Part shown: positions 1 through 37,649 of the stretch, piece by piece | How positions within the stretch are numbered: position 1 is the first letter of the stretch | Layout: every line of letters starts with the position of its first letter | Source: Candidatus Poribacteria bacterium | Lineage (GTDB): Bacteria; Abyssobacteria; SURF-5 | Reading direction: 5' to 3' | Length of the DNA: 37,649 nucleotides | Assembly (NCBI GenBank): GCA_016215705.1 | Contig: JACRIR010000160.1 | Coordinates: forward strand, 1-37,649 | Position numbers and translations under genes: made by a program | Notes under the pieces: model-generated | The model's input: the letters and a program-made list of their open reading frames with translations, nothing else | Databases searched by the model: none | Told to the model about the DNA's origin: nothing

Positions 1-141
1 CTCGTCAATTATGCCGTCTTCCAGTACGCCGTACCGGAAGCAGCCGCCGAAGCCGTCGGTCGCAACGATCTGATCTCGATGATCGCCGTAGCCAACAAAG
101 CCGGGGGCGGACAATCGGTAGCAAATACCGAATACCTTTAC
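1..141. repeat. Terminal overlap, left copy (identical to 37509-37649)
   Basis: The first 141 bases are identical to the last 141 bases of the window. The repeat lies inside a protein-coding gene, and the reading frame continues exactly across the join, so this is the overlap of a circular assembly. A length of 141 equals the largest default k-mer of a common metagenome assembler (MEGAHIT), which supports an assembly origin over a real packaged terminal repeat. Confidence 0.95.
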
Positions 142-582
142 ATCAAGGAGCTCAAAGGGATACTCGAACCTGCTGTCTCTCTGTTCAAACAGGAAGACGA
201 TCCGCTGTACCTCGTACGCGGTCAAGGCACTGCTCGTCAGGTCTACGACAAATTGACCGACAAGTGGCACAACCTAGAGCAGCTCAAGCGTCAACACGCG
301 AAAGAGGTCGCTGATACTCGCGCCGTTGCGTCCGCTGCAGCAGACACCGTATCCAGTCATCCGAGCTTCAATCAGCCGACCGAGCCTGCAGTACCGGCAA
401 AGCCGACACTTTCAGACGCGGTCATGGACGTCATCACGAACGCCGGACTCAAGCGAGCAGACCTCGCGAAGTTCGCCGGTGAACTCGGAATTGATGACGG
501 AACTGATGTCGAAGTGTATGCTACGAACAAAGATCTCATCGCCAAAATCACCGAAGTCAACGAAGCTAATAAGAAGGGATAA
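1..582 (+). CDS. Unknown phage protein, C-terminal part (gene starts at 37389)
   Basis: This is the in-frame continuation of the gene beginning at ATG 37389. Joined across the circle it encodes 233 aa, of which the window start holds the last 193. The first internal Met here (position 79) is not the real start. I do not recognise the family. The centre has charged helical sequence (KWHNLEQLKRQHAKEV), followed by an Ala/Pro/Thr-rich linker and a small C-terminal helical domain of about 60 residues. It is the first gene of the rightward operon that leads into the terminase genes, and is followed 8 nt later by another small acidic protein. A DNA-packaging or late regulatory role is possible from position only. 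Confidence 0.85.
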   Translation, partial: LVNYAVFQYAVPEAAAEAVGRNDLISMIAVANKAGGGQSVANTEYLYIKELKGILEPAVSLFKQEDDPLYLVRGQGTARQVYDKLTDKWHNLEQLKRQHAKEVADTRAVASAAADTVSSHPSFNQPTEPAVPAKPTLSDAVMDVITNAGLKRADLAKFAGELGIDDGTDVEVYATNKDLIAKITEVNEANKKG

Positions 583-590
583 CAACTATC

Positions 591-830
591 ATGGAAGACT
601 CAACACCTCAAGAAGAAGTCAAAGATCAGCGTCGGTTCAAAGTTCATCTGATCCAGACCGTACCTGAGCATGAAGTTGTTGCCGAGACCTTCGAGTACGC
701 CGCCGACAATAAGAAGCTCGCCTTGCAAGAGGCTCAGAACTTCATCGACGACGAAAAAGAGATGGACGGCGTGACTTACCGGCTTGAGGCAGAAGAGATC
801 AAAGACTCCGAAGAGTCTACCACTGAATAG
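591..830 (+). CDS. Small acidic hypothetical protein (79 aa)
   Basis: A 79-residue acidic protein that starts 8 nt after the previous stop, with AAGGGAT upstream as a modest ribosome site. The middle (FKVHLIQTVPEHEVVAETFE) has alternating polar and hydrophobic residues like a beta-strand pair, followed by a helix and a very acidic, Ser/Thr-rich tail. I recognise no family. Its place between the first gene of the late operon and a disordered 155-aa protein suggests a small accessory factor made with the packaging genes. Coding is supported by the tight spacing and continuous operon layout. Confidence 0.7.
   Translation: MEDSTPQEEVKDQRRFKVHLIQTVPEHEVVAETFEYAADNKKLALQEAQNFIDDEKEMDGVTYRLEAEEIKDSEESTTE
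803..818 (+). other. Perfect 6-bp hairpin with CGAA tetraloop near gene end
   Basis: AGACTC-CGAA-GAGTCT forms a perfect stem-loop in the last codons of the 79-aa gene. A run of six T residues follows at 831-836, but 12 nt after the stem, so it does not fit a standard intrinsic terminator. It may be a weak terminator, an mRNA stability element or chance. Confidence 0.35.
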
Positions 831-886
831 TTTTTTATCCGGGCGGAGACGTCTAGCAAATTAAATCTACGAAAGGAGTGTCTGTT

Positions 887-1354
887 ATGGCAGAACTCAC
901 ACGCAAAAATCAACCTAAGGACGCGGACGGTAATGTTTTGCCGGTCGCAGCTACTCCGGAAGCCGTAGCTGCTGACGCAGCCGCAGCAGCCCCAAAAGCT
1001 GACGAACTGCAAAAGCGTCGCGAAGCGGTGGCTGACGCCGGTCTTGCTCATGGAAGCATGAACAACCACATCCCGATGAGCAAGGATGAGTTCAGTGAAG
1101 CAGAGCGCGCAGGTGATACTGCTCGTACCTTCCCTGACAATGTCAGCGAACAAACCAAGCGCGCGAACGCCGAGAACGACGCAGCAGTGGGCGCAAGCTC
1201 TACTGTCGGTCAGCCTGCGGTCGGTTCAAGCGAGCTTCGTGATCCCGGCGTGGATAGTTCGGCTACGGCTGATCTTCCCGAAGGCGATCCAAAGCCTGCC
1301 GATACCGTCAAGGGCTCAGGCGACGACAACAGCAAAGAAAAAGTCGAAAAATAA
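887..1354 (+). CDS. Ala/Asp/Glu-rich, probably disordered protein (155 aa)
   Basis: I chose ATG 887 because AAAGGAG at 872-878 lies 8 nt upstream. A GTG at 878 in the same frame overlaps that site and is unlikely to be used. The 155-aa product is dominated by Ala, Asp, Glu, Ser and Pro with few hydrophobics, so most of it should be unstructured. It has an alanine run near residues 30-39 and a lysine/glutamate tail. No domain is recognisable. The strong ribosome site suggests it is made in quantity, possibly as an abundant virion or scaffold-like accessory protein, but no function can be assigned. Confidence 0.75.
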   Translation: MAELTRKNQPKDADGNVLPVAATPEAVAADAAAAAPKADELQKRREAVADAGLAHGSMNNHIPMSKDEFSEAERAGDTARTFPDNVSEQTKRANAENDAAVGASSTVGQPAVGSSELRDPGVDSSATADLPEGDPKPADTVKGSGDDNSKEKVEK

Positions 1355-1366
1355 TCTTTGCACCGA

Positions 1367-1386
1367 GCCCGGCGGTATATCCGGGC
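1367..1386 (+). other. Intergenic GC-rich hairpin
   Basis: GCCCGG and CCGGGC flank an 8-nt loop (CGGTATAT) between the 155-aa gene and the next one. There is no U-tract, so this looks like a processing, stability or attenuation structure and not a terminator. The sequence TATCCGGGCG recurs at 836-845 in the preceding intergenic gap, so both gaps share a short element. Confidence 0.45.
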
Positions 1387-1413
1387 GTCCAAAATAACGA
1401 CAGGAGTCGGATA

Positions 1414-1641
1414 ATGTTTCGTATATTCAAGAGACCTCAAAAGCCAATAGTCGCAGAAGTGCGGCTCGTTACGAAGTTAGAGTCAAAAGAGCTCTTCGAT
1501 ACCCTGATGACCCTGTATCACGCAGGGTACTCTTCCGGATGGTCTCACAACCCTCGATGGAAGGGTACGCCGAAGCGTGTAGCAGACACTCATCAGCGTA
1601 TCAAGGATCTCTTGCGCGTGAAGGTGGAGCGACAGCCATGA
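1414..1641 (+). CDS. Small basic hypothetical protein (75 aa)
   Basis: A 75-residue protein preceded by GACAGGAGTCGGATA, which gives a good AGGAG ribosome site. The N-terminus is basic (FRIFKRPQK), followed by a predicted helical region and a Trp/Gly/His-containing middle (GYSSGWSHNPRWKGTPKR). No family is recognised. Its stop overlaps the ATG of the next gene in an ATGA arrangement, so the two are probably translationally coupled. It begins a run of four overlapped genes ending with the metallopeptidase, just upstream of the terminase pair. Confidence 0.7.
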   Translation: MFRIFKRPQKPIVAEVRLVTKLESKELFDTLMTLYHAGYSSGWSHNPRWKGTPKRVADTHQRIKDLLRVKVERQP

Positions 1642-1811
1642 CCGGCGAAGTAAACGACGACAACGTGGTCTACATCGACGAGTTCAAGCGCGAGCGGTGG
1701 CTCTTGAAGCTGCGCCTTGCTCGTGAAGTCGGTCAGCATACCCTCAGCTCCGAAGTGGATCTCTCGAACCTGATCATCTTCCCTACGCCTGACGGAGACG
1801 GTGCAGCATGA
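1638..1811 (+). CDS. Small hypothetical protein (57 aa)
   Basis: It starts at ATG 1638, which overlaps the previous stop (ATGA), with GGTGGAG upstream. A longer in-frame extension to 1539 would run antisense to this coupling and is unlikely. The 57-aa product (MTGEVNDDNVVYIDEFKRER...) is helical in the middle and ends in Gly/Ala. It too ends in an ATGA overlap, with the exonuclease gene. The family is unknown. Its position between two coupled genes argues that it is real. Confidence 0.65.
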   Translation: MTGEVNDDNVVYIDEFKRERWLLKLRLAREVGQHTLSSEVDLSNLIIFPTPDGDGAA

Positions 1812-2368
1812 ACTTCGACATAGCAACAATGCCGCTCGTCTTCATAGACGTCGAGACTACCGGCTTCTCGCCTACGAAGTGCCGGATCACTGAGATAGCT
1901 GCTCTGCGCGTTGAGGGCGGCGAGATCAAGCGGAAGCTCGTCTCACTGTTCACTATCGGCGAGCCTGTACCTGAGATCATCACAAAGCTCACCGGGATCG
2001 ATGACGCCATGCTTGAAGGTCAGCCGACGTTCGACACTGTCTGCGATGAGCTGATCGAGATCCTCGACGGTGCTATCATGGTCGCGCACAACGCAAAGTT
2101 CGACTACAGCTTCATCAAAGCCGAGTTCGAACGCTGCGGCAAGCAGTTCACCGCGATCACTCTCTGCACCTGCGAGCTCGTGAAGGTACTGTACCCGGCT
2201 CTTCCGAACCATAAGCTACAAACACTCATCGAGACGTACGAGTTCGAATACACCGATCGTCACCGGGCAGAGGATGACGCCGCAGTGCTGATCCAGTTGC
2301 TCACGAAGGTCGGCAAAGAGTTCGATCACGATAGACTACGCCTCGCAGTGAACGGAGCAACCGTATGA
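1808..2368 (+). CDS. DnaQ-like 3'-5' exonuclease (DEDDh family)
   Basis: A 186-aa DEDDh exonuclease resembling the epsilon proofreading subunit of DNA polymerase III. Visible catalytic motifs are ExoI VFIDVETTG (D14, E16), ExoII HNAKFD (D99) and ExoIII with HRAEDDA (H152, D157), so all five acidic/His positions are present. The length is that of a stand-alone nuclease domain with no polymerase fused. No phage polymerase is recognisable elsewhere, so it may trim DNA ends during packaging or recombination, or act with the host polymerase. It is coupled by ATGA overlaps to its neighbours on both sides and lies in the late-direction operon before the terminase, an unusual place for a replication gene. 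Confidence 0.88.
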   Translation: MNFDIATMPLVFIDVETTGFSPTKCRITEIAALRVEGGEIKRKLVSLFTIGEPVPEIITKLTGIDDAMLEGQPTFDTVCDELIEILDGAIMVAHNAKFDYSFIKAEFERCGKQFTAITLCTCELVKVLYPALPNHKLQTLIETYEFEYTDRHRAEDDAAVLIQLLTKVGKEFDHDRLRLAVNGATV

Positions 2369-2796
2369 AGATCATCGAGCACGATCTACACGACAATCTG
2401 TACCGGACGCACCTGTACCTCGTCATCTGCGAAGATCCTGCAGAGTGGGCGGAGTGGCTCAAGAAGCCGGAGATCGCATACACCGGAGAGCAGATCAATC
2501 ACTCAGGCAGTGAAGCGGCGTTCTACCGTATCAAGCCTGACGAGTCCGATGACTGCAACTTCAACGTGATCTTCATGAGACGTATGCACATACCTACGCT
2601 ATGCCATGAGCTGAGTCACTTCATCATCTATACGTTCGACGAGAAGTCCGTACCGATCAGTGAAGAGAATACCGAAGCCTTCGCCTACTACTTTGAGTTC
2701 TGGATGAATACTATACTGGAAGAGTGGAGAGAGTTAGTCAGGCAACCGAAGCAACTTCCTGTCAATAATAAAATAATAGGGTCTGGAGCAAACTAG
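2365..2796 (+). CDS. Putative zinc metallopeptidase (HExxH, 143 aa)
   Basis: The sequence HELSH (H81, E82, H85) is a zinc-metallopeptidase HExxH motif, and E104 in NTEAFAYY about 20 residues later is a likely third zinc ligand. This order is typical of small gluzincin-like or ImmA/IrrE-like proteins, but no DNA-binding domain is present. The N-terminal 70 residues look like mixed alpha/beta sequence. The gene overlaps the exonuclease stop (ATGA) and ends one base before the small terminase gene. A role in processing a virion or host protein is possible. The target cannot be read from the sequence. Confidence 0.75.
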   Translation: MKIIEHDLHDNLYRTHLYLVICEDPAEWAEWLKKPEIAYTGEQINHSGSEAAFYRIKPDESDDCNFNVIFMRRMHIPTLCHELSHFIIYTFDEKSVPISEENTEAFAYYFEFWMNTILEEWRELVRQPKQLPVNNKIIGSGAN

Positions 2797-3297
2797 ATGA
2801 GTTCGCCGGAAGAGCAGAAGCAGTATTCAGCAGGTCGACCGAAGGGTGCGGCTTCAAAGCGTACCATCGAGCGCATGACTGCAAAGCGCAGGCTCGTCGA
2901 ACGTGTCGTCGCGAACACTGACCGGCTCTTCAACGCGCAGCTCGACAAAGCTATCGGCGAAAAGTACCTGATGGTCAAGATCACCGAGCGCGGTGCGCGT
3001 GGAGCTATCAAGCGCGAGTACCATGAGATTGTTACCGATCCCGAAGATATTATCCGCTTCCTCGATGGCGAGATGGAGAATACCGACACCGAATACTACT
3101 ACATGACGACAAAGCCTGCCGACAATATGGCGATCTCGAACCTGCTCGACCGCGCTTATGGCAAGCCGACAGAGAAGGTCGAACTCGGCGGCAAAGAAGA
3201 AGGCGACTTGTCGGATCTATCAGATGAAGAGATACAGGAGCGGCTAAATGTCAGAATTGACGCATACCTCGCAGCCCGACAACGAAGTCGAGACTGA
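2797..3297 (+). CDS. terS: Putative terminase small subunit
   Basis: A 166-aa basic-then-acidic protein directly upstream of, and overlapping by 50 nt, the large terminase gene, which is the usual place of the DNA-recognition subunit. The N-terminus (GRPKGAASKRTIERMTAKRR) is like the DNA-binding start of several phage small terminases. The middle is mixed, and the C-terminus (LSDLSDEEIQERL) is an acidic helix that could contact the large subunit. GGAGCAAACTAG upstream serves as the ribosome site, and the previous stop is adjacent. Assignment rests mainly on position, size and charge pattern. Confidence 0.72.
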   Translation: MSSPEEQKQYSAGRPKGAASKRTIERMTAKRRLVERVVANTDRLFNAQLDKAIGEKYLMVKITERGARGAIKREYHEIVTDPEDIIRFLDGEMENTDTEYYYMTTKPADNMAISNLLDRAYGKPTEKVELGGKEEGDLSDLSDEEIQERLNVRIDAYLAARQRSRD

Positions 3298-4792
3298 GAT
3301 CATGGAGCTCATGAACGAGCAGGATAGACGCCGGGCGCGCAAAGACCCGGTCTTCTTCGTGCGGCACTACCTGTACACGTACGACCCTCGTCCGGAAGCA
3401 TATCCGCACAAGATCGACTTCGATCCGTACGGCTTTCAAGAGGATCTTATCATCGAGCTCGTCGCCGCCATCCGGTCAAGCACTGAGGAGTTCTACGAGA
3501 AGTCTCGCGATATGGGCGTGTCGTGGATCGTGCTCGCGGTCATACTCTGGTTCTGGCTCTTCGAGCCCGGCTTTCAAGCACTGATCGGTACGTACCTCGA
3601 AGACCTGATGGATAACTGGGCGATGGACTCACTGTTCGGCAAGCTCGCCTTCATGATCGAGACTATCAAAGATCCTCTGATCCTGCCGCGTGGCTTCAAG
3701 ATCGACAAGCACCGCACGTACGCGTCCATCACGAACCCGGAGAACAACAACGCCATCCTCGGCAAAGCACCGACAAAGAAGTTCGGTCGCTCCGGACGCT
3801 ATACCGTCGTACTGTTCGACGAACTCGGCTTCTGGCAGTGGGCGAAGCAAGCGTGGGCGGCTGCCTCAGAGTCTACGCGCTGCCGCATAGCCGTCACCAC
3901 TCCGCCGGATGAGCCGTCGTACGCAAAGCAGCTCAGAGAGTCCGGCAAGATCAAGGTCAATACTATCGGCTGGCGACTGCACCCTGACAAAGATGACGCA
4001 TGGTACGAAGCTCAGAAGGAGCGCAAGACCGACGAAGAGATGTTGCACGAGATCGACATATCGTGGGAGTACTCGAAGTCCGCGATCGTCTACCCGGAAG
4101 CGCGCAACCTGCTCTTCGGCAAATATCCGTACGATCCGAACCTGCCGATGTACGTCTCGATCGACCTCGGACTCGACGCTATTGCTGTCGGCTGGTATCA
4201 GCCTGTACCGAATACGCACTGGTGGACGCTCGTCGGTGCGTACGAGAAGTCAGACGAAGCTATCGAGTGGTTCTTGCCGTTCTGGGGCTACCCGATCGAC
4301 AACGATCAAGGCTTCATGTACGACGAAGACGATCTCGCTATGATCGAGACGACTCGCCGGTGGAAGCGTGGCTACTTCTTCGGAGATCCGTCCGGCAATC
4401 AGCGGCACGTCGAAGATCCATCGAAGGAGTCAGCGTACGCCCGGCTCAAGAAGAAGGGTATCAACGTGCAGGTCAACACTGTCGACAACGACTTCAAGAC
4501 CCGGCGCGACGCGGCAAAGCGTTTTCTCGTCAAGCTACAGGTCAACGATACGCCCGGTACTCGGTGGGCGGTGGACTGCTGGCGGCTCGCTCACTACCCG
4601 AAGCGGCGCGAAGAGAGCAACAGCACGTCCGGAGTCACAAAGCCGGTACACGACTACACCTCGCACCATCGTACGGAGCTTGAGTTCATGTCGGTCAACT
4701 ACGAGAAGTATCCGTTCGACGCCGAGATCAACAACACCGCGTCGGCGCGCAAACGTGAGTACGATCCCAAAACTGGGCGATTATTGTCGTAA
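3248..4792 (+). CDS. terL: Terminase large subunit (packaging ATPase/nuclease)
   Basis: A 514-aa packaging motor protein. The Walker A-like segment KSRDMGVS is at residues 85-92, Walker B VVLFDE ends at D191/E192, and a coupling-type TTPP follows at 217-220. The C-terminal RNase H-like nuclease shows a first metal Asp in YVSIDLGLD (D306) and a second in FFGDPSGN (D380). It would cut concatemeric DNA and pump it through the portal. The start at 3248 has GGAGCGG upstream and lies inside the end of the small-subunit gene. It is followed by an AT-rich spacer with phased A-tracts and a new promoter, then the portal gene. Confidence 0.93.
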   Translation: MSELTHTSQPDNEVETEIMELMNEQDRRRARKDPVFFVRHYLYTYDPRPEAYPHKIDFDPYGFQEDLIIELVAAIRSSTEEFYEKSRDMGVSWIVLAVILWFWLFEPGFQALIGTYLEDLMDNWAMDSLFGKLAFMIETIKDPLILPRGFKIDKHRTYASITNPENNNAILGKAPTKKFGRSGRYTVVLFDELGFWQWAKQAWAAASESTRCRIAVTTPPDEPSYAKQLRESGKIKVNTIGWRLHPDKDDAWYEAQKERKTDEEMLHEIDISWEYSKSAIVYPEARNLLFGKYPYDPNLPMYVSIDLGLDAIAVGWYQPVPNTHWWTLVGAYEKSDEAIEWFLPFWGYPIDNDQGFMYDEDDLAMIETTRRWKRGYFFGDPSGNQRHVEDPSKESAYARLKKKGINVQVNTVDNDFKTRRDAAKRFLVKLQVNDTPGTRWAVDCWRLAHYPKRREESNSTSGVTKPVHDYTSHHRTELEFMSVNYEKYPFDAEINNTASARKREYDPKTGRLLS

Positions 4793-4800
4793 ATACCGCG

Positions 4801-4836
4801 AAAAAGTCCAAAAAAACGCAAAAAAGTACGAAAAAA
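4801..4836. other. Phased A-tracts, predicted curved DNA
   Basis: Four A-runs (4801-4805, 4810-4816, 4820-4825, 4831-4836) have centres about 10-11 bp apart, which is the geometry of intrinsically bent DNA. They sit between the terminase stop and the promoter at 4847-4874, so they may act as an UP-type element. A packaging or replication site is another possibility. Confidence 0.6.
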
Positions 4837-4846
4837 GTATGGATGT

Positions 4847-4874
4847 ATGAAAATCTAGCCGACTCCGCTACAAT
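4847..4874 (+). promoter_or_regulatory. Candidate sigma70-type promoter for the portal operon
   Basis: ATGAAA and TACAAT are separated by 16 bp, just downstream of the phased A-tracts. The start would fall near 4881, about 24 nt before the next ATG. The sequence CTACAATAAGC at 4868-4878 matches a short motif also seen before other rightward genes. Confidence 0.55.
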
Positions 4875-4904
4875 AAGCACTAGCAAGTCATCGAAAAGGA
4901 CACT

Positions 4905-5222
4905 ATGAGCAACACCCCCGATATTGATCACAATGAAACAGAGTTCGAGACCACTGATCAGGGGTTCGCTGCCTTCCTCGCGACTCGATACATGTTCATG
5001 GACGCCATCGACACCGGTCAGGCTATGGGGCGCGGTCAGTACGGCAACAAAAAAGCCTTCCAGTTCTTAGTACCTGTCGGTACTGACATGGAACAGCTCA
5101 AGCTCGACTATGAACTGGGCGTCGAAGATACGAAAGTACCGTTCATCGTGGCGTTCAATAAACTACGACTGATCCGGCAATCGTGCCGCAAGCCGTTCAA
5201 CTATCAAGGAGCGAACAAATAA
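4905..5222 (+). CDS. Hypothetical protein upstream of portal (105 aa)
   Basis: A 105-aa protein with an acidic N-terminus, a hydrophobic/aromatic segment (GFAAFLATRYMFMDAID) and a basic end. GAAAAGGACACT gives the ribosome site. Its stop overlaps the portal start (TAATG), so the two are co-translated. I know no clear family. Small genes in this place are often head-assembly accessories. It is the first gene behind the promoter at 4847-4874. Confidence 0.75.
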   Translation: MSNTPDIDHNETEFETTDQGFAAFLATRYMFMDAIDTGQAMGRGQYGNKKAFQFLVPVGTDMEQLKLDYELGVEDTKVPFIVAFNKLRLIRQSCRKPFNYQGANK

Positions 5223-7450
5223 TGGCGAAGAAGAAGCAGCCGACATACGGCGACAGTCGCGACGATCTATTGCAGAACGATAGTACGAAGCTCTCGAAGA
5301 AGGGCAAAAACTCCGGCGGCAAGCAAGCAGCCAAAGGCGACAAGTTCGATCAGATGGTCGATGACGAGAAGGACAACCCGAAGTCATCCGTCAAGCGCAC
5401 CGAAGACTCGAAGACGTGGTCTGAGCGATACGACCTCGCCTACCGCAACGAAAAGTCCATGAAGAAGAAGTGGTCGGAGTGGTACGAGATGATGTACGCC
5501 GTCAAGACTTACAAGAATATCTCGATGTGGAAGTCTCAGGCCTTCATCCCGGTCATGTCATACAAGGCGTGGACGATCATCGCGAAGCTGCTCTCACTCA
5601 AGCCCGGCTTCTCTGTCAAGATGTACGACGAGCTCTACTCTGACGAAGACCGCAAGTCCATCGAGAAGGCGAACCTCAAGCTCGAATACGATTATGACAA
5701 CCCCATGCTCGAAGAGTCGATCCGCGACAAAGAGCTCGACATCTTCACCGACGCCACTGTCTGCGGTACAGGCTTCGGCAAGGCTGAGTGGGTATCCGGT
5801 ACTCGCTGCTACTACAATCACTTCAAGCGTGACGACGGCGAGATTGACTACTCAAAGGCTGACAAGACCGAGATAGACTTCGGCTACAACGATCTCGAAC
5901 CGCTCAACGCCTTCGACGTGTTCGGCGCACCCGGCAAGCGCAACTGGGAACAAAAGCCCTGGATCATCGTCAAGTACCGCAAGACTCGCTCTGAGCTGCT
6001 CGAAGATGATATGTACGATGAAGCGATCGTCAACAAGGTCAAGCCGACCGGCAAGAGCCGCGATCAGATCACGAAGTACAAGCAGAGCCGCGATCAGTTC
6101 ATCGGCGAGAACAACGACGATCAGGACTCTATCGATGACACTGTCGACAGCTTCGACGTGTTCGAGTGCTACGAGAAGGTCAACGGCAAAGTCTACCTGA
6201 TGACCTTCATGCTAGGCAATCTCGAAGGTGCTGATCAGTCCGAAGCCGGTGACGAAGACGGCGCATGGCACGAGATCCGCAACGAGCAACAACCGTACTG
6301 GCACTTGAAGTATCCGATTGTACCTGCCTACATCCGCCGCAAGCCTCACCACTGCTACGGAGAGTCGATCTTCGAAGTGACTGAGAGCATGGCGAACGCC
6401 TACAACGACATCTTCAATCAGCTCGCAGACAACCTCGCTATCGTCGGCAACGGTGGTATCCTCATGCACGAGACCTCGACTACGATCTACGACTTTTACT
6501 ACGCGCCGGGCGGTGAAGTCCGATACTCAGGCACGAAGCCGGAGTTCGAGTCACCGAGTTCACCGGACATACAGCTCTTCAATACGATGTTCAGCTTGCT
6601 CGACGCAGGCGTCACAAACGCTACAGTCAGTCCGTACGCCGCCGGTATGCCGTCAGACGAGCAGGATCAGACTCAAGGCACGATGGGCGGTATCAACGCC
6701 CTGCAGGAAGCCGCAGGAGAGATCACGTCGTTCATGAAGGGCTCGATCATGCAGTTCGTCAAAGGTATAGGCGTACGCTGGCTCTCGAACAACCGTCAGT
6801 TCTTAGACGAAGCGATCACTATTCAGCAGACTCGCTACGGCAAGAAGAGCGTCTACCGTATCACGAGTGAAGACTTCCTCGAAACTATGATCCTGACCAT
6901 CGACGAAGACTCTATGCAGCCGGTCACGAAGCAGCAGCAGCGCGAAGACAATGCCGCGTGGGTTACGTCCATGACTACGCTGCAGGATCGCTCGCTCATG
7001 CAAGCCGGGCTCATCCCGAACCCTGCCGTACCTGCCGCACAACCGACCGTCGACCCGGCAACCGGTCAGCCTGTCGCTGCGCCTGCCGCAGTTGTACCGA
7101 AGGGCGTGAAGCCGATGTACCTCGACTTCATCAAGATCGCCGCCGAAGTGAACGAGAGCTTCAACAAGCCCGACATCGATGAGTTCTTACTCGACCCTGA
7201 CGCAGAGAACGAAGACGCCCCGGACAATGCCGGTATGGTCGCCGCGATCCGCGAGCTCGTCAAGGAAGGCGCGATCGATGGCGGTGAAGCTCAGGCTATC
7301 ATCGACACGATAGAGAACCGAGTACCAACAAGTACGCCACAAATAAGTCTGGAAGGAGACGAAAATGCCACAGAACAAGAAACCACAACAGAGTCCGCGC
7401 CGCGAGCAGTCGCCGGAGCAGCGGCTACTGCAGCTTCAAGCGGAGCTTAG
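5222..7450 (+). CDS. Portal protein
   Basis: A 742-aa protein starting at ATG 5222, with AAGGAG about 9 nt upstream. A 13-residue upstream extension in frame lies inside the previous gene and lacks a ribosome site. Size, position after the terminase and before the scaffold, and the central segment SMANAYNDIFNQLADN fit portal proteins that form the dodecameric DNA channel of the capsid. The N-terminal 70 residues are Lys/Asp-rich and probably disordered. The C-terminal 90 residues are Ala/Glu/Pro-rich. The last 86 nt overlap the next gene in another frame. Confidence 0.85.
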   Translation: MAKKKQPTYGDSRDDLLQNDSTKLSKKGKNSGGKQAAKGDKFDQMVDDEKDNPKSSVKRTEDSKTWSERYDLAYRNEKSMKKKWSEWYEMMYAVKTYKNISMWKSQAFIPVMSYKAWTIIAKLLSLKPGFSVKMYDELYSDEDRKSIEKANLKLEYDYDNPMLEESIRDKELDIFTDATVCGTGFGKAEWVSGTRCYYNHFKRDDGEIDYSKADKTEIDFGYNDLEPLNAFDVFGAPGKRNWEQKPWIIVKYRKTRSELLEDDMYDEAIVNKVKPTGKSRDQITKYKQSRDQFIGENNDDQDSIDDTVDSFDVFECYEKVNGKVYLMTFMLGNLEGADQSEAGDEDGAWHEIRNEQQPYWHLKYPIVPAYIRRKPHHCYGESIFEVTESMANAYNDIFNQLADNLAIVGNGGILMHETSTTIYDFYYAPGGEVRYSGTKPEFESPSSPDIQLFNTMFSLLDAGVTNATVSPYAAGMPSDEQDQTQGTMGGINALQEAAGEITSFMKGSIMQFVKGIGVRWLSNNRQFLDEAITIQQTRYGKKSVYRITSEDFLETMILTIDEDSMQPVTKQQQREDNAAWVTSMTTLQDRSLMQAGLIPNPAVPAAQPTVDPATGQPVAAPAAVVPKGVKPMYLDFIKIAAEVNESFNKPDIDEFLLDPDAENEDAPDNAGMVAAIRELVKEGAIDGGEAQAIIDTIENRVPTSTPQISLEGDENATEQETTTESAPRAVAGAAATAASSGA

Positions 7451-7748
7451 TCACCTCGAACTACTCAAGCAGCTCACCGAAGGTCAAGGCTTTCAGGAGC
7501 TCTTGAAGGTCATGCAGACCGAAGCCAACCGTCGCCGCAAAGGTCGCGACGCTATTCACTGGAATAGTACCGCCGATGAGTTTATGGCGTACGAGAAGAA
7601 GTCTCTGTACGCTGCAGGCTATATTCAGGGCGTCGAGTTCGGCTACAACGTGCTCTCAGCCATACCGGAGCAGTACGCCTCAGTGAAGCAGTCCATCGAT
7701 ACGCTCGCGAAAGAGATCAAGGCTGCAAAGAAGGCTGGACGTGTATAA
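7365..7748 (+). CDS. Helical hypothetical protein (127 aa)
   Basis: It starts inside the portal gene with a strong GGAAGGAG ribosome site just upstream, so the 86-nt overlap is real. The 127-aa product has a basic, Gln-rich N-terminus, a coiled-coil-like stretch (EQRLLQLQAELSHLELLKQL) and further helices ending in Lys/Ala. It ends in an 8-nt overlap with the next gene. The location between portal and scaffold suggests a head-assembly or head-completion role, which is inference only. Confidence 0.75.
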   Translation: MPQNKKPQQSPRREQSPEQRLLQLQAELSHLELLKQLTEGQGFQELLKVMQTEANRRRKGRDAIHWNSTADEFMAYEKKSLYAAGYIQGVEFGYNVLSAIPEQYASVKQSIDTLAKEIKAAKKAGRV

Positions 7749-8097
7749 CTACCGCAAAAACAACCCTCGACCGCGTCGTCACTCTGGCGGCTCTGATGAA
7801 GCTCCGCTCAAGGTAGGAGACATCGCGCCGGACGGTCAGAAGATCATCGGTATATCGGAAGAAGGTCGCTACATCACCGGGATCACCGACGGCAACATAC
7901 ACGATCCGCAGGCTGAGATCATCGACGAGCAGGGCGAGACAAGCTATCACGACCTCTCGAAGCAGCGAGCGATCCGGATGTGCGCGCCGGACGATCACGA
8001 CCTGCAGCCCGAAGGTGAAGTCGGCGAAGAGATCCCCGGCACTCAGTCTATGAAGTGCCGCAAGTGCGCGTACGGTGTTCTGCAGCCGATCAAATAG
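7741..8097 (+). CDS. Hypothetical protein with C-terminal CxxC (118 aa)
   Basis: It appears to start at GTG 7741, overlapping the previous stop by 8 nt. The N-terminus is basic (RKNNPRPRRH). The centre contains Gly-rich beta-type sequence (GRYITGITDGNIHD). The end has MKCRKCAYG, a CxxC pair that could be half of a metal site. No family is recognised. It is the last gene before the promoter at 8104, so it ends the portal transcription unit. Confidence 0.65.
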   Translation: MYNYRKNNPRPRRHSGGSDEAPLKVGDIAPDGQKIIGISEEGRYITGITDGNIHDPQAEIIDEQGETSYHDLSKQRAIRMCAPDDHDLQPEGEVGEEIPGTQSMKCRKCAYGVLQPIK

Positions 8098-8103
8098 TAT
8101 TGT

Positions 8104-8132
8104 TTGCAAAAGCAGAAGCGTGATACTATTAT
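8104..8132 (+). promoter_or_regulatory. Sigma70-type promoter for scaffold/capsid genes
   Basis: TTGCAA and TATTAT have a 17-bp spacer that contains CAGAAGCG, matching the spacer block of the leftward promoters. The sequence downstream (TTATCAATAAGC, 8134-8145) matches the region after the promoter at 37317-37345. The start would lie about 32 nt before the scaffold ATG. Confidence 0.75.
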
Positions 8133-8171
8133 GTTATCAATAAGCCCTTCGGCGAATATGAGGAGAACTAC

Positions 8172-8996
8172 ATGTCAGAGCTAGATGATGATCTACGCGA
8201 AGAAGTAAATAACGCACTCGAAGACGACGAAGTCGACGAAGCTGCGGAACATGATCAGGACGACATCGCCGATGATGACAGTCCAGAGGACGAAGCCGAC
8301 GACGTTCAGGAAGAAGACGAAGATGATGACGAAAGTGATCAGAAGCGCAAGCCTTCCGGCAAAGATAAGACCCGCTCTGCGCCCGCAGACGACGACGATC
8401 TTGAAGAGGACGACGACCCTTCACTCGACTACGCTCGACCTGAGTTCGGCACTGGGAATACGCCGCAGGTCAAAGAGTTTGACATACGCACCTTACCAAA
8501 AGACCCCGAAACTGGCTTGATCGACCCTGTCGAAGCGAACAAACTCATCAATGAGTTCTACGCCAATCAAGGCAAGGCAACGACTGAGTCACGTCAAAGG
8601 GAAGAACAGACGAAGAACCTGCTTACGCAGCAGTGGACTCGTGTTAGTAAGAAGTACCCGGCGGTATATTCAAACCCCCGGCTTCGAGATATGGCGCGTG
8701 ATATGCACCTCAACTCGATCGGTACTGCTAACTACTTGACTCCGGCGCAAGCCGCAGCCAAGATCGAGCGCACTCGCCGCGAGCTTGTGAAAACAGGCTA
8801 CAAGTCAGCGAAGACTCGTCGTTCAGTTGAGACGATGACACGTACGGAGCGCAACTCCGGACGCCCTTCAACAGGGAAGCTATCGGACTACGAGAAGGCA
8901 AAGGCGCGAGCCAACAGCCGAGATCCGCAGAAGGCGAAAGCCGGACGCATGGAGCTACTTCGTATCCGCCGAGAAGCACGTCGCCGCGCTGGATAG
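8172..8996 (+). CDS. Putative capsid scaffolding protein
   Basis: A 274-aa protein just upstream of the major capsid gene. The first 85 residues are extremely acidic (runs of Asp/Glu). The middle is helical (PVEANKLINEFYANQGKAT...). The C-terminal 70 residues are strongly basic (RRELVKTGYKSAKTRR, MELLRIRREARRRAG). An acidic, flexible N-terminus and a basic capsid-binding tail, with this gene position, are typical of scaffolds that guide procapsid assembly and then leave. GAGGAG provides a strong ribosome site. No protease gene is adjacent. Confidence 0.75.
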   Translation: MSELDDDLREEVNNALEDDEVDEAAEHDQDDIADDDSPEDEADDVQEEDEDDDESDQKRKPSGKDKTRSAPADDDDLEEDDDPSLDYARPEFGTGNTPQVKEFDIRTLPKDPETGLIDPVEANKLINEFYANQGKATTESRQREEQTKNLLTQQWTRVSKKYPAVYSNPRLRDMARDMHLNSIGTANYLTPAQAAAKIERTRRELVKTGYKSAKTRRSVETMTRTERNSGRPSTGKLSDYEKAKARANSRDPQKAKAGRMELLRIRREARRRAG

Positions 8997-9026
8997 TTCG
9001 CAGAGGTAAGATCCGCTATTGTCGCC

Positions 9027-9072
9027 CTGATCCCTCATATCAGTCACACAATAATAGAGTAGCCAAAGCTAC
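9027..9072 (+). promoter_or_regulatory. Paired hairpins in the major capsid leader
   Basis: Two short stem-loops precede the capsid gene: CTGAT/ATCAG (9027-9043) and GTAGC-CAAA-GCTAC (9059-9072). The second ends about 6 nt before the AGGAT ribosome site. They could stabilise the mRNA or tune capsid translation. I found no convincing promoter in this gap. Confidence 0.45.
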
Positions 9073-9089
9073 AGAATAGGATCGCCACT

Positions 9090-9998
9090 ATGGCAGCACC
9101 AGAGAAAAGCTATGATGACGCAGCCCTCAAAGAGGACTTGTCGAACGAGATCGAAAATATCAGCCCTGTCGAAAACTGGTTCTTGAAGAACTTGCAGAAG
9201 ACCAAAGCGAAGAGCACGACTCACGTCAACCTCGTCGAACAGTTGAAGACTCCGGCTCAGAACGCCATGATCGAAGGTGCGGACACCGTTTACGCTGACC
9301 GTACTCGCCCGACTCGCGTTGACAACCTGACTCAGATCATCGAAGTACCGTTCGCGGTCTCGACCACTGAGCAGTGGATGGATCACGCCGGGTTCGACAA
9401 CAGGTACGAGCACGAAGCTGAAAAAGCCATGAAAGAGTGGGGCAACGACGCCGAGCGCGCCATCGTCCGCGAAACTCGTCAGGCTGGTAACGCTGCAACC
9501 GCTCGTCGCATGGACGGTATCATCAACAAGATCACCTCGAACGTGATCAACGGCGCAGGTACGGCTGTATGGACTGAGACTGTCTTGAACAACCTCGCCG
9601 AGCTTGCCTACTGGCAAGGTGGTACACCGACTGACCTGTTCTTGAGTCCTGCATTGAAGCGCAAAAGCTCTAGCTTCACGCAAGGCGACCGTCAGTACTC
9701 CGCTGAAACAAAGCGACAGACTCGTCTGACGCAGGAATACGAAGGCGACTTCGGAGTAATCAGCTTCCACATGCACCGCTTCATCAACGACCAAGCCGAC
9801 AGCAACACGTCCGGTACTGGCGCACAGCGAGCCCTGTTGCTCGACGTTGATATGTGGGCAATCGCCTACGGTGAGAAGCCTCACGAAGAAGAGCTGGCGA
9901 AGACCGGACTTGCCGTCAAGGGTCACGTCTACGGTGAATTGACTGTCGAAGCGAAAGCTGAGAACGCCAACGCCAAAGCTATCAACATGATCTCCTAA
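9090..9998 (+). CDS. Major capsid protein (SU10-like / DUF5309-type)
   Basis: A 302-aa protein whose N-terminal pattern (LSNEIENISPVENWFL...KAKSTTH) matches the start of the SU10-like (DUF5309) HK97-fold capsid family, where NISPxETPF and a KA-S/T-H run are typical. The rest fits a capsid: a polar middle, a helix around residues 100-130 (EHEAEKAMKEWGNDAERAIV), and a beta-rich C-terminus. It follows the scaffold and precedes the connector genes. A long antisense reading frame covers nearly the whole gene but shows no supporting signals. Confidence 0.82.
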   Translation: MAAPEKSYDDAALKEDLSNEIENISPVENWFLKNLQKTKAKSTTHVNLVEQLKTPAQNAMIEGADTVYADRTRPTRVDNLTQIIEVPFAVSTTEQWMDHAGFDNRYEHEAEKAMKEWGNDAERAIVRETRQAGNAATARRMDGIINKITSNVINGAGTAVWTETVLNNLAELAYWQGGTPTDLFLSPALKRKSSSFTQGDRQYSAETKRQTRLTQEYEGDFGVISFHMHRFINDQADSNTSGTGAQRALLLDVDMWAIAYGEKPHEEELAKTGLAVKGHVYGELTVEAKAENANAKAINMIS

Positions 9999-10018
9999 TC
10001 AGTAGGATCGATCTAACT

Positions 10019-10046
10019 GCCGGGGGTGCTACATGCAGCCCCCGGC
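10019..10046 (+). other. Strong hairpin after the major capsid gene
   Basis: GCCGGGGG and CCCCCGGC form an 8-bp GC stem around a 12-nt loop that can pair further (TGC/GCA). No U-tract follows, and the next gene's ribosome site (AAGGAAG) begins 5 nt later. It probably protects the capsid mRNA 3' end or reduces read-through into the connector genes. Confidence 0.6.
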
Positions 10047-10063
10047 TCACAAGGAAGTGCAAC

Positions 10064-10534
10064 ATGTCAGACCTCATACTGGGCGATCAAAACGGACTCT
10101 CTGTACAGGAGCAAGTCGACAAAAGACTGCGAGCGGAAGCGTTCGCCAAAAAGATACTCGAAGCACCTGCCGGTACTCCGGAGCGATGGAGTCGCATATT
10201 CAAGGTCTGGTACGGTCTCGACCCTAACGCTAGAGAAGATCACATCGCCGCCTGCGAAGAGGCTGCAGCCGTACGTGCGTCGCTCGACGACAAAGAATAC
10301 GGTCTCAGCAAAGCCTCACGCGGCAAAGCCTACGGCGAAGAGGTGAACGGTCACGTCAACAACGCGCTCGTCGCTATCATGCCGGAGAAGCTCAAGGCGT
10401 GGCTCGTGAAGTACGATCCGACACTCAACAAGAACTTCAACAAAGGCGCAGCCGAACAGCGCAAAGCATGGCGTAGAGTTTACAACAATTTTCCGTTTTA
10501 TCGAACAACTGAGAAATTAAGAGAGGGGTTCTAA
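10064..10534 (+). CDS. Hypothetical head protein (156 aa)
   Basis: A 156-aa mostly helical, charged protein between the capsid and connector genes. AAGGAAG precedes the ATG. Aromatic residues cluster near WSRIFKVWYGLDP and at the C-terminus (WRRVYNNFPFYRTTEKL). No family is recognised with confidence. It overlaps nothing, and the next gene starts 2 nt after its stop. Candidate roles are head completion or capsid decoration. The strong hairpin upstream suggests it is expressed less than the capsid protein. Confidence 0.75.
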   Translation: MSDLILGDQNGLSVQEQVDKRLRAEAFAKKILEAPAGTPERWSRIFKVWYGLDPNAREDHIAACEEAAAVRASLDDKEYGLSKASRGKAYGEEVNGHVNNALVAIMPEKLKAWLVKYDPTLNKNFNKGAAEQRKAWRRVYNNFPFYRTTEKLREGF

Positions 10535-10535
10535 T

Positions 10536-11192
10536 ATGCTACCGCAAACAGGCTATGACGAAGCGAGCGTCGCTCTCGCACGACTACTCAATCAAGACTC
10601 GATCCCTAGCTCTGAGAGCGGTCGCGTCGCCTTCTTCATCGCGTCCGGCGTTCAGCGTATCCTGCGCGCCCTCGATATACCGCAGACGCTCACGTACGCC
10701 TCGGTCACGACTGACGCAAACGGTCGCGTCTCTCTTGCTACGTTGCGCCTCGGCATGACGCCCGGTATCGACGTAGTCACCGACGGTATCCGCAACTACA
10801 CCCTCGTCACTCCTTCGGAGCGTTATCAGTATCAGCAGGGCAACTACTACTTCAACGTCGTCGTCGAAGCTGGCGTATGGGTGCTCTACAGCTCCGAGAA
10901 GAACGCAACGCTCACTCTCGGCTACTACGACACGCCTGACACCGTCGTCAGTGGACTCACGCCGGTCAAGATCGCTCTGCAGCCGATGGTCGTTGCGAAG
11001 GCAGCTCTCATCTACTACAGGCAGGCTCAAGACCCGGAAGCCGACACTGAACAGGAAGAAGATCAGTTCAGGCAGGAGATCGCAGAGATCGGTGAAGCGC
11101 AGGAGCGCAGGCGTCCGCAGCAGTTCGCGAAGACGCGGCGTGACGACTACGGTCATCATCTCGGCTACACCGGCAACGGCAGGAGAGGCTAG
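10536..11192 (+). CDS. Putative head-tail adaptor / tail tubular protein A-like
   Basis: A 218-aa protein. The N-terminal helical half (SVALARLLNQDS...RVAFFIASGVQRILRALDI) followed by beta-type sequence and a C-terminal helix (DQFRQEIAEIGEAQERRR) recalls connector proteins that sit under the portal, such as T7 gp11-type adaptors. The size is close to theirs. The next gene, starting at the following base, looks like a beta-propeller nozzle. The pair would then form the short tail stub of a podovirus. GAGAGGGG serves as the ribosome site. Confidence 0.6.
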   Translation: MLPQTGYDEASVALARLLNQDSIPSSESGRVAFFIASGVQRILRALDIPQTLTYASVTTDANGRVSLATLRLGMTPGIDVVTDGIRNYTLVTPSERYQYQQGNYYFNVVVEAGVWVLYSSEKNATLTLGYYDTPDTVVSGLTPVKIALQPMVVAKAALIYYRQAQDPEADTEQEEDQFRQEIAEIGEAQERRRPQQFAKTRRDDYGHHLGYTGNGRRG

Positions 11193-12848
11193 ATGAGTCT
11201 CGCAGTATCCGGCGTCCGCAGGCGCGGCAGACGGCGACGAACCGTACTAGAGCAGAGGTTCTTGAACCCCGGCAAAGGTATCAATGTCTTCGTCTCTGAG
11301 CAGTTTATTGATAATCAAGAGGGCTCAGGCAGCAACAACTCAAGTATCGTCGAGTCCGGTGCGATCACGAAGCGCAACGGCTGGACGACTGTCGGTGTCG
11401 GTCTCGTCAACGCTCCTCGTGGGCTAGGCTCGTACTATCCTACCGGCGCAAACTCGGTACTTATGACTGTCGACGGCAATCAGCTCAAATACCTCTCAGG
11501 CGCGCTCTGGACTGCGCTTCCGGCGATCACATACGCTAACTCTGACCGCTATTGCTTCGTACAGGCAGGCGGCGATATGTACATCTGGAACGGTGTCGAC
11601 GCAGGCTCGCGCATGTCTGGACTCACGCTCACGCGCCCGAATACGACTCCGAGTGCCGCCTTCGGTATCTACTACGCCGACAAGCAGGTAGTCTCAGGTG
11701 TACCAAGTAAGCCGAACCGACTCTACATCAGCAGCTCGATCGACAGGGGTGACTTCACGAACGCCACCGGTACACTCGGCAGCTCGACCGAAGTACCGGG
11801 TACGACTGCACCGTACGCCGGTTCTGACGCCAACTACTACGACCTCAGCCCGGACGATGGCGACAAAATCACCGCGCTCGCGAAGTATCAGGATCAGCTC
11901 ATCGTCTTCAAGACTCGCTCGATCTGGTCGATCACCTTCGACACGAACGGTCAGCCTATCGGCAAGCTCGTCACAAACGGCGTCGGCTGTATATCTCACT
12001 GGTCTATCGACACCGTTGACAACGATCTGATCTTCCTGAGTCGTCGCGGCTACTTCGTACTCGGCACTGAGGCTCAGTTCTTCGACCAACTTCGCACAAA
12101 CGAGCTCTCGATCCGTATCAAGCCGTACATCAAAGCCATGACCGCAAGCCGCCTCAACCGCGCGACTTCGATCTGGCACGATAACGTGTACTACTCTGCA
12201 GTACCGACCGGCAACAGCACGACGAACAACCGCTGCTTCACGTATCACCGGCAATATACCGGATGGCTGCAGTCGCAGAACATCAACGCGAACGCCTTTA
12301 CGCAGTACATCGATCAGACCTCTCAAGAAGAAGAGCTCTACTACGCTGACGAAGTACTGCCGCAAGTATGGAAGCTGACGACAGGTTACGCCGACGCGTC
12401 CGGCACTGCTTCGCCGCAACCGATCTCGATGTACTGGGAGTCGAAAGCCTACGACTTTTCGACGTTCGATATTCAAAAGCGGTTCGTAGACGTGACTCTG
12501 CTCTTCCGTCAGCTATCCGGCGCGGTGAAGGTGACTATCACCATCGACGGCAACCGGATCACGAAGAACTACAACATCCCCGGTACATCGTTCTCAGGTG
12601 GTCTCGGTCGCGGTGGTCTCGGTAAGGCGTCACTCGGCGGTAAGTACGAAGCAGGTATCCTCGGCACTACAAGCTCGACTGTCACGAACAACATCCCGAT
12701 CCGGCTCAACGTGGGCGAAAACGGACGCACGATCAAGATCCGCGTCGAGAACAGCAACCTCAACGAGAGCTTCACGCTGCTCGGCTTCAACATCGGATAC
12801 CGACCATACGGACGCAATAACTTCCCGGCAGAATTGAGAGTGTACTAA
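11193..12848 (+). CDS. Putative tail nozzle / stopper protein (beta-rich)
   Basis: A 551-aa protein with a very basic N-terminus (GVRRRGRRRRTV), then repeated short beta segments with Gly-Asp turns (LMTVDGNQLKYLSG; MYIWNGVDAGSRM; DQLIVFKTRSIWSITFD; LIFLSRRGYFVLG). These look like propeller blades as in nozzle or head-closure proteins of short-tailed phages. The C-terminal 130 residues form another beta domain with a Gly-rich loop (SGGLGRGGLGKASLGG). It follows the adaptor immediately and fits the distal part of a short tail or a stopper. The assignment is by pattern and context. Confidence 0.6.
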   Translation: MSLAVSGVRRRGRRRRTVLEQRFLNPGKGINVFVSEQFIDNQEGSGSNNSSIVESGAITKRNGWTTVGVGLVNAPRGLGSYYPTGANSVLMTVDGNQLKYLSGALWTALPAITYANSDRYCFVQAGGDMYIWNGVDAGSRMSGLTLTRPNTTPSAAFGIYYADKQVVSGVPSKPNRLYISSSIDRGDFTNATGTLGSSTEVPGTTAPYAGSDANYYDLSPDDGDKITALAKYQDQLIVFKTRSIWSITFDTNGQPIGKLVTNGVGCISHWSIDTVDNDLIFLSRRGYFVLGTEAQFFDQLRTNELSIRIKPYIKAMTASRLNRATSIWHDNVYYSAVPTGNSTTNNRCFTYHRQYTGWLQSQNINANAFTQYIDQTSQEEELYYADEVLPQVWKLTTGYADASGTASPQPISMYWESKAYDFSTFDIQKRFVDVTLLFRQLSGAVKVTITIDGNRITKNYNIPGTSFSGGLGRGGLGKASLGGKYEAGILGTTSSTVTNNIPIRLNVGENGRTIKIRVENSNLNESFTLLGFNIGYRPYGRNNFPAELRVY

Positions 12849-12858
12849 CATGACCACT

Positions 12859-12888
12859 TTGTTGTATAGTTTATATCAGAAGCATAAC
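12859..12888 (+). promoter_or_regulatory. Possible promoter region before internal virion genes
   Basis: The 99-nt gap holds overlapping weak promoter-like hexamers (TTGTTG-18-CATAAC; also TATAGT and TATATC). It contains TTATATCAGAAGCATAACC (12871-12889), which is like TATAATCACAAGCATAAGC before the endolysin gene. The exact promoter elements are uncertain. Confidence 0.35.
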
Positions 12889-12947
12889 CTCAAAACTGCT
12901 AGAGGGAAAATGACATCACAATTAAACGCTCTCAAAGGAGTAAATAC

Positions 12948-14057
12948 ATGGCATTTTTAGGTATCCCTACTAGCAGAAAAGATCTCGGCAACGCTGGCTG
13001 GATCAAGGGCGCGGCAACAGTCGGTGCTCGAACAACTGCAAACCTCGGCTCTCTAACAGGCGGAAGTCAAGCAAGCGTCCAGAAGCTACGCGGCTTCGCT
13101 GACGCTATCGATGACCCTAATCAGGGCTACGCTGGTACGCTGAACCCGGCGAAAGCACTCACATCAATCAACGCCCCCGGCACTGCCTTCAACTTCACGC
13201 AGGCGCGCCCGGTCGCAGGTGGCGCAGCAGGCGGTCAGGTTCAAGGTGACTCTACCTTCGACCCGAACGGAACAGGTCTCGGCGGCGGTGCATACGGCTC
13301 AGGCAGCGGCGCAGCCTACGATCCCGACCTCGACCCGACGAAGATAGCCGCACAGCGCGGTCAGATCCGTAACCTGATGAGCATGTTCGAACAAGCCTAC
13401 AATGACGTCGTCGGACAAGTCGATCGTCTAGCGGCTCAGAAGCGCGGCGACTTCGAGAAGAGCTACGGCGATCAGCAAGTCGGACTCGACAAGAACTTCG
13501 GCTCGACTACTCAGGGTATCGACGATCAGTTCTCCGCTCGTAACGCATATCACAGCTCATACCGCGAGAACGCACAGCAACAGGCTCGCGACGCTTACGA
13601 CTCTGCTACCGGACAACTCGGCGAAGCAAAGAACCGCGACATCGCTTCCGTCGGTCAGTTCGCCGATCAGCAGAAGGCGGAGTTCGCAGGATCTCGACCG
13701 ACCTTCAACGTCGACGACTACGGCAAGGTCTCCGACCTGCTTGACATCGGTCAGACCGTACAGTCAGCCCTCAACAAGATCAAGACTACCGGTGCAGGAC
13801 TCGGTACTGACAGTCAGTACATCCAACACTTGAACGGTATCGCTCCGACTCAGGAGACCGGCTCTGCCGCGCTGAAAGCACAACTCGACAAACTGGCTCA
13901 GACCGGTACGAACCCTGACGCGAAGCGCGCTATCGCAGCCGTAACTATCCAAAACGCAGGCGGCGATCAAAGCGCATGGATGGACTACTTCGAGAAGCAG
14001 CAAACTCAAACAGGATCGAACGCAGTCACCGACCCGACAATGGTAGCACTACAGTAA
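12948..14057 (+). CDS. Putative internal virion / tail-associated protein (369 aa)
   Basis: A 369-aa protein with CTCAAAGGAG upstream. The first 120 residues are Gly/Ala/Pro-rich and probably flexible. Residues about 135-250 form long amphipathic helices with many Gln and charged residues (FEQAYNDVVGQVDRLAAQKRGDFEKSY...). The end is Gln/Thr-rich. Such helical, low-complexity proteins between nozzle and fibre genes are usually ejected or internal virion proteins that help DNA cross the envelope. It is followed 15 nt later by the 1732-aa protein, a likely partner. Confidence 0.6.
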   Translation: MAFLGIPTSRKDLGNAGWIKGAATVGARTTANLGSLTGGSQASVQKLRGFADAIDDPNQGYAGTLNPAKALTSINAPGTAFNFTQARPVAGGAAGGQVQGDSTFDPNGTGLGGGAYGSGSGAAYDPDLDPTKIAAQRGQIRNLMSMFEQAYNDVVGQVDRLAAQKRGDFEKSYGDQQVGLDKNFGSTTQGIDDQFSARNAYHSSYRENAQQQARDAYDSATGQLGEAKNRDIASVGQFADQQKAEFAGSRPTFNVDDYGKVSDLLDIGQTVQSALNKIKTTGAGLGTDSQYIQHLNGIAPTQETGSAALKAQLDKLAQTGTNPDAKRAIAAVTIQNAGGDQSAWMDYFEKQQTQTGSNAVTDPTMVALQ

Positions 14058-14072
14058 TAAAGGAGCGTCCAC

Positions 14073-17000
14073 ATGGCTAATATCTTCCAAAAGATAGCCC
14101 AAAAAGCTAAGGACGTCGCCGGTGGTGTATACCATCAGTTCGCTACAAATGACGGTGGTCAGAACTATCAGTCCTACCTCGATGAACAAGAGCGGAAGCG
14201 GCGCGAGCAGCAACAGCAGGCAGCGCAGCGCGCACAGCAGCAGATGGCGCAGCGCAATCAGAACTCCGGCGGACTACAAGTCGCGTCTCCTTCGCCTACG
14301 CCAAAAATCACGATCGCTAAGCCACAAGCCACGCCTGACTTGAAGGTAGCCGTACCGGGCGCAACTCCTACGATCTCCGTACCGAAGCCGACCGTACCGC
14401 AAGTGCCAAAGCCTACGCAGCAGTTCAAAGGCTTCACGATGGATCAGGGCAAGAACAAGACTATCTTCGGCAAGAACGCCGCATGGCTGCTACCGAAGTC
14501 ACTCGAAAAGACGTACGGCGTCAAGGTCAACCGCGACGTCACAACCGATCATGACTCCTTTATGCAGCAGTACGACAAGCTCGGAGACGACTTCAAGAAG
14601 GTCTATACGAACCAAGTAGTCGAGCAGGCAGGCAAGGGTGACAAGGTCGCTCAGGCGACGCTGAAAGCTCTACAGGATACCGGTCGCATGAAGGGCGGCT
14701 TCTCTGAGTTCGCGGAAGGTGCGAACGATAAGCTCTACGGTGGTCTGACGAGAGGTGCTCTCCGGACGACCGACTTCGTGCTACCCGGCAAAAACACCTT
14801 CGGACTCGAAGCCGAAGCCGACAAGCTCGATCCTACGAAGCAAGGTACTCAGCAGTTCACGCAGCGCGGCAAGCAAGGCGAGAAGTTCGGTACTGTCGAA
14901 AAAGGTATCGTCGATCTCGCTACGATAGCCGTCGGCGGTGGTGCTGCAGACAAGGGCGTCGAAGCCGTACAGCGCGCAGCTCAAGCAAAGTCACTCCTCG
15001 AACGTGCTCGACTCCTCGGACTATCAGTCGAAGAAGCGAACACTCTTATCAACGGCGGCGCAAAAGTCGCTCAGAACGTACCGAAGTATCAGAAGTTCTT
15101 GCAGTATGCAGCGAAGATCGCGCCGGGCTCGTTCGTCGGATCAGGTATCGACGCGCTGCAGACCAAAGGGCGCGGCGATGACGTGAACATCGGCAAGTCT
15201 GCCGGTATCGGTCTCGCTACTGACCTCGCTACTCCTGTTATCCTCAAGCCGGTCGAGAAGCTGGCGCGCAAGGGTATCGGTCTCATCGGAGACAAGATCA
15301 CCGGCAAAGCTGCAGCGCAGGGTCTCGATGACGCTGCGGATGAAGGCGTCAACGATCTCGTCGATCACTCGCTGACATGGCAGAATATCCGCGACAAAGT
15401 GAAGCTACCGGTCAACGAAGAGGGCGGTATACGCCTCGCAGAGCCGCCTACTCGGACTCCTGCTCCTGCAGTCGACGAACTATCAGACGCGGAAAAAGAA
15501 GCAGCACAGCGAGCCTCTGACGCTCTCTCAGCCGGTGACGACACCGCACTCAAGCAAGCTACTGACGATCTCGACCGTCTCCGAACGCAATATATCGAGA
15601 CGCCTATCGAGTCACCGACCGCACCTCGAACGACGCCTGACGTAGAGCAACCGACGCCCCCACCGGTTCGCAGCGTAGAGCCGACCGATACTCGACCGCC
15701 GGTCATCGCGTCCGCTGCAGAAGACGCTGCACAGCAGACGCCCGAACTCAAAGTACCAGAACAAAGCGTACCTGAGACCCCGGCTGCTCCGCAGATTGAC
15801 GAAGCTGTACCGAACGCACCCGATGAAGTCGCTCTGCCGCAATCGTTGACCGACCGTATCGATACGTTGCACGAACGAGCTCTCAGCGAGCCTACACCGG
15901 AGAACGCCGAAGCTCTACTCGAAGCGCGCCGCGAAGCCGCCGCTCGTCAGGCTGCAGTACAGAACAACTCAGTCACCGCTACATCTAATCAGGATCTAGT
16001 CGTGCAAGGGCTCGTCGATCCGAACGTGAACTACAAGCCGGTCGGAGAGCTCAAAATAGGCTCTGATAGTATGGACGAAGTTGATCCGTCGGCAGTCGCA
16101 CAATATAAGGAACAGATACAGAACGGTCAGCCTATCGACCCGATCATCGTCAAGACCGACGAAAACGGCGTCTCATACATACAGGACGGCAAGCACCGCG
16201 CTCAGGCTCTTCAAGAGCTCGGCGTAGAGAACGCTCCGATCTCCGAACAAGTCACGCGCGCCGAACGTACCGCAACCGAAGCTCCGACGCCACAAGAACG
16301 TGGCTTCAACGCGTCCGTCCGTAGCAACCCTGACACGCTACCAGAGGTCAAAGAGGCTATCACAAAGACCGACGCCTCGAACTACGATCCGATCACGAAC
16401 GAAGAGACGCTCCGCCGCGCCGATGAAGCTATCGACGCAGATCCCGAAGCTGCTATTGAACGCGCCAAAAATCAGCAGGAGTACGGCACTGACGTACAGG
16501 CTCAGTCAATGAGGCTTATCGATCGCCTGCAGGCAGCCGGACGTGTAGCAGACGCCGTCGAGATCGTCGAAGCCACTGCTCGCCGCGCAACCGAAGCCGG
16601 TCAAGCTACGCAGATCCTCGCCGCTTATAACCGCCTGACGCCCGAAGGTATCCTCGGCGCAGCACAACGCGAGATCACGAACGCTCAGAAGCTCAACCCC
16701 GAAAAATACGCGAACCTCAAGATCTCCGAAGAGCAGGCTACAAAGCTGCGTACGATGGCTGAGGATCTGCAGAAGCTACCAGAAGGTAGCAACGAGCGCA
16801 AGCTCGCGACTCGTGCGCTGCTCACAGAGATCAGCCGCGTCGTACCTACTCCGGGCGCACGTAAGCTCGTCACTCTCTGGAAGGCTGGACTACTGACCGG
16901 CGTCAAGGGTGCGGTCGGTGGTAACACTGTCGGCAACACCGCAGCCGCTATCATGAGGAAGGTCGCAGACGTACCGGCTTCGATGATCGATACCGTACTC

Positions 17001-19271
17001 GCTCAAGCTACCGGACATCGCTCGAAGGTCTTTACGCTCAAGGGTCTACTCGGCGGCTTCGGCGAAGGTCTCAAGGTCGGAGTCAAGAACTTCAAAGAGG
17101 GCGTCGGCGCAGAGTCTCAAGCGATAAAGCTCGACTACAAGGCTGTCAACTTCGGTCAGGGCAAGCTCGGTCGTGCCGCTCAGAAGTACACCGACTCAGT
17201 CTTCAACTTTTACTCGGCGTCAGACCGACCGTTCTATCACGCCGCGCTCGCGAATAACCTCAGAGATCTAGCCAAAGTCGAAGCCAAAAACGCCGGGCTC
17301 AGTGGCAAGGCTGCTCGCGACTTCGTGCAGCAGACCATCAAAGAACCGCCTGATGACATCCTGACTCAAGCCGTCGCCGCCGCCGAAGAGGCAACCTTTC
17401 AAGGCAAGAACGCTCTCGGTGCTGCACTATCTGGCGCAAAACGTGGGCTCGCGTCGAAGGGCGCAGCCGGTGAAGTCGCCGGAGAAGTCCTCATGCCGTT
17501 CACCGGCGTACCGTCAGCTATTGCGAAGCAAGTCCTCGACTACTCACCTGCAGGCGCAGTCACGAGCACGTACAAGGCTATCCGTCAGGCTGCGAACGGC
17601 AACTTCGATCAGGCTGCACAGCGTCGCTTATCAGAAGCTCTCGGTCGCGGCATAACCGGTACAGGCGTTATCTGGATGGGTATGCAACTGCACAAAGACG
17701 GTATCCTGACTCTCGGTTATCCGACTGATCCGAAGGAGCGCGCACTATGGGAGTCCGAAGGCAAAACACCGTTCTCGATCAAGATCGGCGGCAAGTGGCG
17801 CAGCATGAACTACACCGGCTCGATCATGTCACTCATGGCGATCGGCGGTCAGATCAACGAAGCGAGCAAAGACGGCGGCAACCCGGTCGACAATATCGCG
17901 GCAGGTATCGCCGGATCTGGTAAGGCAATACTCGGTTCTACGCCGCTGCAGGGTCTACAGGGCGGTCTCGACGCGGTCACTGATCCGGAACGCTACGGCA
18001 CGAAGTTCGTCCAAAACACCGCAGGCTCGGTCGTACCTACGCTCGTGAAGGACATCGCAGTCGCGAACGATCCGTTGCAACGTCAGGTCAATAGCCCGAT
18101 TGACGCCATACAATCACGTATCCCCGGTGCTCGCAACGGTCTACCTGCGAAGCTCGACAAGTTCGGCAACGATCTCGAACGTGCAAACTCCGCTATCGGC
18201 TCGGTCATCGATCCGTTCAAGTCGAGTACGGCTCGTGACAGTGATCCGCTATCGATGGAGCTCCGACGCCTGCAGGACGCCGGTCAGGGTCTCTCGCCGC
18301 CTACGATTGACAAGAAGACGAAGTTCGACGGTGTAGAGGTACAGCTATCGCCTGAGCAGGTGACGGCTCTCACGAAGCAGACGAACAACAAAGTACAAGC
18401 CGCATGGAGCGCGCTCATGGCTGACCCGGCATATCAAGGTCTCAGCGACGAAGACAAGAAGAAGGCACTCGCGAACGCGTCCGGCGACATCGCAGCGTCA
18501 GAACGCTACCGCTACGCCTCTGAGAACGGTCTCGGTCAGTTCGCCGCAGGCTTCTCAGGCAAGCCGACGGTACTCTCCGGCAAGCAGGACGCGCTACTCA
18601 CCGGCAGCGGCTTCGACGTCAGCAACTACACTTCACCGGGCAGCAGCACCCGGATCAACAAAGACGTATCGAGTACCTCAAAGGCTACGCTGACGAAGAT
18701 CGAAGGTATGCCGTCCGACAAGAAGAAGGTCTACCTCGACGATCCGAAGAACAACTACGCCTATCAGCTCGCTCAGTTCGAAAACGACTTCAAGAACGGC
18801 GACCTCTCGGAAGTCGATCAGTACAACAAAGTGCAGGAGCTCGGTTCGCTCAAGGTCAAGTCCGGCTACTCAAAAGAGGCGAACGAGCTCTACGGTCTAT
18901 CGAAGAAGAAGCTCGCCGACTTCCTAGAAAAGAAGGGCGGCGTCTCTCAGAAGGTGCTCGACGAAGTCAACGCTATGGATCAACAGCTCGCAGCCGAAGG
19001 CTACATCAGCAAGCCGAAGTTCGGCGGCGCGGTCGGCTCAAGCGGTGGATCTGGCGGCGGTGGTGGCAGTGGCGGCAAAGAGAAGAAGATCGCTATACCG
19101 AAGCCGGTCTTCGGCAGTTTCGGACTTGTTGAAGCTCCGAAGTCACCGAGTCCGACGATGAACTCCGTCATGTCAGATCTTCAAAAGGCGTTCGCGGACA
19201 TCAAAGTGCTGCAGGGCGTACAGGTCGCACCCGGTTCTGACAGTAGTAAGATACAGCTCAGTACGATATAG
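14073..19271 (+). CDS. Giant internal virion / ejection protein with ParB-like segment (1732 aa)
   Basis: The largest gene. The N-terminus has a Gln/Arg-rich helix (residues ~28-60) and a Pro/Thr/Val-rich linker. Residues about 655-725 read like a ParB/sulfiredoxin-type N-terminal domain: VDPSAV..YKEQI, then IDPIIVKTDENGVSYIQDGKHRAQALQELG. A hydrophobic Gly/Ala region (near 945-985) and long amphipathic helices follow, and a Gly/Ser linker (near 1650-1665) precedes the tail. The size and position fit the large ejected proteins of short-tailed phages, and the Ala/Gly segments may insert in a membrane. AAAGGAGCG is the ribosome site. A tape measure is less likely, as no tube genes are seen. Confidence 0.65.
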   Translation: MANIFQKIAQKAKDVAGGVYHQFATNDGGQNYQSYLDEQERKRREQQQQAAQRAQQQMAQRNQNSGGLQVASPSPTPKITIAKPQATPDLKVAVPGATPTISVPKPTVPQVPKPTQQFKGFTMDQGKNKTIFGKNAAWLLPKSLEKTYGVKVNRDVTTDHDSFMQQYDKLGDDFKKVYTNQVVEQAGKGDKVAQATLKALQDTGRMKGGFSEFAEGANDKLYGGLTRGALRTTDFVLPGKNTFGLEAEADKLDPTKQGTQQFTQRGKQGEKFGTVEKGIVDLATIAVGGGAADKGVEAVQRAAQAKSLLERARLLGLSVEEANTLINGGAKVAQNVPKYQKFLQYAAKIAPGSFVGSGIDALQTKGRGDDVNIGKSAGIGLATDLATPVILKPVEKLARKGIGLIGDKITGKAAAQGLDDAADEGVNDLVDHSLTWQNIRDKVKLPVNEEGGIRLAEPPTRTPAPAVDELSDAEKEAAQRASDALSAGDDTALKQATDDLDRLRTQYIETPIESPTAPRTTPDVEQPTPPPVRSVEPTDTRPPVIASAAEDAAQQTPELKVPEQSVPETPAAPQIDEAVPNAPDEVALPQSLTDRIDTLHERALSEPTPENAEALLEARREAAARQAAVQNNSVTATSNQDLVVQGLVDPNVNYKPVGELKIGSDSMDEVDPSAVAQYKEQIQNGQPIDPIIVKTDENGVSYIQDGKHRAQALQELGVENAPISEQVTRAERTATEAPTPQERGFNASVRSNPDTLPEVKEAITKTDASNYDPITNEETLRRADEAIDADPEAAIERAKNQQEYGTDVQAQSMRLIDRLQAAGRVADAVEIVEATARRATEAGQATQILAAYNRLTPEGILGAAQREITNAQKLNPEKYANLKISEEQATKLRTMAEDLQKLPEGSNERKLATRALLTEISRVVPTPGARKLVTLWKAGLLTGVKGAVGGNTVGNTAAAIMRKVADVPASMIDTVLAQATGHRSKVFTLKGLLGGFGEGLKVGVKNFKEGVGAESQAIKLDYKAVNFGQGKLGRAAQKYTDSVFNFYSASDRPFYHAALANNLRDLAKVEAKNAGLSGKAARDFVQQTIKEPPDDILTQAVAAAEEATFQGKNALGAALSGAKRGLASKGAAGEVAGEVLMPFTGVPSAIAKQVLDYSPAGAVTSTYKAIRQAANGNFDQAAQRRLSEALGRGITGTGVIWMGMQLHKDGILTLGYPTDPKERALWESEGKTPFSIKIGGKWRSMNYTGSIMSLMAIGGQINEASKDGGNPVDNIAAGIAGSGKAILGSTPLQGLQGGLDAVTDPERYGTKFVQNTAGSVVPTLVKDIAVANDPLQRQVNSPIDAIQSRIPGARNGLPAKLDKFGNDLERANSAIGSVIDPFKSSTARDSDPLSMELRRLQDAGQGLSPPTIDKKTKFDGVEVQLSPEQVTALTKQTNNKVQAAWSALMADPAYQGLSDEDKKKALANASGDIAASERYRYASENGLGQFAAGFSGKPTVLSGKQDALLTGSGFDVSNYTSPGSSTRINKDVSSTSKATLTKIEGMPSDKKKVYLDDPKNNYAYQLAQFENDFKNGDLSEVDQYNKVQELGSLKVKSGYSKEANELYGLSKKKLADFLEKKGGVSQKVLDEVNAMDQQLAAEGYISKPKFGGAVGSSGGSGGGGGSGGKEKKIAIPKPVFGSFGLVEAPKSPSPTMNSVMSDLQKAFADIKVLQGVQVAPGSDSSKIQLSTI

Positions 19272-19293
19272 TAAAGCATAAGGAGATCGCAAG

Positions 19294-21060
19294 ATGATAA
19301 CACTACCAACAGCCGCAGGAGCAACAACAGAATACGAAGACTTTTATGAGTCAACTCTTGCTGCACCGGTAGGCGCGTCTGACACTGACATCTATCCGAC
19401 GACCATGCCTGCTTCGGCGGTCGGCTTTCTCGTAATAGATCCGCTCGGTACGAACCCGGAGATCATCTTCTACAACGTCAAGGGCGCAAACTATGTACGC
19501 GTACCATCGAACACCGACGGTCAAGGTCGCGGAGTCGGTACGACTGCACCGCGCGCGTTCGACGCCGGAACAAAGATCGGTATGTACTCGATCGCCGAGT
19601 TCTACGAAGGTATCGCGAACGGTGCTCTCATGAGAGACGGCTTCCTGCAGACCCGGCACTTCTCAAGCGCGATCGACCCGAACTCATGGATCGGCACAGG
19701 CGAGACGTGGAACTACGTCGGCAACAATGGTCAGCGCGAATATCAGTACGTCGTCGCAGGCGACAAGCGCACGAAGTACAACAAGGGTATGAAAGTGCGT
19801 ATGCCGCGCGTCATCGGTGTCGGTACGCAGTCCGCGAACTTCCAAAGCGCGAGCTCTCATTTTGCGCGCAAGACTACGCCTTCCGGCATGACGTGGACTG
19901 ATGACCTTACGACTGCCGGATGGGTTACGCTGACAAGCTATCCTGCAACTGACGCCGCTCTCCTGAGCCGCTTCGATACGGCGACCGGCAGCGGCTTCAT
20001 CTTCTTCGTCACGCCTCAAGGTCAGCTCGTTCTATCTGCATATAACGCCGGAGCAGGCAACGCAAAGCGCATACAGACAAATCAGTCGATCCCTCTCGGT
20101 CGCAAGATACATCTTGCCGGAACGCTGGATATGTCTAGCTTCACGACTGCCACAAACAAGATATTCTTCGACGGTATCGAAATAACCTCAGCCCTCACAT
20201 CGTCCGGTACGAACCCTGCTTCGTTCGTACAGGCAGGCAACCTCGAAATGGCAGCCTTCAACGGCAGCGGCTTCATCAACGCTCAGATGAGCGAGTGGAG
20301 CTTATGGTCGGCAGTCTTGACTCAGGCGCAAGTACGCGACCGTATGCACAAGCAGCTCGTCGGCAACGAAGCGAACCTTGTTTCATACTGGAAGCTCGAC
20401 GGCAACTTCAACGATAGCAACGCCAACGCGAACCACCTGACAGCGCAGAACGGCGCAATAGCTACAAGTGTCTGGAACGCTTTTAACGCAATAGAATACG
20501 GTATAATCACGAACCTCAGCTTCTCCGCTGGCAACACTACGATCACCGTATGGACTGGCGCATACGGCAACGCTCCGTACGAGAACTTGACCGGTATCGG
20601 CTACTCAGCCGCAGCTAACCCGATCGGCTTCCCTGAGCGGCAGAACTGGACGGTGAGCTGTCACTTTCGTCAGCAGTTCACTCAAAACAACCCTACCGGC
20701 GGTCAGTGGTACAACATCGGCAATCAACAGCTCAGTCTACCGATGGGCGAGTGGAACTTACGCTATCAGACATCACCTGTCACCGGTCTAGCTGGATCGA
20801 ACATCCAGTATCAGGCACTTGCACTCAGCCCTACCGCTGTAGTAGAAGACGAGTTCGTCACGCAGTCATACCAGAACAGCGCGTCGACTCAAGGCTTCCC
20901 ACGCTTCCGCGAACGTCCAGTCAACAACAACACCGGCGCACAACAGATCTGGTACTTGAACCAAAAACAACAGGGCGGCGGCGCAGGTACGCTCTACAAC
21001 ATGGACAACTCCGCCGGTATCCCGGTCTCGCTTGTTGAGGCGGTGAGCGCGTACGTCTAG
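19294..21060 (+). CDS. Tail fibre / receptor-binding protein with LamG domain
   Basis: A 588-aa protein. Residues about 195-385 form a LamG/concanavalin-like beta sandwich: the pattern KIHLAGTLD...KIFFDGIEI, GFINAQMSEWSLWSAVLTQAQV and LVSYWKLDGNFND is typical of this glycan-binding fold. The N-terminal 130 residues are beta-rich and likely attach to the tail. The C-terminal 180 residues are another beta domain. It should bind a host surface sugar. Its start has AAGGAG upstream and follows the giant protein by 22 nt; it is the last large structural gene before lysis. Confidence 0.8.
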   Translation: MITLPTAAGATTEYEDFYESTLAAPVGASDTDIYPTTMPASAVGFLVIDPLGTNPEIIFYNVKGANYVRVPSNTDGQGRGVGTTAPRAFDAGTKIGMYSIAEFYEGIANGALMRDGFLQTRHFSSAIDPNSWIGTGETWNYVGNNGQREYQYVVAGDKRTKYNKGMKVRMPRVIGVGTQSANFQSASSHFARKTTPSGMTWTDDLTTAGWVTLTSYPATDAALLSRFDTATGSGFIFFVTPQGQLVLSAYNAGAGNAKRIQTNQSIPLGRKIHLAGTLDMSSFTTATNKIFFDGIEITSALTSSGTNPASFVQAGNLEMAAFNGSGFINAQMSEWSLWSAVLTQAQVRDRMHKQLVGNEANLVSYWKLDGNFNDSNANANHLTAQNGAIATSVWNAFNAIEYGIITNLSFSAGNTTITVWTGAYGNAPYENLTGIGYSAAANPIGFPERQNWTVSCHFRQQFTQNNPTGGQWYNIGNQQLSLPMGEWNLRYQTSPVTGLAGSNIQYQALALSPTAVVEDEFVTQSYQNSASTQGFPRFRERPVNNNTGAQQIWYLNQKQQGGGAGTLYNMDNSAGIPVSLVEAVSAYV

Positions 21061-21071
21061 GAACAATATGT

Positions 21072-21152
21072 ATGGATATTTTTCAACTACTCGCCGCCTT
21101 CACTCTCGGATACCTCGTAGGGTACATGTATCGGAAGTATCGTCATGCCTAA
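21072..21152 (+). CDS. 26-aa single-span membrane peptide
   Basis: A short reading frame, MDIFQLLAAFTLGYLVGYMY followed by RKYRHA, with AGGAAC upstream and its stop inside the start of the next gene (8-nt overlap). It has one hydrophobic stretch and a basic tail, giving an N-out or pinholin-like layout. It is the first of a run of small membrane genes after the receptor-binding gene. The coupling and ribosome site support coding, but the size leaves doubt. Confidence 0.55.
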   Translation: MDIFQLLAAFTLGYLVGYMYRKYRHA

Positions 21153-21360
21153 GAACATCCCCAAAAAGCCCGATAATAGAGACGACAACCGTCCTGCGAC
21201 ACCGGTTGTCGTTGCTTGTCTGGTGGCGATCGTTGCTCTCTCGCTCATCGACGCGCTCGTCGAGAACTTCCAAGTCGATAAGCTCGTTTACGCTATTATT
21301 GCCGGTATACTCTTCGGCGTCGGCGGACTCAATGATCTCCTCGGAAGGAACAAAAAATGA
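21145..21360 (+). CDS. Two-span membrane protein, holin-like (71 aa)
   Basis: The 71-aa product has a polar, Asp/Pro/Arg-rich N-terminus and two hydrophobic spans (VVVACLVAIVALSLIDALV and LVYAIIAGILFGVGGL), ending in RNKK. This size and layout are usual for small holins, and the endolysin lies two genes downstream. Its stop overlaps the next start (ATGA). A second holin candidate lies after the endolysin, so which one makes the lethal hole is open. Confidence 0.65.
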   Translation: MPKNIPKKPDNRDDNRPATPVVVACLVAIVALSLIDALVENFQVDKLVYAIIAGILFGVGGLNDLLGRNKK

Positions 21361-22190
21361 TCCTAGTTAGGCGCATAGCGAAGCAGGTCGGCGACGCTTT
21401 TATTCTGATACTCAAGCGTCTACCGATGATCGCCATCTACACGCTCGCAGCGTTCACGATCCTCACGATCGGCTCGAACCTCGTCTCGCGCTATCAGGTC
21501 TCGCAGGATAAGCGGTTCTATACGACCACTCCGGCGACTCACTTCATTAACTACACGAGCTTCATCGCGCAGCCCGGTCGAGAAGGCGAAGACGTGATAT
21601 ACACCGTCTGCCGCAATCATGACGCGAACTACCGCGTCGACGGTGCTCGGACGCTCTACATCGTACCGGAAGGCAAGACCGAAGACGCTCGCGTGTTCGT
21701 GTACGTCAAAGACATCAAAAACGGCGTGATCGACGCCGGTAACTGCGCGAGCTACTTCATCCGCGACCGCGAGTACCACTTCAAGCCGGGCAACTATCAG
21801 ATCACTCTCAACCTCTGCTTCTCGGTCAAGTACGACATCCGGAAGTGCGTCAACGTGAAGAGCAACGTCTTCAAGATCCGCGAGCCGGTCGGCGGTTCGC
21901 CGGACACTCAGGTACAGATCAACAACCTGCAGCAGCAACTTCAAGACCTGCAGCAGATATTGAACAATCTGCAGCCGCCGGTGACTCAGTCGTCGAACGG
22001 TACTCCTACCAGTGCGCCGCGCTCTCAGTCAGCTACCACGTCTCCGCCTAGTGTTGCAAACGGTACAACATCTCCGAGTAGCTCACAACCGGCTACTCAA
22101 CCTTCACAGCCGCAGCAATCTCAGCCGCAGCCGTCTCTGATAGAACGAACTCTGGATGGTATTTTTGCGCCGATACGCGGTATACTATAA
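21357..22190 (+). CDS. Membrane-anchored protein with Cys-containing ectodomain (277 aa)
   Basis: It starts in an ATGA overlap. One membrane span lies near residues 21-43 (LPMIAIYTLAAFTILTIGSN), followed by a beta-type domain with Cys near 86, 128, 159 and 169 that could form disulphides outside the cytoplasm. A coiled segment (VQINNLQQQLQDLQQILNNL) and a Ser/Thr/Pro/Gln-rich tail end it. The gene sits between holin-like and endolysin genes. A lysis accessory, spanin-like or superinfection protein is plausible, but no family is recognised. Confidence 0.65.
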   Translation: MILVRRIAKQVGDAFILILKRLPMIAIYTLAAFTILTIGSNLVSRYQVSQDKRFYTTTPATHFINYTSFIAQPGREGEDVIYTVCRNHDANYRVDGARTLYIVPEGKTEDARVFVYVKDIKNGVIDAGNCASYFIRDREYHFKPGNYQITLNLCFSVKYDIRKCVNVKSNVFKIREPVGGSPDTQVQINNLQQQLQDLQQILNNLQPPVTQSSNGTPTSAPRSQSATTSPPSVANGTTSPSSSQPATQPSQPQQSQPQPSLIERTLDGIFAPIRGIL

Positions 22191-22191
22191 T
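22163..22191 (+). promoter_or_regulatory. Candidate promoter for the endolysin gene
   Basis: A perfect TATAAT (22186-22191) with overlapping TATACT lies 35 nt before the endolysin ATG. The -35 is weak (TTTTGC at 17 bp). The downstream CACAAGCATAAGC resembles the sequences after other rightward promoters. Confidence 0.55.
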
Positions 22192-22226
22192 CACAAGCAT
22201 AAGCTAATCATAAAGGAGACCGATAT

Positions 22227-23339
22227 ATGAGTAGACAAGGCGTAGACTATAGCTGGGCGCGACCCGGCGGAGCAACATTAAAACGAGCAGGCAAAGACTT
22301 CGCAGTTCGCTACGTACCGTATCCCGGTCATGGTGGCAAGGGTCTCGACGCTGCAGAGCGTGACGATCTCCGGAACAACGGCGTAGACATCGCTATGGTC
22401 TTCGAGTCCTACGCGAAGCGTCCGCTCGAAGGGTTCGGCGCAGGCGTCGCTGACGCTCAGGCTTCCGAAGCCGCTCTCGCAGCCCTCGGTATGAGCGGTA
22501 TGCCTCTCTACTTTGCGGTCGACTGGGATACTACCGAAGCGCAGCAAGCAGCTATCGACGACTACTTGCGCGGCGCGGCGTCAGTCATCGGCAAGGATCG
22601 CGTCGGCGTATACGGCTCGTACTACGTCTGTAAGCGTTGTCGCGACAATGGCACTGCGAAGCTGCTATGGCAGACGTACGCATGGTCAGGCGGTCAGGTG
22701 CTCGATGGTATACATCTCTTCCAGTACAAGAACGGTCAGGATCTCAACGGCGCGGTGGACTTCACAGAAGCCCGGCAAGACCAGTTCGGACAGTTCGGCG
22801 GCAAAGTCTCCGCTCCTAGTACTCCGGCTGCTCCTGCGCCTGCAGTGAGCGCGTCAGGCACGTATACGGTCAGGGCTGGCGATAACCTTAGTACTATAGC
22901 CTCACGCTTCGGCACTACTGCCGACACTCTAGCCGCGATCAACGGTATCGCGAACAAGAACCTCATTTTCGCCGGTCAGGTGCTTCGCCTCAGCGGTGCT
23001 ACTCCTGCTCCTGCGCCGGTAGCTGGCGGTCGGTACACTGTCGTATCTGGCGACAACCTCAGCAGGATCGGCGAGAAGTTCGGCGTCACAGCAGACGCTA
23101 TTGCAGCAGCGAACGGTATAGCGAATAAGAACTTGATCTACGCCGGTCAAGTACTCGTGATCCCCGGCTCAGGTGCTTCGCCTGCTCCGGCTGCAGCACG
23201 AAGCTACACCGTTGCGAGTGGCGACAACCTGTCAGGGATCGCTGCGAAGTACGGCACTACATATCAAGTTCTGCAAGCCTACAACGGTATTGCAGACGCT
23301 AACAAGATCTATCCGGGTCAAGTCATCCGGATACCATAA
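22227..23339 (+). CDS. Endolysin: GH25-like (DUF1906) domain plus three LysM repeats
   Basis: A 370-aa cell-wall hydrolase. Residues about 4-185 match the DUF1906 glycoside-hydrolase-like fold: GVDYSWARPGG (D7), VFESY (E60), YFAVDWD (D99, D101), VGVYGSYYVC and HLFQY. Three LysM peptidoglycan-binding repeats follow at about 211-254, 268-313 and 325-369, each with YTV-(x)-GDNLS and an AGQV/PGQV end, separated by Ala/Pro linkers. There is no signal peptide, so release needs a holin. LysM triplets point to a thick peptidoglycan wall. AAAGGAGACC is the ribosome site; this is the only rightward gene using that leftward-type leader. Confidence 0.92.
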   Translation: MSRQGVDYSWARPGGATLKRAGKDFAVRYVPYPGHGGKGLDAAERDDLRNNGVDIAMVFESYAKRPLEGFGAGVADAQASEAALAALGMSGMPLYFAVDWDTTEAQQAAIDDYLRGAASVIGKDRVGVYGSYYVCKRCRDNGTAKLLWQTYAWSGGQVLDGIHLFQYKNGQDLNGAVDFTEARQDQFGQFGGKVSAPSTPAAPAPAVSASGTYTVRAGDNLSTIASRFGTTADTLAAINGIANKNLIFAGQVLRLSGATPAPAPVAGGRYTVVSGDNLSRIGEKFGVTADAIAAANGIANKNLIYAGQVLVIPGSGASPAPAAARSYTVASGDNLSGIAAKYGTTYQVLQAYNGIADANKIYPGQVIRIP

Positions 23340-23350
23340 GGAGTTCTATA

Positions 23351-23602
23351 ATGGCTACACAAACAGATCAGAAGGCGGTGAGGACTGGGGTACTCGATGG
23401 ACTACTCGTAATCGTCTTCCAGTTCGCCGGACAGCTCGGAGCGTACGCGATAACGCTGCTACCATTTCTCGATACCTTTCAACAGGGTCGCTATTCATGG
23501 GTAAAGTTTCCGCTAGGTATCCTACTGGGAGCTGCAATAAAGGCATTAGATCGTAAGAAGCACGAAGACGCCTCTCCTGCGACCGGGCTAGTAAGCCTCT
23601 AA
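23351..23602 (+). CDS. Putative holin (83 aa)
   Basis: It begins 11 nt after the endolysin stop with TAAGGAG as ribosome site. The 83-aa product has two hydrophobic stretches (LDGLLVIVFQFAGQLGAYAITLL and WVKFPLGILLGAAIKAL) and ends with a charged, polar tail. The position after the endolysin and this topology fit a holin. A leftward reading frame encoding another membrane protein overlaps it antisense. Confidence 0.72.
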   Translation: MATQTDQKAVRTGVLDGLLVIVFQFAGQLGAYAITLLPFLDTFQQGRYSWVKFPLGILLGAAIKALDRKKHEDASPATGLVSL

Positions 23603-23741
23603 GCTCGAATAAAAGCCACAATAACAGACCGCCGCCGAGTAAAATCAGCGCGGTCTGTATTTGATATAGGGGCGCAGTGACCGTCCAGTGTATGAGCTCT
23701 TCGAGCCCTTTGCCGATAGTATTGAAGATGAAGTCCACCAT
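23355..23741 (-). CDS. Possible membrane protein overlapping the holin gene (128 aa)
   Basis: The first ~46 codons lie outside the rightward holin gene and read as a credible membrane protein: amphipathic start (MVDFIFNTIGKGLEELIHW) and one strong span (QTALILLGGGLLLWLLFEL). AAGGAT precedes the ATG, and a promoter-like AAAACAGAAGCG block lies upstream. The last ~80 codons run antisense to the holin gene and look shadow-like (Arg-rich). Either it is a true convergent overlap, or only the N-terminal half is meaningful. Confidence 0.45.
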   Translation of the reverse strand: MVDFIFNTIGKGLEELIHWTVTAPLYQIQTALILLGGGLLLWLLFELRGLLARSQERRLRASYDLMPLLQLPVGYLAETLPMNSDPVERYREMVAALSRTLRAVRRTGRRLRVVHRVPQSSPPSDLFV

Positions 23742-23764
23742 GAGATTGATCCTTTTTTGTTATG

Positions 23765-23793
23765 TTTGTACGCTTCTGTTTTAGACAATAACA
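23765..23793 (-). promoter_or_regulatory. Weak leftward promoter with shared spacer block
   Basis: The -10 is TACAAA, directly preceded by AAAACAGAAGCG as in the promoters near 33.5, 35.1 and 36.6 kb. The -35 (TGTTAT) is poor. It points at the membrane-protein frame starting at 23741. Confidence 0.45.
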
Positions 23794-23802
23794 CGACCGC
23801 AA
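23787..23802 (-). repeat. 16-nt repeat TTGCGGTCGTGTTATT, copy 1
   Basis: The same 16 nt occurs exactly at 28178-28193. Both copies lie on the leftward strand just upstream of a promoter-like region and a membrane-protein gene, so they may be an operator or upstream element. Confidence 0.6.
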
Positions 23803-23805
23803 AAT

Positions 23806-23840
23806 AAAAAGCAATAGCTTATTGTACACTATTGCTTTTT
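23806..23840. terminator. Bidirectional intrinsic terminator
   Basis: AAAAAGCAATAG and CTATTGCTTTTT form a perfect 12-bp inverted repeat around an 11-nt loop. Read either way the stem is followed by a U-run. It sits 10 nt beyond the last leftward gene with a clear family context (ending 23851) and after the rightward lysis genes, so it separates the converging arms. Confidence 0.85.
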
Positions 23841-23850
23841 CTACTACGTT

Positions 23851-24231
23851 TTACTGAGGTTGTGAGACGAGTTCTTTGTAGTCGCTCTCGTACTGCTCGC
23901 AGTACTTTTTGACCGCTTCGTCTTGAGACTTTTTGTCGGCAGGGATGAAGATGTCTTGCACGAAGTTCAGGGTCTCTTTGCCTTTGGCAGGGATCTCGAC
24001 TTCTTGCTCGACGTCTTCGAAGACCGGCTCGCCGGACTTGTCGCGCAGGATCTCGCCGTTCTCTTCGTATTGCATGACCGGGCTTGTGACCTTCTCGGTG
24101 CGAGCAGGTTCGAACTCAGGGTTCGGGAAGGTTAGAGCGACGGTAGCGACTACCTTTGTTTCAAGGTCTTTCGCAGCTTCGTCGTGAGTGCTGTCGGGGT
24201 GTACGGTGTAGTTATATTCTAGTTTGCTCAT
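23851..24231 (-). CDS. Acidic hypothetical protein (126 aa)
   Basis: A 126-aa protein preceded by TAGGAGACC, the typical leader of this arm; that site overlaps the previous stop. The sequence has a beta-rich middle (KVVATVALTFPNPEF..., EEVEIPAKGKETLNFVQDIFIP) and an acidic helical end. No family is recognised. It is the last gene of the leftward arm before the terminator and lies beside the decoration-like gene, so it may be a minor virion or accessory protein. Confidence 0.75.
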   Translation of the reverse strand: MSKLEYNYTVHPDSTHDEAAKDLETKVVATVALTFPNPEFEPARTEKVTSPVMQYEENGEILRDKSGEPVFEDVEQEVEIPAKGKETLNFVQDIFIPADKKSQDEAVKKYCEQYESDYKELVSQPQ

Positions 24232-24241
24232 AATCGGTCTC

Positions 24242-25030
24242 CTATACGTAATCGAACGCTAGTTGCACATCACCGGCTGCTACTGCAGTCGCGTCAGTGG
24301 CAGTTGCGCCGCCTGTTATTGAATATCCGATACCAGTCGTGAACCGCTTGCCGACAGAGCCGAACTCGATCTCTTTGCTCGCGCTTGCAGGAACAGTTAT
24401 AACAACGATCGGCACATCAGTACCGACAGTCGGTGCAGTAGCTTTGTTGTAGAAGCGGACGTACTTCGCGGCGACTGAGGCGTTGTTTGCAACGCAGTTG
24501 ATAAGTTGACCGGCAGTAGCTTTTGAGACTGCGCCGTTCGTGGTAGCGGCGGAGTTGACGGCGACCGGTGTAGTGCCGGGCGAAGCGGTGACGGCTTGGT
24601 TCGCGGTGACAGTACCGAGAGAGTTTGTACCGGCTGGAAGTGGCATATCGAGACCGATGATACCTGTCATCTCAGAGCCGACCATAGTGACGACGGCTGA
24701 TCCGGTGACGGCTGCGAGAGCTACGATACGGAAGTAGCGGAAGCCTGCGACGTCGACCTGATACATACCCTGAGTGCCGGAAGGTATAGTTGCCGATCCG
24801 ACGCCGGTGTTCTGGTTCACGAGTGGAGTGCCGCCGAGAGTTACCCAGTTGACACCGTCGTTTGAGACTTGAGGAGTGAGCGCGCCGGTGTACGTACCGA
24901 CAATTTGAATAGCCGCAGTATCACACTGCAGCTTTGTCATGTCGAGAACGGCAGCCGATAGCGCAGTAGCAACACCAGTAGCATTTAAGTTTTGAGTGCT
25001 GATTGTGCTTGCGCCGTCGAATATAAACAT
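24242..25030 (-). CDS. Putative virion decoration or fibre-type protein (262 aa)
   Basis: A 262-aa Ala/Thr/Val/Gly-rich protein with very few charged residues. It shows repeated beta patterns such as IQIVGTYTGALTPQVSNDGVNWVTLGG and YVRFYNKATAPTVGTDVPIVV. Such sequences are common in phage head-decoration and fibre domains with immunoglobulin-like folds. It is oddly placed in the leftward arm, away from the other structural genes. No ribosome site precedes the ATG; a TATAAT lies only 6 nt upstream, suggesting leaderless translation from its own promoter. Confidence 0.65.
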   Translation of the reverse strand: MFIFDGASTISTQNLNATGVATALSAAVLDMTKLQCDTAAIQIVGTYTGALTPQVSNDGVNWVTLGGTPLVNQNTGVGSATIPSGTQGMYQVDVAGFRYFRIVALAAVTGSAVVTMVGSEMTGIIGLDMPLPAGTNSLGTVTANQAVTASPGTTPVAVNSAATTNGAVSKATAGQLINCVANNASVAAKYVRFYNKATAPTVGTDVPIVVITVPASASKEIEFGSVGKRFTTGIGYSITGGATATDATAVAAGDVQLAFDYV

Positions 25031-25036
25031 ATTTGC

Positions 25037-25066
25037 ATTATACCGCTACAGCTTGAAAAAATACAA
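25037..25066 (-). promoter_or_regulatory. Promoter for a probably leaderless mRNA
   Basis: TTGTAT and a perfect TATAAT are 18 bp apart. The -10 ends 6 nt before the ATG at 25030, so the transcript should start at or within a base or two of the start codon. The rest of the gap to 25173 holds a CCGGC/GCCGG hairpin but no other clear signal. Confidence 0.7.
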
Positions 25067-25173
25067 TGATAAAAAGCGACGGCTGCTGCTCTTCTGTCTT
25101 GCGACTCTTCGAGACCATTTGAACATATATTAACTATCCACCGGCGAGCCGGATCGTAGGACGCACCGTCGCG

Positions 25174-25728
25174 CTATTTCTTCTTCACTTTAGGAGCACG
25201 ATAACCTCTCGAATACTTACAGTCAAGTTGCATACAATAGCCGTACTGATCGGCGATATGACCGTTGCGGCACTCGTTCGCTCCTCTGGCGATCTTATCT
25301 TCAACGATCTCTCTGACGGACTTCGATCCGGTTATAGTGACGCCGCTTTTTTTGTCTACGATCGCAGGTGTATCGACGCGCAGATCTTCGGCGGTATCCT
25401 TCCAGTCCATCGACTCGCGCACGATGTTCAAGAGATCCTCGAACCTCATGACGCAGAGCACCTCTTCGTTGTCAGGGAACACGACGACCGGAGCTTGACC
25501 GAAGTTGCTCTTGCCGTCGGCTTCGCGCCACCACTCCTTCAACTTCGTAGTCTTGTGATCCTTGCACTCGATGAACAGGGGTAGCTGACCGTACTGATCG
25601 CGAATATCCTGCTTGTGTATGCCTGCGCCGGACTGCTTGTCGCGTTTGATATTGAGTTGTAGTTTTGACGACATAATCTTTCGGACTTTGTTCTCGAAGG
25701 ATCTGCCGCGATCAAACGCTTCACTCAT
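25174..25728 (-). CDS. PD-(D/E)xK nuclease with C-terminal Cys/His cluster, resolvase-like
   Basis: A 184-aa protein with a Holliday-junction-resolvase-like or related PD-(D/E)xK core: GRSFENKV (E12), RDKQSGAG...DIRD (D41) and FIECK (E54, K56). The C-terminus has C153, H157, C165 and C170 (ECRNGHIAD...YCMQLDC), which could bind zinc. It would cut branched or recombining DNA before packaging, fitting the RecT/YqaJ system of this arm. The start overlaps the previous stop (ATGA), with GAGGCAAGT upstream. Two small zinc-ribbon-like genes come just before it. Confidence 0.72.
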   Translation of the reverse strand: MSEAFDRGRSFENKVRKIMSSKLQLNIKRDKQSGAGIHKQDIRDQYGQLPLFIECKDHKTTKLKEWWREADGKSNFGQAPVVVFPDNEEVLCVMRFEDLLNIVRESMDWKDTAEDLRVDTPAIVDKKSGVTITGSKSVREIVEDKIARGANECRNGHIADQYGYCMQLDCKYSRGYRAPKVKKK

Positions 25729-25868
25729 ACTTGCCTCGCTCTATGATCGCGTCCACTGCAGCAGACGTCGCATACCCATACGCGCCGCGATACGAACGGA
25801 AGCACGAAGAGGTGCATGAACTTTTCTAGTCGCTTGACGCCGCACGATACGCAGTAGTGTCGACTCAT
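25725..25868 (-). CDS. 47-aa zinc-ribbon-like microprotein
   Basis: A 47-aa reading frame, MSRHYCVSCGVKRLEKFM..., with CxxC at 6-9 and CDVCC at 33-37. The two knuckles about 24 residues apart form a classic zinc-ribbon layout. Both ends overlap the neighbouring genes by ATGA, so it sits in a coupled run. Function unknown; small zinc ribbons often bind nucleic acid or proteins. The overlaps and Cys pattern make coding likely despite the size. Confidence 0.65.
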   Translation of the reverse strand: MSRHYCVSCGVKRLEKFMHLFVLPFVSRRVWVCDVCCSGRDHRARQV

Positions 25869-25963
25869 CTCGTGCAGCCTTCGGCGTGTTCGATCGTTTT
25901 ATCAGAGATACACATTAGGCAGATACCGCAGCCGGGGCAGGCTGGCTTCGTGTGCGGCTTCAT
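25865..25963 (-). CDS. 32-aa cysteine-rich microprotein
   Basis: A 32-aa frame with CPGCGICLMC (Cys 9, 12, 15, 18), His 26 and Cys 30. Four cysteines at three-residue spacing resemble a metal-binding knuckle or a ferredoxin-type cluster loop, but the peptide is too short to be a ferredoxin. It overlaps the neighbours at both ends by ATGA. It is the second of three tiny genes between a 46-aa protein and the nuclease. Confidence 0.6.
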   Translation of the reverse strand: MKPHTKPACPGCGICLMCISDKTIEHAEGCTR

Positions 25964-26100
25964 GCTACCGGCTTGTCTTCCGGAAGCTCTACGATCGTCC
26001 ACTTGTTGTTCGCAGCTTTGCGCCACAACTTGCCGAGACTGTCGACAACGTACAGATCGCCGTCGTGTGAGAAGGCTTGAGAGATTGATATTGTAGCCAT
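25960..26100 (-). CDS. Small hypothetical protein (46 aa)
   Basis: The start is ATG 26100, with AACAAAGGAGACC upstream; longer forms would cover the promoter. The sequence MATISISQAFSHDGDLYVVD reads like two beta strands with a GDLY turn, then SLGKLWRKAANNKW, a pattern seen in single blades of beta-propellers. Function unknown. It has its own promoter at 26128-26156 and leads the microprotein/nuclease group. Confidence 0.7.
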   Translation of the reverse strand: MATISISQAFSHDGDLYVVDSLGKLWRKAANNKWTIVELPEDKPVA

Positions 26101-26127
26101 ATTTGAGGTCTCCTTTGTTATCTTTTC

Positions 26128-26156
26128 AGTGTAGAACACTAGCGTAGATACTTCAA
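26128..26156 (-). promoter_or_regulatory. Leftward promoter inside the end of the lysozyme-like gene
   Basis: TTGAAG and TACACT are separated by 17 bp. It lies over the last codons of the upstream gene and would start transcription about 20 nt before the AAAGGAG of the 46-aa gene. Confidence 0.6.
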
Positions 26157-26657
26157 GTACGCGCCGCTGGTATAAGCTGACCACGCCGACATACCCTGAC
26201 CCTGATAGATCCGGTACGCTATATCGACGTTGAACTCCGGGTCTTTGAGCTGATCACAAGTACCGCGCCACTCAGCGACCGTACGAACCTGAAAGAGTCC
26301 GCAGCTCACCGCGAGTACGCCGTTGATCGGGAAGTTATCGCCGACTACCTGACTGTCGCAGTGGATCACCGGCTGCACTTTGTAGTTCGTGCTCTCGGCT
26401 TCCATGACAGCCATCATCACGCGGACATCCCAGTCGTGCGAAGCTATCAGCTTCCGATACTGCTCGCAGCCGCCATCTCGCACGTACTTCGGCGGATGGT
26501 ATACGGCTGCTTCGATAGAAGGTGCGGCAGTTTTTGAGGTCTCTTTTTTGACCGCAACCTTCGTATCCGCATGAGCGACGTTCGGGGGAATATGTACGCG
26601 ATCCATGACGCCGATGATGGCAGCAAGGATCACGATAAAAGTGATCAATTTACGCAT
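26139..26657 (-). CDS. Secreted lysozyme-like / lytic transglycosylase protein
   Basis: A 172-aa protein. The first 30 residues form a signal peptide or anchor (MRKLITFIVILAAIIG...AHA). The following domain has the lysozyme-like pattern: VMMAVMEAES with candidate catalytic E88, SCGLFQV at about 119-124 in place of the usual GLMQI, and IAYRIYQGQGMSAWSAYTSG. Four cysteines (64, 100, 119, 134) may pair outside the cell. It is expressed from the recombination arm, away from the endolysin, so it could remodel the wall during infection or at entry of competing phage. Its ribosome site is weak. Confidence 0.75.
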   Translation of the reverse strand: MRKLITFIVILAAIIGVMDRVHIPPNVAHADTKVAVKKETSKTAAPSIEAAVYHPPKYVRDGGCEQYRKLIASHDWDVRVMMAVMEAESTNYKVQPVIHCDSQVVGDNFPINGVLAVSCGLFQVRTVAEWRGTCDQLKDPEFNVDIAYRIYQGQGMSAWSAYTSGAYLKYLR

Positions 26658-26667
26658 AGCGTAAGCT

Positions 26668-26937
26668 CTATTCTACCACAGGCTTGCTTGAGCGTAGGTT
26701 CGTCCAGAGGAACATCAGGGCGAGTACGACGAGCGCGCCGGACAGGTAGCGGCGTAGATCTTCGGGAACACCGGCTTCTGAGCACATGAAGATCACGTAC
26801 GCAGCACCGACGAGCGTGAAGAACACGACGAGAGTCCAGATCTTATTTACGGCGTCGGTGATAACCGGAACGCTATTCTTGATAGGTGCGAAGGTAGACT
26901 GTAGTTTACCCTCTTTTTTTACGGCTTTTTTTGCCAT
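26668..26937 (-). CDS. Two-span membrane protein (89 aa)
   Basis: An 89-aa protein with a Lys-rich N-terminus (MAKKAVKKEGK), two hydrophobic spans (IWTLVVFFTLVGAAYVIF and YLSGALVVLALMFLWTNL) and a short polar tail. The leader AAAGGAGACCTAAA is the same as that of recT. A promoter with TTGACG-17-TATACT lies upstream. The role is unknown; small membrane proteins of this arm may alter the host envelope. Confidence 0.75.
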   Translation of the reverse strand: MAKKAVKKEGKLQSTFAPIKNSVPVITDAVNKIWTLVVFFTLVGAAYVIFMCSEAGVPEDLRRYLSGALVVLALMFLWTNLRSSKPVVE

Positions 26938-26980
26938 TTTAGGTCTCCTTTCGCTACGGCTTTATTGCCATAACACAAGC

Positions 26981-27009
26981 AGTATAGCACAGAAAAACAC
27001 GAGCGTCAA
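26981..27009 (-). promoter_or_regulatory. Leftward sigma70-type promoter
   Basis: TTGACG and TATACT have a 17-bp spacer (without the AAAACAG block). It overlaps the end of the upstream gene by a few bases and drives the membrane protein at 26937 and perhaps the lysozyme-like gene. Confidence 0.75.
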
Positions 27010-27335
27010 GACATGGTCGGGAACTGGATCTCGACGCGGTCAACAACTACTCTCCAGTCAAGAATACCCCATCCGGTCGGATGATCTGTTGAACGCCATC
27101 CGGCATACACGCGCTTCATGACTGTTATGTAGAGATCTTCGCGCGGCGTGTTCGGTACGTCGATGACGCCCCAGTAGCTCTTGCGACCGTCGCCTTCAAC
27201 AATACCGACGACGATGAACTGAGTCCGGTTGCCGAGCTCATCGTCTCGCTTGATCCAGTCTTCGACAGTCTGATAGACCGCGTCCTGAAACTCAGGGCTA
27301 GGGTCGCCGTTTGGTTCGATTAGACCGTTTTGCAC
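27006..27335 (-). CDS. Hypothetical protein (109 aa)
   Basis: It starts at GTG 27335, inside the end of the preceding gene, with AGAAGG upstream. The 109 residues contain alternating beta segments (RTQFIVVGIVEGDGRKSYWGVIDV and LDWRVVVDRVEIQF) and an early helix (FQDAVYQTVEDWIKRDDEL), so a small alpha/beta domain is likely. Family unknown. It ends at the promoter for the next gene. Confidence 0.7.
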   Translation of the reverse strand: MQNGLIEPNGDPSPEFQDAVYQTVEDWIKRDDELGNRTQFIVVGIVEGDGRKSYWGVIDVPNTPREDLYITVMKRVYAGWRSTDHPTGWGILDWRVVVDRVEIQFPTMS

Positions 27336-27663
27336 GTCTTACCTTCTTCATATTCTTATCAGAGAGCTCTTGCGCTTCGCGGATCTGAGCCGCTTCTAGC
27401 GCGCGTCGTTCTCTGAGCTCATCGAGAGATCGGTGAGCGTTGTCTTTGTACTCGGCTGCGAGCTTCGGATCGTGCGCCGCCTTCTTGAACTGCTTGATAC
27501 CGAGATACGTCGGCGGTTGCTTGATCATACCCTGATTGACGACTCCGAACCGGACACCGGCGCGCTTTGCTATGGCGCGTCGCTGCTTACGGTTCATCGG
27601 TACGGTGCGCGTACGTTCGAGAGCTTTGAGCTCCGGAGCGTTCGGATCGAACTCACTATCCAT
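27298..27663 (-). CDS. Basic helical hypothetical protein (121 aa)
   Basis: I chose ATG 27663, which overlaps the preceding stop by 8 nt and has GGAAGAAG upstream; a longer frame reaches into that gene. The product is rich in Arg, Lys, Ala and Glu and includes the phrase MNRKQRRAIAKRAG, common in small phage proteins, then long helices and a very basic tail (KKVRRAKRSNRTKRRP). It may bind nucleic acid. No domain is identified. Confidence 0.7.
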   Translation of the reverse strand: MDSEFDPNAPELKALERTRTVPMNRKQRRAIAKRAGVRFGVVNQGMIKQPPTYLGIKQFKKAAHDPKLAAEYKDNAHRSLDELRERRALEAAQIREAQELSDKNMKKVRRAKRSNRTKRRP

Positions 27664-27865
27664 TGTCGGCGTCCGACTTCTTCCGCTGGAAGGTGTAGCC
27701 TTTGGTAGAGCCTGCCTTCTTTGCGAGACCGGGTGTATCGCGGAACGGACGGACTGCCTTATCGCTCTGAGCAGACTTTTGACCGCCCTTACTAGCGATC
27801 GCACGAAAGTACTCGCGCCGTTCATCGGGATCTGTCGGTATCTTGCTTTTCTTCGGTTCTGTCAT
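27656..27865 (-). CDS. Small basic KGG-motif protein (69 aa)
   Basis: A 69-aa basic protein with FRAIASKGGQKSA, like the KGG motif of stress-induced and seed-type hydrophilic proteins, followed by a second Lys/Gly-rich stretch (GLAKKAGSTKGY). It is probably disordered alone. GAAGGGATAGC precedes the ATG. It overlaps the upstream gene by 44 nt and the downstream one by 8 nt. Role unknown; nucleic-acid contact is possible. Confidence 0.65.
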   Translation of the reverse strand: MTEPKKSKIPTDPDERREYFRAIASKGGQKSAQSDKAVRPFRDTPGLAKKAGSTKGYTFQRKKSDADNG

Positions 27866-28145
27866 CTAGTGCTATCCCTTCGTTATTGTTTGCGGCAGCG
27901 GACATCTCAGCAGCTCTCGCGCTAGTTGCTACGACAATTTGATACGCTTCTGCGACGAGCTCCGAGTCGCCGGTGACGATCAAGAACTCTTCGCCCTGAC
28001 CGTTCTTATTGAACAGTTTGATCGCTCGACGCCGGAACGTCGCTTCTCGGCTCGATTGATAGACGCCCATCAGATAGCCGAGCCACGCGGCAAGTATGAA
28101 CGAGCCGACAATATAGGCAGCGATTATCAATATATCTCTCAACAT
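27822..28145 (-). CDS. Membrane-anchored hypothetical protein (107 aa)
   Basis: I chose ATG 28145 because AAAGGAGACCGATC lies just upstream; a longer frame would include the ribosome site. The N-terminus spans the membrane (MLRDILIIAAYIVGSFILAA...LGYLMG). The rest is a charged cytoplasmic domain with beta-type sequence (GQGEEFLIVTGDSELVAEAYQIVV) and an acidic, Asn-rich tail. Family unknown. The promoter-like region at 28169-28196 may drive it. Confidence 0.72.
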   Translation of the reverse strand: MLRDILIIAAYIVGSFILAAWLGYLMGVYQSSREATFRRRAIKLFNKNGQGEEFLIVTGDSELVAEAYQIVVATSARAAEMSAAANNNEGIALDDRTEEKQDTDRSR

Positions 28146-28164
28146 GATCGGTCTCCTTTTAGTA

Positions 28165-28584
28165 TTACAGTATCCAGAATAACACGACCGCAACAACTAC
28201 CACAAGCGCAACACTCCATCCGATGTATTCACGAGTACGATCAGAGCCCGGCATTTTGAAGTGAGGGTTCGGCTCGCCTTCGTTCGGCGCGATCAACAGG
28301 TCGCTACCATCGTCCGTCGTGTAGCCGGGCAAGCGCAGGTCGTTCTTTGCCGCCTCACGCCGCTCTGCGCGTCGCCTGAGGGCTTGTTTGTCGTTTTTGC
28401 GATACTGCGCCCACGTCGGCGCGATCATAGCCTTACGGACGGTCTCTTTGCCGAAGCCGACGCGTTCGATGATCTCTTCGCGACTTGCCGGTTTTTTGCG
28501 CGCCTGCAGCTTTTTGACTTTGTCGAAGTCCGCACGTCCGAAGACTTTGACCGGTTGCTTCTCTGTTGTTGTTGAGTTTGGCAT
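28165..28584 (-). CDS. Tail-anchored membrane protein with HTH-like segment (139 aa)
   Basis: ATG 28584 has AGGTGG upstream; an upstream TTG in frame is less likely. A central stretch (PASREEIIERVGFGKETVRKAM) reads like a helix-turn-helix, followed by a basic helix (RRRAERREAAKND). The last 22 residues (GWSVALVVVVAVVLFWIL) form a C-terminal membrane anchor. A DNA-binding protein tethered to the membrane could hold phage DNA there, but this is speculation. It overlaps no start but is followed by promoter sequence. Confidence 0.72.
   Translation of the reverse strand: MPNSTTTEKQPVKVFGRADFDKVKKLQARKKPASREEIIERVGFGKETVRKAMIAPTWAQYRKNDKQALRRRAERREAAKNDLRLPGYTTDDGSDLLIAPNEGEPNPHFKMPGSDRTREYIGWSVALVVVVAVVLFWIL
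28169..28196 (-). promoter_or_regulatory. Weak leftward promoter within the anchor codons
   Basis: TTGTTG and GATACT are 16 bp apart, with the start about 20 nt before the ATG at 28145. The 16-nt repeat TTGCGGTCGTGTTATT occupies most of the spacer. Confidence 0.4.
28178..28193 (-). repeat. 16-nt repeat TTGCGGTCGTGTTATT, copy 2
   Basis: Exact match to 23787-23802, here within the -35/spacer of a weak promoter. Two identical copies in front of separate membrane-protein genes suggest a shared regulatory site. Confidence 0.6.
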
Positions 28585-28591
28585 GATCCAC

Positions 28592-29083
28592 CTACCTATC
28601 TGCGCGTTCTTGCGCCTTATTTTGTTCAATTCTCATCGCTGAGAGCTTCTTCACCGCCGTATACAGGTTGTCGTAGGAGTCGTATCGATACTCCGCCATA
28701 CGATATTCTGCTTCGGCATTTATGAGGACAATCTCGGCGTCCTCGACCGCCTGACTATTCTCGGCTGCGGCTTTGCGATCTCCGACTGCTGTCAGGGTAG
28801 CGTCGAGCCGGGCTTTCATCATCTCGTTCGAGAGCGTCTTCTTGAGCCGACGTTTCGACTCTTTGAACTCCATGAGCCGCAGCACAATCTGTTCGGCAGC
28901 GTGATACATGACGACCGGCAGCTTCTTCAAGAGCTTCTCGATCTGCTCGTCGGTATACGTGATCTCGCTATCGATGTCGATGTCGGAGTCCACGCTCTGC
29001 CGGAGCGACTCGATCTCTTTGCGCGTGACCGCGAGCATTTTCTCGTTGTCGTCACTGATTGCCTGAAAGTCAGCCACGATCAT
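28592..29083 (-). CDS. Coiled-coil phage protein of the recombination arm (163 aa)
   Basis: A 163-aa helical protein. The stretch TYTDEQIEKLLKKLPVVMYHAAEQ, then a basic helix and an Ala/Glu-rich helix ending near VKKLSAMRIEQNKAQE, resembles a widespread small phage protein often found near recombination genes. A role like a recombination mediator has been suggested to me only by this context, not by a visible motif. GTGGGAGC is the ribosome site. It overlaps the upstream membrane-protein gene by 14 nt. Confidence 0.75.
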   Translation of the reverse strand: MIVADFQAISDDNEKMLAVTRKEIESLRQSVDSDIDIDSEITYTDEQIEKLLKKLPVVMYHAAEQIVLRLMEFKESKRRLKKTLSNEMMKARLDATLTAVGDRKAAAENSQAVEDAEIVLINAEAEYRMAEYRYDSYDNLYTAVKKLSAMRIEQNKAQERADR

Positions 29084-29303
29084 GCTCCCACTGGACCTCT
29101 TTCATACGATCCTGAGCCTTCTGACCGCGAGCCATAGCGACGAACTGTATGATCAGCGCGACTATTACGCCGGGGATGAAGCCTTTTATACCGCAGAACA
29201 GGAAGCACAGACCAGAGGCGAGCATGATGATCATGCACCACATAAGATCGTCGCGGCAGTTCATATACTCCGCCCGGAGCTCCATCTCTTTTTCGATCGT
29301 CAT
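29070..29303 (-). CDS. Two-span small membrane protein (77 aa)
   Basis: ATG 29303 has TTGGAG 6 nt upstream and overlaps the J-domain gene stop (ATGA); a TTG four codons earlier is part of that ribosome site. The sequence MTIEKEMELRAEYMNCRDDL leads into two hydrophobic stretches (WCMIIMLASGLCFLFCGIKG and IPGVIVALIIQFVAMA) and a charged tail. Function unknown. It is translated between two cytoplasmic proteins. Confidence 0.7.
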   Translation of the reverse strand: MTIEKEMELRAEYMNCRDDLMWCMIIMLASGLCFLFCGIKGFIPGVIVALIIQFVAMARGQKAQDRMKEVQWEHDRG

Positions 29304-29881
29304 ATTTTTCTCCAAAAGTCGTATGCTTGCTGCACTTCTTCGAACTCGCCGGGCTTGCCGCCGTTGTCAGGGTGCGCGAGATAGCGGTGATCCCGGTATG
29401 CTTGCTTCACTTCCTGAGGAGACGCGTCCGGCTTGACGCCGAGAACTTCGTACCACTGGCGCGGCTCGCGGTTAGGCGGCGGCGTGATGATACTCTCCGG
29501 TAGAGCTTTGAAGCCGGTGAACGCAGCGTCGACCATCTCCCCAGTACCATGTCTCTCAAGTGACCGGAAGGCTTGAACTGCTAGTCCGATCGCGTGAAGG
29601 TTGTCGGAGATCTTCGCATACTTATCGCAGCAGATAGCGATCTCCGAGCCCTTGCGCTTGAAGTAGACCGCCACGCCGGGATCGTCGAGATACTCGGCTT
29701 CCGATCGGCTGTATGGCTTTTTGTTACTCGATACCACGACGTCGGTCGCGCCGAGCCGTTCGAGTTCTTCGAATAGATGGTGCTGCATAGCGCGAGCGTC
29801 CATCTTGAATTGACTCTGCTGTCGAGAGCCCTTCCATCGCGGACGTCCGACCGCCCACTGTAGAGGATACGCGTCAGCCAT
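29300..29881 (-). CDS. J-domain (DnaJ-like) protein
   Basis: The last ~50 residues (142-193) are a J domain with the HPD motif at 170-172 (YLAHPDNGG), expected to stimulate host DnaK. The N-terminal 135 residues are a separate domain beginning AYPLQWAVGRPRWKGSRQQSQF, an arrangement found in a group of phage proteins that put the J domain at the C-terminus, not the N-terminus. It may recruit DnaK to remodel a host or phage replication complex. It starts in a TAATG overlap with the preceding stop and ends in an ATGA overlap. Confidence 0.88.
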   Translation of the reverse strand: MADAYPLQWAVGRPRWKGSRQQSQFKMDARAMQHHLFEELERLGATDVVVSSNKKPYSRSEAEYLDDPGVAVYFKRKGSEIAICCDKYAKISDNLHAIGLAVQAFRSLERHGTGEMVDAAFTGFKALPESIITPPPNREPRQWYEVLGVKPDASPQEVKQAYRDHRYLAHPDNGGKPGEFEEVQQAYDFWRKI

Positions 29882-30321
29882 TATTCAACATCCTCGACGT
29901 ACTCGACTTTGTGAGTGTATGGGAAGGTGATATACGTGCGCTCGCCGCCCTTCGTGTACGTGTTGCTGCGGTTGCCTTTTTCGTAGTAGACCTTTGTATT
30001 TGAGTCGTAGGCGCGACCGTCCGAGCCTTTGAAGACACTGTAGCACCGCTTGTTCTGGTACTTCATGTCATCCTGAGCCTGACCTTCGCCGATCTCAGTC
30101 CACTCGTCATCTGCGCCGGTGAGCGGCGTGAGAGCCTCGTAGTTCATGAGCTTCGTCAGGATACCGAGCGCGTAGCTCGCCGAGAAGCCTGAGTGACCCT
30201 GATCGGCGAACTTCTTGACGATCTCGATGATGTCGTCGTGCATGAGCTTGTTCTCTTCGGTAGCGTCCTCGCCCATACCGATCAGCTTCAATTCTTGTTC
30301 TGCGAATAATACTAGACTCAT
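29881..30321 (-). CDS. Conserved-looking phage hypothetical protein (146 aa)
   Basis: A 146-aa protein with LVLFAEQELKLIG near the start, DQGHSGFSASYALGILTKL and PLTGADDEWTEIG in the middle, and a beta-type C-terminus (YQNKRCYSVFKGSDGRAYD). These phrases look like a phage family commonly annotated as hypothetical. AGGGGGC precedes the ATG. The enzyme role, if any, is not visible. It stops inside the J-domain gene start (TAATG), implying coupled expression. Confidence 0.78.
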   Translation of the reverse strand: MSLVLFAEQELKLIGMGEDATEENKLMHDDIIEIVKKFADQGHSGFSASYALGILTKLMNYEALTPLTGADDEWTEIGEGQAQDDMKYQNKRCYSVFKGSDGRAYDSNTKVYYEKGNRSNTYTKGGERTYITFPYTHKVEYVEDVE

Positions 30322-30329
30322 ATAGCCCC

Positions 30330-30962
30330 CTATTGTTTTATCGGCATAATTGCCGCTGTTATTTGCATAGTCTCCATACCGTCGAACGCCGTCATGACCA
30401 CCGCTTGAAGATCCTGCGGCGCACCTCGGAAGGTGACGGTCAGGTAGACCCGCTCATCGCCTGCTTTGAGCTGTTCGACGAGCTTCTTGAGCACCTTCGC
30501 GTCGATGACGCACATCTTCTCTTCACGCTCGTCGCTCATCATTTTCTGCAGCGCGGTCTCAAGATCAACGAACATATCCATCTGCTCGACGAAGGGGAAC
30601 TTGCCGATCGTTCGCAGGCTATCGATACCGGTGTCGTCGTCTTCGGTGACTTCGACTACGGTGACGACATTGTCGTCGAAGTACGCACGATTGCCGGGCT
30701 GCATGGCTTTTTCAGCCTTCTCGATAGTCTCGCGCGGTATGGCGATCTTCACTTCTTCGGCGTCGCTATCGGTCTCGATATTGCGCCGGATAGCCTGATA
30801 AGCGTCCGTAGCTCCGAGATAGGCTATGAAGCCACCGTTGACGTCGTCCTTCTTGATATGCAGTTGTACGCGGTCAGTGGCGCGCTCCGGGTAGTCTTTG
30901 TCGGGCTTCGACGTCGACTTCCATACTTTCATCTGATCCTTTGTAGCGTAGGCTAGACTCAT
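30330..30962 (-). CDS. Unknown protein, possibly sliding-clamp-like (210 aa)
   Basis: A 210-aa acidic alpha/beta protein. The final residues ITAAIMPIKQ resemble the C-terminus of bacterial DNA polymerase sliding clamps, which end in a hydrophobic strand plus MPxR/K. The rest has repeated beta-alpha patterns (VQLHIKKDDVNGGFIAYLGA; VYLTVTFRGAPQDLQAVVM) that could form two clamp-like domains. It is shorter than a three-domain bacterial clamp. AAGGAGAC is the ribosome site. If correct, it would be the only replication-factor homologue in the genome. The evidence is thin. Confidence 0.5.
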   Translation of the reverse strand: MSLAYATKDQMKVWKSTSKPDKDYPERATDRVQLHIKKDDVNGGFIAYLGATDAYQAIRRNIETDSDAEEVKIAIPRETIEKAEKAMQPGNRAYFDDNVVTVVEVTEDDDTGIDSLRTIGKFPFVEQMDMFVDLETALQKMMSDEREEKMCVIDAKVLKKLVEQLKAGDERVYLTVTFRGAPQDLQAVVMTAFDGMETMQITAAIMPIKQ

Positions 30963-31246
30963 GAGCTTGTCTCCTTCTTAGAGTGAATATAGTTGTCGAG
31001 AGCCTGCCGGACACTCGGTACTGCGCCCTCTTGCGTCGTCTGATGAAGACGCCATCCGCGCCCGGTCGAGCTGTCGCGCATAATGACGAGAGCTTCGTCC
31101 TGATCGTCCGTCAACTGTTGCAGGTAGTCGAGCCGGTACGAGTCGGCGAGTGCAGCTTTCACTAGAGCGCGGAGCTCTGGCGGTAGGTTGTTGAGAGCTG
31201 ATAGTTGATCCTCTACCGGCGTCACTGATGGTTTTTCGTCTGGCAT
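30959..31246 (-). CDS. Hypothetical protein (95 aa)
   Basis: A 95-aa mostly helical protein (VEDQLSALNNLPPELRALVKAALADSY...) with a charged middle and a Lys/Ser-rich end. AGAGGAG lies just before the ATG, and the stop overlaps the next start (ATGA). Unknown family. A longer frame on the same strand in another phase overlaps it but lacks a ribosome site. Confidence 0.7.
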   Translation of the reverse strand: MPDEKPSVTPVEDQLSALNNLPPELRALVKAALADSYRLDYLQQLTDDQDEALVIMRDSSTGRGWRLHQTTQEGAVPSVRQALDNYIHSKKETSS

Positions 31247-31249
31247 ACA

Positions 31250-31735
31250 TTACTCCTCTCCGAAGTGGTTTACGGTTATTAGACAGCTTCGATCTTGATC
31301 CCATACTGTGTATGAGCCGAAGATGTTGAAGCGCGAGTTGATCATGTTTGCCATGTGACCCGGCGACTTCTTCCATCCCTCGATCGTGTCAGGGTTGCTC
31401 GTGAAGCACTCGGCAAGGTTCTCGCCGTAGCCCTGTAGACCGGGGCGCGCCTGCTGCATGATGAAGTAGAACGGCTTACCGTCCGGCGTCGTGTGCTCCC
31501 AGTAGTTGCGAGCAGCCATGTCGTCGCCCTTCGTTTTTGCGGTCTGATCAAGTACGGCGTCCTCTTTGAGCGGCGCGACATTGTTCGCAGCGCGGACTTC
31601 GTTTACGTACTCAAGTAGCGACTTCTCGCTCGCAGAGCTGATCTGCGGCTGCGGCGCAGTCCGGCTCGTGCCGATACCGAAGCCGACGCTCGAAGCGACG
31701 ACAACGCCTACTACGAAGATGATGAGCTTTTTCAT
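31250..31735 (-). CDS. Secreted CAP-domain protein (161 aa)
   Basis: The start is ATG 31735, which begins a signal sequence (MKKLIIFVVGVVVASSVGFG) and overlaps the stop of a 22-aa microprotein. Residues about 38-160 form a CAP (CRISP/antigen 5/PR-1) domain: YWEHTTPDG (H81), GYGENLAE (E105) and GWKKSPGHMANMI (H127) are the typical cavity residues. Cys 110 and 151 may pair. CAP proteins are common in bacterial secretomes and rare in phage genomes. Its role here (surface change, immunity to other phages, host interaction) is unknown. The ribosome site is weak, so coupling to the microprotein may matter. Confidence 0.82.
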   Translation of the reverse strand: MKKLIIFVVGVVVASSVGFGIGTSRTAPQPQISSASEKSLLEYVNEVRAANNVAPLKEDAVLDQTAKTKGDDMAARNYWEHTTPDGKPFYFIMQQARPGLQGYGENLAECFTSNPDTIEGWKKSPGHMANMINSRFNIFGSYTVWDQDRSCLITVNHFGEE

Positions 31736-31800
31736 TTGTGCGGACACTTTGCTGTCGTATGCTCTAGCGAGCCGCATACTGTACATATCTTTTTACCCAC
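31732..31800 (-). CDS. 22-aa zinc-knuckle microprotein
   Basis: A GTG-initiated frame reading VGKKICTVCGSLEHTTAKCP plus HK (first residue Met in practice). It contains an exact CX2CX4HX4C zinc-knuckle (C6, C9, H14, C19). AAGGAG lies 7 nt before the GTG, inside the end of the preceding gene, and the stop TGA overlaps the ATG of the CAP gene. The full knuckle, the ribosome site and both overlaps support a real peptide, most likely nucleic-acid binding. It is too short for most gene finders. Confidence 0.62.
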   Translation of the reverse strand: MGKKICTVCGSLEHTTAKCPHK

Positions 31801-32029
31801 GATCGTACTCCTTCCAGAACTCACGCTCTGCGATTAGATTGCTCTCATAGACCCGGCGCGCCGACGCGAAGGCTTCTTCGCTATGGTCGCAGTCCTGATC
31901 CTTCCACCGGTTGCACCGATTGTATCCGAGCATGAGCTTCGGACACTCGCGGCGCGGATCGCCACCGAACACGACACCGATGAAGATGATGACGAACACT
32001 ACTACGCCGACAATTATTGCTACTTCCAT
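31793..32029 (-). CDS. Membrane-anchored Cys-containing protein (78 aa)
   Basis: A 78-aa protein with an N-terminal span (VAIIVGVVVFVIIFIGVVFGG) and a short outer or inner domain with Cys at 29, 39 and 47 (PRRECPKLMLGYNRCNRWKDQDCDH), then a helix rich in Glu/Arg. GGGGAGAG precedes the ATG. The last codons contain the ribosome site and start of the zinc-knuckle frame. Function unknown; placed next to the CAP protein. Confidence 0.72.
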   Translation of the reverse strand: MEVAIIVGVVVFVIIFIGVVFGGDPRRECPKLMLGYNRCNRWKDQDCDHSEEAFASARRVYESNLIAEREFWKEYDRG

Positions 32030-32031
32030 AA

Positions 32032-32514
32032 CTAGACTCTCCCCATTAGAACTTGATAATCGAACTTCTTACCGAGAGCCTCGCGGATCTTCGTATGCTC
32101 CTCAGAGTAGCCGACTATCCGGTCGTCGTAAATATGAGCCTTTGCCGGTACGCTGATGAGCTCGTCGGCGAAGTTGCGCCCTTTTTCGGTGATCCGCCAA
32201 AAGCCGGAGCTCTTTTTCTCGCCTTCGACGTGCGGCTTTTTCTCGATCATCTTCCACCATCCGAGCTTCGCGTACTCCATATTGAAGTATGTCTCGCCGG
32301 ACTTCATGAGCTCGTAGACGTGTATGTAGTTGCCGGACGCCTCGCGATCAGCGGCATAGAAGCCGAAGAGGTTGATGACGATCCCGGCGTTCAGGTTGCG
32401 CTGATAGACTTTCACGAACCGGTCGCAGGCAGGGCAGTCGACGCCCTTTGCCTGATGTTCGTGCAGGTAGTCTTTGACCTCTTGCAAGGTGCTGTCGAGA
32501 GTCGGCTTGCTCAT
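32032..32514 (-). CDS. Hypothetical protein with CPAC and winged-helix-like end (160 aa)
   Basis: A 160-aa protein. Residues 27-30 are CPAC after a helical start (LQEVKDYLHEHQAKGVDCPACDRFVKVYQRNLNAG). The middle has HVYELMKSGETYFNMEYAKLGWWKMIEKK and SGFWRITEKGRNFADELIS, which read like a winged helix (recognition helix plus FWRITEKG wing). This suggests DNA binding, with a replication or transcription control role open. It starts in a TAATG overlap with the coiled-coil gene. Confidence 0.7.
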   Translation of the reverse strand: MSKPTLDSTLQEVKDYLHEHQAKGVDCPACDRFVKVYQRNLNAGIVINLFGFYAADREASGNYIHVYELMKSGETYFNMEYAKLGWWKMIEKKPHVEGEKKSSGFWRITEKGRNFADELISVPAKAHIYDDRIVGYSEEHTKIREALGKKFDYQVLMGRV

Positions 32515-33449
32515 TAGACCTTCTTCTCAGTCCAGACGCGGACACCTTCGACGGTCTTACCTTCGGCGATGGCGGCGCGGATCAGCTTCTCTACAGGCTC
32601 ACAGTATTCACGCGGCACGATCAGCGGATCGGTGATCTCGAACTTCGTGACGGTACGTGCGCCGGTCTTGACGCGGTTCTTCTCTTCGGACTCGCGCTTT
32701 TTGCGAGCAGCTTCGGCTTCTTCTTCGTCAGCCTTGCGCTGTTTTTCGCGTTCGAGACGCTCCTTCTCGGCTTCGATCTGACGAGCCTTGCGCTCATTAG
32801 CGGCTTTTTCGGCGTCGATCTTCGCCTGAGCCTCGGACTGCTCCTTGCGCTGCGCTTCGAGCTTCTCTCGTTCGATACGCTGCTCTTCTTGCTCGATCAG
32901 GTAGGCTTTGCGATCCTGCAGGCGGTTGATCGATACAGTGAAGGCGGCTTTGACGTCCGGCAGTTTTTGATCCTCGGTCTTGAGCTCACCGTAGAGCTTC
33001 TTGAACCGCTCGCCTTCGTCCTGCACTTCGTCGACCGTCTTGAACCGGTAGGTGTCGCTGACGCTCAGTGTGACGCGTAGCACAATCTTTTCGACGCGCT
33101 CACGCTCTTCACGAGCGATACGCTCCTGCTCTTCTTGATAGGTGAGGATCTTCTGACCGAGATCAGTCTGACCTTCGTCCAGTGGTAGCAGGATCTCGGC
33201 TTCTTTCGTCATGATAGCCTTCTTCACCTCGTCGAACTGACGAGTGATGTCGAGCCGGGTATCCTGTACGAGTTTGCGATGACCGGTGATCTCTTTTTTG
33301 AGCGCGACCGCTGCTGCGGCTTCGCGTTCGTTCGTGACGGTCTGAGCTTCGGCGCGCGCCTTCAAGTCCTGCGACTTGATTAGGAACGGCGAGATCTCTC
33401 CGACCATTTTTTCTTGTACTACTGCTAGTGCTTTTTCGTCTGTCGACAT
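32514..33449 (-). CDS. Long coiled-coil protein of the RecT/YqaJ module (311 aa)
   Basis: I chose ATG 33449 because AAAGGAGACCTAAA lies just upstream. Most of the 311 residues are charged helices (EEQERIAREERERVEKI..., EKERLEREKQRKADEEEAE). The C-terminus (KFEITDPLIVPREYCEPVEKLI...EGVRVWTEKK) resembles the end of the DUF1351-type phage proteins found beside RecT and YqaJ genes. Its likely job is with the recombination pair, perhaps as a DNA-binding partner. It has a clear promoter at 33492-33520. Confidence 0.8.
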   Translation of the reverse strand: MSTDEKALAVVQEKMVGEISPFLIKSQDLKARAEAQTVTNEREAAAAVALKKEITGHRKLVQDTRLDITRQFDEVKKAIMTKEAEILLPLDEGQTDLGQKILTYQEEQERIAREERERVEKIVLRVTLSVSDTYRFKTVDEVQDEGERFKKLYGELKTEDQKLPDVKAAFTVSINRLQDRKAYLIEQEEQRIEREKLEAQRKEQSEAQAKIDAEKAANERKARQIEAEKERLEREKQRKADEEEAEAARKKRESEEKNRVKTGARTVTKFEITDPLIVPREYCEPVEKLIRAAIAEGKTVEGVRVWTEKKV

Positions 33450-33491
33450 TTTAGGTCTCCTTTTCATTATCGCGAAGTATCGCTAGTGATT

Positions 33492-33520
33492 ATTGTACGC
33501 TACTGTTTTTTACAATGCAA
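33492..33520 (-). promoter_or_regulatory. Leftward promoter with shared spacer block
   Basis: TTGCAT and TACAAT are 17 bp apart, with AAAACAGTAGCG ending exactly at the -10. It overlaps the last codons of the exonuclease gene and drives the coiled-coil gene. Confidence 0.75.
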
Positions 33521-34169
33521 GCGGTTTATATTCTTTGATGAACTTGACTTGCTCGTCTACCTCACCGATGAAGTTCGCCACGTCGACAGCGAGATCGTCG
33601 ATGTACTTCTCGTCACGCTCGACGCGCATGATTATACACTGCGACGCTTCGGGGAAGTCCGGGTCGAACATGATGACGATCGCGTACTTGTAGCCTGTCA
33701 CCCATAGCTGACCTTGCACCTGAGCCCGGTACTCGCGCGGCAGTTTGCCGGTCTTCAAGGCTTCGTAGTGGTTCGCGCTGTTGAAGCACTTGACCTCTAC
33801 TGTAAATAGCCCCACTTCGTCGCTCACGCGATCCGGCGACGCGCCGACGTTCAAGAAGGCGTGTTTGAACATGCCGCACTTCCGGATATTCAATTCAGGG
33901 TAGCGCAGCATAAGCTCGACGACCGCGAGCTCTTCGGTGTCGTGACCCCAGTCGGTGAACGCGTTACCCTGAAAGCGTGTCGGAGTCTTGCCGGTGAGCT
34001 GCTCTAGCGCGAGCTGCGTCTTGTAGTTGCGCCGGGCAGACGCTTCGCTACCGTCGCGCGTCCGGGCGAGTATATTGTTGAACGCGGACGCAGTAGGTAC
34101 GCCGAGCCGGGCAAGATCCCACTCCGGCGTATTCTGTTCGATCTGCAGCTCTTCGCCTAGCAGGATCAC
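33510..34169 (-). CDS. YqaJ-type (lambda-exonuclease-like) 5'-3' exonuclease
   Basis: A 219-aa PD-(D/E)xK exonuclease. Seen motifs are WGHDTEE (E80 region), GASPDRV (D113), FTVEVKC (E125, K127) and YRAQVQGQLWVTG (Q150, Q152), the order of lambda exonuclease and YqaJ proteins. It would chew the 5' strand of double-strand ends so the RecT/Bet protein can load and anneal. The start overlaps the recT stop (ATGA), so the pair is co-translated. Confidence 0.92.
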   Translation of the reverse strand: MILLGEELQIEQNTPEWDLARLGVPTASAFNNILARTRDGSEASARRNYKTQLALEQLTGKTPTRFQGNAFTDWGHDTEELAVVELMLRYPELNIRKCGMFKHAFLNVGASPDRVSDEVGLFTVEVKCFNSANHYEALKTGKLPREYRAQVQGQLWVTGYKYAIVIMFDPDFPEASQCIIMRVERDEKYIDDLAVDVANFIGEVDEQVKFIKEYKPLAL

Positions 34170-35101
34170 TTCTTGAGCTCCTTCAACCTCTCGGCGATTG
34201 CCGGAGCTGCGCGCTTCTTATCTTCGACAGACATGCCGTCCATGAGCTGCTTCATCTCTGTAGCAGACTTGACTTCTTTGATGTTGCTCTCAATGTCAGG
34301 CGTAACGATGTCGCCGTCGATCGGTTCGGCGCGCTCCATCTCTTCGGCGACGTACATGCCACCACAAGCCGGGAAGGCTGCGCGGAGAGCTTGCACTCGT
34401 GCGACCTTCGCGATCATAGTCTTCGGCTTGCCGCCGTCCGGCACGTTCTCGACTTCGCCGGTCGGACGATTGTCTTTGTAGATCTTCTTCTCTTTGGTAG
34501 CGTTTGCAGGCTTCCAGAGGTTTTTGCCGGTGTCGTACTCATCGAAGAACGCGGTCGCGTAGCTCGTAGTCAGTACGCCCTGCACGACTTTATGAACGCC
34601 GACGGTGCAGGATATGATCTTATTGTAGTCAGGCTCGCCGAAGCCATCCTCTTGACTCTTCATAGCGAACTCGTACTTCGGCTCAGTGAAGCCGCCGAAG
34701 CTGCCGGTACTCTCGGCAATACGCGTCAGGGCGTCGATACCAGTGATGACCGTCCACTCCTTCTTCTCTTGCCACTGACCGTCTGAGTCTTTGAACTTCT
34801 TTTTGAACGGTATAGCGTAGATCTGCTTCTGCAGGCGCACGTCGATACCGGCGAGCTTTGCCTGAGCGACGACGAAGTACATGATCGTATCGTCGGCTTC
34901 TTCGTAGAACTCGCCGAAGATCGACTTCTTCCATAATTTGTATACTTGGATCGGATCGGCTGCACCGGCAGGCATGAACTCGCCGAACCGTTTGAGGATC
35001 TGCGTCTCAGCTTCTACGGTGCTTGCTGCCACCTGATCTTCTTGACGGCGAGCGAGAGCGTTAGCTTTGCGCGCCTCTGTTGCTTTTGTAGTATCTGGCA
35101 T
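34166..35101 (-). CDS. RecT/Bet-family single-strand annealing protein
   Basis: I chose ATG 35101 with AAAGGAGACCTAAA upstream; a longer frame covers its promoter. The 311-aa protein has the Bet/RecT core: YFVVAQAKLAGIDVRLQKQIYAIPF, ITGIDALTRIAESTGSFGG, CTVGVHKVVQGVLTT and KVARVQALRAAFPACGGMYVAEEM. It anneals complementary strands produced by the exonuclease, joining genome ends into concatemers. Early position and a strong promoter (35124-35152) fit an abundant recombination protein. The C-terminus is Lys/Glu-rich. Confidence 0.93.
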   Translation of the reverse strand: MPDTTKATEARKANALARRQEDQVAASTVEAETQILKRFGEFMPAGAADPIQVYKLWKKSIFGEFYEEADDTIMYFVVAQAKLAGIDVRLQKQIYAIPFKKKFKDSDGQWQEKKEWTVITGIDALTRIAESTGSFGGFTEPKYEFAMKSQEDGFGEPDYNKIISCTVGVHKVVQGVLTTSYATAFFDEYDTGKNLWKPANATKEKKIYKDNRPTGEVENVPDGGKPKTMIAKVARVQALRAAFPACGGMYVAEEMERAEPIDGDIVTPDIESNIKEVKSATEMKQLMDGMSVEDKKRAAPAIAERLKELKK

Positions 35102-35102
35102 T

Positions 35103-35549
35103 TTAGGTCTCCTTTGCCTTATCATTATACGCTCCTGTTTTTCGTGCGTCAAGCCTGCGATCTAACTCCGCCCCGGCTTGCACGTCCGCCCAGTGGTGAC
35201 GCTTCACGTCCTCGTCAATGAACGCGCCTTGCTTCTCCGCCTGATGACCTTTGAAGTGCCGGACGTATAGTCCTGCTACCGGCGCGACGTAACGGTGCTT
35301 GAACGCAGCCTGCAGCCGGTCGATAGCCGCCATACTGTCGCACATGATCAAGCACTCCGCGACGTGAGCTGCGCGAGCGAGCTCGACTGCAGCCCGGAGA
35401 CCGACGTACTCGGCGTCCGTTGAGTTCGTGAAGCCGTCGCAGTGATCGACCGACCAGTCTTTGAAGCCTTTGTCAGTGACGACGACGAGACAGTATGTAC
35501 CGAGCCCGGAGCGATCGTCGAACGCGGCGTCAGTATAGATCTTGAGCAC
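35103..35549 (-). CDS. rnhA: Ribonuclease H (type I-like)
   Basis: I chose GTG 35549: it overlaps the previous TAG (TAGTG) and has GGAG 8 nt upstream, giving 148 aa, the normal RNase HI size. A start further upstream would add 37 unsupported residues lying inside the neighbour. Catalytic positions are KIYTDAAF (D7), TDAEYVGL (E47), CDSMAA (D71) and HHWADVQA (D122). It would remove RNA from RNA-DNA hybrids during replication. Its last codons carry the recT promoter. Confidence 0.87.
   Translation of the reverse strand: MLKIYTDAAFDDRSGLGTYCLVVVTDKGFKDWSVDHCDGFTNSTDAEYVGLRAAVELARAAHVAECLIMCDSMAAIDRLQAAFKHRYVAPVAGLYVRHFKGHQAEKQGAFIDEDVKRHHWADVQAGAELDRRLDARKTGAYNDKAKET
35124..35152 (-). promoter_or_regulatory. 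Strong leftward promoter for recT
   Basis: TTGACG and a perfect TATAAT are 17 bp apart, with AAAACAGGAGCG directly before the -10. It is read inside the RNase H coding end, about 23 nt before the recT ATG. Confidence 0.85.
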
Positions 35550-35794
35550 TAGAACGCTCCGATCAGATTGCGGCGGCGGCGAAGCTCTCTCTGAGCGACC
35601 TGCAGCGTCAGTACGAACGCGGCGCGGTTGCTTTGGTTCTGTCGGTGACTGATCAGCCATATCGACAGGATGTCTTCATCATACGCAGAGAGGTCTGCGC
35701 CGGTCACGAACGTCGCGTGGAAGCGGTCGATCTCATGTATCCATGCCTTGCAGGCGCGGATCACTTTTATAAGGTCAGCAGTGCTATTCTTCAT
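35549..35794 (-). CDS. Helical hypothetical protein (81 aa)
   Basis: ATG 35794 is preceded by AGGAGAG in the end of the upstream gene. The 81-aa product (MKNSTADLIKVIRACKAWIHEIDRF...) is helical with aromatic residues and a strongly basic C-terminus (QRELRRRRNLIGAF). Family unknown. The stop overlaps the RNase H start. It may assist RNase H or recombination, judged by coupling only. Confidence 0.68.
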   Translation of the reverse strand: MKNSTADLIKVIRACKAWIHEIDRFHATFVTGADLSAYDEDILSIWLISHRQNQSNRAAFVLTLQVAQRELRRRRNLIGAF

Positions 35795-35999
35795 CGATAC
35801 TCTCCTCATATTCTGTTTGTAGTGCTGCCGGGATGTACCGGCGTTCAGCTTTGCCGAGCGTGGCGATTGCCTCGTTGATCACGCCTTCGATGTCGCGAGC
35901 GTCACCGACTTCGGTAGTGTCGAGAATACGACCATCACCGGCGTCGATCTGGATATGGATCTCGATCGCGAACTTCTCTTTGAAAGTGTCGTCCGGCAT
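35784..35999 (-). CDS. Small alpha/beta hypothetical protein (71 aa)
   Basis: A 71-aa acidic protein with a beta segment (FAIEIHIQIDAGDGRILDTTEV) followed by a helix (IEGVINEAIATLGKAERRYI). Its start overlaps the preceding stop in TAATG, and its own end holds the ribosome site for the next gene. Unknown family. Confidence 0.68.
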   Translation of the reverse strand: MPDDTFKEKFAIEIHIQIDAGDGRILDTTEVGDARDIEGVINEAIATLGKAERRYIPAALQTEYEESIDEE

Positions 36000-36274
36000 T
36001 ATCGATCATCCCTGTCATCATAGTCAGGCTCGTCGTACAGATCTTCCGGCGCGAGATCAAGTACGGTCTCGTCGCACACTGGATCGGTATTGTTGCAGAT
36101 GGCGATCGGCGTCTCGTAGGTATCGTGCTCGCCGTTTCGCATAGTATCGACTTCGGTTGTTTCGATCCGGTAGTCGTTGTGCAGGCAGTGGTACACGCCG
36201 TCTTCGAACTCGTAGTCGAAGCCCCGGACGTGTACGAACTGCGGCTGCTCACCGGGTACGTGCTGGTAGTCCAT
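35999..36274 (-). CDS. Acidic hypothetical protein (91 aa)
   Basis: A 91-aa protein with a beta-rich front (QFVHVRGFDYEFEDGVYHCLHNDYRIETTEV), a middle with CNNTDPVCDE and a very acidic end (LAPEDLYDEPDYDDRDDR). Linked on both sides by TAATG overlaps. An acidic DNA-mimic role is possible but unproven. No family recognised. Confidence 0.68.
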   Translation of the reverse strand: MDYQHVPGEQPQFVHVRGFDYEFEDGVYHCLHNDYRIETTEVDTMRNGEHDTYETPIAICNNTDPVCDETVLDLAPEDLYDEPDYDDRDDR

Positions 36275-36372
36275 TATCGACGACCGCGCTTCTGCTTGCG
36301 GATCTTACGATCGCGAAGCTGCATACGCATACCCTTACGTGGTATCCCTTTGGCTGGTGCGTGAGCAGTCAT
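36274..36372 (-). CDS. 32-aa highly basic peptide
   Basis: A 32-aa frame, MTAHAPAKGIPRKGMRMQLR then DRKIRKQKRGRR, with 13 Arg/Lys. It sits between two genes in perfect TAATG overlaps, which argues strongly for translation. Such a peptide could bind RNA, DNA or the ribosome. It is too short for most gene finders. Confidence 0.65.
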   Translation of the reverse strand: MTAHAPAKGIPRKGMRMQLRDRKIRKQKRGRR

Positions 36373-36554
36373 TACAGGCTCTCTTTCTGTACGAGAACTT
36401 CGTAGCCGAGCTGCTTCATTTTGTTGACTGTAGGCATTGTCAGAGTTTTAGTACCGGCGATCCGAGCGAATACTACGGCTGCGTCGTTCACAGGGTAGAT
36501 TGTCTTGTTGCCGAATACGCTTGTTACTCGTACGATTGCTATTTGTGCTTTCAT
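36372..36554 (-). CDS. First leftward gene: small conserved-looking protein (60 aa)
   Basis: ATG 36554 has AAGGAGACC upstream; longer frames run into the leader. The 60-aa product includes VTSVFGNKTIYPVNDAAVVFARIAGTKTLT, a phrase seen in a widespread small phage/plasmid family of unknown function. As the first gene behind the strong promoter at 36619-36647, it will be made very early. The ribosome-site sequence GAGACCTA is a possible target of the small RNA encoded just upstream on the other strand. Confidence 0.78.
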   Translation of the reverse strand: MKAQIAIVRVTSVFGNKTIYPVNDAAVVFARIAGTKTLTMPTVNKMKQLGYEVLVQKESL

Positions 36555-36618
36555 CTGGGTAGGTCTCCTTCGATGATAGTTAGATTGTTTTTTGTGCTGC
36601 ACTGCTGCAACATCCATT

Positions 36619-36647
36619 ACTATACGCTCCTGTTTTTCTTTTGTCAA
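36619..36647 (-). promoter_or_regulatory. Strong leftward promoter of the first early operon
   Basis: TTGACA and TATAGT are 17 bp apart, with AAAACAGGAGCG before the -10. It is the best match to sigma70 consensus in the genome and diverges from the promoter at 36652-36680 with 4 bp between them. Confidence 0.88.
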
Positions 36648-36651
36648 CAAC

Positions 36652-36680
36652 TTTTTTTCATCTGGTAAGTGGTGTATAAT
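36652..36680 (+). promoter_or_regulatory. Rightward promoter for candidate small RNA
   Basis: A perfect TATAAT at 36675-36680 is preceded by GTG; the -35 position is a T-run (TTTTTT) and poor. It is divergent from the first leftward promoter. Confidence 0.5.
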
Positions 36681-36686
36681 CTACTG

Positions 36687-36755
36687 CAGACCGGAGTCAT
36701 TAGGAGCAGCGAAATAGGTCTCGCCTCTCTGACCACTCCGGCATTTTAGTTTTAT
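36687..36755 (+). ncRNA. Candidate antisense small RNA (about 70 nt)
   Basis: No open frame is seen here. CCGGAGT (36691-36697) pairs with ACTCCGG (36735-36741), and a U-rich tail follows (CATTTTAGTTTTAT), like an intrinsic terminator closing a structured RNA. Inside, GGTC/GACC can form a second stem. The RNA carries TAGGTCTC (36715-36722) and GGCATTTTAG (36740-36749). These are complementary to GAGACCTA and CTAAAATGCC in the ribosome-site/start region of recT, with partial matches to other leftward genes. Expression is not proven. Confidence 0.5.
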
Positions 36756-36815
36756 AGGGGTTATGTCTATTTTCTTACATCTATATTGTTCACGCAGGCG
36801 CATACTACTGACATT

Positions 36816-36908
36816 ATGAGCGAACTTATACATGAGATCTTAGAAGAGTGGAAGGATCAGGTACGCACGATCCGGCACTTCGGCGTGTCTCAGAAGGGTC
36901 AACGATGA
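36816..36908 (+). CDS. Possible 30-aa peptide
   Basis: MSELIHEILEEWKDQVRTIR followed by HFGVSQKGQR: an amphipathic helix with a basic tail. There is no clear ribosome site, which weakens the call, but its stop overlaps the next ATG (ATGA) and codons look like those of the phage. It lies in the control region between the two small RNAs. Confidence 0.42.
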   Translation: MSELIHEILEEWKDQVRTIRHFGVSQKGQR

Positions 36909-36991
36909 GAGACTTCTCTATAGAGCGAGTGCTCGTGATTGCTATTCTGGTGATCCTAGTTATCTACGCGGCTACAAAGCTACTCGGATAA
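36905..36991 (+). CDS. Possible 28-aa single-span membrane peptide
   Basis: MRDFSIERVLVIAILVILVI followed by YAATKLLG: a charged N-terminus and one hydrophobic span. AGAAGGGTC gives a fair ribosome site within the previous frame. It recalls the tiny membrane peptides many phages make early. Coding is plausible but not proven. Confidence 0.5.
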   Translation: MRDFSIERVLVIAILVILVIYAATKLLG

Positions 36992-37071
36992 TCAAAGACT
37001 CTTAGAACCCTTTATCGTGATTACTAGATTGAAGACCGTTAGAAGGTTTTTTAATAAGTAACGAGAAAAGG

Positions 37072-37101
37072 TTGTAAAAGTTCGAAGCAATAGGGTATAA
37101 T
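37072..37101 (+). promoter_or_regulatory. Rightward promoter for second small RNA
   Basis: TTGTAA and a perfect TATAAT are 18 bp apart. The start would fall near 37108, just before the first GTTGAAGATAGT. Confidence 0.7.
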
Positions 37102-37107
37102 ACCATC

Positions 37108-37174
37108 CGTTGAAGATAGTACCTTATGGTCTACAAATGACCCCGAAGAAGTCACTCCGTCGAGTGGCTTTTTT
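37108..37174 (+). ncRNA. Second candidate small RNA or attenuated leader (about 67 nt)
   Basis: Between a good promoter and a strong terminator there is no open frame of note. The RNA can form GGTC-TACAAAT-GACC (37128-37142) before the terminator stem. It begins with GTTGAAGATAGT, a sequence repeated 169 nt downstream in the leader of the late operon. It may be a regulatory RNA or an attenuated transcript of the late operon. Confidence 0.55.
37149..37174 (+). terminator. Strong intrinsic terminator
   Basis: AAGTCACTC-CGTC-GAGTGGCTT forms a 9-bp stem with one G-U pair and is followed by a T-run, the standard terminator layout. It ends the second small RNA and shields the late promoters from upstream reading. 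Confidence 0.85.
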
Positions 37175-37278
37175 CGTATGTTACCCCCACTTATCGCGAC
37201 CACTGAGTTGTGAGCCGTTTTAGTTCGCCGGTTCTTGAATACGCGTCCGGCTCAGGTTACGTTATGGACTGGCTATTG

Positions 37279-37307
37279 TTGAAGATAGTCAGCTCAAACA
37301 CTATAGA
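37279..37307 (+). promoter_or_regulatory. Candidate rightward late-operon promoter (distal)
   Basis: TTGAAG, within the second GTTGAAGATAGT repeat, and TATAGA are 17 bp apart. The other copy of the repeat also has a weak -10-like TACAAA 16 bp downstream. Confidence 0.45.
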
Positions 37308-37316
37308 ATATCGGCA

Positions 37317-37345
37317 CTGCAAAAAGCAAGAGCAAGTGATATACT
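37317..37345 (+). promoter_or_regulatory. Rightward late-operon promoter (proximal, extended -10)
   Basis: CTGCAA and TATACT are 17 bp apart, with TGA before the -10 giving an extended -10. The following TATATCAATAAGC (37353-37365) matches the region after the scaffold promoter. The start is about 37 nt before the ATG at 37389. Confidence 0.7.
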
Positions 37346-37388
37346 GCTAGTGTATATCAATAAGCTAACAGATAAGGAAGTAGCGAAT

Positions 37389-37649
37389 ATGGACTCAACA
37401 ACTACAACACCCGAAGACCGCGCGTGGTTTCACGAAGAAGTCTCGGTACAGGTAGAACAAGACAACAGGGCGTGGCTCGATACCATGCTCGAAATGAATA
37501 AGGCGGAACTCGTCAATTATGCCGTCTTCCAGTACGCCGTACCGGAAGCAGCCGCCGAAGCCGTCGGTCGCAACGATCTGATCTCGATGATCGCCGTAGC
37601 CAACAAAGCCGGGGGCGGACAATCGGTAGCAAATACCGAATACCTTTAC
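37389..37649 (+). CDS. Unknown phage protein, N-terminal part (continues at position 1)
   Basis: ATG 37389 follows AAGGAAG and opens a frame that runs off the window end and continues exactly at position 1 to the stop at 582, for 233 aa in total. The bases after 37508 repeat 1-141. The N-terminus is MDSTTTTPEDRAWFHEEVSV, then an acidic helix (QDNRAWLDTMLEMNKAELVN). It is the first gene of the rightward operon. Family unknown. Confidence 0.85.
   Translation, partial: MDSTTTTPEDRAWFHEEVSVQVEQDNRAWLDTMLEMNKAELVNYAVFQYAVPEAAAEAVGRNDLISMIAVANKAGGGQSVANTEYLY
37509..37649. repeat. Terminal overlap, right copy (identical to 1-141)
   Basis: These 141 bases duplicate the window start exactly and should be counted once. 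Removing one copy gives a 37,508-bp circle. Confidence 0.95.

Follow-up and report, generated by a model that had tools for sequence, protein, structure and literature searches.

What does the short stretch between the late and early genes of this phage encode? The window, the whole 37,649-nt stretch of DNA that was analysed, is a complete circular phage contig with bases 1–141 repeated directly at 37509–37649. It was binned in a 5.47-Mb metagenome assembly, which need not be that of the host. Late genes, including those for terminase, portal and capsid, are located on the plus strand, and early genes, encoding RecT-like, RecE-like, RNase H and RusA-like proteins, on the minus strand. Neither an integrase nor a repressor was found among the phage proteins scanned, a non-exhaustive set. 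A Tad3-family protein, a type I Thoeris inhibitor (Pfam E-value 1.5e-38), is encoded at 29881–30321 on the minus strand and is adjoined by a DnaJ-domain protein (29300–29881). The locus in question lies on the plus strand between the late and early genes, and the main early promoter (TTGACA-17-TATAGT, 36647–36619, minus strand, 11 of 12 consensus matches) adjoins it back-to-back. The original prediction had placed here, divergently beside the main early promoter, a candidate antisense RNA against the ribosome sites of several early genes; the sequence observations behind it and all of its coordinates proved correct on recheck. We consider that the locus probably encodes a ~70-nt trans-acting antisense RNA that lowers the translation of promoter-proximal early genes (probability about 0.68).

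The proposed RNA (36687–36756, plus strand) is a single long hairpin followed by a U-rich tail. The folding energy of 36686–36760 is −23.1 kcal/mol (shuffle z −2.0; 5 of 200 shuffles were equally good), which agrees with the ~70-nt structured stretch with a U-rich end that had been predicted. The hairpin comprises an outer stem CCGGAGT/ACTCCGG (36691–36697/36735–36741), likely also the terminator stem, and an apical loop at 36713–36720 that holds AATAGGTC, and then continues into CATTTTAGTTTTATA; the tail, GGCATTTTAGTTTTATA, occupies 36740–36756. The apical-loop seed TAGGTCTC (36715–36722, plus strand) is complementary to the early-leader sequence GAGACCTA. Its first six nucleotides are unpaired at ≥0.97, and the last two are paired in the loop-closing stem. 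A TATAAT box is present at 36675–36680, as predicted, but the −35 region is poor (a T-tract at 36652–36658) and the promoter is absent from a scan requiring 9 of 12 consensus positions. The putative promoter is suggested only by the box itself and its conserved position in related phages. A tRNA on the opposite strand, considered for a tRNA-Ser-like D-arm, was rejected, as ARAGORN finds none. Downstream of the RNA, ORFs of ~27 amino acids with a single membrane span were observed in the window (36816–36992, plus strand; MRDFSIERVLVIAILVILVIYAATKLLG) and in the related phage G192 (MRLFLIIVGSLVAAWIIIFKVIPLLFS; L025 minus strand, ~4155–4072).

The window contains the sequence TAGGTCTC five times, where 1.1 copies would be expected; none of 100 shuffles reached five. 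One copy is the RNA loop and four are complements of leaders at 36560, 35104, 33452 and 26940, confirming the predicted exact complementarity to four early leaders; CATTTTAG occurs four times against 0.55 expected. The first target, on the minus strand like all the others, is the gene for a 60-aa early protein (36372–36567), with leader GGAGACCTACCCAGATG at 36560–36567 and start at 36554. The second encodes the RecT-like annealing protein (34166–35111; leader 35104–35111, within AAAGGAGACCTAAAATG; start 35101), the third a 311-aa early protein with a weak exonuclease-family match (32514–33459; leader 33452–33459; start 33449), and the fourth an 89-aa early protein (26668–26947; leader 26940–26947; start 26937). 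A probable weaker target is the leader GAGACCTC (26105–26112, 7 nt paired) of an ORF starting at 26100, and GAGACC offers possible weak targets of 6 nt at 28150–28155 and 24236–24241, before starts at 28145 and 24231. The three longest targets are identical and read AAGGAGACCTAAAATG, which identifies the target as the Shine-Dalgarno sequence plus spacer. The fourth leader has GGAGACCTA in common with them, and these shared leaders account for the enrichment of TAGGTCTC. In addition, the 60-aa early protein (36372–36554) has an invariant KTLT core and conserved counterparts in at least six further phage loci. Repeated promoter cassettes lie immediately upstream of several target genes, and a repeated promoter-spacer motif, AAAACAGNAGCGTAYAAT, probably an operator, is found in several early promoters (36633, 35138, 33506 and 23779, minus strand). 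Within the window genome alone, the match between loop and leaders has a P value of ~0.01–0.045, which is only moderately surprising; relatives were therefore needed to decide.

Three IMG/VR contigs were used as relatives, namely G192 (L012/L025), G193 (L013/L026/L043) and G195 (L027/L035/L036), whose late proteins are 50–70% identical to those of the window phage. The 60-aa early protein is retained in G192 and G193. Named phages, species genomes and a set of 192 related genomes were searched with RecT, terminase, portal and capsid proteins and with the 60-aa early protein, and none yielded a near relative. Loci that have the promoter motif, or a terminase alone, in common with the window have no early region in common with it, and no such RNA was seen in the distant phage MW202497. 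All three relatives carry, next to the early promoter, a divergently oriented unit consisting of an AT-rich −10-like box (TACTAT, TATAAT or AT-rich) followed by a ~50–70-nt hairpin RNA. The four RNAs cannot be aligned by sequence and their alignment yields no consensus structure, so their homology rests on place and plan. Related forms of AAAACAGNAGCGTAYAAT occur in G192, G193 and G195, on the opposite strand in G193.

Other features were observed in these loci. A second short unit lies upstream of the late genes in the window (37072–37290, plus strand), G193 (L026 2374–2590) and G195 (L035 minus strand, ~56 and ~202). It is composed of a promoter, a 12-nt motif where the RNA is predicted to begin, a strong terminator and, 146–169 nt further downstream, an exact second copy of the motif. 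Each phage has its own version of the motif (GTTGAAGATAGT, GTTTGATTGGGC and TTGAACTGGGAC), the same in both copies, and the paired copies resemble the paired nut/boxB sites of antitermination. G192 has a late-side terminator-like hairpin (L025 minus strand, ~3220) whose loop AGTCTCCT is complementary to AGGAGAC of the G192 leaders, possibly by chance, and a protein with a repeated ATSGxxxAPS-type motif (L025 8020–8250, plus strand). The window carries GGGGTTATGTCT where G193 has a tRNA-Trp gene, but no tRNA.

The leader motifs differ across the four phages (GGAGACCTA, GGAGACCA, GGAACCAC and GGAGAGCT), and the loops differ with them. Early leaders read AAAGGAGACCACAA onward in G192, AAAGGAACCAC onward in G193 and AAGGAGAGCTAAAAATG in G195, and the corresponding apical loops are TTGGTC(TC), (G)TGGT(TCC) and (TA)AGCT(CTC). 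The loop/leader complements are TAGGTCTC/GAGACCTA in the window, TGGTCTC/GAGACCA in G192, GTGGTTCC/GGAACCAC in G193 and AGCTCTC/GAGAGCT in G195. In a 4.5-kb stretch of G193, GGAACCAC is confined to three leaders and, as its complement, the loop. At the level of sequence, loop and leaders thus change together across phages. The original prediction had named changes of its two segments without matching leader changes as an outcome that would speak against it; the loop segment changes jointly with the leaders in the three relatives, which supports loop pairing in the early ribosome sites. The second proposed targeting segment, GGCATTTTAG (36740–36749), is indeed complementary to CTAAAATGCC, which lies at the recT start, but the tails of the other RNAs lack a clear cognate-specific leader complement, and this part of the predicted ribosome-site pairing was rejected. 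The complementarity of GGCATTTTAG is probably incidental, and the segment is probably the U-rich tail of the terminator.

The best leader complement is the apical loop in all four phages. The leaders hit by RNA k-mers were 4 of 23 in the window (8-mer), 2 of 7 in G192 (7-mer), 3 of 5 in G193 (8-mer) and 3 of 12 in G195 (7-mer); non-cognate pairs of RNA and leaders gave at most one leader for 8-mers and at most two for 7-mers. Reversed, unreversed-complement and sense controls gave 0, except for one case of 2. Loop-anchored dinucleotide shuffles yielded P values of 0.0018, 0.0059, 0.0005 and 0.0057 for the window, G192, G193 and G195, and the three relatives alone gave a Fisher P of ~3e-6. As the hairpins had been delimited by eye, the test was repeated blind along a 300-nt stretch of the divergent strand. 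The loop again gave the best match in four of four phages, its offsets from the early −35 being 67, 75, 53 and 75 nt, with individually modest P values (0.045, 0.31, 0.027 and 0.105, in the same order) and a Fisher P of ~0.03 for the three relatives before counting the positional agreement. The true significance lies between ~3e-6 (loop-anchored) and ~0.03 (blind), in a sample of four phages of which the window and G192 are not fully independent, since they share the GGTCTC core. An automated scan of the collected loci for loops antisense to at least three leaders found the window and G193; it skips ORF-covered stretches, so that G195 was missed and G192 appears with two leaders. Its other matches were a trivial anti-Shine-Dalgarno sequence (L112), AAAGGAG (L087) and a remainder similar to the reversed control.

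An ordinary terminator or leader hairpin, complementary to the leaders by chance and through a repeated ribosome-site cassette, would have a U-rich tail as seen here. The tRNA-Trp gene that immediately follows the G193 hairpin RNA (L026 1814–1890, plus strand) and the blind-scan P values, weak one by one, are also in line with this explanation. It is nevertheless improbable, because the loops match the changed leaders in all four phages and because the G195 RNA faces a convergent gene (L035 628–829) and so cannot simply be its leader. We likewise regard it as unlikely that the shared sequence is a DNA operator for a phage regulator, situated both in the early leaders and in the gap separating the divergent promoters, and acting without RNA pairing. 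The motif does recur beside early promoters, and the separate repeated AAAACAGNAGCGTAYAAT shows that the phage uses repeated sites, whereas a DNA site would need neither the antisense orientation nor the apical-loop position of the promoter-side copy in four of four phages, nor a leader motif that always overlaps the Shine-Dalgarno sequence shortly before the start codon.

In the reading that we favour, transcription of the antisense RNA would diverge from that of the main early promoter, and 6–8 nt of the apical loop of the RNA, around the core GGUCUC, would pair with the spacer and the 3' half of the Shine-Dalgarno sequence in the mRNAs starting at 36554, 35101 (recT), 33449, 26937 and probably 26100. 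By analogy with the RNAIII and c4 RNAs, blocked 30S binding would be the natural outcome, and the early operons may be turned down jointly. The RNA appears to draw on regulatory DNA that also serves the early promoter, and so could silence residual early mRNA once that promoter is repressed. We infer that the RNA is transcribed, pairs in the cell and represses its targets, with a timing that may fit an early-to-late switch or immunity. Across the four phages, calculated duplex energies are −9.9 to −12.3 kcal/mol, with 2.3–5.8 kcal/mol for loop opening and 0.7–3.7 kcal/mol for target opening, and pairing is predicted to be energetically reasonable in each. Against the antisense RNA stand the shortness of a 7–8-nt pairing and the weak −35 boxes. 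The early mRNAs could conversely act as a sponge that titrates a small RNA whose main target is a host or late gene, given the same site in several early leaders and GAGACC in the endolysin leader (22216). We consider this very unlikely; the sites overlap the ribosome site, as repression would predict, and no alternative target is known.

As in trans-acting antisense sRNAs generally, the proposed RNA is complementary to the ribosome sites of several distant mRNAs, and compensatory seed/target change is seen among the four phages. The closest likeness is to the c4 antisense RNA of P1/P7 (RF01695), a ~77-nt phage RNA whose loops pair around the ribosome-binding site of a phage mRNA, and whose loop and target take different forms in P1 and P7, which sets heteroimmunity (PMC5320573, PMC12197685); it is reported to block ribosome binding (PMC12197685). 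The proposed RNA is like c4 in being a phage RNA with predicted loop pairing at a ribosome site and a loop and target that differ between phages. However, c4 has three stem-loops, two of them pairing, is processed out of a longer transcript by RNase P and targets the ant mRNA, whereas the proposed RNA has a single long hairpin in the window, one pairing loop per phage, its own promoter-like box, a terminator-like end and several targets. RF01695 gave no gathering match in the window or in L025/L026, where a tRNA was the sole Rfam hit, and with the E-value relaxed it still failed to match the window region, G195 and G193; the proposed RNA matches no Rfam family. The sar RNA of P22 (68–69 nt) also blocks translation of a phage mRNA, and lambda OOP (77 nt) is a phage antisense RNA acting on phage development (PMC12197685). 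The listed target of sar is the single ant mRNA, and OOP acts in cis on the cII mRNA; in contrast, the proposed RNA would be directed at no fewer than four genes elsewhere in the genome, up to 10 kb away and non-overlapping. RNAIII of S. aureus is a long chromosomal RNA. Its C-rich hairpin loops stop the translation of several mRNAs by binding to their Shine-Dalgarno regions, and blocked 30S binding was demonstrated experimentally (PMC2837412). RNAIII, however, serves host virulence genes, is not phage-encoded and does not co-vary with the ribosome sites of a phage.

No phage RNA aimed at several of its own early operons was found described in the freely accessible literature, in which the phage antisense RNAs against phage genes silence one gene each. 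Multi-operon targets and a co-varying loop set the proposed RNA apart among phage antisense RNAs; here, one RNA would reach several operons through a ribosome-site code that co-evolves with its loop. Loop-swap experiments are predicted to give clear outcomes, and the signature of a loop complementary to repeated leaders may allow RNA regulators of uncultured phages to be found by sequence alone. A further, more tentative suggestion is that the RNA is a master repressor, a single hairpin that reads the ribosome-site code alongside protein control while the code drifts with the loop. If so, the drifting code would also define RNA-based immunity groups.
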